Of a stretch of DNA of 64,000 bases, positions 1 to 64,000 are shown in pieces. How positions within the stretch are numbered: the first letter of the stretch is position 1; every line of letters starts with the position of its first letter. Location of the stretch: assembly GCA_009192285.1 (NCBI GenBank), contig CM018608.1:1072201-1136200 (forward strand), read 5' to 3'. The notes beneath the pieces were generated by a model. It made no database searches, had not been told where the DNA came from, and was given only the letters and a program-made list of their open reading frames with translations. The translations under genes and the position numbers were made by a program. This DNA is from Morchella semilibera (taxonomy: Eukaryota; Ascomycota; Pezizomycetes; Pezizales; Morchellaceae).

Positions 1-1
1 G

Positions 2-415
2 GGTAAAAGTGTCGACCGATCTTTATATCCGCAGACCAGCGCTACTGGAGCTTCATCTTCTTCAGCAGTAACTAGCAACTCTCGCCCACAGCTCACCGGT
101 GGGGGATCAGGATCCGGATCAGGAGCTAGTGATACGAGTAGCTTTAGGACAGCGAGCGATGACGAAGGGATGGCCTCCGAAAATGCGGGGAGTGGAACGG
201 AGACAATGTTCAACTTTCGTAGTTTGGCAGAGATGATTGTTGAGGAGGAGGGGGGGAGGGTTAACCTTGACGGACAAGGTGAATTTGTAGGAGTGTCGAG
301 GGACAATGAGAGAGAGGTTAAAGAGGATGCCGAGACTGCTGAACACGTTGAGGATGTTGCCCACGATTTGAGTGGAGACGGGAAGAATGCTACTGAGAGA
401 ACAGCCGAAGCTTAA
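2..415 (+). CDS. C-terminal end of an unrecognised Ser/Gly/Glu-rich protein (partial, 5' end outside window)
   Basis: The frame is open from base 2 to the TAA at 413-415 without an internal stop, so this is most likely the last exon of a gene entering from the left. The visible 137 residues are low complexity: a Ser/Thr/Gly-rich stretch with a GSGSGSG run, then an acidic, Glu-rich tail. No domain or catalytic motif is visible, and no signal peptide can be judged because the start is missing. The composition suggests an intrinsically disordered tail. The opposite strand also has an ORF here, but the plus-frame has the codon bias and stays open from the window edge. Product unknown. Confidence 0.5.
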   Translation, partial: GKSVDRSLYPQTSATGASSSSAVTSNSRPQLTGGGSGSGSGASDTSSFRTASDDEGMASENAGSGTETMFNFRSLAEMIVEEEGGRVNLDGQGEFVGVSRDNEREVKEDAETAEHVEDVAHDLSGDGKNATERTAEA

Positions 416-2477
416 TGGACAACAATAAACATCATGTGTTATGAGAAATGCGAAAACGATTAACGAATCTGGCGAGGAAACACCGCAAGCTGTGTGGCCT
501 GAGTACTTTATTAGACAACTGACGAAAACGATTGCGCCTTGTGTCGGTTTCGCTATATTTTCTTACACCTGAGTATATATGAAGCGCATTTCGGAACGTA
601 TATAAAGAAGGAACGGGGTTAAGGGATACGGAATACGGGGGACGGATGAGAGCGGAGGACCTTGGGAGATAGCTCATTGGGAAATCGGCGAGAAACGGCA
701 GGCGTATTTTCACGGGCGCCAACGATGGTGGGTATGCATTTCCTTTTCCTTCCTTTATCTCATACCCTATAGTATTCATCTGGACTGGCTTTGGATTTAT
801 TTTTTTCTTTTTTCGTTTGTTGGCGGGATTCATCGTATTTTAGCATTTTATTTTCCCTTCGGCTCTCCGAGTCTATTTCTTGATGCCTTTAAAGTTGTCA
901 TCGATCTCCATAGCTTTCATTACAGATAGTTTTATACCTGCGAGTTAGGATTTGAATCTGTTGCATCAAGCGTGGGGAGGAAGCTATGCAGTAAATTAGT
1001 AGTAGATCGTTGCCCATTATGCTATGATTTCAAGCGCATTTCTCAATTAGTCTGCCTGTCTAAGCCCTTAAAGCTACTCAAGCTGCAGTATAAAAATGTG
1101 ATACCGTGCCACGTTGCACCATGCAAGCTTATCTTGACGTCTCGGCGTGCCTGTCGATCAAATTAGTAGGCTGTGAATGTGATCATCAAAGCACGCTCCC
1201 AAACCAGCTACAACGGTTCAGCCTTCACTTTTCAGGCGGCTACTACTATGTCGAGCCCAATAACGTCCAGGTCTTATGGTGAGTACTAACTTCCGGCACG
1301 ATCTCCAGGGACCACTCTTAGGCATAAAACCACATCTAGTGTAATCACCAGCCAGCAAACGGCAAATAGACGCCCTAACTAACGACGGGTCCCAAGAAAC
1401 CACGTGAATTGTCTATAGAGGGTCATCAATAAATATTCAAGTCCGTCGACGAACTTAACCACAGAGTCGAAGAATGTCCCCATTTGTTGGGGGGAGCCGC
1501 GGGGGGGGGGGTGGTTGAATGTCAAGATAGAGAACAAGTTCTTGGTTTGGGTATTCGAATAGTCACAGATCAAGACCAAGGTGACCGTCTGCGCGTGATG
1601 GTTAAGCACTCTCCTATCAGGAATAATTCTCGGTTTAAAGAGGGAGGATTGGGGGGGCGGGGAGCCATCTGGCTAAGCCTCCTGGAGCTGATAGGAACCT
1701 CAAAGCCTCGAGGAACCAGGCTCCTGGCTCGGTAGGGGGCTCTCTCGGGCTAGACACTCAAGAGGTAGGAAGGCAGAATAAACTCACCAAACATACCAAG
1801 AACAAAATAGGGTATCGCCTGGTGGGCCAAAACGTGCTCAGAATCTAGTGCTTTGCAGCCCTGGCAAACTTTGGTCAAAACTTACTATTTGTGGGAGTTT
1901 CTTGTTAAAATTTTCAACTGTAGCATTACCCTATCTGGCAATGCAAGCGCCAGGTTTGTACAATATGCAAAGCACCAGATTCTGAGCATGTTTCGGCCCA
2001 CCAGGCGATAGCCAAATATTAAATACCTAGGGTTGGACAAATGATATTTGATTTAGGAAGTTATCGTTAAGGCTTAAAGGTTATAGAAGATAGTGGAATG
2101 GCTGTGTATAATCCGTGCCATGGCGCCTCCTTCACCCATAACTTTTTGCATGTACTTGATGAACTAACCAACCAATCGATTTTTTTCTTCGAGTATGGGC
2201 TTACCGAGTGATATATTGTGAGTGGGTCAGCTGGTTTTTTAGAAATGGGCACTTGATTACCATAAATCAATTATTAGCAACAAATTGTAATAGATTACAT
2301 TAAAACCGCCAAGGTCAGTTATGCAGTTGATATCTTAAATTTCAACTGGGAGAAATGGTCTCTTCTAGTGATACTTTGCCATGATTCAACTCAAGTCTAC
2401 ACCCCAACAACCACTTACGCCAACATGAAATATATATATATATATAAAAAGGACCAAAGAAAGGAATCCACAGAAAT
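416..2477. other. Intergenic, about 2 kb, with one miniature inverted-repeat element
   Basis: No convincing gene. Short ORFs on both strands lack family resemblance or splice continuity. It holds a 204-bp inverted-repeat element at 1810-2013, a G run at 1501-1510 and a short AT repeat near 2431-2445. The last part lies downstream of the minus-strand Ufd1 gene and probably includes its 3' UTR. Confidence 0.6.
1810..2013. mobile_element. MITE-like element with 45-bp terminal inverted repeats
   Basis: Left arm 1813-1857 and right arm 1966-2010 are reverse complements with 3 mismatches in 45, all transitions. The arms begin TATCGCCTGGTGGGCC. The flanks show AAATA on both sides (1805-1809 and 2014-2018), a possible target-site duplication that places the ends at 1810 and 2013. 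There is no coding capacity. This fits a non-autonomous DNA transposon; the superfamily cannot be assigned because no transposase is visible in the window. Confidence 0.75.
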
Positions 2478-4749
2478 CTATGTTCGTCTCTCACTGTCTC
2501 TAACCCCCTCTCTCTCTAGCCACTTCCAGGCCCCATCCCTATCACCTGCCGCGTCCTCTACCGCAGCGATGGTAAATGCCAAATCATAACCACCCGCCTC
2601 CTGCAATGCGCTTTCTGCGCTCATCCACTCAGCCATTTCCCTTCGTTTCTTTGTGGTCTCATCTACACACAAGCTCAATGGGATGCTAGTATCCAGAAGT
2701 TTCTCCGTGATAGGCCTAATAATCGGGAACGCCTTCGCAGTACTCATAACCCCATCCGGCTTCACTCCACGATTTCCGAGGCCTGATTTACACATATCAT
2801 TCTGGCACCAGGATCGCCCACAGCCAGAAAGTAGCTGTTGAAGAAGCTTCCGCTCAACACGACGCTTCAGTTGCGAGCCTGTTGGGTCGTACCCTTGTGC
2901 ATAAAGGGGACCGAAACAAAATTCGCAAAGCCCGAGGTCGTTTCTTGTATTTTTAAGTGTGCGTGCACAATTTGGATTCCTACAAATCCTCGGAAGACCC
3001 TTTGATAAACGTTGAAGGTCGTGGTTTTTAAGGTGATTTTCCATATCACGCAGCTTTATGATCCTTGAACAGAGATGACACTCGGTTGTTCGTGAACCAC
3101 ATTCTAGTTCATGTTTCGAGAGCCCTGTTATTATTGTTTCCGCGTTTGGATGTGACCCATCACCTTCTCCATCCTGAGGAACGAGAAGGTGGCAGAATTT
3201 ACAAAGGATTATTTTTCCTGGACAAGTCGTAGTCCTGTGAACGGCAAGATCGGGCAGGTTTGCAGCCTCGTAAGGACATGAGGTGCAGTGCCGTGGGTTA
3301 TGAAAGATTGATGCATGTTTTTCTAATGCCGCGGGAGCATTGTCCCCGTGTGCACTGCATTGCGGGCAGTGCCAATGCTGCGACTCAGTGCCGCGTTTAA
3401 AAACCTGCTTGCACCCTTTGCAGACGTAGTTGTTGCGTAGGCAGAAGTTTTCGTGCAGCATAAACGTGCGTCCGGGTATCCATTGAGTGCAATTGTTGCA
3501 TTTCTTGTAATCCGGACCTGGGGGAAGTTCATCGTTTGTAGGAACGTCAATTTCCATATGCTCAGAGGGCGTGAGCTGCGTGACTCTGAGAGTATATTGT
3601 CTTGTAGACTCATCTCCCGGCCCCTCATCGTCGTCTGCATCAAGAGTTCTGTAACCATGGATGCCGAAAGATAATTTAGTTATGTCAACGAGTTCAATAT
3701 TTGCGGGCGAAATTTCTATCCGTTTTGGATATGAGCTGCCAAAATCACCCCAAACATGTTCATCATCATGGGGTTTGCGATGTTGTTTTGATGTTGAAAC
3801 AAAAATGTCTACTTCATCACCGTCTTCCACTCCATGAAGGTCTATTATGAGAGGTAGACCCCGGTTCCACTCTTTAAGCTCGTAGAAATGGTAGCCTCCT
3901 GGTAGAACCTGCCCTTTAATAGGTTCGTCGATTTTGACTGTCCCGCCCGTGCTAGCCCCGCCTGCTTTACGTGCTATCTTCTGTTTTAACGTTTCTCTGG
4001 CTTGCTCTTCCGACAGAGGTTCGATGTCGACCTCTAGGTCTATTCAGATGTTAAATGCAATGTCTAAAATGGTCGATTATATCATGGAACTTACCAGTAT
4101 CGACGATACAGACTGCCTCCTCGGGTTCCAGCTTGTCAATCAGGAACTTGAACTCTTCACGGTCTCCCTTCCCCCGGCTGCTTGTCCCCGCAACCGACAA
4201 AATCTCTCCTGAGGTCAATGTTGTAAAATGCATCCTCAGATGCCTTTCTAAAAGCGCCTTCCAGTCCTCATCATCGTAGCCAGCTTCTAAGGGTCTGAGC
4301 CGTACGTGAGTTCCCTTTGGCAAAGATTTTGAAACAATAGTAATCTTTGGTTTCTCCCCCGTGCTTTCCAGTTCACCTTCTCCTATTGTCTCTTCATCCC
4401 CAAGCCCCAGCGCTTCTCTTAAAAACGGGGATATTCCGACTTCCCCTTCGGCCGCCGAAAACTCTCGCGGCACTGCATGTGAGAAGCGATTATTTGCGGG
4501 ATTATAAAGCCTAAATATTAACGGATGAGGCAGCTGTTGTCGCTGCTGTGGCTGCTGGGGAGCATCCCATGGTCCAACATCTATAACTGCTGGCTCGGGC
4601 TGCGGTGCAGACGATGATGCTGCGAGGAGCTGTTCAAGGGCGGACTGTGGGAGTAAGATTTTATCGCCTGTTAGTGAGGCTGGTGTGTCTGCAGAAGCTG
4701 TTATCGATAGCTGGCTAGACCATTTAAGGGATGGAGTTGGAGCAACCAT
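2478..4749 (-). CDS. Ufd1-domain protein with C-terminal zinc-finger extension
   Basis: Two exons: 4749-4095 and 4039-2478, with a 55-bp intron (GTAAGT donor, AATAG acceptor), joined in phase 1 to give 738 aa. The N-terminal part (to about residue 310) resembles the Ufd1 fold: GDKILLPQSAL near residue 29, LIFRLYNPANN, and ITIVSKSLPKGTHVRLRPLE matching the double-psi barrel that binds ubiquitin in the Cdc48/p97-Ufd1-Npl4 complex of ER-associated and ubiquitin-fusion degradation. From about residue 399 a Cys/His-rich region follows (CNNC, CKGC, CPQC, CTSC, CKFC, CHLC with spaced His), like TRAF/C2H2-type zinc fingers. Yeast Ufd1 is about 360 aa, so the second half is an extension; Ufd1 plus zinc-finger proteins of this size are a known filamentous-fungal type. 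This may be a Ufd1 paralogue rather than the core Ufd1 itself. Start chosen at the first ATG in frame. Confidence 0.85.
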
Positions 4750-5650
4750 CGGAAATAGTAGTGGGCATGTAACTATTTCCTAGGTGAAATGTTGAGTGAG
4801 GTAAGGGACGCCGCTTCTTTAGTAGCGGGGGAGTTTCCGGGTGGTGGCGGCGGGACCAGGTACATTTATGTAGCTTACGGAATGAGACTCAAAAAGAAGG
4901 TACGAGATCTTTCTATTCTAAAGCTGTACTGGGTTTACTATTAGTAAAGCTCTGGGCTAAACAACATTTTGGAATCAGTTATAGCAGCCCTGTGATCGGA
5001 AATACATACATGTATGTAGCTTAATACGGACTACATGTACACCTCCAACTTTTGTACCTACATGTATGCAAGGAAGTAATCAAAATTAACATAAACTCTA
5101 GCCGTTGCTTAGTCATTATTCTGGCGCTGGTCTCACGATACACCTGGGCCTCCCAACACCTTTGGACAGTGATTGACCAAGGCAGCAACGAGGGACAAGG
5201 CCATTCCTGAAAGAATACATCTTCGCAGACGAAGGACCACTAACCGTCATTCATGACATTGACTATGTCTTGGGCGGTTGAAACATGTAGATTCCCCAAC
5301 TTCTAGATTGGGGTGTGGCCCAGTCACTTCGCCATTGAACGTTACAGAGGAAAGGCTGCTTAGCCACTGCATATAACTCCTCTTGGGAAGTCGGGGAATC
5401 TACATGTTTCAACCGCCCAAGACATAGTACCGAATATCTATATACATGTTGCTAAATTACATGTATCCTTTCACACCATATATTCGTTTTTCCTGACCAC
5501 GGTATACCAAATTTTAATAGGCCTCTTTCCTATATGTGGGCATATATATATATATTTGCAACAATAAGAAACTTTTTTTATTGAATCAGAATACAGACCG
5601 CACCTTTTTTTTCTCGAGCACAAAAGAAACCATAAACCCATTGCGGATAT
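4750..5650. other. Intergenic, about 0.9 kb, upstream of the Ufd1 gene
   Basis: No gene seen. It contains several TACATGTA palindromes (5007, 5032, 5059, 5458), a fold-back element at 5262-5428 and AT repeats near 5547-5557. The left end is the presumed promoter of the minus-strand Ufd1 gene; the right end is the 3' side of the DAHP synthase gene. Confidence 0.6.
5262..5428. mobile_element. Fold-back/MITE-like element with perfect 36-bp inverted repeats
   Basis: Bases 5262-5297 and 5393-5428 are exact reverse complements, beginning ACTATGTCTTGGGCGG. With one mismatch the match extends about 6 bases further inward. The interior is about 95 bp and non-coding. Perfect arms suggest a recent insertion or conversion. 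No clear target-site duplication was found in the immediate flanks. Confidence 0.8.
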
Positions 5651-7013
<1,363 letters not shown>

Positions 7014-8579
7014 AGCTGTAAATGCTGTAGTTTTACTTTCCAAGGAATATGGCTAATTAATTATAATGGCGAGAAAGTTGTCTGGGAAAAGCGGGGTGAA
7101 GAGATGTTTTAATAGAGTGATATGTATCTATCGCATCAGTGGAAAAAAAAGTTAGTTTAAAACTCAACCAGGACCCCTCGCCGAGCCCGAGCAGCCGCAA
7201 CCCTCACCCTTTGTATGCAGGAGCCACTCACCACAAGCAAATCGCGAGCTTTAAAACTTCCACGAGGTTAATGTAAATATTCAATTGACAGATGATGGGG
7301 AGAGAAGAGGGAGGATGAGCAGATGGAGAAGATCTTAAGAAGGAGGGGCATTGGTCAAGAACCTCATATTTCCCCTCTTACCACCATTACATTCAAGGGT
7401 TGCACCCTGACCAAAAAAACCATATTGACACCATGGCCATTCGTTTCTTAATTCTGTCCATATTGCTTTTTTACATGTGTAATAAATAATTGTCGGCTCC
7501 TCTCTTGTCTGCGGCCGGTGCCCCCAGCATTCCCGCAATATAAAACTGCATGTAGCTAGTAACGAAGCGGCAATTTGGGAATCCTTGAAACTCCTGTCTA
7601 ACCCCGGGAAAAGAAGCACAACAGGCATCGTTCTTCTCTCCCACACGCTCAAAATATTCCCCGTTGGTGTTCCACTGGCGAAGCTTGGGGTTGTGCTTAC
7701 GTAAGTACCTTATTAACTTGCCTGCTACTTGGGTCTGGATTCTTTTTTGCCCTCTCCATGGCCAAGGTGAGGAGTCGGCACTTCGCGACGGATGACCGGG
7801 CGGTTGGCTTTTTAAAATAACAGACGCAGTTCTGTGTGCCAGATACAGGAACTGGTTTCTAGGGCAATTGGGCTACGCATCCGTGAAATTATCTAGGGTA
7901 TGTATGTAAATACATGTACCTACAGTGGGAGGAAGGTATGCATATGCTGTGTATGTACCGGTAAATATATTAAATATATGTGCATGTGGAAATTGGAATG
8001 GCGCCATTGCGTGGCGGGTTTGTGGCGGGAAAAGTGGTCCATTTGGTGAGAAGCAACGCTGGAGGCGCCTACCATGTTCATCAGTAAGTCCTAAAGCAAG
8101 AGTCCAAAGATTACATGTAAGGGGGTTGTAGCCCTGGTATAGGGTTTAAGAATCAATAGGTGTGCGCAGGTACTAGGAAGTATATGTAGATGTAGGGTAC
8201 ACTCATGATGCATGCAGTCAGGTCAATGATTGTGATGCATGATCACTTGATAAGCTTCTGCGGCTCCATCACAGAATATCACCCGAACATGGGATATGAG
8301 TAGAGTAGCCACGCTGTCTAGCCCTATCCTATTTGCAGATCATTGTAGGGGCTCGGTATGGGACTAAAAACACGAAACCTGGTGCCTCGAGTGAGCTTAG
8401 AGGCTTGAGCTACACATCACAACCCCTCCCCCCTTTAGCCCAGCATATCATGATCATGGTAAACATGAGAATTCATTACCGTGCCCATTCACTTCTAAAT
8501 ATTTTTTTACAAAAAAGTCCAGACCCGTAAATAAATAAAAAACTAAAAGAAAAGAAAAGAACTCCCCCAAATCCACTGT
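7014..8579. other. Intergenic, about 1.6 kb, upstream of the DAHP synthase gene
   Basis: No supported gene. The 106-codon minus-strand ORF at 7335-7652 has no family resemblance and a generic composition. TACATGTA occurs at 7911 and 8112. The left part should hold the DAHP synthase promoter; the last bases are A-rich and probably the 3' UTR of the thiolase gene. Confidence 0.55.
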
Positions 8580-9924
8580 CTATTCCCTGACAATCAAACT
8601 AGCCAAACCTTGGCCGGTTCCAATGCACATACTGATAACACCAACATCCTTTCCACTTCTTCTCAACTCTGGCAGAAGGGTTGCGAGCTGTCTAGCTCCA
8701 GTGGCACCCAACGGGTGTCCCAGCGCAATGGCTCCTCCGTTAGGGTTCACCTTCGCCATATCAAGGCCGAGCTTTCGGATGCAGTACAATGCTTGTGAAG
8801 CGAATGCTAAAACTTTATCAGTACTCAGTAGAACCCACCGGGAGAAGATACTTAACAAACCTTCATTAAGCTCCCACACATCGACCTCATCCACACTGAC
8901 TCCCGTATCCTCCAACAACTTTGGAATCGCCACAGCCGGCCCAATACCCATCTCATCAGGTCTACATCCCGCCGTCTTCGTCGCCACAAACTTCCCGATA
9001 ACCTCATATCCCAACTTCTCGGCCATATCTCTCCTCATCATCAGCGCCGCTGCCGCTCCATCCGACACCTGCGACGAGTTTCCTGCTGTGCTCAGTCCAT
9101 CTGCCTTGAACGCTGGCTTCAACTTTGCCATCATCTCCAGACTCGCATTGTGTCTGATACCATCATCCTGAGACACCGTCTTTTGTGTTGTAACCGGACT
9201 TGCCGGATCACTGGCATCAATCCACCTGGTTACCATTGGGACAATTTCCTCATCGAACTTCCCCGCTGCCTGCGCGGCACTCGCCTTCTTGTGACTCTCC
9301 GCTGCAAATGCATCCATATCGGCTCTGTTCACGCCGTACCGTGCACTTACGTTCTCGGCAGTGATACCCATAGGCATAATACAATCCTTTGCATCCTGGC
9401 TGGGGCTGTCACGGAGCTCGGGGGAAAGATCTACAGGGATGGCTCGAGAACCGTAGTTCCGGGTCATACTCTCCATACCTCCACCGATACCAATGTTAAT
9501 GGCACCAGCTTGGATGGCGTAGGCGGTGTTGGTGATGGCCTGCAGTCCTGAAGAGCATTGCCGGTTTACAGTGTTAAAGGTTGTAGTGTATGGGTAGCCA
9601 GCATGGATCATTGACATGCGGCCGGCTTTAGCACCACCAAGTTCCTGGAGGACGGAACCGATAGTGACATCCTCAACAAGGCGGGGATCAATCTTTGTGC
9701 GGTCGAGGGTTGATCTCAGGACCTGGGGATGTGAATGTTAGTGAGGAGTACAAGACAAGACAGAGAAAACGTAGACTAACGTGGGCAAGGAGTTCTTCAG
9801 GATGTGTGTCTTTAAAGCCTCCCTTGTGTGCTCGTGTGACAGGTGTGCGAAGGGCTGACACAAAGACGACATCGTTGGCAGACTTCTTCAAGATGTTCTT
9901 AAGACCTCTCTGGAGGAGTGACAT
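8580..9924 (-). CDS. 3-ketoacyl-CoA thiolase (acetyl-CoA C-acyltransferase)
   Basis: Thiolytic cleavage of 3-ketoacyl-CoA, the last step of fatty-acid beta-oxidation. Three exons: 9924-9781, 9722-8861 and 8806-8580 (introns 58 and 54 bp), 410 aa, normal for the family. Thiolase landmarks are present: VNRQCSSGLQA with the nucleophilic Cys at about residue 104, GGGMESMTRN, AGNSSQVSDGAAA, WELNEAFASQALYC (made only when the second intron, which is open in frame, is removed), GGAIALGHPLGATG with the catalytic His, and SMCIGTGQG with the acid/base Cys at about 396. It resembles the peroxisomal Pot1/ACAA1 group. However, the N-terminus (MSLLQRGLKNILKK) does not match the usual PTS2 pattern and the C-terminus ends IVRE, not SKL-like; the basic, amphipathic start could instead be mitochondrial. 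Compartment is therefore open. Confidence 0.92.
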
Positions 9925-10571
9925 TCTTGCGGGTGATATTAGGTGATGGTTAGGCGGTGGTTAGGCGAGTAATATTGAAGAAGCGGTGTGGATATATCAA
10001 TTCTGTCTCTTCTCTCGTTCAACGGCCAGGACACCCTCTCCTCTCCCTAGGGACCCAGGGACTCTTATATGGTAATGCATTGTCGGCAGGAGTCTGTTAC
10101 GAATTGTGGGGACGGAGGACAAGAGGGAAAGGGCCCTCGCCTGGTGGCGGCCGTGGGGTAGGTGCCGGGTGTCGGGTACTGTCGGTGCTGGTCTTGTTGT
10201 AGGGTGTTGCGGATAAATGTTTAGCCGGGGGAACTCACAACAGAACGGCTCCAAGGAACAGTATTGGTAATAATAATAATAGTAATAACACTAATAATAA
10301 TGATACTGTAGCTAGTAATTACACAATTACTAACTATATATAATTCTACAAGCATTAATTGTGGTTGTTGACAAATCCAATGACTCCGGGGTATAATGCA
10401 GCGATAGTGTACCGGGGAATAAAGAAAGGGAAAAAAAGAGATAAAACGAGTGATGAAGGATGCAGCACCACAACAAAGAGAAGAAAACATAGTAGTCTAA
10501 TAATAGCCACAACCCCCCCTATTCCAGCAAATAAACAATAAAAGAAAAAGAAGAAAAAAGAAGAGAATCCT
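9925..10571. other. Intergenic, about 0.65 kb
   Basis: No gene seen. It holds the presumed thiolase promoter (minus strand) on the left and an AT-rich stretch with ATA/ATT repeats near 10267-10300. The A-rich right end is likely the 3' UTR of the next minus-strand gene. Confidence 0.55.
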
Positions 10572-11202
10572 TCAGTAATGACTATAATGCCCCGGAACTC
10601 TCAGCCTGCACTTCTCACAATCCCCCCTGTATCCCATTCTAAACCCGCTCACCTTCTTCTTCGCAGTTTCCTGGTTCATATCGACATCTCGACTCACCTC
10701 CAACCGCTGCATCACCCCCGTTGGAGGGTTTGCAACCGATCTTGGCATCGCCTTTTGCTGCTCATGTTGTTGTTCAATCATCACGATATCTTCATCACCG
10801 AAATGTGCTGCAAACCGATCAGTTGAAGAGTCGCTGTCACTGTCGGCGGTGGGCGGTGTCGGCTGGTAGGTGTTGTAGGGGCTTTGTGAGTACTGTGGGG
10901 GGACAAAGGAGAGCTGGAATGTAGGCTGTAGATCTCGTCTTGGTCTCTGCAACATCTAGTCAATATCTTTACCTCATTACGCCCCTCTCTCCACCTCATA
11001 CCTTCGTAGTAGAACTGGCCTCGGTTATAGCAATCTGCTGTTGACTCCCTGTGTACGAGGGGTCTTCTGTGCTGGGCCCTGAGCAGCGGCGTCGCTTGAG
11101 CGATGCTTGAAGCGGGGGCGAGGGGCCTGGGAAGAAACGTCCTGCGTTGATATTATTTGGACCGGCGAGCATGTTGTGCTGTGAGAGCCGTGGGCAAAAC
11201 AT
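10572..11202 (-). CDS. Conserved small fungal protein of unknown function
   Basis: Two exons: 11202-11002 and 10946-10572, 55-bp intron (GTATGA donor, TTGCAG acceptor), phase 0, 191 aa. The N-terminal half has LKRRRCSG, a possible nuclear localisation signal, and Gln/Ser-rich stretches. The middle is Pro/Gln/Ser/Asp-rich. The C-terminus ends with a compact motif, GFRMGYRGDCEKCRLRVPG followed by HYSHY and stop, containing a CxxC pair and several aromatic residues. I recall closely similar C-terminal endings in ascomycete hypothetical proteins, so that tail is likely the functional part, perhaps a docking or zinc-binding motif. A second ATG at 11172 is an alternative start (181 aa). Function not recognised. 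Confidence 0.7.
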
Positions 11203-14200
11203 GGGAGTTGGTAGAGAAAAAAGTGGCTCCGAATTGTATATCCAACCGACGACGTCACGGATGCAAGAAGGCGAATTAGAGACACACTAGGGCCCAAGGT
11301 GTCAGGGTGTCTAGCTGCGCATGAAGGCCTTAAAAGCTAAGGGTCTAGGAGGAAGTCTGAAGAATTAGATCCTTGGAGGCTGTTCCTGTATCTTAGCACC
11401 TTCTACCCCCCTCGATCATACACATATGTACACGCCGCCTGAGTGATCGAGTGGTGAGTGGAGGTTTGGTCATCTTGATCCTCTCAATTGGACGGCTGGT
11501 GGTGTGTGTAATTTGTGCAGGGTTGAGACACGTGATGGCGCGTTGATTGGACCGCGGCTGGCGTTTGTGTGGTGCGTAAACGCGTGAAGTTATAGGAAGT
11601 TTCTTTGCAATTGTCAATATTCAAGGTCACGAACTACCATGGCATCCGGATTCTTAACATAAATCAATGGAGACGAGAAAACACACTGAAATGCCCATTT
11701 CTCGGCACTATCAGCTTACCCTACTTATCAGACCGGTATCGTTTCAGTTAAGTATCTTGTGTCAGGCGGAACGTACATATTGTGTTCGCCTAGCTACAAG
11801 TACTTTATAATTTACCTTCTTTAGAAACTCTACCATTTTAATATCCCGGGTTGGGAACCATCCGCCAATACGGGTACCTACCACTGTTGTGGAGGGACAA
11901 GGCCAGGCGGATCGCATCGTGAGAGATCGATCCCCGGTGTTTGAATCAAACGGTTATGGAATAACCAACCACATGTACACCTGTAGGCCGGCCCATAAAA
12001 GAAAAATAGTCGAGGGAGATCTTCCCACTGGTCTTCACTACAACACAAAGCTCAATGCTTCTAAAGGCTAGCCTTCGATTGCTGATCCGGATCCGCAGTG
12101 GGCGCTATGGCATTAAACATTTCGGGGCCGCTTCCTAAGCCAAGGTCATCAATAATCTCACCTTGGGCGTATAACCTACGTATATACAAGAGAGAGCGGA
12201 ATAAAACGGAGCCTCTTTGACCTCGTCAATACAAACCTTAACATGACTTGCTTTCCCAACATTAGATCCTTGACATTATCTCCACAAAACACCAAATCCG
12301 TCTATACACAAGAAGTATATACGATACTATTTCTTCTTTCAAACGACCCGCACGCAGATAAGCTTTGTGCCACGATATAGTCAGCATAAACCCCACAATG
12401 GAGACATAGATAAGAACCATGTTCTGAGATCCCTCCAGATAGCCGCCCAGGGAAGCTTAGCTTGTTTCCACAGCATTTCTAGTTCATAAAAGCGGACAAA
12501 TATATTTGTAACTTACGTTACGTCGATAGGCCTATAGCCCTTGCAGTCCTTTCTCTTACAGCCTGTACCTTTTACCACAGTATGTTCGACTATATCGACA
12601 CAGGAATTCTGCCATTGTGATACTGGCTCCTCCACAGAAAAGGCAGACTATATGGTACTATCATAAGGGGTGTCGTTTGAGATCAATGCCAGTGTGGACC
12701 AAGACAGAGGATATCCCTGGAAAATTAGAATCGGTGCTTACTTATGTTGATGGCGATTTCGATGTTGGGAGATCTCAGGTTACTGCCGCTCAGGAAAGTC
12801 GGGACCGAAGCTTACCGTTGGCCAAAGGATCTGGCGGCTTTTGGGGTTGTGATACCTGATGTGTTGTGGACGAACGCGCCACCTCGAGAGTTCTATATAA
12901 GGATTATATTATGCCAATGGATATCGACACTATCACAAGCAACGACGAGAAATAAATCATTGAATAACTGTCATTAATCTCAGTAATCGCTTTGTAGTTG
13001 TCGGATGTGTAAGTTGAATTCATTATGTTAGATGCGTCACCTGACTACTAGAGCAATGGCTGATGATATCACTGTAGGTGCGGTTCTTTGATTTTGTAAA
13101 TAAATTTCGCAGGGCAGAGGCGTGAGTGTCATTTTATCACTGATAATTGTGGCAAAGAGGGGAAAGTTTGAAAATTTTGAGCCACAGCGGCGCTGTTATT
13201 ACTGCACACGCGGTGATACAGAAAAAGATAAAGAAGTCACAAGGACCTAGGCGGAAAGAGGAGCAAGAGAGGGACATAAGGCCCGGGGGGTAACATGGTG
13301 CTCCTAGATCATGTGCTAACGCAATACCATACATAGCCTTTGATTCTAGGAGCTTAAGAGTTGCATAGGATTTCTAAGTCTCGAGATTCCACACTGCATA
13401 GATAATGTGGCATTTTATGTTTAAATTATTATTTCCGGTACTTCGTTACTCCCTGAAGGTCTTTACAGATGACCATGGCTTTATGATCGAAGTATACACT
13501 CAAATTATTCATGAAAGTTAGGGAATGGAGAAAGCGTTAATAAACACCTGACTTGTTGCACGAACTGACCTTCGGGTTACATGAGTGAATAATTAACTTC
13601 TTGAGAATATCAATAAAGGTGCCGAATATAGATCTTGCTTGACGGCCAAGATACAGCTGTATGCCCTTCGCATATTTGGCATCACGTGCAACCCAGGGGC
13701 AATTAACAATACCGATACCATCGGACAGCCTTGGAAGCCAAAATCAACAATGCTAGTATCAATCAATCAATCAAGATCAACAATGCTTGGCAAGAAACAT
13801 CGAGTGATATAATGTGATCCAAACGGGTTACACAAGAATGAACGACCTGAACATCTTACAATTCAGATACCAAGCTGAATAAAAAAGGTTATTGTGGAGG
13901 ACTAGAAAGACATGTGAGCTCGGTATTTTCTGACAGAGTTGCTTGCCCAAGTGACTACATGCATTTCCATACTCTAAATACATGTATCCTTAAACTTAAG
14001 GCCAATTTTTACAAGGAGTCTCTAGTATACGTGTCTCTAGGCGGAGCATGTTCATATGTGTAGCCAGTTACTTATCAGGTTGAAGTGTCGAGGAAGTGTT
14101 CAATTCTTTTGCTTCACCCATCTCTAATCTGGTCGAGCCTTCACCGCCATCCCAGCCATTCATTATCTTCTACAGAGAACCAGAGACACACTGTTAGATA

Positions 14201-14381
14201 ATGCTCAGGATTCAAGTTCAAGATATATGACTTGGGCGGGTTGCATTTCGGTTTTTTATAGCTCACTGCACAAAACAGAAACAGGAAATTAAAGACCATC
14301 AGCTAGTCGAATAGATAAAGTAAGCCGAATAAATTGTCGACTATGCTACGATCCAATCACATTACCAACAACAAAACCAAA
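11203..14381. other. Intergenic, about 3.2 kb, no supported gene
   Basis: Open frames are all short and unrecognisable. A TCAATCAATCAATCAA tract lies near 13758-13773 inside a short repeated context (ATCAACAATGCT at 13743 and again at about 13777). TACATGTA occurs at 13979. The left end should contain the promoter of the small conserved gene and the right end the 3' UTR of the J-domain-like gene. No tRNA was found. Confidence 0.5.
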
Positions 14382-15827
14382 TCAAAGTTGCATACACTTT
14401 AACCTAGCAAAACAGTTATTCAAGCATTTTGTTATCTCCTCCGCAAACACATGCCACTCGTCTCCAAATCCCATGTTCTTGTCTGGGTGATATCTTCTCA
14501 CCGCTTCAAGAACCGCCCGCTTGTCTGGGAGGTCGGCCTTGCTTTTCGTCAGATCCGGTGTGTCTCCCTCTGTCTTTGGCGGATACGTCTCCATGATCCA
14601 CTGAACTAGCTCCCTAGCATCTTGCTCGCTCTTGCTGTGGATCTCATCCACCTTGTCCTTGATTTTTTCATAGATTGGCTCGCGTCTTTTATGCCACTCG
14701 CTGTCCTCCTGGGCCCTCAACTTTGCTCGGCGGGCCTCAACCGCCTTCTTGGCCTCCGTAAACCATGTACCGCCAGGAAGCTTTGGGGAGAGTGTTGTAA
14801 CGAGCGATATGGCGCGGATATAAAGCTCGTGAGCCTTCGGCTCGTCTTTGAGCAGGAGTTGATAGGTCTTGGCCAAGTAATAAACCGACTCCGCTTCCAG
14901 CTCGATATCTTTGCCCGTCGCACACGACAGAGCAAGTCGGTAGTTGTCCAGTGCGAGCAGTGCATAATCCATTAGCTTCTCCGCATTATCAGAAACCGAT
15001 GCCGTGAAATATCCATGTCCAGACTCTAAGGACCGGGTCGCCGTACACGTCGATACCAGTACCTCATAGCTACTAGCGAGATCCATAGCTTCTTCAAAAG
15101 GATCCTGCTCGGCTAGGCGATTGGCATTCATGGTCTCTTCTAGCTCGACCGCCATCCGACATACCCCATCACCATCAGCAAGCATCGACAGCGCTCCCTT
15201 ATAGTCTCCACTCTCACTCGCACGCAGTGCATCATTATGGTGCTGTAATGCCAGGGAGCAGTATATTTCATAGCGCGGCTTGCGAAAGCCGGCAAACTGG
15301 CGCAACGGTGTACGTCCGGTGGCACGCTCAAGCCATATATCCCACCGCATGTTCCGCGTCTTTTGCCAATCTGTATGAAACAGGTCTACAATCTCGGACG
15401 TTGCACCAGCAGAACGGAGTTGAGTGGTAAAAAGAGAGGCTTTGGGAGACCCGTTAGGAGCGTAAATAGCTTCATCGGCATCGATGCAGCGCTGAAGATA
15501 CTGTTGGAGCTGCCATTGCTGGGAAAAGATTCCGGAGTGGGCGATTATGGTTGTCACTGCAATCCGAGTAGCCTTGGAGATGGCGATGTTTGTGGAAAGA
15601 CGTTGGTTTGCATTGAGCGTGCGGTCGGAGAGGAGGGCGGCGGCTAGGGAAAGGGTTTTATCTATGCGGCCTAGGCGTAGGGTTGGCGCGGTTACCGCGG
15701 AGATTAAGGTGAAGGACTCATTTAGGGCGTCAAGTTTGTGCAGATCAACCGGCGGTTGTGCGGGAGGGTTTGTTTGGGCTCTTTGACCTGGACGAGTCCC
15801 ACGGGCGAAGTTTTGGAACCACGACAT
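14382..15827 (-). CDS. J-domain-like protein with helical middle region
   Basis: Single exon of 481 aa, ATG at 15827. The C-terminal 50 residues (RAVLEAVRRYHPDKNMG then a helical segment) resemble helices II-III of a DnaJ J domain, with the HPD tripeptide at about 447-449, the element that stimulates Hsp70 ATPase. The helix I part is less clear. The region of roughly residues 180-370 is helical, with paired Ala/Leu helices (SLALQHHNDALRASESGDY, YYLAKTYQLLLKDEPKAHEL) that look like degenerate tetratricopeptide or MIT-type hairpins. The N-terminus is short and Pro/Gln-rich. No signal peptide or membrane segment was seen, so a cytosolic co-chaperone is a reasonable inference. The coding sequence is clearly real by length and bias; the family name is not known to me. 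Confidence 0.8.
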   Translation of the reverse strand: MSWFQNFARGTRPGQRAQTNPPAQPPVDLHKLDALNESFTLISAVTAPTLRLGRIDKTLSLAAALLSDRTLNANQRLSTNIAISKATRIAVTTIIAHSGIFSQQWQLQQYLQRCIDADEAIYAPNGSPKASLFTTQLRSAGATSEIVDLFHTDWQKTRNMRWDIWLERATGRTPLRQFAGFRKPRYEIYCSLALQHHNDALRASESGDYKGALSMLADGDGVCRMAVELEETMNANRLAEQDPFEEAMDLASSYEVLVSTCTATRSLESGHGYFTASVSDNAEKLMDYALLALDNYRLALSCATGKDIELEAESVYYLAKTYQLLLKDEPKAHELYIRAISLVTTLSPKLPGGTWFTEAKKAVEARRAKLRAQEDSEWHKRREPIYEKIKDKVDEIHSKSEQDARELVQWIMETYPPKTEGDTPDLTKSKADLPDKRAVLEAVRRYHPDKNMGFGDEWHVFAEEITKCLNNCFARLKCMQL

Positions 15828-16309
15828 GTTAGAGTTGGTGTAGGAGCTCTCAGAATGGTGGGTTTGAGGGAGGTAGGAGGGAGAGGGGGGAATGGCGAGT
15901 GGAAATACTTATTGGAATATAAGAGTAGCTCGTGATTCTATTCCTTCTCTGTCATACTTTTTGTTACCGCATACGAGTTGACTGGAGCCTTCCTGCATGT
16001 TTTCAGGCATCCAAATCAACACTTTAAGAGCTGCTCTTTTCGGGATGCTATCTCTGCCGGTAGCCTTTTTGAGTCTATATTAAGGCCTATTATATCTGCA
16101 GGCATGCGCGCAACTGAAATGTCAAAAGGGTATCATCTACAAGTTTGTATTTACATACCCTTGGTCATCATTGGTCAAATCTACTAGCTGTAGGGACCGC
16201 TTTTCTGGGCGGCAAACAATAATCTCTAATGAATCCCGAACGGGGGGGGGGTATTTGGGCGTTACACTTATATAAAATAAAGTGATATCCATTTTTTCCT
16301 GGAGCACTA

Positions 16310-16496
16310 TCCCTTGGATGGATGAAATTGTTTAATTCGTAGCCTGGACCGTGTACGTACTGAGTTGGGTATATTCGTTGCTTTTAATGGTTAACAACCA
16401 TAGAGCCAATCAAAAATAAATATTAGCTGCCTGCTTAAGCTAATATTATCTCAAAAAGGCAAGCTGCGAATTTGAAAGTTTCATCCGTCCAAGGGC
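16310..16496. mobile_element. MITE, copy 1 of a two-copy TA-type family
   Basis: Arms 16311-16343 and 16463-16495 are reverse complements at about 27 of 33 positions, with ends CCCTTGGAYGGATGAAA. The same ends and related interior (ATAGAGCCAAT near 16400, seen in reverse near 39225) occur in a second copy at 39131-39311. TA precedes the left end; the right flank has lost it. Short, non-coding and TA-flanked: compatible with a Tc1/mariner-type non-autonomous element. Confidence 0.7.
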
Positions 16497-18185
16497 TCTC
16501 GAATTCAGTAACATGAGTATAGACGTAGGCGTGGGTGCATGTACGATGGAATATATGGTAATCGCGCGACGCTTCTACATTGCATGTAGTTCTTTCAGTC
16601 CCAATGCACTTTATATCATACCCCCCAAAGATATGTAATTATTAGCAAGAATGAATTTCGGGGGGTGCTGTTCAAAAGGATCCCTGTAACCAAGTGACCA
16701 AAAGCGATGGTTGGCCTAATGTTTCTATTAATGAAAAGAATCCCCCATTACGTATACGTATGTTACAAACACACAAAACTGTGCCTTGAAGCCTGGAAGA
16801 TCGTTTCACTGCAGCAAACCAAGGCTGATGTAGCTTGGTGAGCTGATTGACCTACTTACATACATACATGTATATAAACGTACCCCTGCTGTCTGTCTGG
16901 CCATGGGAATCATAACCATTTCTACACTTGCCCCATGGATCACGCGGGAAGACTGGTGTACCCAAATGTATGGTTGCGGACACCTGCGACAGTGGTGTTT
17001 TTTGGCTATCACTTTCCTGATCAAGTAACGACTTGGCCGCCGATATATGCTCTTTTATGCCAAGACTATCAATGATATCAAGCAGTAGTCCGATAATTTC
17101 CTAACTGGGTATCAAAATGCCTAGAACTATTGCCTAAATAGGCAACTTTGGGCGACATTCATTCTTACCAAAAACCCAACCCCGCAACCATAAGTGATAA
17201 AATTAACTGGACTCTGTCGTAGTTTAGAGCAGAGGCTAAAGCATTTAACAGAGGGGAAATGATTATAGGCATTGCGGTTGGAAAGCCACCACCCACCCCC
17301 CCCCAAATGCTGGGGTGTGTCCGCAACCATACATGTACCTTTCCATCCTGTGCCCATACAGTTCAAGTTCAGCCTTGCGCTTGCCCTTGCAAAAAGGGTA
17401 AAAAAAGCAAAAGCATGTGTCACAATTAAGGCCAGAGACTGATCTGAACATAAGAGACTCTGCGATATATATATCCACTGGCTAGATGCTCCCACGTACT
17501 CTCTACTCCGTAGCCTTGCACAGACTAGGACAGGACCAAGCACATAAAACACATGTTAGTATCCGCTTGTAGTGCAAATACATCCAGCTGGCTGCAACTA
17601 CAGTTACTGGTGGGAGCAATCATTTCCACTGGGCAGCCTCCTAAATATGTAGTATGTAGTACATGTAGTAGTTACATTTGGCACCCACAGGCCGGTGTTC
17701 ATTGTGGCTGTTTATAGGTTCTAACAGCTAGCCGTATCGTATCCGGATATCAATGCACAGGCGGATCGAGGCCCAATTCTGGCAAGGCAAAGGACAGCCC
17801 GCCCTTGGCTTCCGCCTTCACACACCGTCACTCGCGGCTTGGGTGGGGGAGGGGGGGTGAGGTAATTGACCGGTGGTTACATGTTTCGTAGAAAGCCGCA
17901 CATGGGATTCCTGTATGTACCTACTACGAAAAAACTAGGCCTGCCGGACAGACAGGCATATATATATAACCCCCGGCCGGCCGGCCGGACAGCTAGCTAC
18001 AGATACAGCTATAGATACAGGATCGCCGCCAAAGGAGAAATAGAGAAGGGAAAAGAAAGAAAAAGAGAGAGAGAGAGATTACATATTATCCAACCCTCCC
18101 GGCCCCGCCGCCCCCCGCCCCGGACACCCGGTTTGGTGGGGGGGGGGGGGCAGTCAGCACAGTGTCCAGGGTAGATATATACATG

Positions 18186-18205
18186 TATATATATATATAT
18201 ATATA
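18186..18205. repeat. AT dinucleotide microsatellite
   Basis: An uninterrupted TA repeat directly follows a TACATGTA palindrome at 18180, about 80 bp past the stop codon of the small membrane-protein gene. It lies in that gene's presumed 3' UTR. Confidence 0.85.
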
Positions 18206-18284
18206 CCAAAGCGCCATTACAAGAAGCGCAAACCGCGGCCACAGCTTCGTCTCGTCACTCGTCGTATTCGTGGTGGGCGCGCGC

Positions 18285-18819
18285 CTACAGCTGCGTATAG
18301 GATCTCCGCGTCCTCGCCGCCTACGCCCCGCCTCCCCATCAGCGCCTCCCGTCCCCTCCCAAAAAAAGAAACCCCCCCCCCCCGTCGAGGGTGTGTGGGG
18401 AACCAGAAGACTCACCTCGATCCAGCCCATGACCCACGGTCTCACCAGCGCATACACCAGCAGCCCCACCGTCGCCACGATAAAGATCAGCACCACGGCC
18501 TGGTCCTTTGCCGAGTCGCGCTCTGTTGCCCCGCCCGTTAGCACTGTGGACCCCCGGGGGGGTTCGGGGTGTTTCACGTACGGTAGCATGTGGTCACGAT
18601 GTCGTCGTCCTCGACGCCCTTACAGAAGGGGAGGTTGTAGTCGCGGCAGAAGGAGCGGTTGCAGTCTGTGCAGGCGGGGATGGGGATCAGCGTCGAGTTG
18701 GTGAGGCATGTGCATTTGCAGAGGAGGGATATTGAGGTTGTTGTTGCGGAGGCGGGGAGCGGGAGGAGGAGGAGGACTTGTAGTAGTAGCAGTAGGAGGC
18801 GGGGGAGGGGGGCGGGCAT
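18285..18819 (-). CDS. Small secreted-type cysteine-rich single-pass membrane protein, conserved in fungi
   Basis: Three exons: 18819-18582, 18522-18416 and 18320-18285 (introns 59 and 95 bp; the first has a perfect GCTAACG branch site), 126 aa. Residues 1-26 form a Leu-rich signal peptide after MPAPLPR. The luminal part has CKCTC, CTDCNRSFC and a DYNLPFC segment, eight or nine cysteines likely in disulfides. A transmembrane helix follows (AVVLIFIVATVGLLVYALV), then a short cytosolic tail ending RRSYTQL. The order signal, Cys-rich, QRDSxKD, helix, RRSY tail matches a fungal family I remember without a named function. The last exon is the least certain, because other acceptors are possible. 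The ATG at 18819 is used; the codon opening the longer frame upstream is TTG. Confidence 0.72.
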
Positions 18820-19671
18820 GGTGCGTGCGTTGTTGTTGAGGAGGAGGAGGGTTGCCAAGATCCGGGGTTGTAGAATAGCTTGTGATGGTTGGTGGTGACA
18901 GGAGTGCGATGATGATGGCTGGACAGGGGCAGGCGAAGATGATGGCTACAGAGCTCAGAAGAAGAAGAAGAGCTAGAGGAGGGGGAGGATGATGATGAAG
19001 AGTAGAAATATCTGTATCTAGGGAAGGGTTTTAATTGAAGACCCTCTCGTATTCGTATGGGTTAATTAGGCTTGCAATTGTTGATGTTGTCGACCGATTG
19101 GGCAGAAAAGGTTGTTTAAAAGTACATAAGTAACTACATGTACAAACATGTTGTCCCTCCTTCAGCTTCTTTGCCTTCTTTCCTCTACCAGGAAGGTGAG
19201 AGAGGATTACTGAACATTGCATCTGCATACATGTACTACATAACAAGCTTTTGTGTTCACTCCTCCTCCCCCCGCCCCGCGCTTAAGAACTCTAATCTGG
19301 ACTTTAATTTGTTTGAGGTTTTTCTTTGTAGCTAAATACATGTAGCTCAGGTGCTGTAGCTGGGTATATACAGAAGACTAATGCAATATTGGTAGATAAG
19401 AAAGAGGAGTGACGACGACGATGATGAACCATGAAACACCCAAAAGAGAAAGAAGAAGAAAAATGCAATACGCCCACAACCATTCCCGCGTATCAATTCA
19501 ATTCGACCCAACCTAACCCAAACACCGTACCCCAGACAAAATAAAAGATAAGGAAAATAATAATAAAAAAATAATAATAAAAGAAACGCAATTGAAGACA
19601 GTACTGGGACGTCGTGATATAGTAGGACATATGATCACGACCGCCGCCGCCGCCGCCGCCGCATCGACAGA
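18820..19671. other. Intergenic, about 0.85 kb
   Basis: No gene seen. The left half is the promoter of the minus-strand membrane protein, with GAA/GAG-rich purine tracts at about 18955-19000. TACATGTA occurs at 19135, 19228 and 19337. AT-rich ATA/AAT repeats at 19555-19585 and a GCC trinucleotide tract at 19641-19662 lie in the likely 3' UTR of the F-box gene. Confidence 0.55.
19641..19662. repeat. CCG trinucleotide microsatellite
   Basis: Seven uninterrupted CCG units, about 10-30 bp beyond the F-box stop codon. Read on the minus strand this would be a poly-Gly tract, but the stop at 19672 comes first in the chosen frame. Confidence 0.9.
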
Positions 19672-20991
19672 CTAGAGCAGGCTGACCCTTCTCGACGTCA
19701 CAATTTCTTTTTGAAACTGCCGCCCGCCTATTTCTTTTGGGAACTGCCGCCCGCCGATTTCTTTTTGGAACTGTCGCCCGCCGATTGGTATCTTCGTGGC
19801 GGCCTTGAACGGCGTTCCGGACGAAACGGTCCTTGGCTTGCTCGCGGCACTGGGCTGTGATAGACCGAGAGAGAGGAAGTATGATCGTGCGGGAGATGTC
19901 AGGAACGAATTTGAGGTCATTGGGGCGCTTCCCCGGCGGGGAACTGAGGCAGCGATGCACCATTCGCAGTATGATTCCTCGGCGCCCTCATTACTAGAAT
20001 TTCGTCAGAACCAATGATCAATTGTGATGGTTGTGGGGGGTTAAGGAAGGACATACTGGGTTATGCAATACCCGCCAGAGCACGAGAGACACGTACGGCT
20101 GTGTTTCGCCGTGCAATCGGAACACTGGCTCCCGCACTCGAAACACGTTCTCTTCACCTTCGCCGCCGCCACCGCACAGTCCGTACACCACCACTCGCCG
20201 CAGCACTCGCACCATCGCTCCTTCACGCAACCTTCGCACCTCAGCATACCGTCCTCCGCGCCCCCACGACATGCCGCCGCAATCCCGCCAAACAAAGGTG
20301 CCGGCGCAACCAGCGCCTTGTTGCTACGCTGAGATTGTCCGCACCCAGAGCATCCCCTGCTGCCGCCGAGGCGGATATTTGCAATTGTCGGAGTTACACT
20401 CTCGTGCATGTGCCCCTCGCAGACGACCGTATCGAATGTGATGCGCCCTGCACAGGCCTGCAACACCGGCACCCACTCGGATCCTAGGCGCATCCGTGCG
20501 TTCCTTATAAAGCGCCCTGTTGACTTTTCGGCGGCCTCGTGGTCGCTGAACCAGTAGACGCCCTTCAAGCTCAGTTCGTCGGCCGACGAGACGAGGCCTG
20601 TCAGGAACGTCATGAGCTCGCGCTCAACAATTTCTCTGCATCCGCGGATGCTGAGGATCTGGATATTGCTCTTGTAGTTTGGTGGCGAGATGAGTGCATT
20701 GAGGTGCGCTATTGTTACGGGGAGGTTATCGAGGATGAGGGTTCGAGTTGCATGGAGTATGGGGTGGTGAGGGGTGTCTGTGAGGAGGCGCGGGAGAACT
20801 TTAGAGCGGGCGGCGGTGGAGAGGTCGAGGTGGCGATGGACGCTGGTGGAGGAGGTGATGGAGTTGCGGAGGGCACGGGAGGTGAGAGTGAGGGCGTAGA
20901 TGTCGCACGCAGAAAGATAAGGGGTTGTTGAGAGGAGGAGGAGCTGGTTGGTGAGGATCGTGAGGAGTGTAGTGGGGTGATGAGTGGTCAT
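19672..20991 (-). CDS. F-box-like protein with cysteine-rich C-terminal zinc-binding region
   Basis: Two exons: 20991-20057 and 19993-19672, 63-bp intron (GTATGT donor, CTGAC branch, TTCTAG acceptor), 418 aa. The first 50 residues look like an F-box (LLTILTNQLLLL, then SACDIYALTLTSRALRN), which would bind Skp1 in an SCF ubiquitin ligase. The middle is leucine-patterned, as in a short LRR or solenoid. Residues of about 260-350 are rich in paired cysteines: CSGC, CEGC, CECC, CTDC, CFEC, CSDC, CLSC, and, after splicing, CEWC, probably binding zinc. The join turns the CSGGYCIT end into a continuous ITHNEGAEESYCEWC, matching what I remember of the fungal family, which supports the second exon. The last 40 residues carry a 9-residue repeat. 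The ATG at 20991 sits 47 bp below a TATAAAA box; the longer frame begins at TTG. Confidence 0.8.
19705..19785 (-). repeat. Coding minisatellite: three 27-bp units
   Basis: Three tandem units each encode nine residues, consensus IGGRQFQKE (the middle copy has P for the second Q), near the C-terminus of the F-box protein. Units differ by only a few bases, so length may vary between strains. Confidence 0.85.
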
Positions 20992-23900
20992 TATATGAGT
21001 AGTTTGGTGTCGATAGCTATAGATAACCAATTGGGTGTTTTATATTAGGATTGGAATTTCGAGTATCGAGGTCAATCAATGGGCAGTAGGTAGATAGGAC
21101 AGATCCTTCTTCTTATTCTCTTCTCTTCTTATCCTTACTCTTTTTCTCTGTGAGGGAGGGGCGGGAGAGGGCCCAATATATCTGACCTGGATCTATTATA
21201 TTTTATTACGCCCAAGATTCTTGTCACTATCAGTGCCCACTCCCTGGGACTGGTACTTTTAAGTTACGGCACTCTACATGGTGTAGATCGAAATAATAGT
21301 GTGCCTAGCTATTCTAGTTAGTAAAGAAAAGAAAAACTCACACCCTCGCCAACAAAAAAAAATAAGGGTTTAGAGTTCACGTTTCGTAAGCCCTTACAGT
21401 TAGTTAACCAACCCAACGCCCTTATCTCAAACCTCTCGGGTGTTTAACCGGAGTTCAACATGTCCCAAGGCAAGTGAGCTCACCCTGCGTTTGAACCCTC
21501 CTATCTCCATTTAGACTACATAGTTAGCCTATCTAGCTGTCGTCCGCCTCATCGATTTCAGGAAATCGCACGCACAGATGTGCCAAGCTTTATGAAATCG
21601 AGATATGTTATGGCGGCGGCGGTGGGTGTGAGACCCGCGTACCTACATATTTCTATTTTATCTACGTAGCTACCCTATCATTTCCACTGAATGGGAGAAA
21701 AAGAAAGGAAATGCGGGGTTCGTAAACAATGAAGGCGTAAGGTAAAGTAAACAAAAAGTGAACGATCAACGCACCAAGGAGTCTGATTTCCAGAGTACAG
21801 CGGCGACGGCCGTCATGCACACACCCCGCAATTTGGAACTGCACCAAGACAACCCCACCAAGTTTGTAACTCTATGTACTTACCTACCGGCATTTGGCTT
21901 GTCAAACTCAAACCCCAATAATAAATGATGCCCAGCCAGGTCGGAAATTTTTGTTTGTTCCACGAAACAGGTTCGTTTAGTGTGGCTGTTATTAATGAAT
22001 CGAGAAGATCGGAATCTCTCCGACAGAGCGGCCGGCGTAGTGTATGTACCACCACCACTCTACCGCCAAATCAGCAGGCTTCGTTATCCCACGCTGGGGT
22101 GGTTGTAATATGATTTCCTTATCTATCTATCGATTACCCTTTGAAACAAAAAAAATTGTTGAGCGCTGTTGTCTAAGCCAGATGGGACACGGTAGCTGGG
22201 ATGATAATCTTGCAGGTTTTTTTACACTTTGCAGAGTAAGATGGCTTGCTTTTACGTCACGGGCAGCCAGCGACTCATGCATGGTAGGTACCGATAGATG
22301 GGATATGAATCCTACCGCCAATCTAGCCGTGCCGCAAGATCCATCTTGGAAGGCCGTGACATGGTGGTACTTAACAACATTGTTTCCCTTAGAGACCAGT
22401 CGAGACAGTTTTGCAGACAGTGCCAGACGACGAGACATAAGACTATGCATCGTACGAATGGGCCGGGCACGTGGTCAGTGACGCGACCCTAAGCTGCAAA
22501 CTCCCCGCCTCCGTGATTGATCGCACGCATGTAGTACGTTGTAGCTGTTGGAGTAGCAGCAACAATTTCAACCGGATTTCAAGGCTACATACGATTTCCC
22601 TCTCGATTCTTTGATGAGGTGATCAGCTCGTTCATGCACAGGCGCCTATCTATCTATCTGGCCTCATTGGTTGTCTGGCCTGAGTAGGAGCCGTTGGGAG
22701 GACAAGACCCCCCCCCCCCACCTCCTCTTTGAGCCTCTGGCTAGTTTATTAGAATAGAACTAATACTTGATTTGTACCCGTTGCGATATAAATGAGCCTA
22801 TATCGGCCTATGGCCGCAGCCGCCGGATTCCGTCGGCTTTGGGGTGCCGTGGCCGTAGTATGCTGTTATATTGTTACCTGGAATTGATGGAGCATGGAGA
22901 CATCGTCTCATTTTTTTTTATCTTTGCAACACACACCAACACAAACCTAGGCGGAGGGTCAAACAAGCATTGCCGAAAAGACCAGCCTGGCTTTTTATCC
23001 TGGATATGGTGAGATTCACGCGGACAGTCTATAGAGATACATAGTGGGCCAAGAAGGCGGGGTTTCCTCAAGAGGATAGCAGGTGGGCTATTTAGCCCGG
23101 AGTATCACCGACTGATTGAATCGCACGCCCAATATAGAGCAGCCACACACACCCTCTAATACCCTAATCGCAATCATAAGTAGTAGTGATAATAATCGCA
23201 ATCCATAAGGGGCGAATTATAATGTATGTGGGTAATAGGGGCCGGAGAAAAGTGCCATAAGGGGTGTTTTGCCTGTAGATAAGCTTGCGGAAAGGGCAAT
23301 TGAACTCCGATAGGGCCCTGAATAGTAGAGTTGCCATGCTTCTTGGCTCTTGAAGTGAGCACTGGCTTGGCCCTTTGTTCGTATTGGCATTGGAAATAAT
23401 AGACACCAAATTCAAGGCAGGCCCTGCCCAGCCAAAAGCTTGCGCGTAGAATTGCGTTATCATCGGATCACTATCCGCAGATATCCTGAATTCCGCTATT
23501 TCTAGAGTAGATGGCCGTATGTATTATAATTATGCCAAGATTTCAAGGCGACCAGTTCTTGTGCCCAGGTGATCTGATGCGCACTATGTTCCGTTTTTTC
23601 ACCCCGAGCTCTGCACGTTATTTGATGTCCAGGGATAGAAGGTTAAGTACGGGTGGCCCGATCACGCACTTCCCTCTCCTGTTTTATTGATTTGACATAT
23701 CAAGTAAGGCCTGTGTAATTTAAGGAGGCCCAGTATTGATCTAGTAGTCCGTTGTACTAGCAGTTTGGCATGATCGTATGGGCTGTCTTCGAGGATGTAA
23801 TCTGGTTAGAGCATATTCGATGAGGTGGAGGGTCCGCCGGGAGGATTGATCTCCAGAATCAGTCGAGGCCCACTTCATTGCAGTAAATCAAGTAGTAAAA

Positions 23901-25152
23901 CACACATACTTGGAAAATCCTGCCTCCACTTGATTAAAGTTTGTTAATGTCTAGAAATTTTGCACCTTAGGAATTCGGTATCGACGTTTGCTGAACTCGA
24001 GCCCAGGCCTAGGCACCTTTGAACTGGCCTTGCCCGCAATTGTTGAGGTTTATCCAACAATCCTCAGGGGTTGTTTGAGCCGGTTACTACTGCCGTTTCT
24101 GGCCCTGGTCTCTTAAATTATAAAGGAACTAATTAGCATGTTTATAAGTAGGCCAGAGGGTGAATAACCTTATATAATAATACGGAACGACCGTATTCCT
24201 ATGTGGGGGGCATCGAATCATTCCCCATCACTCGTAGAGCTGAGGCTCGGCATCCGAAAGCTCTCTAGTGGGTGAGTGATTGTTTATGACTCAAATCCTC
24301 ATGAGTGACTTCAGTCATTCCAGTCAAACCTCCCCAACCCAATCCCTCCTCTTCGTAGAGAAGACACATGCTTGGTCATTTTGATAGGTATGGTGGGGTT
24401 CAAAGCACAAGCGAGTAATATGCCAAGAGGCCAAATCATCGGAAAGTCAATTCTCGGGAAGGGAGGCGATTAGGCTAGACTTTTAGAATGGGGTTGCATG
24501 GAGTAGCGGTCACGTTCGGAGCCATGAATCTACAAATTTGAGGACGGATCAAGAACACGCCAGGAAAATATATAATGTGTACTGTGATGGGTGGTGTATA
24601 ATTAACCCCCCCTCCACACACCCACCTCATATTCGGATTTTGAGTGCAAAAGTGGAAAGAGCAGCGCCGATATATGCTATTTACATGAGTTGGCGTTCAG
24701 GTAATTATAAAAGATTCAATGCTTTCTACGCACTGTATATATGGTAAATTACTTTCTTGTATGTAGTACTGTCGGCGGCTGTTGTGACCTACCGTGAGCC
24801 GATTTTACCCTACCTGGATGGCCGTCTGATATGTGGATAGGAGTTGATTTTGTATGTAGGTATCCTACTTAACACAGCACTGATATGAGTCGACAGATTT
24901 TATTGCCTGGTCACGAGTATCATGGGTCCGCGGTAGGTCACAGAATCTTGTCCTACACGAGTGCATATCAACACAGGACTCAGTGTCACCCCAGATAAAT
25001 GTAGTCCACGGGTCGTAGCCTCTTAAAAGCGCCACAACTTCCATTATATAATTTTTCAGCCAACGTCGGACTCCCCCCTGATCTTCATCTCACAAGGTTC
25101 CAAGAGATCTTCCCCGTAGATCGCCTATCTATTTGATTAGTACTGCCCGAAA
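20992..25152. other. Intergenic, about 4.2 kb, no supported gene
   Basis: Open frames of up to 145 codons exist at 22044-22481 but have no recognisable family and overlap equally long frames on the other strand. A C run lies at 22709-22720 and GGCGGCGGCGG near 21612-21622. A 12-bp inverted repeat (TGTGACCTACCG at 24783-24794, CGGTAGGTCACA at 24931-24942) spans 160 bp. The TACATGTA palindrome common elsewhere is notably absent. Confidence 0.5.
21038..21044 (-). promoter_or_regulatory. TATA box of the F-box gene
   Basis: TATAAAA on the minus strand, 47 bp upstream of the chosen ATG at 20991. The spacing fits a short 5' UTR and supports this start over the upstream TTG codon. Confidence 0.5.
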
Positions 25153-26183
25153 ATGACAACATCGTTCGAATTCGATATCGGCTCCTTTAGAGGGAGGCCA
25201 AATTATCTTATGCGGTCTAAGAAAGGCTTCTCCTGGTATGTTTAACCGGGCCTTGCCCCCCTGCCGGTTACTTTGAAATTTACGTCTAACTGTAGCACTT
25301 TGTATATACTAGGGACAACCTGCCTCCGTCTTTGCTTGAGCTAGTGAGCTTAGAAGGCATGGCAGAAGCCGTGGAGGCCTATGCGCTCGGCCCCAACGGT
25401 CTTTACTGGTTCCAGTATATAGACGAAAACAATCAAATATCCACAGGTGTGTAGGAGCTGCAACGATTTCGAAGGTTAGAGCACCCCAAACAGCTCATGT
25501 TTATTTTATTATAGCAACCGCGCCGGGCCTTTGGAAGTATTTAAACTGCGACGACAACACAGGACCGACGATTCATCGACTTGAGTTTGGTCAACTACAG
25601 ACATACTGGAGTACTTATAGCTGGGTTGAAGAAGGAGAGGGCCAGGAGTTGTGCCAGAGTATTCACTACAATAATTTACCCCCGGGGTTGATTAATCAAA
25701 TCGCGGAGCTTGATAATCAAGGGTTGCTCTCTGATTACTCGGACATTGGGTTCTTAGCATTGGGGAAGGACAACTCATGGGTCTTGGAATGTAAAGGATG
25801 GATTTGGTCAGAAGGGATAGACCCTGGACTCTTGGCAGCACTTCAGGAGGTGAACGAGGGCGTCAGCGCTACGGTCCGTTTGTTTCGTCCTCTCCTGGTG
25901 AGAGTGTTTTGGGGGGAAGTATTGACCTATTTATATTGTGTAGAATGTCAGACTCTCAACAATACATCCAGATTGCTGGTGGATTGAGTATAGTGATGGC
26001 AACACACACTTTCAGGTGCCAGCAAATTGGAACGGGGCAATCGCTGAATATGGATCGCCTCAATACGCGCTGAAGAAACAACCGCGGACGGCAGCGAGTG
26101 TTGGAAAGAGTATTGGTCTTGGGTTGAAGAGGGCGGGGCCGGCTATTGTGGTTGCTAGTGCGGCGGGATGCGTATTAATGTAG
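25153..26183 (+). CDS. Fungal repeat-type hypothetical protein with hydrophobic C-terminal tail
   Basis: Four exons: 25153-25235, 25313-25446, 25515-25897 and 25944-26183, giving 279 aa with all phases consistent. The protein is built from related blocks of about 60-70 residues: MAEAVEAYALGPNGLYWFQY, then IGFLALGKDNSWVLECKGW, then VRLSTIHPDCWWIEYSDGNT. Each has a short helix, a Gly-centred turn and an aromatic strand, like a divergent propeller or fungal WD-like repeat. The C-terminus (SIGLGLKRAGPAIVVASAAG) is hydrophobic and could be a tail anchor. The donor of intron 3 is uncertain: GTGAGA at 25898 is used, but GTGAAC at 25853 would remove 15 residues and is also in phase. No named family or enzymatic motif recognised; no signal peptide. 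Confidence 0.65.
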
Positions 26184-26607
26184 CATATATATGGCAAGGT
26201 GAGTTTCTCATATATCGCCAGACTGATCATTCAACGGAAGTTCTGGCCGCATGGCTGTCTCGGCATTCAGGGAATGTATTGAGCCTGAAATGAGACTATG
26301 AGACCATGGATCTAAAGTTTAATGTCTTTCTAATTCTATATATTTTGGTCCCCCTATACTGTTACTACAGCTTATAGCTTTGTCCCCCAGTGTAGTAACC
26401 ACTTATAAGTCTTCGTAATCGAGGCCAATTGTGGTTCTAATCACGGCATCTCACTCGAAGTTTTCTGTGTGCTTTGCATGAAATTTTGTTTAGCTGTAAA
26501 TAGTTTTTCCATGTACATGAAGTTTTTGTTCCGATATTTTCATCATTATGGAAATAAAAAACCATAGTTATAGCCCCAATATCTACATCCGATATCCGGA
26601 GTCGTAC
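26184..26607. other. Intergenic, about 0.4 kb
   Basis: Probable 3' UTR of the repeat-type gene followed by AT-rich spacer. Nothing else seen. Confidence 0.5.
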
Positions 26608-27016
26608 ATGACGTTTGCCTTCCTTCTTTTTCTTCTCTGCAATCTCCATTCTCTATCTGGGGCTCTACCAACGTATGGGTTCTGGAAAAAACAAGCCTTC
26701 GAAACGAGAGAACGCCGGAGAACAGCGCGATGTCCACCCTACCCATCTCATAAAGCAGGACGTACATTTCCACGCCCACAACCAAAGCACCCCGCATCTC
26801 CGACAACAGAAAACACTCAAGAAGGAAATAATAGTATGTAGTCGAATGAAGCTTGTTGTTCTTAACGTTTCCCCCCTAATTAAATTCTTTTTTTTTATTT
26901 CCTTGTAGATCACCGGCCCCAGTCCACACCTGGCTAAGTCCGTGCCATCAAAGCGTCAAGACATCCCGGCCGTTACTCCAGTGTCTATATATTTTACATT
27001 AGCGCGCTTCAAGTAG
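26608..27016 (+). CDS. Possible small spliced gene, reading frame ambiguous
   Basis: A strong intron is visible: donor GTATGT at 26834 and acceptor TTCCTTGTAG ending at 26908, preceded by a T-rich tract. Two frames remain open across it. Frame A starts at ATG 26608 and ends at 26937 (84 aa): it begins with a convincing signal peptide (MTFAFLLFLLCNLHSLSGA) followed by a basic, Pro-rich tail, so a small secreted protein. Frame B starts at ATG 26675 and ends at 27016 (88 aa): basic and hydrophilic, with GPSPHLAKSVPSKRQDIP after the join. Neither resembles a known family. It could equally be a spliced non-coding transcript. Listed because the splice signals are better than chance. Confidence 0.35.
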
Positions 27017-27941
27017 AAGCTTATACATACTCTGCATATACTTTATATACAACGTTACTCTATATGTCACTCTACATATCAAGGGGACACTGGCAGCAGA
27101 GGAGGGCTGCTGCTGCACAGGGAGCAGTGATAGTCCATCAACGGTCGGAATGCGGGGCTAAATCTCCGACCCGGGTCTGCCGAGCTTTGGGTCCGACGGG
27201 AGAGGCTTCCTGAGACATGTCCTGAGATGCAACATGCCTTCTACATACAAACATACAGTATTCTACAGTGCACTGGGGACTGAGAGCCACCTCCACGAGC
27301 GTGCCCCGTACGTTGTCTGGGCGTTTCCACTGGCGCTCGAGCTCAACCACATTGTGATACCGATACCCTGTTATTGTACCAAGGATGGAGGCTGTATGGG
27401 TCAATATATTGGTTTCTAACTTTCCAACTAACTGGCGTTTTTTCTTCTTTTCTTCTTTTTCCTTCGATGATTAACGTCTTCAGTAGCTTCCACGGCTGCA
27501 TGTAGATTGTGTCGTAGGTTATATTAACTTACGACAGCACTTTAGCTCTCTCGCTCACGCCTTCGCGCCATCGATCATGGGTTTGATCCTGCAGGTAGAC
27601 TCGGGGAAACAATCAACCTGTGTGTCCGCCCTGGCTACCTCCCCCCCTTCTAAATTTCCTTCCTAGTAGCAGGCAATTAGTTTTGTTAGACAGCTAGATA
27701 CTGCGAATAGAAGTTGATGATCATCATCGATGATCAGGGACGGTCAAAGCAGCTATGTAGCTAGCTACCCCTTCTGCTGATGGGAAGTTTGTATATAAAG
27801 CTGCCGTGAGTTCCTCGTTCGTGGACCCTTTTATTCTCATCAGCCAGCCAAACAGTCCTTCATTCCTTTCTCCAAAAGAACAATTTAATTTACTACACAC
27901 ACTCCTTCACATATATTCTACATTATTCAAATTCAAAAAAG
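27017..27941. other. Promoter and intergenic region before the AA9 gene
   Basis: No gene seen. T-rich sequence lies near 27435-27470. The last 150 bp form the AA9 gene promoter with a TATA box at 27792-27799 and a C/A-rich 5' UTR. Confidence 0.55.
27792..27799 (+). promoter_or_regulatory. TATA box of the AA9 LPMO gene
   Basis: TATATAAA, 143 bp upstream of the ATG at 27942. It is the clearest core promoter element in the window, which fits a strongly inducible secreted-enzyme gene. Confidence 0.6.
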
Positions 27942-28784
27942 ATGCATTTTCTCTCACTCATTGCCTCCGCCGCGATTCTCGCAGGCTCCGTCCAGGCCCA
28001 CGTCCGCCTGACCGCACTTAATGGCGACACCTCGTGTGTCCGTCTTCCCCCAAACAACAGCCCCGTCACCGATGTGACCTCAGACGATATCGTAAGTCCC
28101 TATCATTCCACCCATCCATCCATCCACCCAGAGAATTATCCCTACCCCCAAACCAAGCCAAGACCTCACCAATCCTACATATATTAACCTTCCTTCTGAA
28201 ACCAGATCTGTAACGTCGACGGTGCAACCCCAGCCGCCTCAGTTCTCGATGTCGTTGCTGGCTCCAACGTGACCGTTACCTGGGATACTGGTGCCCACCA
28301 GGGCCCAGAACTAGTCTACCTCGCCAAGGTCGACGACGCAAAGACCTCCACCATCACCGGCCTCTCTTGGTTCAAGATCTACCAGGCTGGCCTCGTCGGA
28401 AGCGACCTCCACTGGGCGTCTGCCGATGTTAATAACGCCGGCGGCCTACTGGAGTTTAACATTCCGGCGAGTATCGCGAGCGGGCAGTACCTCCTTAGGG
28501 GAGAGACTATTGGGCTCCATGTGGCGAGCACATATCCGGGTGCCCAGTTCTACATGTAAGCCCCCCCCCTCGGATCCGTACTAATAGTGGGTAATGAGAC
28601 TGACAATTTTTGGCGTGAAAGGTCCTGTGTGCAAATCAATGTTACTGGCGGCGGGAGTGCTACCCCTGCGGGCGTCTCGTTCCCGGGTGCCTATGTCGGA
28701 TCTGACCCCGGAATCACCATCAACATCTACTACCCAGTTCTCACCAGCTACACCCCTCCCGGCCCTGATGTCTACTCTGGGTAG
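27942..28784 (+). CDS. AA9 family lytic polysaccharide monooxygenase (formerly GH61)
   Basis: Copper enzyme that oxidatively cleaves cellulose or related glucans outside the cell. Three exons: 27942-28091, 28206-28555 and 28622-28784 (introns 114 and 66 bp), 220 aa. Signal peptide residues 1-19 (ends SVQA), so the mature protein begins at His20, the N-terminal copper-brace histidine that must be exposed. The second copper His is at about 81 in [17 protein letters not shown]. The axial site is [15 protein letters not shown], with His155, Gln164 and Tyr166. [10 protein letters not shown] and [16 protein letters not shown] are further family landmarks. The only join giving QFYMSCVQINV uses donor GTAAGC and acceptor AAAG. 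It ends soon after the catalytic domain with no carbohydrate-binding module or GPI signal. It stands alone, without neighbouring cellulases. Confidence 0.93.
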
Positions 28785-30155
28785 AGAATGAGATGCGTTG
28801 CAATGGGCTCGCTGAAGGTGTTACTCAGGGGCTAGCTAGCGCCTGAGTTGTTCATAAAAGTATTTTAGAATTTTTTTTTATGTAGCTATAATTATATAAC
28901 TAGAGAGTTTGATACTCTGAAAATTACCGGGTCGCTGTGATCTTTTGTTTAGTGCTGTGACTGCTCCGTGGGGGCATAAAAGACGGTTTGATGGTTCAGT
29001 CACAAGTTATCACTCGCGTCATATTGTTAGCCGATCTTTCCCCCCGATACATATGTAGTTACCCTCGAGTGTCTCTCACTCTAACAGTGACTCTAGCCGT
29101 GGAAACTGTCCAATATCTTGTCGACAGACAACATTGCTCTATTGTACATACGACAACATCCAAAGGGGCAGAACGAACGCTTCCAACGGCGTGACTACCT
29201 ATCTCAACAAGCTGGTACCAAGCTAATGGCAGTTACCACAGCTACCTACACTACACGAACGGTTATCTACACTGTGGTAATCCACATTAAGATGTCATTA
29301 AGGGATATGTACTATTAATCACTATAGGTGGCAAGGAACTGGTTGTATGGCTGGCTATTAGGAAATTGTACTTAGCCGAGAGAGTGAGGGCGGAACCTTT
29401 CAATCTTGATTATCTGATATGCTATGCTGGCAGTCACTGTGTTAATAGTAACAGCCGGAATCGAGACTATGACAGTTTTCTATAAATGATATAAAATACC
29501 TGTACGATAGCGGAAAGGGGATATGTTAATACCGATAGAGCTAGCTTGGTTACAAATTCTTTTTTCATAGGAGGCAACGAGGGACATGTTCTCATGGGGG
29601 GGGGGGGGCAGTCACAGCAAATAAAGATTACACGATTAAGTACATGTACTAATAGCATGGCACGGGTTTTCGACCCTAAAAGATTAATCGGAATATTTGT
29701 GTTTTATTCATTATTTCTCAAGATTTTTTATGGTTATGGGAGTTTATGCGGAGATGGTGTAATATAAGATATTTTGGATTTCTCTGGATTTCTCTGGATG
29801 ACTCGGAGGATGAATGATGTACGTCTCGTCATTTTTTTATTGGGTTCGGTTTAAGTGAATGCAGGCGTACTTGTTTCGTCACTTTTTCACGCCCACCTCA
29901 TATGTGTTGGAAAATCCTGTCCGTCAGCTCTAGACATGTAGTACAGTGAATTTTTACCTCTTCTCCACAATGTATATCTCAAAACGATAAGAAATAAAGG
30001 GGAATCACTCGCATAAAGAATACACACTACAACATTTAAGCTAAGGAAGTAAGAACCTAAAAAAAAAAAACCCAAAAAACTCCTCTAAGGCCTGGGAAAA
30101 CAGGAAACACTCTTACGCCGAACTAAAACCCATAATTGTTTATCCTGCGCAGAAA
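28785..30155. other. Intergenic, about 1.4 kb
   Basis: No gene seen. A G run lies at 29597-29608, TACATGTA at 29641, duplicated TTTCTCTGGA near 29778-29797 and an A run near 30060-30070. The left end is the 3' UTR of the AA9 gene, the right end that of the Vps9-domain gene (convergent pair). Confidence 0.55.
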
Positions 30156-32445
30156 CTAATCTAACGCACCTCTAACTCTGAGCTCTTCAACAAGTCGTTT
30201 ATAATCCTTTAGCAACTCGCCCACCTCAGAAATTCGCAACTCCCCAGGATCTTCAACCTCAAGGAACCTCGCAATTGGCGGAACTCCCATTTTTACCTTG
30301 GGCAGGGAATTTACAAGGTCAGGAAATGTCTAGTGCTCCAAGTTAGTAACTTCTCAAGGCACTGGCTAGAAACTGAGGGGGACGACATACAGATAATAAG
30401 TCCACAACAGGTGCACTATCTTCTCGCTTATGGGAGTGTCCTTTATCTACACCGGCGATCCCCAACCCCTTCGCAGCTCCCGCAAGAACATCCGTCTGTG
30501 ATATAGTCGACGCTGACGCAGCAGGTGTAGTACTCCTAGTAAACCCCCGTACTGCAAACCGACCTAGTGAGGTTCCCAAGTGCCCCAACTTCTCTGCTGC
30601 CACTGCTGCAGGTGTCGTTGATGATCTCGGGGGGGTGCCAAATGTGGGCTCTTTTTCGGCCTTGTGGCTCTGTGTGCTTTTGATACTAACTTCACTTGCG
30701 ACCCTTTTTAGGCCTCCGTCGTTCTCCGGGAACTTTTCGTCATCAAAAGATCCTACTATTGGAGAGTCCACTAGTTTACGAGCCTCCTCGAGCGTTTTAG
30801 GAAGCTCTTCTCCGCGCTTTTCCATTTTCCCAAAAAGAAATTTATAGCTACTTTCTAAGGTGCTACCAATACCACGGATTCCTTGGTCCGCAGTAGAAAT
30901 AGCACCAGAAGCAATATCGATTGGGGTGAGATACGAAAGTCTCCTTGGCATTCCGGAGCCCGCGCTGATTGCATTATTAGTAGCAGGAGGAAGTTGGAGA
31001 GATAGTGTAGATAGTAGTGCGGTCGGGTTTGCCCCGGTAGTCTTCACATTTGATTTGCTCACATCTTCAGCTGTTGCAGCTTCGGCGGTAGCATGAACTG
31101 CCGCAAGCTTATCAGTGAGATTACTTAAAGGATCACTAACAGGTGCCCAAGGAATTTCAGGGGTCCCTGAGCCTGACTCTACTTTCGCTAGAGGACTTCT
31201 GCTCCTACTTCTCGGATGGCCTTCATCTGGGTCTTCTACTTTGAGAGTGGCCAGGTCGACGGTCTCAAGGAAGGAGATTGCAGCTTCGAGATTTGTCAGA
31301 CAGTAAGCAGCCTCCCCGTCAATTGCTTTTTTGGCCCGAAAACGTTGAATAAAGAAGAGATTTGAAATGATGTTGAAGTTTTGTGTAGGAGGTGATATTA
31401 TGAGTGTGTATATCAGAGTGGGGAGTATGAAATCAGCGGAAGAGGAGGAATTATGCGTTGACAGCCAGTCTGAATAATTCGAGTCAGTAGAATCTACTAA
31501 AACCATAAAAGCCCTTAAACATACCAACGATCGCTTTGTGTGCTTGCTTCAATGATTGCAGCTTCCCTAGAGGGTTTCTTTGGTCATTCATCCCAACTAG
31601 TGACTCTACAGCTGGACGAAGCTCCTCCTCAATATCGCCCTGAACCCCCTCTAGCTCAACTCCTAGATGTCCCAACTTAACGCCAACAACATTCAAAGCC
31701 GCCATCTTGCTCCTCAAACTCTCATCTCTTTCTTCATCGTCTGTGCTTTTGTGTCTCCACAAACGATCATAGACACCTTCCGTAATACGCTTCTCCACAG
31801 CTTCTTCCAGAGCTAGGCGCTTTATGTCAAGCATTTTTCTGTCTCGCTTCTTCTGGGCTATTTCTTCCCTTGAAAGCATTTGCGTCGGGTTTTTCGAGGA
31901 TGATGGGGAGGGCCGAGGTTTTTTAGACGCAAGTGATAAGTATGAGTGCGAAACATGAGTATCGACTTGCTGGAATGCATTGATATAGAATTGCTGAAAG
32001 AGCTCTATGAGCTGCCCTACCGATAATGGGGTGGGGTGGACTTTAGCAGATAAAGATTCGATGAAGCTGGTATTTTTATCAGACTTGAAATTGCTTCCTA
32101 AAAATGGTAAAGAGGTACAAACCGGTCTGTCAAGCTAAGTAATTCGACAGGGAGCTCATCAAACCCTTCAGGAAAAGTGGTAGATAACGGCTCTTTCCCG
32201 GATTCCTCCTCATCATGTTCTTCAATGGGAGACGGACTCTCAGAAGCTATATTTGATATCTCGGGAATTGTAAGTTCACCTCCGAGCCGGGAGAGAGGGT
32301 TAGTTGTCGACGGCTCTAGGCGAGAGAACGAGCGAGCACCACGCAACATGGGTCGATCTGGGGAAGAGGACCGTATAGAAGAGGTAGCCGAGGCAGATTG
32401 TTGTTCAGGAACTGATGTAAATAACATTCTGTGAGCAACAATCAT
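30156..32445 (-). CDS. Vps9-domain guanine nucleotide exchange factor (Rab5/Ypt51 type)
   Basis: Expected to activate Rab5-family GTPases in endosomal and vacuolar trafficking. Four exons: 32445-32123, 32066-31525, 31469-30391 and 30329-30156 (introns 56, 55 and 61 bp with CTGAT/CTGAC/CTAAC branch sites), 705 aa. The exchange domain spans about 105-360: DRFIESLSAKVHPTP, RLALEEAVEKRITEGVYDRL, RSKMAALNVV, the signature SSADFILPTLIYTLI near 299-313, SNLFFIQRFR and GEAAYCLTNLEAAISFLE. This order is typical of the fungal Vps9/Muk1-like family. A long Ser/Thr/Ala-rich region follows. The last exon gives a conserved short tail (EVEDPGELRISEVGELLKDY). The intron 2 acceptor was chosen at TTCAG because a nearer TTTTAG would leave only 28 bp. 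The N-terminal 80 residues are Ser-rich and disordered. Confidence 0.85.
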
Positions 32446-33631
32446 AATGGCGGGGAATCAAGTGGTCCCAATAACAACACTGCAGGATATACGGAAGGGG
32501 TATGTATGAATAGAAGGGTGAGGACGTGCGGAGAGAATTATAAGTATATAAATGAGCAAATACCTCGTACAGACATGGTGTGTAGTGACTGATGCTAACG
32601 GTGAGAGTTTCTACGTATTCAGGCGGCTCAGGGTTTCCGGCCAGCTCGAGGAGGCTGTCGTGATGTTGTGCCGCCGGTAATGCTCATGCTTATCCAGTCC
32701 TTATCGACTAAGCGTGATGATAAATGCTGAGATGCGGGGTAGAAACGTTACTGTGCAAAACAACCGAGGCCTATTGATTGGCTTACCACACTTACCTGGT
32801 ACCGGAAAAACAATTTATTTACGTTTTGTGGTTGAGTTATGTCATGCTGTTTGGATATCGAAGAATATCGCAAGGTTATAATGGCAAGGTTCCAACCATA
32901 TGCTATAATTATAATTAGTGTACCTATATTCTAACATCTTCAGCGAATTAAGGCATCAGGATGACGGTTTATAATTTATGTACACGTACTTTGGCGTTCA
33001 CAGTGAGTGGCCGCAAAATAAATAAAAAAGTAAATATACATGTATGCGCGCCAACCCGATTCACAGAAAGAAAGAGCACTGAATTGGCTCACAAGCTTTA
33101 GAGTAATCTATTCGATGCCCTTGGTCCCTATTGCAGATATGGGAGCTTCGCAGGTACATATTATCCCCTAACCCTGAATATGACTGAGTTCGTTGAACTC
33201 GGGTTGATAATTCATAGGGCAATGTATTCTCCCAAAGCTACGTACTTGTAGTACATGTATCTCTGATTTGCTAACCGAGTCAGCTCTAGCTCTAAGAGTT
33301 CCGAGTCATATTCCATGAAATACATGTATACATGTACTAAGCTAGTACTAACCCGGACTCTATGTATGTACATATAGTACCTACATGTAATTAAATTTAG
33401 GAAGCTTCTCCTTGGTGATATTACACATAGTCCTATGAAAATCAAATTTTACAGACTATACGTACCATACCGTCTTACATGTAATCATTACGACATAAAA
33501 TATCATATAAATTTTGGTCAAATCTAAGCGACGTTCTGTAAAGTAGGCCTAGGAGAAGTCTCAGAAGATATTCGCATAAATCCATTCCCTCATGTATTAC
33601 ACGTATTTATTAGCTAGAAGAATAATTGGAA
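32446..33631. other. Intergenic, about 1.2 kb, rich in TACATGTA
   Basis: No gene seen. Six TACATGTA palindromes lie between 33037 and 33483, two overlapping in one TACATGTATACATGTA run at 33321-33336. The left end is the promoter of the Vps9-domain gene, with TATATA near 32545-32553. Confidence 0.55.
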
Positions 33632-34257
33632 CTACGAATTGCCGTTATTTTTATTTCTCCTGAAACTCTTGACCAGGCTCCTTGCCCAATCCCACAAACG
33701 ACCAAAAATGCCCTTCCAATTGTATCCTTTAATCTTGGTGGGGTTCAGGTCGCCGGAGCCTGCGATCCCATCCTGGATTATCTCGGTGAAAACCTCCCTT
33801 TCTGAAATGAAGTCATGTCAATACTTTCCATACAAACTTGATTTGGGGAAGACGAATGAGGGAAGGTAGAAAAGGAGAAAAATAGAAGAGGAGCATACCA
33901 GGTTCTGAAAGTGCGTTATACGTGCTCCCAATGTCTTGAGGCATCTCTGTTTTGGTGATTCCCCAGGGGAGTAGTATGTCAAATATCGGGAGTCGAGATA
34001 GTAAAGAGCTGGCACCCTGTTCTGGAGGCTTTGGTGCTTCTGTTATATCTTTGTTAGCGGGGGCATATATACATAGGAGAGAAAGGGGAAATACCGGCAA
34101 GGGTGAAAGTAGCATAATCAGCTCCCATGGCTTGCATGGCCATTGTTTGGGCATCAGGTTTGCTAGAGCCCCAAAGGCCGAAAATTGGGGCAGTTTTTGC
34201 AGTTGGCAAAAGAACCATCAATTGGAAAAAGGCAAATAAAAGTATTGCGAACTTCAT
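33632..34257 (-). CDS. Small secreted protein of unknown function
   Basis: Three exons: 34257-34095, 34039-33899 and 33801-33632 (introns 55 and 97 bp, both with clean YAG acceptors), 157 aa. Residues 1-22 form a signal peptide (MKFAILLFAFFQLMVLLPTA then KTA). The mature part has no cysteines. It contains LLSRLPIFDILLPWGITKT, a GSTYNALSEPEREVFTEII segment and a basic, aromatic C-terminus (GIFGRLWDWARSLVKSFRRN). No known domain. Small size, secretion and lack of relatives that I recognise fit an effector-type or cell-surface protein, but this is inference. It is divergently arranged with ATG15 across a 0.9-kb spacer. Confidence 0.72.
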
Positions 34258-35178
34258 CTTCAGATTTTTGCTTGCAAAGACTGGTATTCAAAAAGACGGT
34301 GCAGTAAATTGCGAGGTTTGAAAGTATCGTACTTTTTTAAAGAAAGGCATCTAAGTGGAGGGAAAGAAAAAAGGAAAGAGAATAAAAACGACCACACGGG
34401 TTAATTTATATATGGGCATAAAAAAGGTGGGGTCTAGAATGTGTTCATGTCTACGTATTATTATAAGGTTGGGCACAGTAAGTGCTTGTTGAACTTTTCC
34501 TAAAGCCGCGGTGCTTTAATTTGTTAGATGATGTAGTCATAAATCAAAGACGTTACAACTAACCAGGTCAGTACTACTTAGTCGTTACAGTGCAACCCTA
34601 TAGTGGAATATGGTTCGGAATGGAAATTCCTATGTCACTATCGCGAATATGCTTGCATCGAGAACAGAGTTGTCTGTGCCAATTCGTTCGTGATTGGGCC
34701 AACATGCCACTATCGAGAATATGCTACTATCGAGTATCGGAGTTCTGCTGTGAATTTTAGTAAGCATCTGGTTTCGCTGTTAGCCTGTTTACATCCTATT
34801 AAGCAGGCGTCGATAAGGCTAACAAAAGGCTTGCCTGGCTGTTGGGATGATAATCTCAGTCACGCACCCATACAAATCCCGTTTTGACAAAAGCAAGGGG
34901 ATACATGTAGCCTTTAACGTCTACCCTATCATGATTCATCCCACGAGATGGATTATGGAACAATACTACCAGGGGCCAGGAACCGTTGTGTTGTGGTGTC
35001 TTCGCCAAGAACACTATCCTACTCCTTATGTAATTCGCCAAGGCGAGCCCTTATGATCATGACGAATCCAATCACTAGACCATGTCCTTTGAGGTCGCCC
35101 CGAGCACCTGCTCTTAAGCAGCTTCTTCTCTCCTTGACATCTTTCCACTTTGCTTTTCATTTTACAAACTCTGATAGG
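34258..35178. other. Divergent spacer between the small secreted protein and ATG15
   Basis: Bidirectional promoter region. It contains a diverged direct repeat of about 53 bp (34633-34685 and 34705-34757), TACATGTA at 34902 and a CT-rich tract just before the ATG15 start. An ORF covers part of it but has no recognisable product. Confidence 0.5.
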
Positions 35179-37289
35179 ATGTCGTCGCTTTCTAAGGAAT
35201 CCGTACGCTCTCACTCGTCGGCTGGCAGGATTACAGTCAGCCTCTTGTTATCGTTCCTTGCACTATCTCCGTTATCCGCTTTAGCAGCGTCTCCAGATCC
35301 GTTACGAATTACAGATATTCCTGATAATATACTGGGCCCTGGACCGTTTATCGGTGGGGGCTCTGGGGACGGTGGAGCAGTTAGGGGGGACGGGGCTCAT
35401 ACTTTTGTGAGTTTCCTAGAGCTCTATCGCGTAGCTTGAAGCTCCCGAAAGCTCAGTACTTACTGTGACATAGACTTTGCGCCACATTCTACACCATGGT
35501 GCTGAACTGTAAGGGTTTTTTTTTTTCAAGCCTTTTTTCAGGAAATATCTGACGCGTAATCTCTAGGTACCCCTATCAGCTTCGGAGGCTTGATATTAAT
35601 GCGAATACCCTGGTTGCTACCGAGGAAGACCCCCAGCTTAGGCCGCCCCCAAGATTACACGCAACCTCGCATTCCCGTAAAATAACACGACTTATTGATC
35701 GTTCAAAAGATACTATTGAGAAATATCTATGGGCACAGCGCGCTCATATCCCGACAACCTTTTCTGCTGATGCTTGGACAAGCGAGGAAATCCCACAACC
35801 CAACATAACCGACAAGGCAACGGTTTTGAGCTTGGCACGTATCGCGCAAGCTGCCTATGTTGAAGTCGAGGGTGGGGATGGCTGGATGGATGTTGGAAAC
35901 AATTATAATGTCACAGATGACTTTGGTTGGGAGGGCGATGGTTTAAGAGGGCACATTTTCGCTGATGAAACCAATTCAACAATTATCATTGGACTTAAAG
36001 GTACAAGTCCTGCTGTTTTTGATGGTCCGGAAACTACCACGAATGACAAGATCAACGATAATCTCCTTTTCTCGTGCTGCTGCGCGAGGGTCTCAATGTG
36101 GTGGAAGACAGTTTGCGACTGCTTCTCCGGCACGGCGTATACTTGTGATAATATATGTCTGAAGGACGCCGTCACAGCAGAGAACCGGTACTATCGTGCT
36201 TCTCTTAACCTGTACAACAACGTGACTCAAATGTATCCCGACTCAAACGTCTGGCTTGCTGGTCATTCCCTCGGCGGTTCTGTCTCGTCTCTCTTAGGCC
36301 AGACGTACGGACTTCCTGTTGTAACTTTTGAAGCTCCAGGTGAAGCATTGGCTGCCCAGCGCATAGGCCTTCCTAAACCTCCTGGTGACCCGAAGGGGTT
36401 AAGTGGAATGTCAGTATTTCATTTTGGACATACAGCAGATCCAATCTTTATGGGTGTCTGTAACGGCCCAACTTCCGGTTGCTCTATTGGGGGATATGCC
36501 TTGGAAACAAGATGCCACGGCGGGTTTGAATGTGTCTATGATGTTGTGACCGACTTAGGTTGGAGGATGGGTTTAGGATACCACAGAATCCAACCTGTCA
36601 TTAGAGATGTTATCGAGGCCTATGAAACGGTTCCGGAATGTATTTTTGATGATGGGTGTGTCGACTGTTTCAATTGGAAATTCGTCGAAGGAAACGCTAC
36701 CAAACCTACTACCACACGTACAACTAGTGTGCCTACAAGCACTAGCACAACCACGTGTACATCACCCGGATGGTGGGGGTGCCTAGATCCAACAACAACC
36801 ATCACGACGACTACCGTTTCGAAGACAATTACAACTACCACCAAAACAAAGCCAACTACCACTTGCACACGCTATGGCTGGTTTGGAAATTGCCTTGACC
36901 CCTCGCCAACGACAGCGACAACCACATCCACTGCCTTCATGACTATCACAACCACTTCGACATCTACCACAACAACTGCCACAGAAACATGCTCTCACTA
37001 TGGATTCTTTGGAAAATGTTTGGATTCCACTACATCAAGCACAACTAGTGCTACAGCTACAGCTCCAGTCGAGACCTGCAAGAAATACAATTTTTTTGGA
37101 AAGTGTGTTGATCCTGTTGATCCTGTTGATCCTGTTGATCCTGTTGAAACCGGCACGCAGACCAAGACCGAGGCTCTACCTACACAGACTGGCAAGAATG
37201 GAGAGGCCCAAAATTGCATTAAGAGGTCGCTTGGTGGACTCGGATGGTGTGTTAAGTGGAGTTCTACAAACTCTGATGCCGAGCTCTAG
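35179..37289 (+). CDS. ATG15: Vacuolar (autophagic body) phospholipase/lipase ATG15
   Basis: Class 3 lipase that breaks down autophagic bodies and MVB vesicles in the vacuole, reaching it through the MVB pathway as a type II membrane protein. Exons: 35179-35406, 35474-35508 (35 nt) and 35567-37289; 661 aa. A signal-anchor helix lies at about 19-37 (ITVSLLLSFLALSPLSALAA). Family landmarks: HTFTLRHILHHGAEL, formed only by the first two joins; VLSLARIAQAAYVE; IIIGLKGTS; nucleophile Ser322 in VWLAGHSLGGS; VVTFEAPGEALAA; FGHTADPIFMG; LGYHRIQPVI. After about residue 480 comes a Thr-rich, probably O-glycosylated tail with four copies of a C-x-x-(Y/P)-G/N-(W/F)-(W/F)-G-(x)-C-(L/V)-D motif, and a VDPVDPVDPVDP run coded by a 12-base period. 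The tail is longer than in yeast but similar motifs occur in other filamentous fungi. Confidence 0.92.
37114..37146 (+). repeat. Coding tandem repeat in ATG15 tail
   Basis: Near-perfect repeats of GATCCTGTT (9-bp period, Asp-Pro-Val) encode the VDP run close to the ATG15 C-terminus. Such short perfect tandem repeats are prone to length change. Confidence 0.85.
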
Positions 37290-38632
37290 GAAGTTACTAC
37301 TTTACTAGGGCTGTGCGTCCACTTTTATGCATATTGATTTGATTATGAATTGGCGGTTTTATTATGAATTTTGTGGCGTTTCTATTCCCTTTGCAAGAAC
37401 GCTCCTTCTGCTCCGGTATTATTATTCTATACATTTTAGTGCATTTCGCAGGTCTGTGGATTTGGGGTTATCTTCTTTTTGATATCATGAAGCAATGGTC
37501 ATATCTATGCCTTCCTAGAAGGCAGGGCATAGTCTAGATGTTACCAGTCATTGTACTGGTTATGGGATTGTTTTTGGGGCAGTCGATTTTATTTTGTTGG
37601 GTTATATATATACCCAGCCAGTCGTTTTATTGGAATGCATTTGATTGGTGGAATTGGCAGTTTTGACTGTAGATGGTTACGATGCGAAGTGTTTGTGTAT
37701 TTAAGTCAATTTGAAATAGTATGCATTTGTTTTAACTTCTTTTTATCCTAGTGCTTATGTACATGTGACTTATGTACTTGTTTTTGTTTTTTTCTCCCCT
37801 CTCCTCTCCTTTTCCTTCTATATGCATTCGAACCCGCAAACGTACATGCACGCAGTTACATGTATTCCGTGGCTACACACACGAGCCAAAGCCTCTTAAT
37901 GTAAACACTGTTGACCTTCTAGGGATTACTACACGCACCGAACCGAAAAACCGTTCACATACCAATTTCATGTAATAGCAATCCCAAGGACATTGCAGGT
38001 TATTCCTACCTCTATTCTTAAAAGATCGATCAGGTGTGCATATATACATGTATACATGTATGCACTTTACAGTACCAAAAAGGGGGATATAATAGATACC
38101 ATAGCAATACGGTATCGCTAAAAACTTCGGAATTTCAGCCATTATACCGTAGCATGCAGTGCAGTAGCAATGCCGCGGTGTCATGATATTCTGGCAAATA
38201 AGCTACTAGATACACCCACTCCTGGGGTACTGTATGTAAGTAAATATTTTCCCTACTAATTGCATTATTTACTTAGACGCATTAATAGGCTCCTAACATC
38301 ATTATCCCCATCGGCCCTCATGCGTCCTGCGCGAGAGGGCCCTCCATGCAAAGTACCGACCATCCTCTATTCAATATACTCCATCTGATAGCCAACATTT
38401 TATATGTGATAACCCAAAAGAAAACCCTTACAAACAGCAACCACTGATATAATACACTCTATACCCACACCCTCACCCCATGAGCTGTGCTCCTGATATT
38501 CATTCTATATCGAGGATCTCACACCCATTATCCACAAAAAGCCATCCAGGATAGATATTCCCACTACGCATATTGCGTGGGAGAAAGTGGACAGTATAAT
38601 TCATAGTCGTGACGGTTGTAGTCGTACTGGTG
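37290..38632. other. Intergenic, about 1.3 kb
   Basis: No gene seen. ATG15 3' region followed by AT-rich spacer. TACATGTA occurs at 37857, 38045 and 38053 (two abutting copies). Confidence 0.55.
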
Positions 38633-38986
38633 CTATTCACGCACATTGCATAACAGGGGGGGGTTTGGCCGGAGCGAGCACTGCCGCAATCTAACTCTTC
38701 CCAACAAGTGCGCTTGTGGTCCCGTAGGAGGTGTTAGTTTTGGAGGAATTAACCAGAGACCATTTGCAAAACGTAACCCAGTACTTACATTCTTCTTCTT
38801 CCCCTTCCTCCACATTTTCCAGCCCTTGAATAGGGCGAGAACGCCAGCAACAGCAGAAATAGTTGCCGCAATCAATCCGATGATCCCCAGCACATGATGA
38901 TCTGGTGGTGGACGTTCATGATCCCCATTTGTTGTAAGAGGTGGCATAGAACTCGTGTACGGGTGAGGGTGTAATGGCAAATTCAT
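38633..38986 (-). CDS. Small single-pass membrane protein, unknown function
   Basis: The main exon 38986-38789 encodes a hydrophilic N-terminus (PLHPHPYTSSMPPLTTNGDH), a transmembrane helix (VLGIIGLIAATISAVAGVLALF, Gly/Ala-rich) and a basic stop-transfer tail (KGWKMWRKGKKKN). A good donor, GTAAGT, follows, with a CTAAC branch site and a GCGGCAG acceptor at 38681. The second exon 38680-38633 adds 15 residues (81 aa in total). The intron is a multiple of three and stop-free, so retention would give a 117-aa protein instead. No signal peptide is needed if the helix acts as anchor. Family not recognised. Confidence 0.55.
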   Translation of the reverse strand: MNLPLHPHPYTSSMPPLTTNGDHERPPPDHHVLGIIGLIAATISAVAGVLALFKGWKMWRKGKKKNVSTGLRFANGLWLIPPKLTPPTGPQAHLLGRVRLRQCSLRPNPPLLCNVRE

Positions 38987-39130
38987 GGAGGTAGTTGATA
39001 TTTAGTATGTATTGCACTAGCCGGAACCCGAGATGTAGTTTCATCGATCTTGAAGCCGGGAAAATGAACGGTATTTAATGTCGAGTAGGTGAAGGAGCGA
39101 GGTCGAAATATGACAAGGAAATCTTTTGTA

Positions 39131-39311
39131 TCCCTTGCAATTGGGCGGATGAAATCCTAAAATTCGCGACATCCCTCTTTCAGCTATTCCTAGCCATTCG
39201 TGGTAACTAATGCTAACTTCTCATTGGCTCTATCATTATTACCACATAAAACCAAAACGGTTACCTTAACGGTCCATGTCGCGAATTTGAGGACTTCATC
39301 CGTCCAAGGGA
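39131..39311. mobile_element. MITE, copy 2 of the TA-type family
   Basis: Ends TCCCTTG at 39131 and CAAGGGA at 39311 are inverted, and both are flanked by TA (39129-39130 and 39312-39313), a typical Tc1/mariner target duplication. The arms run about 35 bp, including GGATGAA and AATTCGCGAC, with a short extra stretch (CAATTG) in the left arm. The interior shares ATAGAGCCAAT-type sequence with the copy at 16310-16496. Confidence 0.75.
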
Positions 39312-40470
39312 TAATGGCATACTGACTGTTGGTCGGTCGTCAGACCTAGGGATATATTTACAGGGATCTATTATGTGCGAATAATCTTATATACGTTTTG
39401 AGGCTTGTTCTTGATCACGGTGAGGCCGTGTCCGACATATGCTGTTAGGTACATCGATAGCTACTTATAATTTAAAAAAAGCCCTGTGATGATCTTTCCA
39501 GCTAGGGAAGTCAATCAACATTATCTAGTACCAAATCTCGAAACTCGGGGGGGTTGCCAAGGCAAAAGGCTGAAGGTGGAAATAGTGAGAGGCGATTATG
39601 CCCTCTTGGCAACTTAGTAGGCCGTAAGGGGGGGGGAATACTAGGTACATCCTTTCATGTACGTATGTAATGTACTATTGCTGTGCTGTAGAAAAAGAAA
39701 TTAGGATATACCTAACCCCGGTTTGGTAACCATTCACGTCCCCTAGTGTCCCGAGGAAGGATGACAGGACTTTGTGTGCTCTACTTGCCAGGTGCTGCAG
39801 AGCCAACTGTTGGCAGGCACCTAAAGGGGAAATTATTGGTAAACAAGGATAGACCCCAAAGTTTTACACCGACATGTACTAGGTGCTACCGTTATATACC
39901 TAGGGGTATGCCTGTAGTCAATGACGGTTGATGCAACCACGATCACTGTAGATTTACCCGGTACGCGTAGTTCATGTACGTGCAAAGCAAGAATGTCTTA
40001 TATGAATCCTCGTAAAAACTGATACTATATAGGTGAGTGATCAAAGTTGGGTGACTGCACCTCAAGATAATGCCAATCATTTGTCTATACAGCCACCCTA
40101 GATTGGAATCCCTCTCTGGAGAATTTCATGTACATGTAGGTAATCCACTACAGCGATCAATGATGGCAAGCAGTTTCTCCGTGGAAATAAGCATACACGT
40201 GTAGCTCCCTTCCAGAACATATGCATTTACTACATTGTATGATTTAACCTACATACATGTATATATAAATATGGATTGGTTTGGTTAGAGTGCTAATTGT
40301 CAGTATACCCCTATATGTGAGCCATATGGGGATACACACATATATACTCGGGGCAGAGAATAAGAATTGAACATGGCATGTACTGTTTTTCATTAGGTGC
40401 TATATTCAAGTATATATGCGTGTCTATTGGTGTGGACGATCGAAGTTTCCGTTAACAGACACTTATTGCT

Positions 40471-40608
40471 GGTTTTAAGTACCGGAATAAGAGCCCGGGT
40501 TTAATGCAAAAAAAAAAAAAAATAGAGCAAAAGGTGGTGGGAAGACAGACATAAAGCAACCAATCAGACAGCTTAGATTTGACCTTTGAACCTAGACTAT
40601 TCTTTTGA
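40471..40608. repeat. Dispersed repeat, copy A
   Basis: Aligns with 44540-44677 in the same orientation: AATAAGAGCCC versus AATAAAAGCCC, AGCAACCAATCAGAC versus AGCAACCAATTAGAC, and GAACCTAGACTATTCTTT versus GAACACAGGATATTCTTT. Copy A contains a 15-base A run that B lacks. No terminal repeats or coding potential were found; possibly a SINE-like or MITE remnant. Confidence 0.55.
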
Positions 40609-42603
40609 GAACTGACGGTAGCCCCGACAAGTGCAAGACTGATTCTAGACTCATTATTTTCTCCTAGTTGCGGATCAAGGCATATATACGACATATGCAT
40701 ACAATTTAATAGGAAATAAGATTTCCCCAGTTGCCAGTACAGGGATTAGGCCTTTAATATGATGTGCTTCTAGAACTATATGCATATGGGTGGTAGTCCA
40801 GACATAAACCCCATAGCTATAGTTTAGGCGCCCGCAAGCAAATTAAAAACTAACAATTAAAAAAAAAAAAAAAGTAGCTAAAACTTTTTGTGGTTAGCTG
40901 ACTTAAGGCAACAATTTTCTAGAACCGTGGTGGTTTGGGTGTTCCGAACTGGCTATCAGTTGCGTACGACGCGTCAAAGCCTAAAACAAGGAAATGTGAG
41001 CGAGGTCCTACTAGTATGCATCTGCTCTGAAACAATATATAAACTCTACGAACCAAAGATCCATTTGGTATTGGGTATGTGGTTCAGATGGTGGCTTATC
41101 TATCATACTAGCTGACATGAGGTTTCTTACCTAGTGTGTAACAAAATAGATACTCATTCCGCATGTGACACACGAACTGATGTTAAAAGGGCAAGAGCCC
41201 CTTGCTCTAGAATTGCTAGGCTCGCCTGATGTAACAGGCTGACGCCCAAAACCAGAAGCATTTTGTTGGGACCCTTTCGGTATGTGCCCCAATATCGTAG
41301 ACATCACTCGTACGTAAATTGTAGTGTCTCGAGTGATGGTTTATGATTGATACAAGGTACCAACATTGATTGATTGATTGATACTTCATACAAGGTACCT
41401 ACATGTATGTAGTTAGAATATACCAAAGACCGCTCTTGGACAAGCAAATATACCCCACCGATCCCTTCAATCCCAGGAACGTCCGCCCCGTGGCGGCGAT
41501 GATAAGCTATTCGAAGTTCGTTGGATTCAGTATCTCCACGCAGTTTGGTTTATGAGCCGACCCAAGTTTGGGATGAATAAAAACACAAGGTAGATTCCAT
41601 ATCACTTACTTTACTGTACATGTTAAGGCTTCCTTATATTGTTAATTTGCTACTTGACCCCAGCGTCAAATATAGAAAGGAACTCAAATAGCATCGATTA
41701 TTTAGGGTATGTATATAGTTTGAAAGGAGAGGAGGGCCTTGAGGGCTTACAGGCTGTCACAATCTTATTGGGCTTACGGAAGTTATCACTTGCCGTTTTC
41801 AGCCACAGTGCACTGGTCTAGCGGTCCAATACGTAGTTTTGGAAGATATTATCGTGAAGAAACCGCTTGTTAGACAAGAGGTCTGTGTTTTTGACTTTTG
41901 CTGTAACCCTAGCTCTCGTATTTTGACCAACTGATGAGATACAGCCTGGAGCAAGCAGAGATAAACTTATCAGAGTGTTTAAAGGAGTACAGTAATGACC
42001 TTGAAAATACCGATTGATATATTGCCTCTCCAAAGATAAGCCATGGGTTTAGGGGTTCATGGTAGTAGTTTTAAGCTAGTCATTTCCCGATCACTAACGG
42101 TGAGAATTACGTTGTTTTGGGACCAAGACGAGATCGATCTAAATAGCGGCGAAGGAGGGTAAGACATGTCTCGGACTCGAGCCTTTTCCTTTTTTCACGC
42201 CCGGCCAGATAGATGTATTTGATCATCGGGTGCGAATTGAGCTGGAATATTTTTAGCACCAAAATAGCATGTATTCAATTCAACAAGCCTTGAGACTAGT
42301 CAATTGACTCAAGCTTTTCAGGGCCCGGTCCAATGGCCGGTAGACAAGACATGCATGTCTGCACTGTCTTGTGCCCACCACTGGAGCACTTATGTAGTCT
42401 CGTTCCCAGACCTAACTGGTTTGTGGTTGAAAATACAGGGGTAGTATTTTCACAAACCAAAAGGGTGCTTACCCAAAGTTTGTACCAGTCCGGTTGCTAT
42501 GCCTAAATTAAAAGCCCGGTTTCTTCTAGAAACCGACTTTCCTCTGCTGTGGAACGATATCTGTCACAACTACAACTACAACCACAGTATGGGCTGGGAA
42601 CGA

Positions 42604-42711
42604 GTTCACCACCTACCGAGTGTGAGGTCCTTCCACGCAAAAAATGGCCGCTAAAGCTTCATTTAGCCAAGAGATATTTAGGTGCTACACTCGGTGAGTG
42701 CGGTGGTGAAC
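42604..42711. repeat. Imperfect inverted repeat
   Basis: GTTCACCACC then ACCGAGTGT on the left (42604-42623) is mirrored by ACACTCGGT then GGTGGTGAAC on the right (42687-42711), with 5 extra bases in the right arm. The 108-bp span is non-coding and may be a degraded MITE. Confidence 0.5.
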
Positions 42712-42742
42712 AGGGTTTGTAACTACCGCTCAGTTCGTTCGG

Positions 42743-42801
42743 ACGGTTGCCAAGATCACCGTTTTGCTTTTACAGCCAACAATGTCGCTCTTGGCAACCG
42801 T
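42743..42801. repeat. Perfect 13-bp inverted repeat
   Basis: ACGGTTGCCAAGA at 42743-42755 and TCTTGGCAACCGT at 42789-42801 enclose a 33-base loop. It lies directly after the imperfect inverted repeat ending at 42711. Confidence 0.6.
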
Positions 42802-44394
42802 TCGTATACCTACCTGCGAGTCAGCCAAGGACCAAAGTAAAGTTTCGTATCGCCCGCCCCGTGGCCCCAAGCCCAAGCCTTCGGGGCACTCCCAATACTA
42901 CAAACAGGGGATCTTGAGTAACCTTAAAAGAACGGAGTCCCCGCGCCCTGGGCCCACGGGGCTTAGGCCTTGTCAAATAATCCTTGCCCCTCGCGCAATA
43001 TTATATTAGAGCGCCAACAACTTCTGAGTCTAACATTTAAGAATTTAAACTCAAAATTTAAAATATAGGTAGCCAATACGCCCTATTATAACTGATAACC
43101 CTTGGCTGGCTTGGGTGTCCATATGTAATTATATGCATGGCCTAGTAGGCCACAATACATACCTTTTTTCTTTCGGGTACGTGGTTGTATGACCATATAA
43201 GCCTCGGCATCTCAAGACAAGGGTTTGACTCTAGCATTCTCATCTGTTCCAAGATACCTCGAGGGTAATCCCTCTTGAGCCACATTTGCAGTATGTAGTG
43301 CTACCTCACACAATCAACGGGTGAACCCGAGAAACCCCGTCCAGGACAGCAGTAAGCCCGGTTACCCACAAGAAAGAGGCACTAACTGCAACTAAAGCTG
43401 CGAGACCTGTAAGAGCTCGGACATGCCCAGCTATGGGCTCGCTCTGGACAATCGGGTCCAGGACAGAGGATGGTGTGTGAAACCGTGGGGTAAATGCCTC
43501 GAGGCTTCTAGTAAAAGTTCCCTGTGCCAAGATCTCATCCTTGGCTTGACTCACAACTACTCACTCGGAGCAAGTCTGATGTTATTATTGTTGTGGAATC
43601 AGTAGAGCAAGTCTTTAAATTGGTGCTAGTTTGATTGGTTGATTGACTAGACAACTCACTAAGTAAGGTTAGGGACCAGTAGTGCGGGCGACGTTGGTGA
43701 AGAAACGGCAATGAATGGTAGCTCAGGTTTGTTGGAGAGTTTGAAGCAGCTAGGAGGACGAACTCGAATAAGTGTAGGACTCGAGTCGTTAACTTTCTGT
43801 TGGACGAAAACACCTAATGAGAAATTATAGGCGAGGTTATACCAGTAGAGTTTAGGAATAAGTGGGTGAGAACCCTTGATTAACTAACAGGATCCTGTTA
43901 TCCTCTTTTATCCTCTGCAAGACCACCCAGCACGATGATGAGATCAACTAGAAAACTTTTTCTACCAATTTCTTAATTCCAATTACTCGGTGCGCATAGT
44001 ACATACATACGTACCTTTTACCACTCTAGTCCCAAACTCGGCGTATACTAAGATGGTTACAACGTTCTCGTGATATGAGCCCATATATAAAGCTTGCCAT
44101 TGCTAGGGGCTCCCGCAGGTGGTGGGTACGGTCCAGAGTGGTCACACCCTCATCGCTAGTACAGGGTCTAGTAGAATTATTGCAGAAGTAGGTCTTGCGT
44201 GACCCAATATCTCTATTGCATGGCCCATGCTTACAGCAAAAAATTCCTTTAAAGAGCAAGAAACTGTATAAGGGTATCAGTACGTACTTATGGATTTATT
44301 TCCCCCCAAGCACGCAAATTAGGTTTAAAGAAGCAAAGAAGGCCACCATCATATATCATGCGTTGAGAGGTTGTATATAGGCTAGGCTAGATAT

Positions 44395-44454
44395 GGGGTG
44401 GTCGTGGAGGGGAGGTTCCCCAGCCACGCATGGGGGGGTTCAATCCCCCACCCC
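44395..44454 (+). other. GC-rich compound hairpin, tRNA-like in outline
   Basis: GGGGTGG (44395-44401) can pair with CCACCCC (44448-44454). Inside are a double stem CGTGG/CCACG enclosing GGGG/CCCC (44403-44428) and a second hairpin TGGGGG/CCCCCA with a GGTTCAAT loop (44431-44450), reminiscent of a T-arm/B-box. The outer stem and the second hairpin share bases, so not all pairs can form together. Too short, and lacking a proper anticodon arm, to be called a tRNA. Confidence 0.3.
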
Positions 44455-44539
44455 CGAAGGAATAACTTTTTTCCCTTTACTTTAAGGGCCTCTAATTGCT
44501 AGTCAGCCTTTAGGGTTGACTTTAGATGCATTGTACAGG

Positions 44540-44677
44540 TATGTAGCTTAGAAGTCGATAATAAAAGCCCAAGTCTGATGCAGAGGTATAGGGCGATAGG
44601 CGGTAGCGAGGCGCAGAGCAACCAATTAGACGGCTTTGATTTTAGAATTGAACACAGGATATTCTTTAGATAAGATA
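44540..44677. repeat. Dispersed repeat, copy B
   Basis: Second copy of the repeat at 40471-40608, diverged by many transitions and a deletion around the A run. The shared core is AGCAACCAATTAGACGGCTT and the following 40 bases. Confidence 0.55.
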
Positions 44678-45780
44678 ATTGGCGGCATGGTATTCGTATC
44701 GACACTGTATATATGTATGTTGCTCTGGGAGCGAAGAGTCAGTCTATCGAAGTACATGTAGATACAGCTCGCACTGTACTGTATTGTTTGCAAACACGGC
44801 ATAATTTCTGATTACGTACTCCACGATGTCGAGGTACTGTGACGTATTTGTTATAGAAAAAGGTATAAGTCACAGAAGTAAGCGGACAAAGTCACTAAAG
44901 GACAACGTCACAGAAATACTAGATGACACCTTGGTCAAACGGGGGCCAAACTATATATAGCCAGTGTTTTATCTTCCATAAACTAACATGTCCTTCGATG
45001 GCTATGATTTAATCTGCATCTCAAACTATCACTCTTGTTCGATTGCGTATGGTCACTCTCACGTATTCATTGGATTTTTTTTTTGGAAATCATGATATAT
45101 ATGTCCATCACGTGCATTCGGGTCAAGAAGATGACAATATATCGATCGTGAATGACTGCCGGACCTAGGCTTTTGAATAACCCGAGGGAGTGGTCGCCTA
45201 AGGTTTCCGCGGGTCCGGTTCAGTGCTTTAGAATCTCAACATAAGTATTTACTACCCCAATGCATAGCCAGAAGTGCAGCACTACGAACATTTACAGACA
45301 GAAAGAAGACTACATGTATCTACGTCTTCCAATTTGAAAGGCCAACTCATGTGTATACATTGTATATTTACATACCCATTCTGGGTTACATGTATGTCCG
45401 TGGAAATACATGACCTACCTTACCATGCCTAGACAAACCTCAGAATAATTGATGGGCTAGGCTACATAGATACAGTTTATATGCTGCGGCTAACCGAGCG
45501 ACTAGTACTGAGTTCCACTTGAAGTTAGTCCATCTCAATTTCAATGGTATCACCGCCATTCAATGGTGGTGACCAACCATCCATTGGCCGCTCAACTTTT
45601 GCTATTGACGTCGACTATATAGCACGCACTAATCCAAACTAAACTACACTTATCCATCAGTAGGCATCACAAGACACTCTACCATTCTACACCATAATTG
45701 CCCAACGCCCAACACCCATTACCATCTCATAACATCAACACCACAGTGTTAACAATCAATTAATACTGTATCACCGCTAC

Positions 45781-45865
45781 CCCACTCCGATTTCCATCAC
45801 CCTCATCCTCATCACCACAATTCCCATCCCCACAATTCCCATCCCCACACCCAACCAAGCCTTCC
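45781..45865. promoter_or_regulatory. Pyrimidine-rich promoter tract
   Basis: C/T/A-only sequence with repeated CCCATCCCCACAATT units about 150-230 bp before the ATG at 46013. CT-rich tracts of this kind are common near fungal transcription starts; no specific factor is implied. Confidence 0.45.
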
Positions 45866-46012
45866 CGCTTTGATACCTCCAACACACAACGCTGCCTAGC
45901 AACGCTTTTGTTTACAATTTTCAAGCCTCCACTCGGTCAATTTTCAACTTTCAAAATTCAAGATCTAGGCCCAGGCCTACCTTTTTCAACCCCTCCTTTT
46001 CTTTCAATCAAA

Positions 46013-47533
46013 ATGCCTAAGATAAAGGCTCCCCGCAGATACAAGTATGTGGTGAACCGTGTTAGCAACAATCCTGTCACCACCACCAGCAAAGAAAAAA
46101 ATCACCCTCCTGTAATGGCCCCTAGCCCCCCTCCCCCTCCCCCTCCCCCTGCATCTACGAAGGCAACCCCGGCGGTTGAAAAAGAGCGGCCGCGGCCAGC
46201 GGTGCCCCGCTTCTCTTTTACATCCCTCATATCTGGGATTGAGAATAAAGTCCCTCCCAGGACAGCACCAGGACCCAATGTTGGTCCTCTGAGTCCTCCG
46301 AGCAGTAACGACAGAACAACACCAAAGGGCCCCCTCAGTTCTCCCCGAGATAAAACGACGTTGAGGCCTGCTACTGACCCCTCGGTACAAAAATGCAAAG
46401 CTAATCCCCTGAGTCCGCGTGCAAAAGCCCCGCCACTCGCCTTAAAAAGATCATTGGGAGAGGCGGCTGCAAAAATCAGCAAGAGTAAGATTATTAAGGT
46501 CAGTAAGGCGAAAAGTCTTACTACCACCACCCCAACAATAGCCAAAAAGAAGACCGACGGCAGCGGTTGCAACAATTCTACTGCTACTGCCATTTCCTCC
46601 TCTGCCACCAAGACTGCTGCTACTGCTATCAAAGCTGCTGCTACTGCTATCAAAGCTGTTCCCGCTACTACAGCTGCTATCAAAACCAACATCAAGGCAA
46701 GAAAATACACTAGCAATGAAAGCTCACCCATAACTACATCTACCACCACTACTACCGCTGCTACCACTCCAAATAACGATATCAAAACCAAAAAGTCTGC
46801 TAGCAGTAGCAGATCACCAAATGTCATTGCCACTGCCACTGCCACTGCCACAGATATCAATACCAAGGCGAAAAAGCTCACTACCAGCGATAATTCGCCC
46901 ACAGCCACTGTCGCTGTTTCTGCCACGGGCATCACAACCAAGGCCAAAAAATCCTCTAGCTCACTCACTGCCACCACAACTGCCGCCAAAAACACCACCA
47001 CCTCAATAGCCACTATTACCAATAACAAGGCCTCCAACAAAGTTCTTATCAAAAACATCAAGCTTAACCGCACCTCAGATATCAACAAGAACACACACGC
47101 AGACGACTTACCCTCGCCAGCAAAGACGGGTACAAACAAGCGCCCCCGCACCTCAGATATCATAGAAGTCGTCGATCTTGAATCCTTACCTTTACCATCC
47201 TTCAAGAAAGTACGCACCCAACCCTCAGCTCCCGGCAAACCCACCGTCCCCCGACTCAACATCAAGCCACTGAAGCAGCGTCCAGCGCCCCCGAACCCGC
47301 TCCGCGTAGACATGCCGACGACACCGCGGCCAGCGATGGCACAGCCACTACATATCCCCGACTTTGCGAGGCCGAGAAGAGAAGCAGGAGCAGCGCGAGG
47401 GGCCGGTGAGCCGTACTTGGGGCCTCTGTCAGAGAGGTTTGGCACGAGTATGAGGGATATGATGGGGCCGCAGTGGGCAATAGCGCCAGAGGGGGCAGTT
47501 TCGAAGCAATACTGGGGGGAGGGAGTAAGATGA
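46013..47533 (+). CDS. Basic, intrinsically disordered protein of unknown function
   Basis: Single exon, 506 aa, from ATG 46013 (the frame is open further upstream but begins with TTG). The N-terminus is basic (MPKIKAPRRYKYVVNRVS). It is followed by a poly-Pro run (SPPPPPPPP), Ser/Pro segments and a long region built from short Ala/Thr/Lys-rich blocks such as TKTAATAIKAAATAIKA, with repeated KAKKS/TSS motifs. Near the end come KRPRTSDIIEVVDLESLPLP and a more ordered-looking tail (GPLSERFGTSMRDMMGPQWA). Many Lys clusters could serve as nuclear localisation signals, so a chromatin- or nucleic-acid-associated role is conceivable, but nothing proves it. No enzymatic motif. The minus strand is also open here, a side effect of the biased composition. 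Confidence 0.65.
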   Translation: MPKIKAPRRYKYVVNRVSNNPVTTTSKEKNHPPVMAPSPPPPPPPPASTKATPAVEKERPRPAVPRFSFTSLISGIENKVPPRTAPGPNVGPLSPPSSNDRTTPKGPLSSPRDKTTLRPATDPSVQKCKANPLSPRAKAPPLALKRSLGEAAAKISKSKIIKVSKAKSLTTTTPTIAKKKTDGSGCNNSTATAISSSATKTAATAIKAAATAIKAVPATTAAIKTNIKARKYTSNESSPITTSTTTTTAATTPNNDIKTKKSASSSRSPNVIATATATATDINTKAKKLTTSDNSPTATVAVSATGITTKAKKSSSSLTATTTAAKNTTTSIATITNNKASNKVLIKNIKLNRTSDINKNTHADDLPSPAKTGTNKRPRTSDIIEVVDLESLPLPSFKKVRTQPSAPGKPTVPRLNIKPLKQRPAPPNPLRVDMPTTPRPAMAQPLHIPDFARPRREAGAARGAGEPYLGPLSERFGTSMRDMMGPQWAIAPEGAVSKQYWGEGVR

Positions 47534-49645
47534 GTATATAAGTACTTCGAATTCTCTTTGTTGGGCTTCTGAATGGTGTTACGAGTTGGAAAATTAGGGG
47601 TGGGGTGGATGTGGGGTTGTAGGGGTCTGTGTAGGCGTCAACTAGTGATGAAGGGTATTTGTCTTTCTAAATAGATACCTCTTTCTATTTCTTTTCTTTC
47701 TCAACATTATATCCCTCTTGATTTTAGACTAATTTTATCCGTTTACCCTGCGGAAACCTGCCGAGTGAGATCTCATGAAGAGAACTCCGAGTGAGCATCT
47801 ATGAGTCCAATGTTATGCTGATAATCTATTTATGAAATTTCGCAGATCTAAACATTGTTCCTTAGTTTAATTTGTTGTTGCTTTAATGGGTGTCGGTGTA
47901 ATTACACATAGCGAACCCAGTCAGCCATCCATGGTTATTATGATTACCCCCTAAAGTTCTCGCATTAAATACATATTCCCATTCTTTGTTAGGGCCTTTG
48001 TTCACAAGATAGACGGGGGATGTAATATGGGGCGCTGTTTGTTTGCCGTGTGTTTGGGTGTTGAGTGTGGTTCTGGTCAATCCAGTTTTGGTCTTTCATA
48101 CACCCCTCTGTCTCTCCCTCCACTCTAATCCTGTTGTTAATTATTCTAATAGCTCCTAATGGTATAGCCCAACTATTGAGAGAGACATTTGCAGCTGCCA
48201 GACCTTGGTACAACGTTGGCCAACTGCTGGCTTGGGTTAGTAAGTAGGTGGGACTCGACACTTCCTCGGAGACCAATCTACCCAAAAAATTAAGGCCCCC
48301 CCCACCCCTAATCGGCGGCATAGTTGATGGTTGCTGCTGACAGGACAGATAAAGGTGAAACCCACACGACGTTATGTGCCTTGCTACATGTATCCTGACG
48401 TCTGGGGGATGGCCGTTATTACATGCCATATAATGCGCGCTAGGTCTAAAACTTAGTATGATGTGCAATAGTGATCCATTTTCTAAACGTCAAGGAAGTA
48501 CTAGTAGAGTTGCATGCATGCAAACCCATGTACCTCCACACATGTACGTGCCCATACCCTCCACGAATGCCGACATGGGCCCGACCAGACCCGTGGGGAC
48601 GGAGTAATCAAACAATACAGAGACATCTACTCTCTAACCACCTGCAGCGCGCAGGAACCGGGGTGGTGGTGGTGGTGGTGGCGTTCACAGACATACTCTA
48701 CCTACATAAACACGCCCAACCTTCTGGATCAAGCAGCTCTATATTTGGGCGCTTACATAGGTAGGGTAGAAGAGAGAGAGAGAGATATACATACATCAGA
48801 CGGGCCGGAGGTACCCCAAGAACGGTGGAACGTGATTGGGAAGTAGGTACACAAGTATATACCCGGAACAATGTCTAAAACAGCCGGCCTGTTGTTTCGG
48901 AGTGGTGGTTGTGTCACAGTGGGAGTGGTGATGGTTGTCGTGGTTGTTGTGGTGAGAATGTATGTCACATATTTGAGGGACATGGTTCGGGTTGCGTGAC
49001 CTTATTCAGTCTCGCTGTTAGCCTTGGGAAGGTGTTTTTTTTTTTTTTTTTTTTTTTTTTTCCTTTTCAAAACCTGCGACAGTATACTGTAATACGGGTT
49101 TAGGAATTTCACTATATATCTACACCGCCACCAACCAGCTGTTGAAGTGCAAATAAAACACTGCCGACCCACCCCGACAACTGATCTGATTTCCAACCCT
49201 CCACCGAGCGAGAACTCATGACGCTGGGGCTAGGGTTACCCCCTCCACCCTCCATATTAACACCGCGGGGTCCGAATGCAATTACTGATGTAAACAAAAA
49301 AAAAACGAAACCGCGGGGGGTCCGAATTGCACGCCCAAACACTGCGCGCTCTCGCTATTAAAAGTTTTCAGGTAAAAAAGACACTCCTTCGTAGACCCTA
49401 AGTGTTACTATGCAAGGCTGCAGCTGAGGCTCCAATGTATTGTATGTAGGTGGTTGTTCTCGGCTGCGGGATGCCTAGTAGCGGGGCCGGTCACTGTGCA
49501 TGCACCACAACCACCCACCAACCACCATTTTCCTACCGGCCTCGACATCACCACCATTAACCCTCCTTTAAAGAAACCCACCCCGTCACCCTCACCTCGC
49601 CTCACCCCCCGCTTCGCCACCAAAACAGCACGAAAAAGTGAAAAG
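47534..49645. other. Intergenic, about 2.1 kb
   Basis: No supported gene. The minus-strand frame at 47989-48468 has no family resemblance. It contains GGT repeats at 48662-48682, GA repeats at 48773-48784, a 27-base T run at 49035-49061 and a duplicated CCGCGGGGTCCGAATGCA / CCGCGGGGGGTCCGAATTGC segment near 49263 and 49312. The last part is the LSM1 promoter. Confidence 0.5.
49035..49061. repeat. Poly-T tract (27 bases)
   Basis: Longest homopolymer in the window. It could be the reverse of a retroposed poly-A tail, but no flanking element was identified; the length may also be affected by sequencing error. Confidence 0.8.
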
Positions 49646-50375
49646 ATGGAAGGCGCCGAACCCCCAACGCTCCCACCGCAAATGTTCACAACATCTGCGC
49701 AGCTCCTCGATCTGACCGATAGTGCGCACACCATCCTCATACTCGCCCGAACCAAAGTGAACTGACGGGTACAGAGAAGCTGCTGGTTGCGCTCCGAGAT
49801 GGGCGCAAGCTGATTGGTGTGTTGCGGTCGTGGGATCAGGTATGTTGCTGCTGCTTCTTCTCCGCTTTCTGTACAAGAAGAGGGAGTGTTGACTGAGTGG
49901 GTCTGTGTGCGCGATATAGTACGGTTTGTCTCAACTTTCGCTTCTGCGCTAGGTCGGGTGGTTGGATGCGATAGATAGACTGTGGGGAAGAAGCCCAGCT
50001 AACACATTCTCGCCCTCCCCGCGCAGCAAACCTCGTTCTCCAGAGCACCGTCGAACGTCTGTATGTGAATGATTCGTACTGCGACATCCCGCGCGGCGTC
50101 TTCATTGTCCGTGGCGAGAACGTCTTGTTGCTTGGCGAGATTGTACTCCCCACCACCCCCCTCCCCTGTATAGAGTATGGGAGGGTCAAATTCTGACATT
50201 ACGGGGTGGATAGGACCTTGATCGCGAGGACGACATACCCTTCCGGCAGGCGTCAGTCGAGGAGGTGTTTGCGGCGCAGAGACAGGCGGATGCGGAGAAG
50301 AAGCAGAGGGACAAGGTGCATAGGAAGAAGCTGCGGGCGCTGGGATTCGAGGATGAGGGCGAGGTGTTGGCTTAG
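49646..50375 (+). CDS. LSM1: U6 snRNA-associated Sm-like protein LSm1
   Basis: Subunit of the cytoplasmic Lsm1-7 ring that binds deadenylated mRNA 3' ends and promotes decapping in P-bodies. Five exons: 49646-49721, 49775-49839, a 4-nt exon 49920-49923, 50027-50142 and 50214-50375; 140 aa. Sm1 motif: LLDLTDKKLLVALRDGRKLI then GVLRSWDQYANLVLQSTVER; Sm2 motif: IPRGVFIVRGENVLLLGEI. A basic, helical C-terminal extension follows, typical of LSm1. The 4-nt exon TACG supplies the Tyr of DQYANLVL. It is flanked by ATATAG and GTTTGT, and both surrounding introns have CTGA/CTAAC branch sites. Without it, exons 2 and 4 cannot be joined in frame. Convergent with the kinase gene downstream. Confidence 0.9.
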
Positions 50376-50713
50376 GAGAGGGTGAGTTATGGGATGAGAG
50401 GAGGGTTATCTGACAGAGCGAGAGAGAAAGAGAGGGATAGGGGACCTTGTTATATTAAACCCAGGGCCTAACCTCCGGAGAGAAACGCAAAAAATGCGAA
50501 ACAAAATTTTTTTATTTATGCACTCAATGGAATGGAGTTCTTTTTTTTTTTAATCCTACTAATTATAAGGTGGTGGGGGTTCTCATTTATATATTATAAA
50601 AACCCCACGAGGGAAGGAACTGCGCAGCTAAGAAGTTACTTAGCTACACCAGCACTTATCCACCCAGCCTACGTCGTCAACTCTCTACAACAGAATAGAG
50701 GGGGGGGGGGAAT
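50376..50713. other. Convergent 3' spacer between LSM1 and the kinase gene
   Basis: 3' UTRs of two convergent genes. T-rich at 50505-50515 and 50540-50550, with a G run at 50700-50710. Nothing else seen. Confidence 0.6.
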
Positions 50714-51687
50714 CTAATTTTCCAACGCCCTCCTCCGCTCCACCGCATCGATAATGATCTCCACCGCCCACGGCAGGATCTCATTCATATGCATATCCGC
50801 CTCCAACGGCGCCACAATACCCTTCCTCTCTATGACCTCGGAGTCCAGGTTGCCATTGACATCCCCACCAACGAAGAGGTGCCTGTGCGCTTTCACCTGC
50901 AACTTGTTAGATTCAAACATCAATAAAGACCGGCTTGGGGGGGGGGGGGGGAAGAGGGGACAAACATAGTTTGGCCAGACGATCCTATCAAAGTACCCAG
51001 GGGGGTCCTCCCAGAAGCCTAGAGTTAGTTAGCTAGGTATATATATATATATGTATAGTATAGAACAAAATATAAAGAATTGGGACTACCCTCGATGGTG
51101 ACATATCCGGCCCTGGCCTCTCTCCTCTGTTTTGCCTATATATATATATAAAACATCCCTATTAGCACCCAGTCCCAAACCTTCAATCCCAAAATCCATC
51201 CAGACCACAAACCCACCTTCTCATACGGCGCCCTCAAAAACACCGCCAAATCCAGCGCCTCCAGCACCTCCTCATCATGGAACAGCAAAAAGCCATCCAC
51301 AACCGCCAGTCTCACCCCACCACCCAACGCCTCCCCCACCCTCGCCCTGCACCCCGCCACCACCTCCTCCCGCACCCCGCTCTCCCCAAGCGCGTTCTTA
51401 TCCTCCTTGCTCACCAGGTCCTCCGGCAGGCGCCCGCGCTCCCGCACATGCTTCAGCGCCTTCTTGAGCGCCGCGAAATCGATGGCCTCGACGCAGTCGT
51501 AGTCCACCTCCCCGTCCACCACGGGGAGGTCCGCTTCCGCCACAAAGAAGTCGTCTTGGTGCAGGATGAAGCTCGAGGGGAAGAGGCCCCGTAGGAGCCG
51601 TGACAGCGTCGTTTTGCCGCTGTTGGAGAGGCCTGAGAGCCCGACTATTAGGGGCGCGGGCGCGGGGGCGGGGGCGGGGATGGACAT
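50714..51687 (-). CDS. NRK1: Nicotinamide riboside kinase (NRK1 type)
   Basis: Phosphorylates nicotinamide riboside to nicotinamide mononucleotide in NAD+ salvage. Four exons: 51687-51217, 51135-51090 (46 nt), 51018-50966 (53 nt) and 50896-50714; 250 aa. P-loop GLSNSGKTT at about 19-27, followed by LHQDDFFVAEADLP (the catalytic/substrate DD pair), and the lid-side RREARAGYVTIEGFWEDPPG then YFDRIVWPNYV segment, which appears only when the short exons are spliced. VVDGFLLFHDEEV matches the Walker B region. The uridine kinase-like fold and these motifs match fungal Nrk1. The N-terminus has a short Pro-Ala repeat. The introns are unusually rich in C runs. The ATG at 51687 was chosen because the frame upstream is unrelated. 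Confidence 0.88.
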
Positions 51688-52390
51688 GGTAGGTAGGTAG
51701 GTAGCCCTGGTTAGATAAGGCAGGAGCGGGGATGTAGGAGGCGGGGTATGTGTAGCTGTAAGCTGGTTTGTGACAGGGCCAAAGATTCTTTTTTTTCTTC
51801 TATAATATATATTATTAACGTTGGTGATATGTACCTTATATAGCTGCAAAAGGTTCAACCACCCACAGTAGATAATAACAGCAGTACATATATGAGTTCT
51901 CAAACGACTTATCAAATGGCTGGTCAGTGTTCGAAGCCGACGTCACTTGGAGATTTACGGTTTTCAGGCTTAGTCTATCATTACCCCAGCAAGGCTCAGC
52001 TACGCGCTTTTCCCCTCATGTGGCTGGTATAGGTGCCAAGGATGGATAAGCTTTAAAGCCACACGGGTGGTGCCGTGCGAATACCTGGTAAATAGTAATT
52101 GCCGGAAAGGGTCAATTATTACATATAAGTACAAGGCATTCTGTACCATAAAGTCATAGCGGGCTTTTTGTCCATTTCTTTTGCTGGACCTGCATGAGGC
52201 TGCAGTACAACAGGATTGTTAATCATTGACCATCCGTAGTGATGAGTGGTAGCTACATGTAGTACATAGCAGATTTGTTCAAATATAGTGGTATAATAAC
52301 CTGTAAGTAAGTAGTAGTGACTTCAGTCTAAGGTTACCCCCCGATCAACCTGATAATCACACGCCCCTCTAGTCTCCCCAAAGTGGTGTC
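51688..52390. other. Intergenic, about 0.7 kb
   Basis: Promoter of the kinase gene (AT-rich near 51790-51840) and the 3' side of the oxygenase gene. TACATGTA at 52255. GTAG repeats at 51690-51703. No gene seen. Confidence 0.55.
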
Positions 52391-54322
52391 TTAGATAGAG
52401 ACACCACCCTGAGTAGCAATAGTGAACTCAACTGCTGCGGGTCCAAGCAGACTAGGCCCCACAAACTGCACCATTTTCATAAAAAGCCACATACCAATCA
52501 CGCTTATGATCCCTAGGAGCACAAAAAAAACTAGTAGGACTGTTGCACTCCTCTTCTCCGACAATCCCCTCATCTCCTTCCACTTCAGGTCCATCGCCTC
52601 GATGCTGCCCGCCTCCGTCTTTGTTGTCAATTGTGGCACAAACTGGAAATCAAAATTTGTTAACCCCCCCAGGCCGTCGTTGCTAACGAGGATATTGAAC
52701 ATGATCCGCTTTGTAGCCTCGATCTTGCGCTTGTCGAATCCGGGGAATATTCGGGATGAATAACCGATATAGCAAACGAATAAGCATTGTGAGAACACCA
52801 ACACTTTACTGAGGAAGGGTGCCTGCGGGAGGCCAAGCTCGTCACATAGTTCGTTTCCGTTGATCCATCTGGCTGTGGCGACCAAAAAGTCGGCAGATGG
52901 ATATGACGGCGGTGTGTTGGCAATGGAAGCAATAATATTTTGGGATAGGATCTTCGAGGTTGGCGAGGGCTTCACTTCGTTGATGAAAATATATTCCAGG
53001 TAGACCCTTGCTAGCTCAGGGGTTGCAAGCACGCTGTTGATTGACTTAGTGACATGCAAGCTCGTTTCAAAGTGCGGGGGAGGTTTTACTCTGTAGGGCA
53101 GCCAACATAATGCGCAACCAATCTCCAAAACGCCGTGTAATCCACAATCCTACTCGCCAGAGATAGAAAATTAATATAAACCTATAATATAGGTAATTCA
53201 AAGAAAAACTCACTCTTGCCTCGTCGGGAAAATCCCTTGTCTGGGTAACGCAAACATTACCATCGACAAGCTAAATGACAATATCGTAGCAATTGAGTCC
53301 AAGTGATTGATTGGTATCCCAAATTCCTCAAGATCGTAATACTCTGGATTTTTCTCCCGAAGCTTCAATATCCTCTTACGAACCGCCGAGTGAAGCAACC
53401 GGACCTTGATAGACGATATGTGGCCGTCCCCACCGGGCTTTATCGATTCAAGGGACCTAGTACACTACCATTTCCGTCCCAAAGTTAACAACCGGCCTAG
53501 TCATGACGTCGATCCCGTGTTACAGGGGCCTTTCGTCCAATCTACCCTACCTGTAAGATATGTCTTGATATAGAATTAGCAAATAATACATCTAAACCGC
53601 AACACGTACAACACTGGTAGGTTAAACGAGAAACAAATAACGTACTGCGTAGTCTCAAACATCCTCCGTTTCGCAACAGACTTCGAGAAGCCACCTGTAC
53701 GAGCCAGCACCTCTGCGATCTTATGCGCGCCCTGCATTTCTATTTGTCAATCCTGCATAGCAGCCGTTGGACAAAAGTATCCTATCACAAAGCACAAGAA
53801 AACTAGACGTATGTGAACATACCATCCCTCCTAGCAGACTTGAATATGTCAACCCGGCACTAATAGCTATTGCATATCGATAATATACCTAAACCACCCC
53901 ACCACTATCAGTAACCAATCCCACCTATCCTCCTCTACACCGTTTACATCTCTAGCACACCACCAACATCCCACTCTCCCGGTTATAGTATTACAAAAAA
54001 AAAAACTCACATCTTGACCCCTCTGAATCTGCTCCCAATCGACCCATTCCGGTATCGTATTAACCTCTGTCCACAGCTGGTCCAACACGTCGTCGTTCTG
54101 ATGCTCCTCCTTCAATGTAGTGTACAGGTCCCTCTCTCCCTTGACCACCAATAGCCTAGCCAGTGCTTCGTCCGAAAGTTTATCCCAACAGCCCCGCAGG
54201 GCCGCTGCCTCATCGTGGCTCGGGTGAAGTGGTGACCATGTATATTTCCAGCCAAAATTCTCGTAGACCACCGGCTTCTCGCCGCTGTTGAAGCCAGCTG
54301 TAATTTTGTGGATCCAGCTCAT
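52391..54322 (-). CDS. MpaB/latex-clearing-type (DUF2236) oxygenase, ER-membrane protein
   Basis: Predicted heme-dependent oxygenase family (ER-bound oxygenase MpaB/rubber oxygenase catalytic domain). Exons: 54322-54011, 53888-53823, 53731-53646, 53456-53214, 53149-53090 and 53033-52391; 469 aa, all phases consistent. Landmarks: WVDWEQIQRGQDVYYRYA, SAGLTYSSLLGGMGAHKIAE, LARTGGFSKSVAKRRMFETT, ESIKPGGDGHISSIKVRLLH then SAVRKRI (putative heme-His region), FGIPINHLDSIATILSFSLS, DYTAFWRLVAHYVG and LEYIFINEVKPSPTSKILSQ. A C-terminal membrane helix (TVLLVFFVLLGIISVIGMWL) would anchor it. Between exons 3 and 4 a 13-nt segment (53551-53563) would add HILQ as relatives have, but using it breaks the frame. 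Substrate unknown; relatives act in secondary metabolism, yet no biosynthetic cluster is seen here. Confidence 0.82.
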
Positions 54323-55653
54323 AGCTCTTGGTGGGGGTTTGAGAGGAGGATCGTTATATTCTAGGTGGTATAGGTTTTCTTCCTTTCAAATGGGTGAGGG
54401 CTTTTTCTTAAAGGGTGGGGAGTTTAAGGGATAGAAAGAAACCGATATGTTGGCACCAAGCTGAGGGGTTGGGAATTTATTCGTTGAAAAGTTCGTGTTC
54501 TATGTTACTCTCATCTTTAGTATTGTGCGTGTACATGTGATTTTACCTTACCCAAGTCAATTTGTCCTCTCTAGCAGCCCACACCTTTCCATACTACGTA
54601 CTGCATCTTCCAATAGGTTTTTACGGTAGTAGCGGCGCTTGTCGCCAGCACCTTACTTTTGCGCGTGTGAAGATCACTTATGTGCGCCTCACACGGGATA
54701 GTACTGAGCGCACCTCTCGGTAATCTTTGTGGTTGATCCATTGAACCCGGAATCACCTCTTCTGATAGCGGGGGCACACCGGTTGGAAACCAGCCAGTCG
54801 TTGCGTCATGTCATAAGCTAGATCCCAATAAATGCTCTTGGCTGGCCGGTTCTAGACCACCGAATCACTTTCCATGATCATACTTGAACGTATCATACGA
54901 GAGGGGCACCTTAAGAGAATGTATATAATCATGCACACCCTATAATAGTAATCCGATTCTCACACAGGCATGGAGTAGTAGGCGAAGAACTACCATCATC
55001 ACAGCCCCCTCCTCCCCCACCCCAAATGTCTCTAGTATTAGCCGCGCCTGTCCCTCGCGTACATTCAGCTCCAATCGCATCCAACTCCCCCCCCCCCCAA
55101 TATTCCCAAATTTCAGACGACAAAACTCCACGCCCCCATGGTCACCCCACATCCAGATATTGTAAACTTTACACTTTGTACACCCGTCTCCCACCCCTAT
55201 ATGAAAATCCCATTGACTGAAGTCTTCAAGAAAAAAACAAAGGAAAAAAATCTGCTCCGGAAAGTAAATAAATCCTGTAAAAAGAAAATCCCCGCCCCCG
55301 ACCAAAAAGAAAAAAAAAGCAACCCAGAAGCTAGGAGAATTGAAAGGTGAAAAAAAAAAAAGAAAAGAAGCCCTGCCCATGCAAAAGACGCAAAGAAAAC
55401 TAGTGTACATTAAAACCCTATGAAACGATTTAAAACGAAGGTATCTCCAAAGCAGGTCAAGAAAAACGAGAATTAACTCAAAAAACCAACCCAACGAACT
55501 GTAAAACAAGTAAGAATGAAACAAAGTTGAAGCACACGGAACACCCCGTTTAAGAATAACATAGAAGAACCCAACCGAATAAAGACTGACCAGATACAAA
55601 AACGCATGACAAATGAAATCGAGCTGAGGGTATTTGGAATTAATTATTATTTC
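54323..55653. other. Intergenic, about 1.3 kb
   Basis: Left part: promoter of the oxygenase gene. Right part (55200-55650): very A-rich, probably the long 3' UTR of the minus-strand WD40 gene. The 219-codon frame at 54940-55599 on the minus strand is a Phe/Tyr-rich artefact of that A-rich sequence. A C run lies at 55087-55098. Confidence 0.55.
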
Positions 55654-58600
55654 TTAACCCTCTCCTGAGGTCTCTACCATCTTCTTTTTCCTTTCTCGTG
55701 TAAGTGGGGCTTTTGTTTCAAGCCTTTCGCTTACAATTGAAACCAAGCGCTCTGAATATGTATCCAGTAGTTGTGTCATCACCGCATCTTGCGGTCCAAG
55801 GCTGCGGGTGGATGCGTTTGATCGTCCGCGGTTGGTCTTGCCCTCTCTGTCCCCACTCGCACCCAATTCCTTTGCAGTCAACCCTAACTCCCTCTGCAAC
55901 TCTTTCAGCACCTCCGGGTTAACGCCTTCTTTAGCACCTGCGTCGATTTTCTTTCGGAAGTTTCTTAAGCTTCGCGAAAGACTCTCAGCAAGCCCGTTCA
56001 TATTTCCTACACCAGTCCCGAGAATAGGTGCATCAACACTTCCCGCGCTATGTCCCCGTACCCGTGTTCTTGTGGTAGAGTTTCCTCTACGTAGAGGGGT
56101 TAGGGCTGTTGGGGCCTTTTTTGTTGTGGTTGGGCTTGGCGTTCGATTTCTAATTTTCCGGCCTTCCCGTATACTAGCTGGAGGGGAAATGCTTTTCCGG
56201 CCTTCCCTTATACTAGCTGGAGGGGAAATGCTTTTTCGTCCAACACTTGTCCGTTTGGTGACCTCTGGACCAAAGAGAGGAGTTGATGGGGATGTTGAAT
56301 CATCAGAGGTCGTTGAGGGTGTTGGTGTTGCGGATGATGCTGTTGAAACTGTGCCAGGTAGTACAGCTGGTAACGTAGGTACTCCTTTGGCACTTGTTGT
56401 CCGGTTCATCCCGTATGCTGAAGTCTTTCGCCTGAGAGTTCGCGGAGGAGATGTGTTTCCAGTGTGAGAGGACGCAGGCCTACTAGATTGTGCTGAACCA
56501 CCAGTTTTTGGAGTAAAGTCCATCAGTTCAGTCCTGCTCAATACACGCCGAAGTGGTGGTCTGGTTGCGGTCATTTCCTTCTTTTGGGAGGTAACATTTG
56601 CGGTACCATCTGTATCCACAACTGTTGCTGACTCGGGCTCAGAATTCTTTGGTGTAAATCCCCAGATCATTATTGTTCCATCTGACCCTGTGCTTATCAC
56701 AATTGTTTGCCCCGTCTCCTCCCCATTCTGCGGTTCCCGTTCCAACAAAACCACATCACTAACTCCTTCAGTATGTCCCCACTCCTTATCAATCAGATTC
56801 CCCGACAAATCATAAAGTCTTATGCTCTTATCCGTTGTTGAAATTCCTGCTAGGATTCTAGCCCGTGGAAACCCTCTATCCTTGCTGACTGTAACAGAAT
56901 CCATCACAACAGCGTCACCCGACTCGTCTGTCGCCTTAAAACAGCCAAAGCCTTTCCCGGTACTCAAGTCGAATTTTTGAATCTGTCTATCCATGGTTGA
57001 GACGATAAGCGTTGAATCCGAAAGTGGCGTCATATGTACTGGTGATGCTTTTGTGGTAAGAGTCCTGACGGGCACATAAGCCATAGTGACGGAGCCATTG
57101 ATGGCCTCTCGGCGACAAAGTTCCCTAATGACAATTGTCCTATCCGCTGAGCAAGTCAAAAGTTTATTTCCGTTATCCAGTAGTAAAACCCTATTCACGC
57201 TTGCCGTATGATCATCCAACGTCTGTGTCAAGGTCCATCCCTCCGAATCCTTGTGAAAAACTTGTGCTGTACGATCTCTCGAACAGCTAGTGATAGTATC
57301 TCCACTTATCGCGATATCCATAATCTCCCCAGCATGAGCTTTAACGGCATAGAGGCAATCCTGGTCTTTACCGTCAATTACCCTAGTCAAAGCGTCAGCC
57401 CAAGATACCAAAATGTTCGTGGCCATGTAAATACCGTAAAACACCATATTTATCACCAGTAACGAACATGTCACCATCTTCTGAAACCCTAACAACTTTA
57501 AGCTCATTTGCCACATCATCTTCGCTCTCCATAGGTTGCTCAAGCTCAACCTGGAACTCTCCTCTAGTTACGCCGTCCAAATTCCAGAATAATACAGTGC
57601 CTCCGGAGGACCAAGTAAAGAAAAGAGCGTCGGAGAAGCGGCCTAGTGGAAGAAGTCGAACACCGAGACAAGGATCATGATGAGCTGGTAATTCGCGCAC
57701 TAGTGTATTAGGAACAGGAACGCCATCTACAGTAGACATGTTGATCATTTTGAGCGATTTGTTAGAATCTAAGGTGAACAGATGGCCGAGCATGCTCGCC
57801 ATTGCGAGTACATGGGCGGGTCGAGATCCAAACGGAAGGACTGGAGAACTAGAGCGTGAGGATGATGGCGATTCTGGTGGTGTCGAGGGTACAATTTCCT
57901 TCAAAACAAGAGCCCTGAAAACCATCAGTGTGCGTTCCTTGAACTCGACTAGAGCGCTACCGACCGAATGCTTCCATGTCTGCCTGCTACCCATGCAAAC
58001 TTTGAATCCGCATCCACGGTAATCGAACTGACACCAAACTCGGCGCTCGCGACTCTAGTGAATCTAAGCCCGCTCTCGTCAAGCAAACAGATATCACCCT
58101 TCTCCGTGCAGACCAAGGCTTTGTCGTCCGATATACCGACAACGCAGCTCATTGTTGAATCCGACATACTACCCAACAGCGCATTTCGGCCATGCAGGAC
58201 CTTCGGTCCTGGGTTAACGGGCTTTTGCTTTCTGGCTGTCAGCCTCAGTTGTTTGCGACTGATGGACAGAGATTTTCTCACATCTTCTTCAGTTCTCCAG
58301 ATTTTGACATGTCTTGTTCCCACACTATCCAATTGTCAATAACCATCTGGAAGTCGCTCGGGATATATGGATTACGGACGTAACAAGGCTTTTCCCCATC
58401 CATGCGATCTGCCGTACAAAGCTTGTACATTTGTTAGTTGCGTGAAGGCGAACCAATCCGCTTCTGTTTGTGTTCAATGACCAGACGTAGACAAATCCGC
58501 TATAGATCCCCACTGATTAGCTCTGGTCAGGTCTTTCTCGGATTGCCATTGCTATTGCTTACTCGTTCATAGTACCTATACTAGCCAGGTATCGTGAGCA

Positions 58601-59393
58601 TGCGCTGAAAGCCACGTCGCGCACCCCAAAGGTATGTTCGGACATGGCCGCAGCAGGGATATCGCTAGGTACATCCTTGGACATTGAAAAAATCAAAATC
58701 CTAGGGTTGTAACCGGTCTGCCGAAATGGAATTATAAACTTTAGCATGGGTAATCACTCGGTCACAACGAAGATCATTGGTATATACCTCTCCGACCGCA
58801 AGCCATTTCCCATCAGGACTAAACGATAAGCAAGTTGCAGCTTTTATTCGCTCACGAGCAGACCACGTCTTTGAGCTTGGTGAATCATCCTGGGCAAATG
58901 GTGATGCAGAGTTAGTATATTGGTAGCCGACTCCAGATTCCCGTAACGAAGCTGCTGTCCTGTTCCTGGTCTCTTGGATGTAGCTAGTCGGTGTAGAGGG
59001 TGCAAATGATGCTCCGGTAGAAGCAAGAGTAGGGGCATTAGGCCGGGCTCTAAAAAACCGCTGGGTAATCTGAAAGTCGTCATCAAGGTGAACGACTACA
59101 GCAGCGGCACCTGCAGTGTAGGCAAAGGATCGTGATGGAGGGTGGCTATCGAACGCAGTTGTAGAGCAGCCTATCACTCGTCTTAAGGAGAGGCCGCAAT
59201 CGGAGAATGGTGAGGCGGATGAGGCTGAAGAAGAATTCTGTCTGGATTTGCTTTGTGAACGGTTGCTTGGGCGAGATGAGAGGAACACAGGGGAATTATT
59301 GTTTGAGGTCGCAGTAGGAGTGAGTTTGAGGTTGGGAATACCTCCAGAATTTTTGGAAATAGGAGTGAAGAAGCCTGACATTCTGTCCCTCAT
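55654..59393 (-). CDS. Large WD40-repeat protein, MABP1/WDR62-like
   Basis: Six exons: 59393-58788, 58717-58563, 58499-58380, 58324-57965, 57914-57435 and 57382-55654; introns of 50-70 bp; 1149 aa. Disordered Ser-rich N-terminus, then about twelve WD40-type blades in two propellers: IKAATCLSFSPDGKWLAVGE, HTFGVRDVAFSACSRYLASI, FVYVWSLNTN, VGTRHVKIWR, EFGVSSITVDADSKFAWVAG, ... VKAHAGEIMDIAISGDTITS, CSRDRTAQVFH, DHTASVNRVLLLDNGNKLLT, CSADRTIVIREL, GHTEGVSDVVLLE, STGSDGTIMIWGF. The arrangement (double propeller plus long basic/Ser tail) resembles MABP1/WDR62 scaffold proteins. The tail has a perfect 13-residue duplication and ends in a predicted helix (AVMTQLLDTYSERLVSIVSE). Intron 3 uses an unusual GTCCGT donor and intron 4 a GTCGGT donor. 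The start at 59393 is the first ATG; a longer frame begins at TTG. Confidence 0.82.
56158..56235 (-). repeat. Coding tandem duplication, two 39-bp units
   Basis: Two adjacent 39-bp copies differ by one base and encode RKSISPPASIREG twice in the WD40 protein's tail. The SP-rich unit could be a proline-directed kinase target, which would double the sites. Confidence 0.9.
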
Positions 59394-62300
59394 CACTATG
59401 AAGTTCCGAGACGTCAATGGGAGGGGACCAGGTGAGGGTTGAAATGAAGGAGAGAGGTAGGAGGACTGAGGACAAGAAATGGGGTGACAAAGATGGAAAG
59501 GCCTCAACTCTGCATCTGGAAGGGAAACCAAACAGTCTTGTATGAATGCCGACTGTCATGCACGACGCACAATAAAGTGAAGATGGACAATTCTAAATAG
59601 AATTGGAGGGAGGGGGTGGTAGGAGGTTTATGGGTTAGATGGCTAGGGTCTAGTGTGTGATCGATGATGATGCAAAGTCTTTTTCAGTATCTCCGTCTCT
59701 CCGTCTCTAGGATTGTGGGCCAACCCTTCCTCAGTATTCTTCTGCCTCTTCACTCTCTTCTCTTCTCTTTACACGTTTTTCCGTCTCGCTTTTCACTTTC
59801 GCACCGATAGACAACGTGTGTAGTTGAACTTAAGTAACTACTCCGGGGTAGAATAAGCAGTCAGAGCAGTCCTGCAGAAGCACGAGACTGGTGAGCTAAA
59901 GAACCCTTAGCGGCTATTCGGTGGTTTGATCCCGGATGATCTTCCTCTTTTTTTTTTTCTTTTCTGGCTCTTCTTTCACTTCCCTTTCTAAGAAAAAATA
60001 AAAGTGAGGGGAAGCTGTAGGAGGATGTATGAAGTACGTGGATAATGTTCAGTGATGTAGACCTGCGTCGATAAAAGACGTGTAATTGTTTTGTAGGCCC
60101 GGTCCGCTAGTCCTCGATTGCAGCAGAAACCGACAGCCCGGTGGGAGTTGACAGGGAGGACGACGAAACAGAGTGCAGGAAAGGGAAAAAAAGAGCGGAT
60201 AGAGTGAGTGAATGCATACAAAGGGACCAAAAAAGCTGTAGTACCACCCCACAGACACAGGACAGGCAGCAATTAGAAGCAAAGGCAAGGCAAAGGCAAA
60301 GGCAGACAAACAGACAGACAAGCAGCAAACCAAAGGGTAACCAGGCAAAGAGAAATCAAGCACAGCAGCAGCCCTTGAGCGGCGTGTGCGCGAGAAGGGG
60401 AAGGGTCAAAAAAGCAACAATCCAAAGTTCTTGACCTTAAGCAGTTTTGGGGGTGGGGTGTCCGTGCTCGCTAGCTTCTTCCGGTATCGTGGAATGATGC
60501 TTGGCTTCGGGTCCTGCCTTGGATTGCTTCTGGTTGGCTCATTTCTCTTAACTACACAGGGGTCATCTTGACCCAGCAATAACAGCAAATCCGAAAACCT
60601 GGCTGCCCCCCCGTCACGCAGATGCGGCCGATCGAACAACAGTGACCAAAATATCTCTCGTCCAAACTTGCTGTCTCTTCTGTAAGTGACTGAATTGGTA
60701 ATGAGTACATGTGAGGAATATATTTTTACACCTGCTCTTGAAGGCGCCAGGCTCCACTCTAGACCTGGAACATATGCGCGGAGATACAGTAAACGCCCCT
60801 CAACCCTTCCGTTTGGCGCGGCTCTGGGAGGTTAATCCGGAGTGTTATATGGCATCTCTTGGCAATCAAATTCCCCCCAAATCACCTGTGCACCCAGAAA
60901 TGAGATTAAACAGGAGCCAAACAGAAACCAACTGTAACATCACCAACCCATGACTCCACGTTATGCTCCGTAGGAAGGAGCATCTGAGAGGGGAAGAGGG
61001 GGAAAATGCACCCCTTAGTTCAAATCTTCGACTTTTCATAACGCGCAACGTGCAAATCTGCTAGGTATGTACTGCTCTACATGGTAGGGTTATCGCAATT
61101 GATTACCTACGGTAGGTATATATTATATATTAAGTGGTACAGCTTATGAGAAGAGCTCCATCTTCCCATCTGGAGGCACATACCTATGTGCATATACGCA
61201 GAGTTCTTTACCTAGATATATGCAACCCACCTAAAAAAGTTTATTTATCCGGGTCTCCGCGATCGAGTGATGATTACACCTTCAGCTCACTAAGAAACCG
61301 ATTCCTCTCACCAGATTCTGGAGTGGGTGATCCCGCTGACGGCGGAATAAGGCTGAGAAACAAGACCATGGTTACAGGTGGTGCCTAGGGAACCATGCTA
61401 GAAAGCGGGCGAACAGGCAGGCAGGCATAATCTACGATAAACGAGCCCGATTGGTAAGATCCAAATTACCCCCCAAGATGACGAGTCGGTTATTCTAATA
61501 CCCTTGCGTTACCCATCGAGCGAGTACATTTCCCCGTAATCTGTAAAATCGATATCGATCGATGTTTGAAAGGAAGAAAAATGTTTCCCGCCTCTGCGAT
61601 CGCAGGCTATTTGAAAAGGGCGAAATGTTTATATCGCATGTACCAAACACATGTTGGACCGAAGCTGGCGAGGTACAGGAAAAGAGGGGAGCTGACAATT
61701 GACCCTTGTACACTACATGTACTCAGATTCAGGCGCAGGCCATAGCAAGTTGGATATTGAAGTTGGGTTTCGGGCTTGGTATCGACCTCCTTGTGGCCGA
61801 CAATGCCGATTATTGAATTATTCGGCACGGATTCCGACATAGGATACGAATAACACCGGGAAGAGACCCGGTGAGTGGGGGAAACATAACTTTCATCTTA
61901 TTCCAGATAAACCCTTACCTGTTTCAATCACATCTCACATAAGCTACAAGCCTTTTCACTAAACTACACTTCATCTCCCAGCGCTTCTTCCTGTCTATGG
62001 CCACCACAACCACCAACCTGAGTTACTGCTATAGTGGCGCGCGGTTATTTATCATTGACATCTGCTTTATATTTAGCATTCACCAGCACCACTCCGCCCA
62101 GTACCGAAAAATCGCTGCGCGCCAGGCACTGGAAAATGGTAAAGCATGATTACATCAAAAAGCTAGGTTGGGTAATATTTATTCTATCAACATTAGGTCT
62201 AGCCCCTGACGATCTTGACAGCACAGAGTGGGCGGTCATGGTGTATTAGAGTACGGATGGAGTTCTTCGCTTCGCTTGGGTGCGCTTCATTTGGGTTGTG

Positions 62301-63123
62301 CTTAAGTCTCTAGAATAGGTACTTAACATGTTGTTGAATTGTCATTGAGGAGACTAGCATTAAGGACACCTATCTATCGATATGTGGATGCGAAAACAAA
62401 CAAGTTTATAGACAACCCGATCGCACCCAATGTCAGACGGAGATCCACCGAGCTATTTGGGAATTAGCAATATTGCATGTGAATTTTACCGGGAATTTTA
62501 ATTGGGAGATGGGAGCTCAATTATTGGCACAATGGCATTTTCACCAATAATTTATTACTCAATCAATCGCTGCAAGGCAATAATAAGCCTTACCCCCTCA
62601 CGTTTGCCGTTGACACACAACGTCGAATCGATCTAGAGGAACAGTATACTACATGATACTATAATTTCGCATTAAGCAACCGGACTGAGTTGTTTTTTGG
62701 GTCATTTTGGGAAAGTTATCATCGTAAACCCAGTCGACAATTTAAGCGCGCGCAGTCCAAGAGGCGGACGAAATTCCCGCCTCCCGGCTTTTGGGGGCGT
62801 GTTCGGCGATTATTAGAATATTATATGTCACTGATCATGATTTCGCATCTTGAGTATATAATTGTTCTTACGACCACCCAGCCTTCTACTCCTACGGTTT
62901 TGCAGATCGGGTATCTAGATCGGGAATGAAGGCTTTCATGTAAAGACTAGAAACATAAGGAACTCATTAAAAATAAGGCAAATGAATTTTTCGCATCACA
63001 TGCAACTCCTTCTATTGTACTAGCTATTAGGACCTAGGCCTAAGAAATACAGGCATCGAATCACAACTTCTCACTCGGGCAGATTTAAATCAAGCCAGAA
63101 ATAAGCACAAGTTTCCAGGCAGT
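59394..63123. other. Intergenic, about 3.7 kb, no supported gene
   Basis: The left 1 kb is the WD40 promoter, with TCT/CCGTCTC tracts near 59690-59760 and a T run at 59948-59960. AGGCAAAGGCAAAGGCAGACAAACAGAC repeats near 60285-60325 give spurious frames on both strands. TACATGTA at 61713. A few frames of about 70-80 codons show no resemblance to any family. Confidence 0.5.
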
Positions 63124-63459
63124 CTACGAAGGAGTCAACAACTGCAAATTGCAAAGACTTTGAAACTCCTCATCACAGTCAAAGCACCGAGAGCTACCAC
63201 TGTTTGTGCAACTTCCCCCCCAGCATATTCTTCGCTTCCACCAATCTTCAGCCTTGGATGTCAACTCCGCAGATTCCAGTAGCTCTTCATCATAATTAAG
63301 ATCAGGCATCTCACCATTGCTCGGCTTGCTATCCCACCTATACTCGAGAGCCGTATCTCCAATACCGTAGGTGCGTTCGAATGGCTTGTCTTGCAATCTG
63401 CGTCTTTTACCGAGTTGATTCTGGGGGCGAACATAGGGTGGTGTATATCTGTTGCTCAT
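63124..63459 (-). CDS. Small hypothetical protein with a cysteine cluster
   Basis: Single exon of 111 aa from ATG 63459. Basic N-terminus (MSNRYTPPYVRPQNQLGKRR) with a possible nuclear signal, an acidic middle (MPDLNYDEELLESAELT), and a C-terminal WWKRRICWGGSCTNSG followed by CFDCDEEF and CNLQ; five cysteines in 30 residues could bind a metal. No introns. The composition looks coding, and the upstream and downstream regions are empty. No family recognised. It could be an orphan gene. Confidence 0.5.
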   Translation of the reverse strand: MSNRYTPPYVRPQNQLGKRRRLQDKPFERTYGIGDTALEYRWDSKPSNGEMPDLNYDEELLESAELTSKAEDWWKRRICWGGSCTNSGSSRCFDCDEEFQSLCNLQLLTPS

Positions 63460-64000
63460 TTTTACTAGTGATTATAGATGTGGATGAAGAGTGAGTGGCG
63501 GTGAGTGGTGGTAGGAAAGGCTGTGAAGATGAGTATTTCTATAGCCATTTAAAACGATATTCTTGAAAGCGGAGACGATGGCAGCTCCCTAGGCAGTATT
63601 GAATCTCTAAACTGTGTTTGGGAAGCTTGAAAGTTTGACTTTTCATCTCACTTGTTGACGTGGGTGGGGTATACTAAGATGAAAGCGCCCTAGGAGTAGT
63701 GATTTACATGTACGTGTACATGTAGTTGTGTCATGATTGAAATTTGAATATAGCAGGTCGCGGATGTATCCACATAAACGCGTGCCCCTGGGTTTCTGCT
63801 ACATTTTGTTGCAGCAGCGCTTTCCCCACATGCACTACCTTAAACCAAGCCAAATTTACCCCACCAAGACTGAGGGCTCACGGTTTTATCCCTAAAAAAT
63901 ACATGATCTTAAAAGCATCAATAATGAAGGATACCTGGCTATGGTGCGGATTGTTCCTAGGATTAATGATGTAGATCCTGGCTGCCGATCGACCCTGCAT
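63460..64000. other. Intergenic at the right edge
   Basis: Promoter of the small minus-strand gene, then spacer with two close TACATGTA sites near 63706-63723. The plus frame at 63744-63974 has no recognisable product. Confidence 0.5.

Follow-up and report, generated by a model that had tools for sequence, protein, structure and literature searches.

A predicted four-nucleotide microexon in the LSM1 gene of Morchella semilibera

Known ultra-short exons and the LSM1 locus

Spliceosomal exons of only a few nucleotides have been described in humans and in plants. The human MPC1 gene is reported to contain a constitutive 4-nucleotide (nt) exon with the letters TACG (PMC9929638), and among plants a 4-nt exon of rice has been validated by RT-PCR, alongside 1-nt exons in APC11 and VPS55 (PMC8831610). 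Microexons occur in fungal protein-coding genes too, but the examples given in the respective reports are longer: exons as short as 6 bp in P450 genes of Phanerochaete chrysosporium (PMC1184071) and a 20-nt switch exon in Xlr2 of Trichoderma virens (PMC11121469), the latter report also citing tests of S. pombe microexons and a study of a cytochrome c gene. Among the matches listed in the open-licence literature on microexons or very small exons, above all those of fungi, we came across no exon of 4 nt or less in a fungal nuclear gene.

Here we analyse the LSM1 gene of Morchella semilibera, which, judging from its sequence, is very probably a single-copy gene whose five coding exons include a spliceosomal microexon of just 4 nt, TACG. 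This exon would supply the aromatic amino acid in the Sm1 motif (DQ-Y-ANLVL) together with the opening base of the Ala codon that follows. Exons this small have precedents in humans and plants; the fungal LSM1 case is new, and TACG is shorter than the fungal exons whose lengths are given above and possibly among the shortest in fungi. It resembles the MPC1 exon in its length, in its letters and in not being a multiple of three, but the constitutive MPC1 exon differs in having long flanking introns and an exon-definition region within the upstream 67 nt, whereas the LSM1 introns measure 80 and 103 nt (PMC9929638, for the features of MPC1 given there). Because the two genes are unrelated, their common letters are taken as coincidence. 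Like the plant microexons, TACG is an ultra-short spliceosomal exon of the kind overlooked by annotation; the plant exons rest on RNA-seq, RT-PCR or reporter constructs as presented in their reports (PMC8831610, PMC4674806), whereas the LSM1 exon is predicted from sequence. The Xlr2 exon is described as a regulated switch (PMC11121469), whereas inclusion of TACG is expected to be constitutive. The first-pass annotation of this DNA had described 4 nt as close to the smallest size that a spliced exon can have, which was overstated: 1-nt exons are described as proven in plants (PMC4674806, PMC8831610) and 2-bp exons as annotated in humans (PMC9929638).

LSM1 identity and the frame between exons 2 and 4

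All LSM1 coordinates are positions in the window, the 64,000-nt stretch of Morchella semilibera DNA that was analysed, from a genome of 56.8 Mb in 23 contigs whose genes and introns seem to be of the filamentous ascomycete type. The compact gene spans 730 bp of the forward strand (49646-50375, +), and its predicted protein of 140 residues contains an LSM domain (Pfam LSM, 58.9 bits). LSm1 proteins were the closest solved structures, occupying the top 4 places among 38 matched PDB sequences at 88.8 to 107.3 bits, with LSm8 next at 44.6; the protein is therefore one with an Sm fold and an LSM domain whose closest solved relative is LSM1. We take the four LSm1 entries to be those of S. pombe and S. 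cerevisiae. The predicted protein aligns without gaps at the microexon position, where S. pombe LSm1 reads DQFAN and S. cerevisiae LSm1 reads DQYAN; human LSM1 reads DQFAN at the same position. In Sm rings, the residue at this position stacks against a base of the RNA. As far as the consulted text of PMC7491322 goes, stacking is described generally and specifically for Lsm5 and Lsm8, and not for Lsm1.

The gene matched its own genome at one place, itself, and a second LSM1 copy or allele was not found there. Prokaryote and viral contigs were scanned, twice each, for stray fungal contigs carrying LSM1 relatives; the prokaryote genome contigs gave 121 pattern matches with a single protein and 41 with an alignment, and the viral contigs 12 and 30, of which 0 were confirmed in either collection. 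Downstream of LSM1, positions 51136-51942 of the minus strand hold an open frame that belongs to the PRK/uridine kinase family (Pfam 24.1 bits) and whose motifs resemble those of a nicotinamide riboside kinase.

The first-pass annotation had argued from the reading frame that an AG/TACG/GT arrangement closes a gap in LSM1, and direct reading of the letters bore this out. Exon 2 ends TGG GAT CAG (...LRSWDQ) at 49839 in phase 0 and is followed by GTATGT from 49840, whereas the next long exon opens CA AAC CTC (ANLVL) after a GCGCAG that ends at 50026. In between, ATATAG ends at 49919, TACG occupies 49920-49923 and GTTTGT begins at 49924; the proposed upstream and downstream intron signals are likewise in place (TTGACTGA at 49889-49896 and GCTAACAC at 49998-50005). 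The gap amounts to an aromatic codon plus one base, both of which the LSM1 alignment requires and exactly these TACG supplies, restoring the Y and A of DQ[FY]ANL. TACG is flanked by AG and GT with recognisable signals and both adjoining introns are of normal length, as in an ultra-short spliceosomal microexon (15 nt or less). The resulting structure is detailed in Table 1, together with a competing donor and a second candidate microexon.

Table 1. Features of LSM1 (window coordinates) and of the candidate SmB microexon (coordinates within stretch L041)
Feature	Position	Strand	Description	Basis
LSM1 exon 1	49646..49721	+	coding from ATG; MEGAEPPTLPPQMFTTSAQLLDLTD; ends phase 1	sequence, spliced alignment to LSM1, translation
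LSM1 intron 1	49722..49774	+	53 nt, GTGCGC..CTGAC..CAG	spliced alignment, splice scoring
LSM1 exon 2	49775..49839	+	KKLLVALRDGRKLIGVLRSWDQ; ends phase 0	sequence, spliced alignment
LSM1 intron 2a	49840..49919	+	80 nt; donor CAG/GTATGT; weak branch point TTGAC or CTGAG; acceptor ATATAG	splice scoring
Predicted microexon TACG	49920..49923	+	4 nt; Tyr codon plus first base of Ala codon	frame, peptide fit, splice scoring
LSM1 intron 2b	49924..50026	+	103 nt; donor ACG/GTTTGT; branch point GCTAACA; acceptor GCGCAG	splice scoring
Rival donor GTTGCT	49844..49849	+	would make one 183-nt intron, 49844-50026, and DQ-VS-NLVL	spliced alignment, splice scoring
LSM1 exon 4	50027..50142	+	ANLVLQSTVERLYVNDSYCDIPRGVFIVRGENVLLLGEI	sequence, spliced alignment
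LSM1 last intron	50143..50213	+	71 nt, GTACTC..CTGAC..TAG	spliced alignment, splice scoring
LSM1 exon 5 and stop codon	50214..50375	+		sequence, translation
SmB intron before microexon	L041:1701-1793		93 nt; preceded by ATG TCG AAA CAG CAA GGG AAA ATG	
SmB candidate microexon	L041:1794-1802 (contig C2, stretch from 2850500)		9 nt, in frame; GCGAACCTT (ANL)	spliced alignment
SmB intron after microexon	L041:1803-1879		77 nt; then ATC AAC TAT	

Direct joining of 49839 to 50027, with TACG skipped, shifts the frame and reaches a stop after 13 codons, and retention of either intron 2a or intron 2b also leads to an early stop. The Pfam LSM score falls from 58.9 bits with the Tyr to 47.3 for a form that lacks only this residue. 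Nine stop-free internal exons of 43 nt or less restore the frame between the fixed outer splice sites; TACG scored 15.3 against 7.4 for the runner-up and was the only one of the nine that reads Y-A. The uniqueness implied by the first-pass annotation nevertheless fails, as a frame-keeping donor sits 4 nt downstream of the exon 2 donor, though it scores far worse. Frame alone does not prove the microexon, because spliced alignment also allows the single 183-nt intron that starts at this donor (49844).

Splice scoring of competing structures

We scored 452 stop-free structures with one or two GT-AG introns and a middle exon of at most 70 nt, summing donor, acceptor, branch point, length and peptide fit into a joint score. 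The first training set comprised 29 introns from spliced alignments of 13 other Sm/LSM genes; removal of one first-round 201-nt SmB intron, which appeared to be two introns with a 9-nt exon between them, left 28. A larger set of 54 introns combined the first set with introns of LSM3, corrected SmB and six UBC/Rab genes and excluded introns at alignment tails, namely a 165-nt intron of L045, the retention of which would somewhat weaken the length argument against the 183-nt intron, and 97- and 99-nt introns of L050 that enclose a spurious 1-nt exon. An unsupervised intron set from 264 kb was dropped as noisy, with 34 matches against 11 in reversed sequence. The introns of this genome are loose in the sequence after the donor GT and have mostly GCTAAC- or GCTGAC-like branch points; the kept introns measured 49-143 nt overall and 49-112 nt in the first set minus the mis-modelled 201-nt case.

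The structure with TACG, which restores the aromatic residue and the Ala, ranked first of the 452 under both training sets; its lead over the 49844 structure was 15.5 bits in the 28-intron model and 19.0 bits in the 54-intron model. The larger set is partly circular, 26 of its 54 introns having been selected using splice scoring, and the argument therefore draws as well on the 15.5 bits obtained with 28 introns. The 49844 structure would break even only if exons of 15 nt or less were as rare as about 1 in 46,000 (28 introns) or about 1 in 510,000 (54 introns). Under the 28-intron model, a rarity penalty of 10 bits on such exons left the microexon structure a weight of 0.98 and one of 13.3 bits a weight of 0.81, with 0.18 for the 49844 structure; at 16.6 bits the order was reversed, with 0.66 for the 49844 structure and 0.31 for the microexon. 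The scoring approach can invent microexons, since it also gave the 1-nt exon in the tail of L050, which was rejected as an artefact at an alignment end.

Introns 2a and 2b are of ordinary lengths for the genome. In the 54-intron model, the donor of intron 2a (10.2 bits) scores at least as high as 52 of the 54 training donors and that of intron 2b (7.0 bits) at least as high as 33, and the branch point of intron 2b ties for best. The branch point of intron 2a is the weak point of the microexon structure: it scored below all 29 training branch points in the first model, and only 4 of 54 were as low in the second.

Chance expectation was estimated by placing 16,831 genomic stretches (overlapping, from both strands) or 40,000 Markov sequences between the fixed ends of the intron. 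The bare AG/T[AT][CT]G/GT motif arose in 87 of the genomic stretches and 357 of the Markov sequences, but a TWYG microexon whose splice signals equalled or surpassed the real ones arose in only 3 and 7, respectively. When a 4-nt exon with any sense codon was accepted, 50 of the 16,831 genomic stretches scored equally well. RNA folding of 49840-50026, which yields a long stem from the start of intron 2a to the end of intron 2b, was discarded as support, as 32 of 200 shuffled sequences folded equally well. We also observed a 15-nt perfect inverted match between 49851-49865 in intron 2a and 50292-50306 in the last exon of LSM1 (exon 5); matches of this length are ordinary: 14 of 259 stretches of the genome contain one, as do 23 of 2,000 Markov sequences.

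The main competitor is a gene with no microexon, in which the weak donor GTTGCT at 49844 is used and one intron removed, giving DQ-Val-Ser-NLVL; we consider this improbable. It keeps the frame with a single intron, and plain spliced alignment, in which any GT-AG intron and any exon length were permitted, favoured it at intron costs of 9, 12, 15 and 20 half-bits, choosing the microexon at 4 and 6. Its donor, at 2.1 to 2.6 bits, is weak but not impossible: 3 of the 54 training donors score no higher, and the donors of the first and last introns of LSM1 are weak as well (2.2 and 2.2 bits in one scoring, 4.6 and 3.5 in the 54-intron model). Using this donor would, however, mean bypassing a much stronger one immediately upstream and removing 183 nt, when none of the 54 training introns exceeds 143 nt, although the 165-nt intron modelled in the alignment tail of L045, outside the training set, suggests that longer introns may exist. 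The protein argues in the same direction. The aromatic residue followed by Ala-Asn of the Sm1 motif is present in the microexon structure and absent from the alternative (VSN), which has V-S where LSM1 has F/Y-A; Val occupies this position in 0 of the 14 other Sm/LSM proteins translated from the genome, and the alternative scores 3.3 to 5.2 bits worse against the four LSm1 structure sequences and 4.0 bits worse against Pfam LSM (54.9 versus 58.9). Nor is its preserved frame telling. The GT at 49844 is the +5/+6 GT of GTATGT itself, and 4 equals 1 modulo 3, so that such a coincidence is expected often, for any donor with G at +5 and T at +6; 18 of the 54 donors have a GT there.

Still less probable is a damaged or regulated non-functional transcript, with 49839 joined to another acceptor, such as the in-frame one at 50043 (losing YANLVLQ), or, with the frame shifted, to 50027. 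The 50043 variant stays in frame, relies on the strong GTATGT donor and achieves the top splice-only score among single-intron solutions (23.8 versus 16.8 for the 49844 intron), but it removes seven residues, among them A, N and L that are invariant across four aligned LSM1 sequences, and once peptide fit and length are included its weight does not exceed 0.0002 at any penalty tried. Against a non-functional product in general, the remainder of LSM1 is intact and is the sole match in the genome. Least probable of all is an assembly or sequencing error that hides a longer exon in the true genome, since a one-base indel cannot supply a codon plus a base; four bases would have to be lost exactly at the junction, and TACG has usable donors, branch points and acceptors on both sides.

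Proposed splicing order and short exons elsewhere in the genome

Short introns would naturally be spliced by intron definition. In the microexon structure, introns 2a and 2b would each be recognised in this way and removed sequentially, because the U1 and U2 machinery cannot occupy both sides of 4 nt simultaneously. Intron 2b, with its consensus branch point, would probably leave first and fuse TACG to exon 4, whereupon the weak acceptor of intron 2a would become the start of a normal exon. The expectation that 2b is probably removed before 2a is drawn by analogy with human cells, in which 58% of SRRM4-dependent microexons are reported to be strongly downstream-first; in the data of PMC10250204 that bear on this point, the 3′ splice sites upstream of this group were weaker (P 0.010), and its members tended to be shorter, though not significantly so (P 0.139). 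If the strong outer donor paired with the strong outer branch point, TACG would be skipped and a stop codon reached, and some skipped product bound for nonsense-mediated decay (NMD) is likely. As skipping and retention of either intron all give premature stops, inclusion of TACG should be constitutive, with errors cleared by NMD.

A second candidate microexon appeared in the 13 Sm/LSM genes, where one of 23 modelled internal exons (several of them doubtful, at alignment ends) measured 9 nt. With this exon SmB reads M-ANL-INYRMR, to which the closest solved Sm protein B, QGKM-AGY-INWRMR, aligns without gaps. With the human reference, the 9-nt structure was recovered at just one of four intron costs, the lowest; with the yeast reference ANL was kept at all four, the first donor lying 12 nt downstream at two of them and the first intron being absent at the other two. 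The exon is thus likely, but not proven, to be a second microexon of the genome. It shares with the LSM1 microexon the genome, the protein superfamily, short introns on both sides and a GTATGT donor; it differs in being 9 nt long and in frame, so that skipping would delete three residues without a frameshift, and in being less strongly supported than TACG. In LSM3 and six UBC/Rab genes, the short exons measured 24 to 37 nt and we found no credible exon under 15 nt.

The same gene models turned up two LSM2-like genes, L036 and L038 (contigs C15 and C19), one a typical LSM2 and the other diverged (MAFFSLFKTLIDHE...), which share a 28-nt exon and the positions of their first two introns. Contigs C9 and C10, and likewise C12 and C13, carry matching genes at nearly equal offsets with identical scores, and these pairs look like unmerged haplotypes or duplicated assembly.

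Exons of 4 nt probe the minimum exon size that the spliceosome can join. A speculative and rather doubtful extension is that this lineage has many unannotated microexons below 10 nt, Sm/LSM genes included, spliced by stepwise, downstream-first intron definition, and that skipping in LSM1 might act as a built-in NMD outlet that tunes this mRNA-decay factor. If the microexon is real, a 730-bp LSM1 gene in which introns of 80 and 103 nt enclose a 4-nt exon would make a clean model for studying the order in which introns are removed. Annotation must also be homology-aware, as a gene finder blind to microexons would call LSM1 broken or patch it with V-S in a conserved motif.
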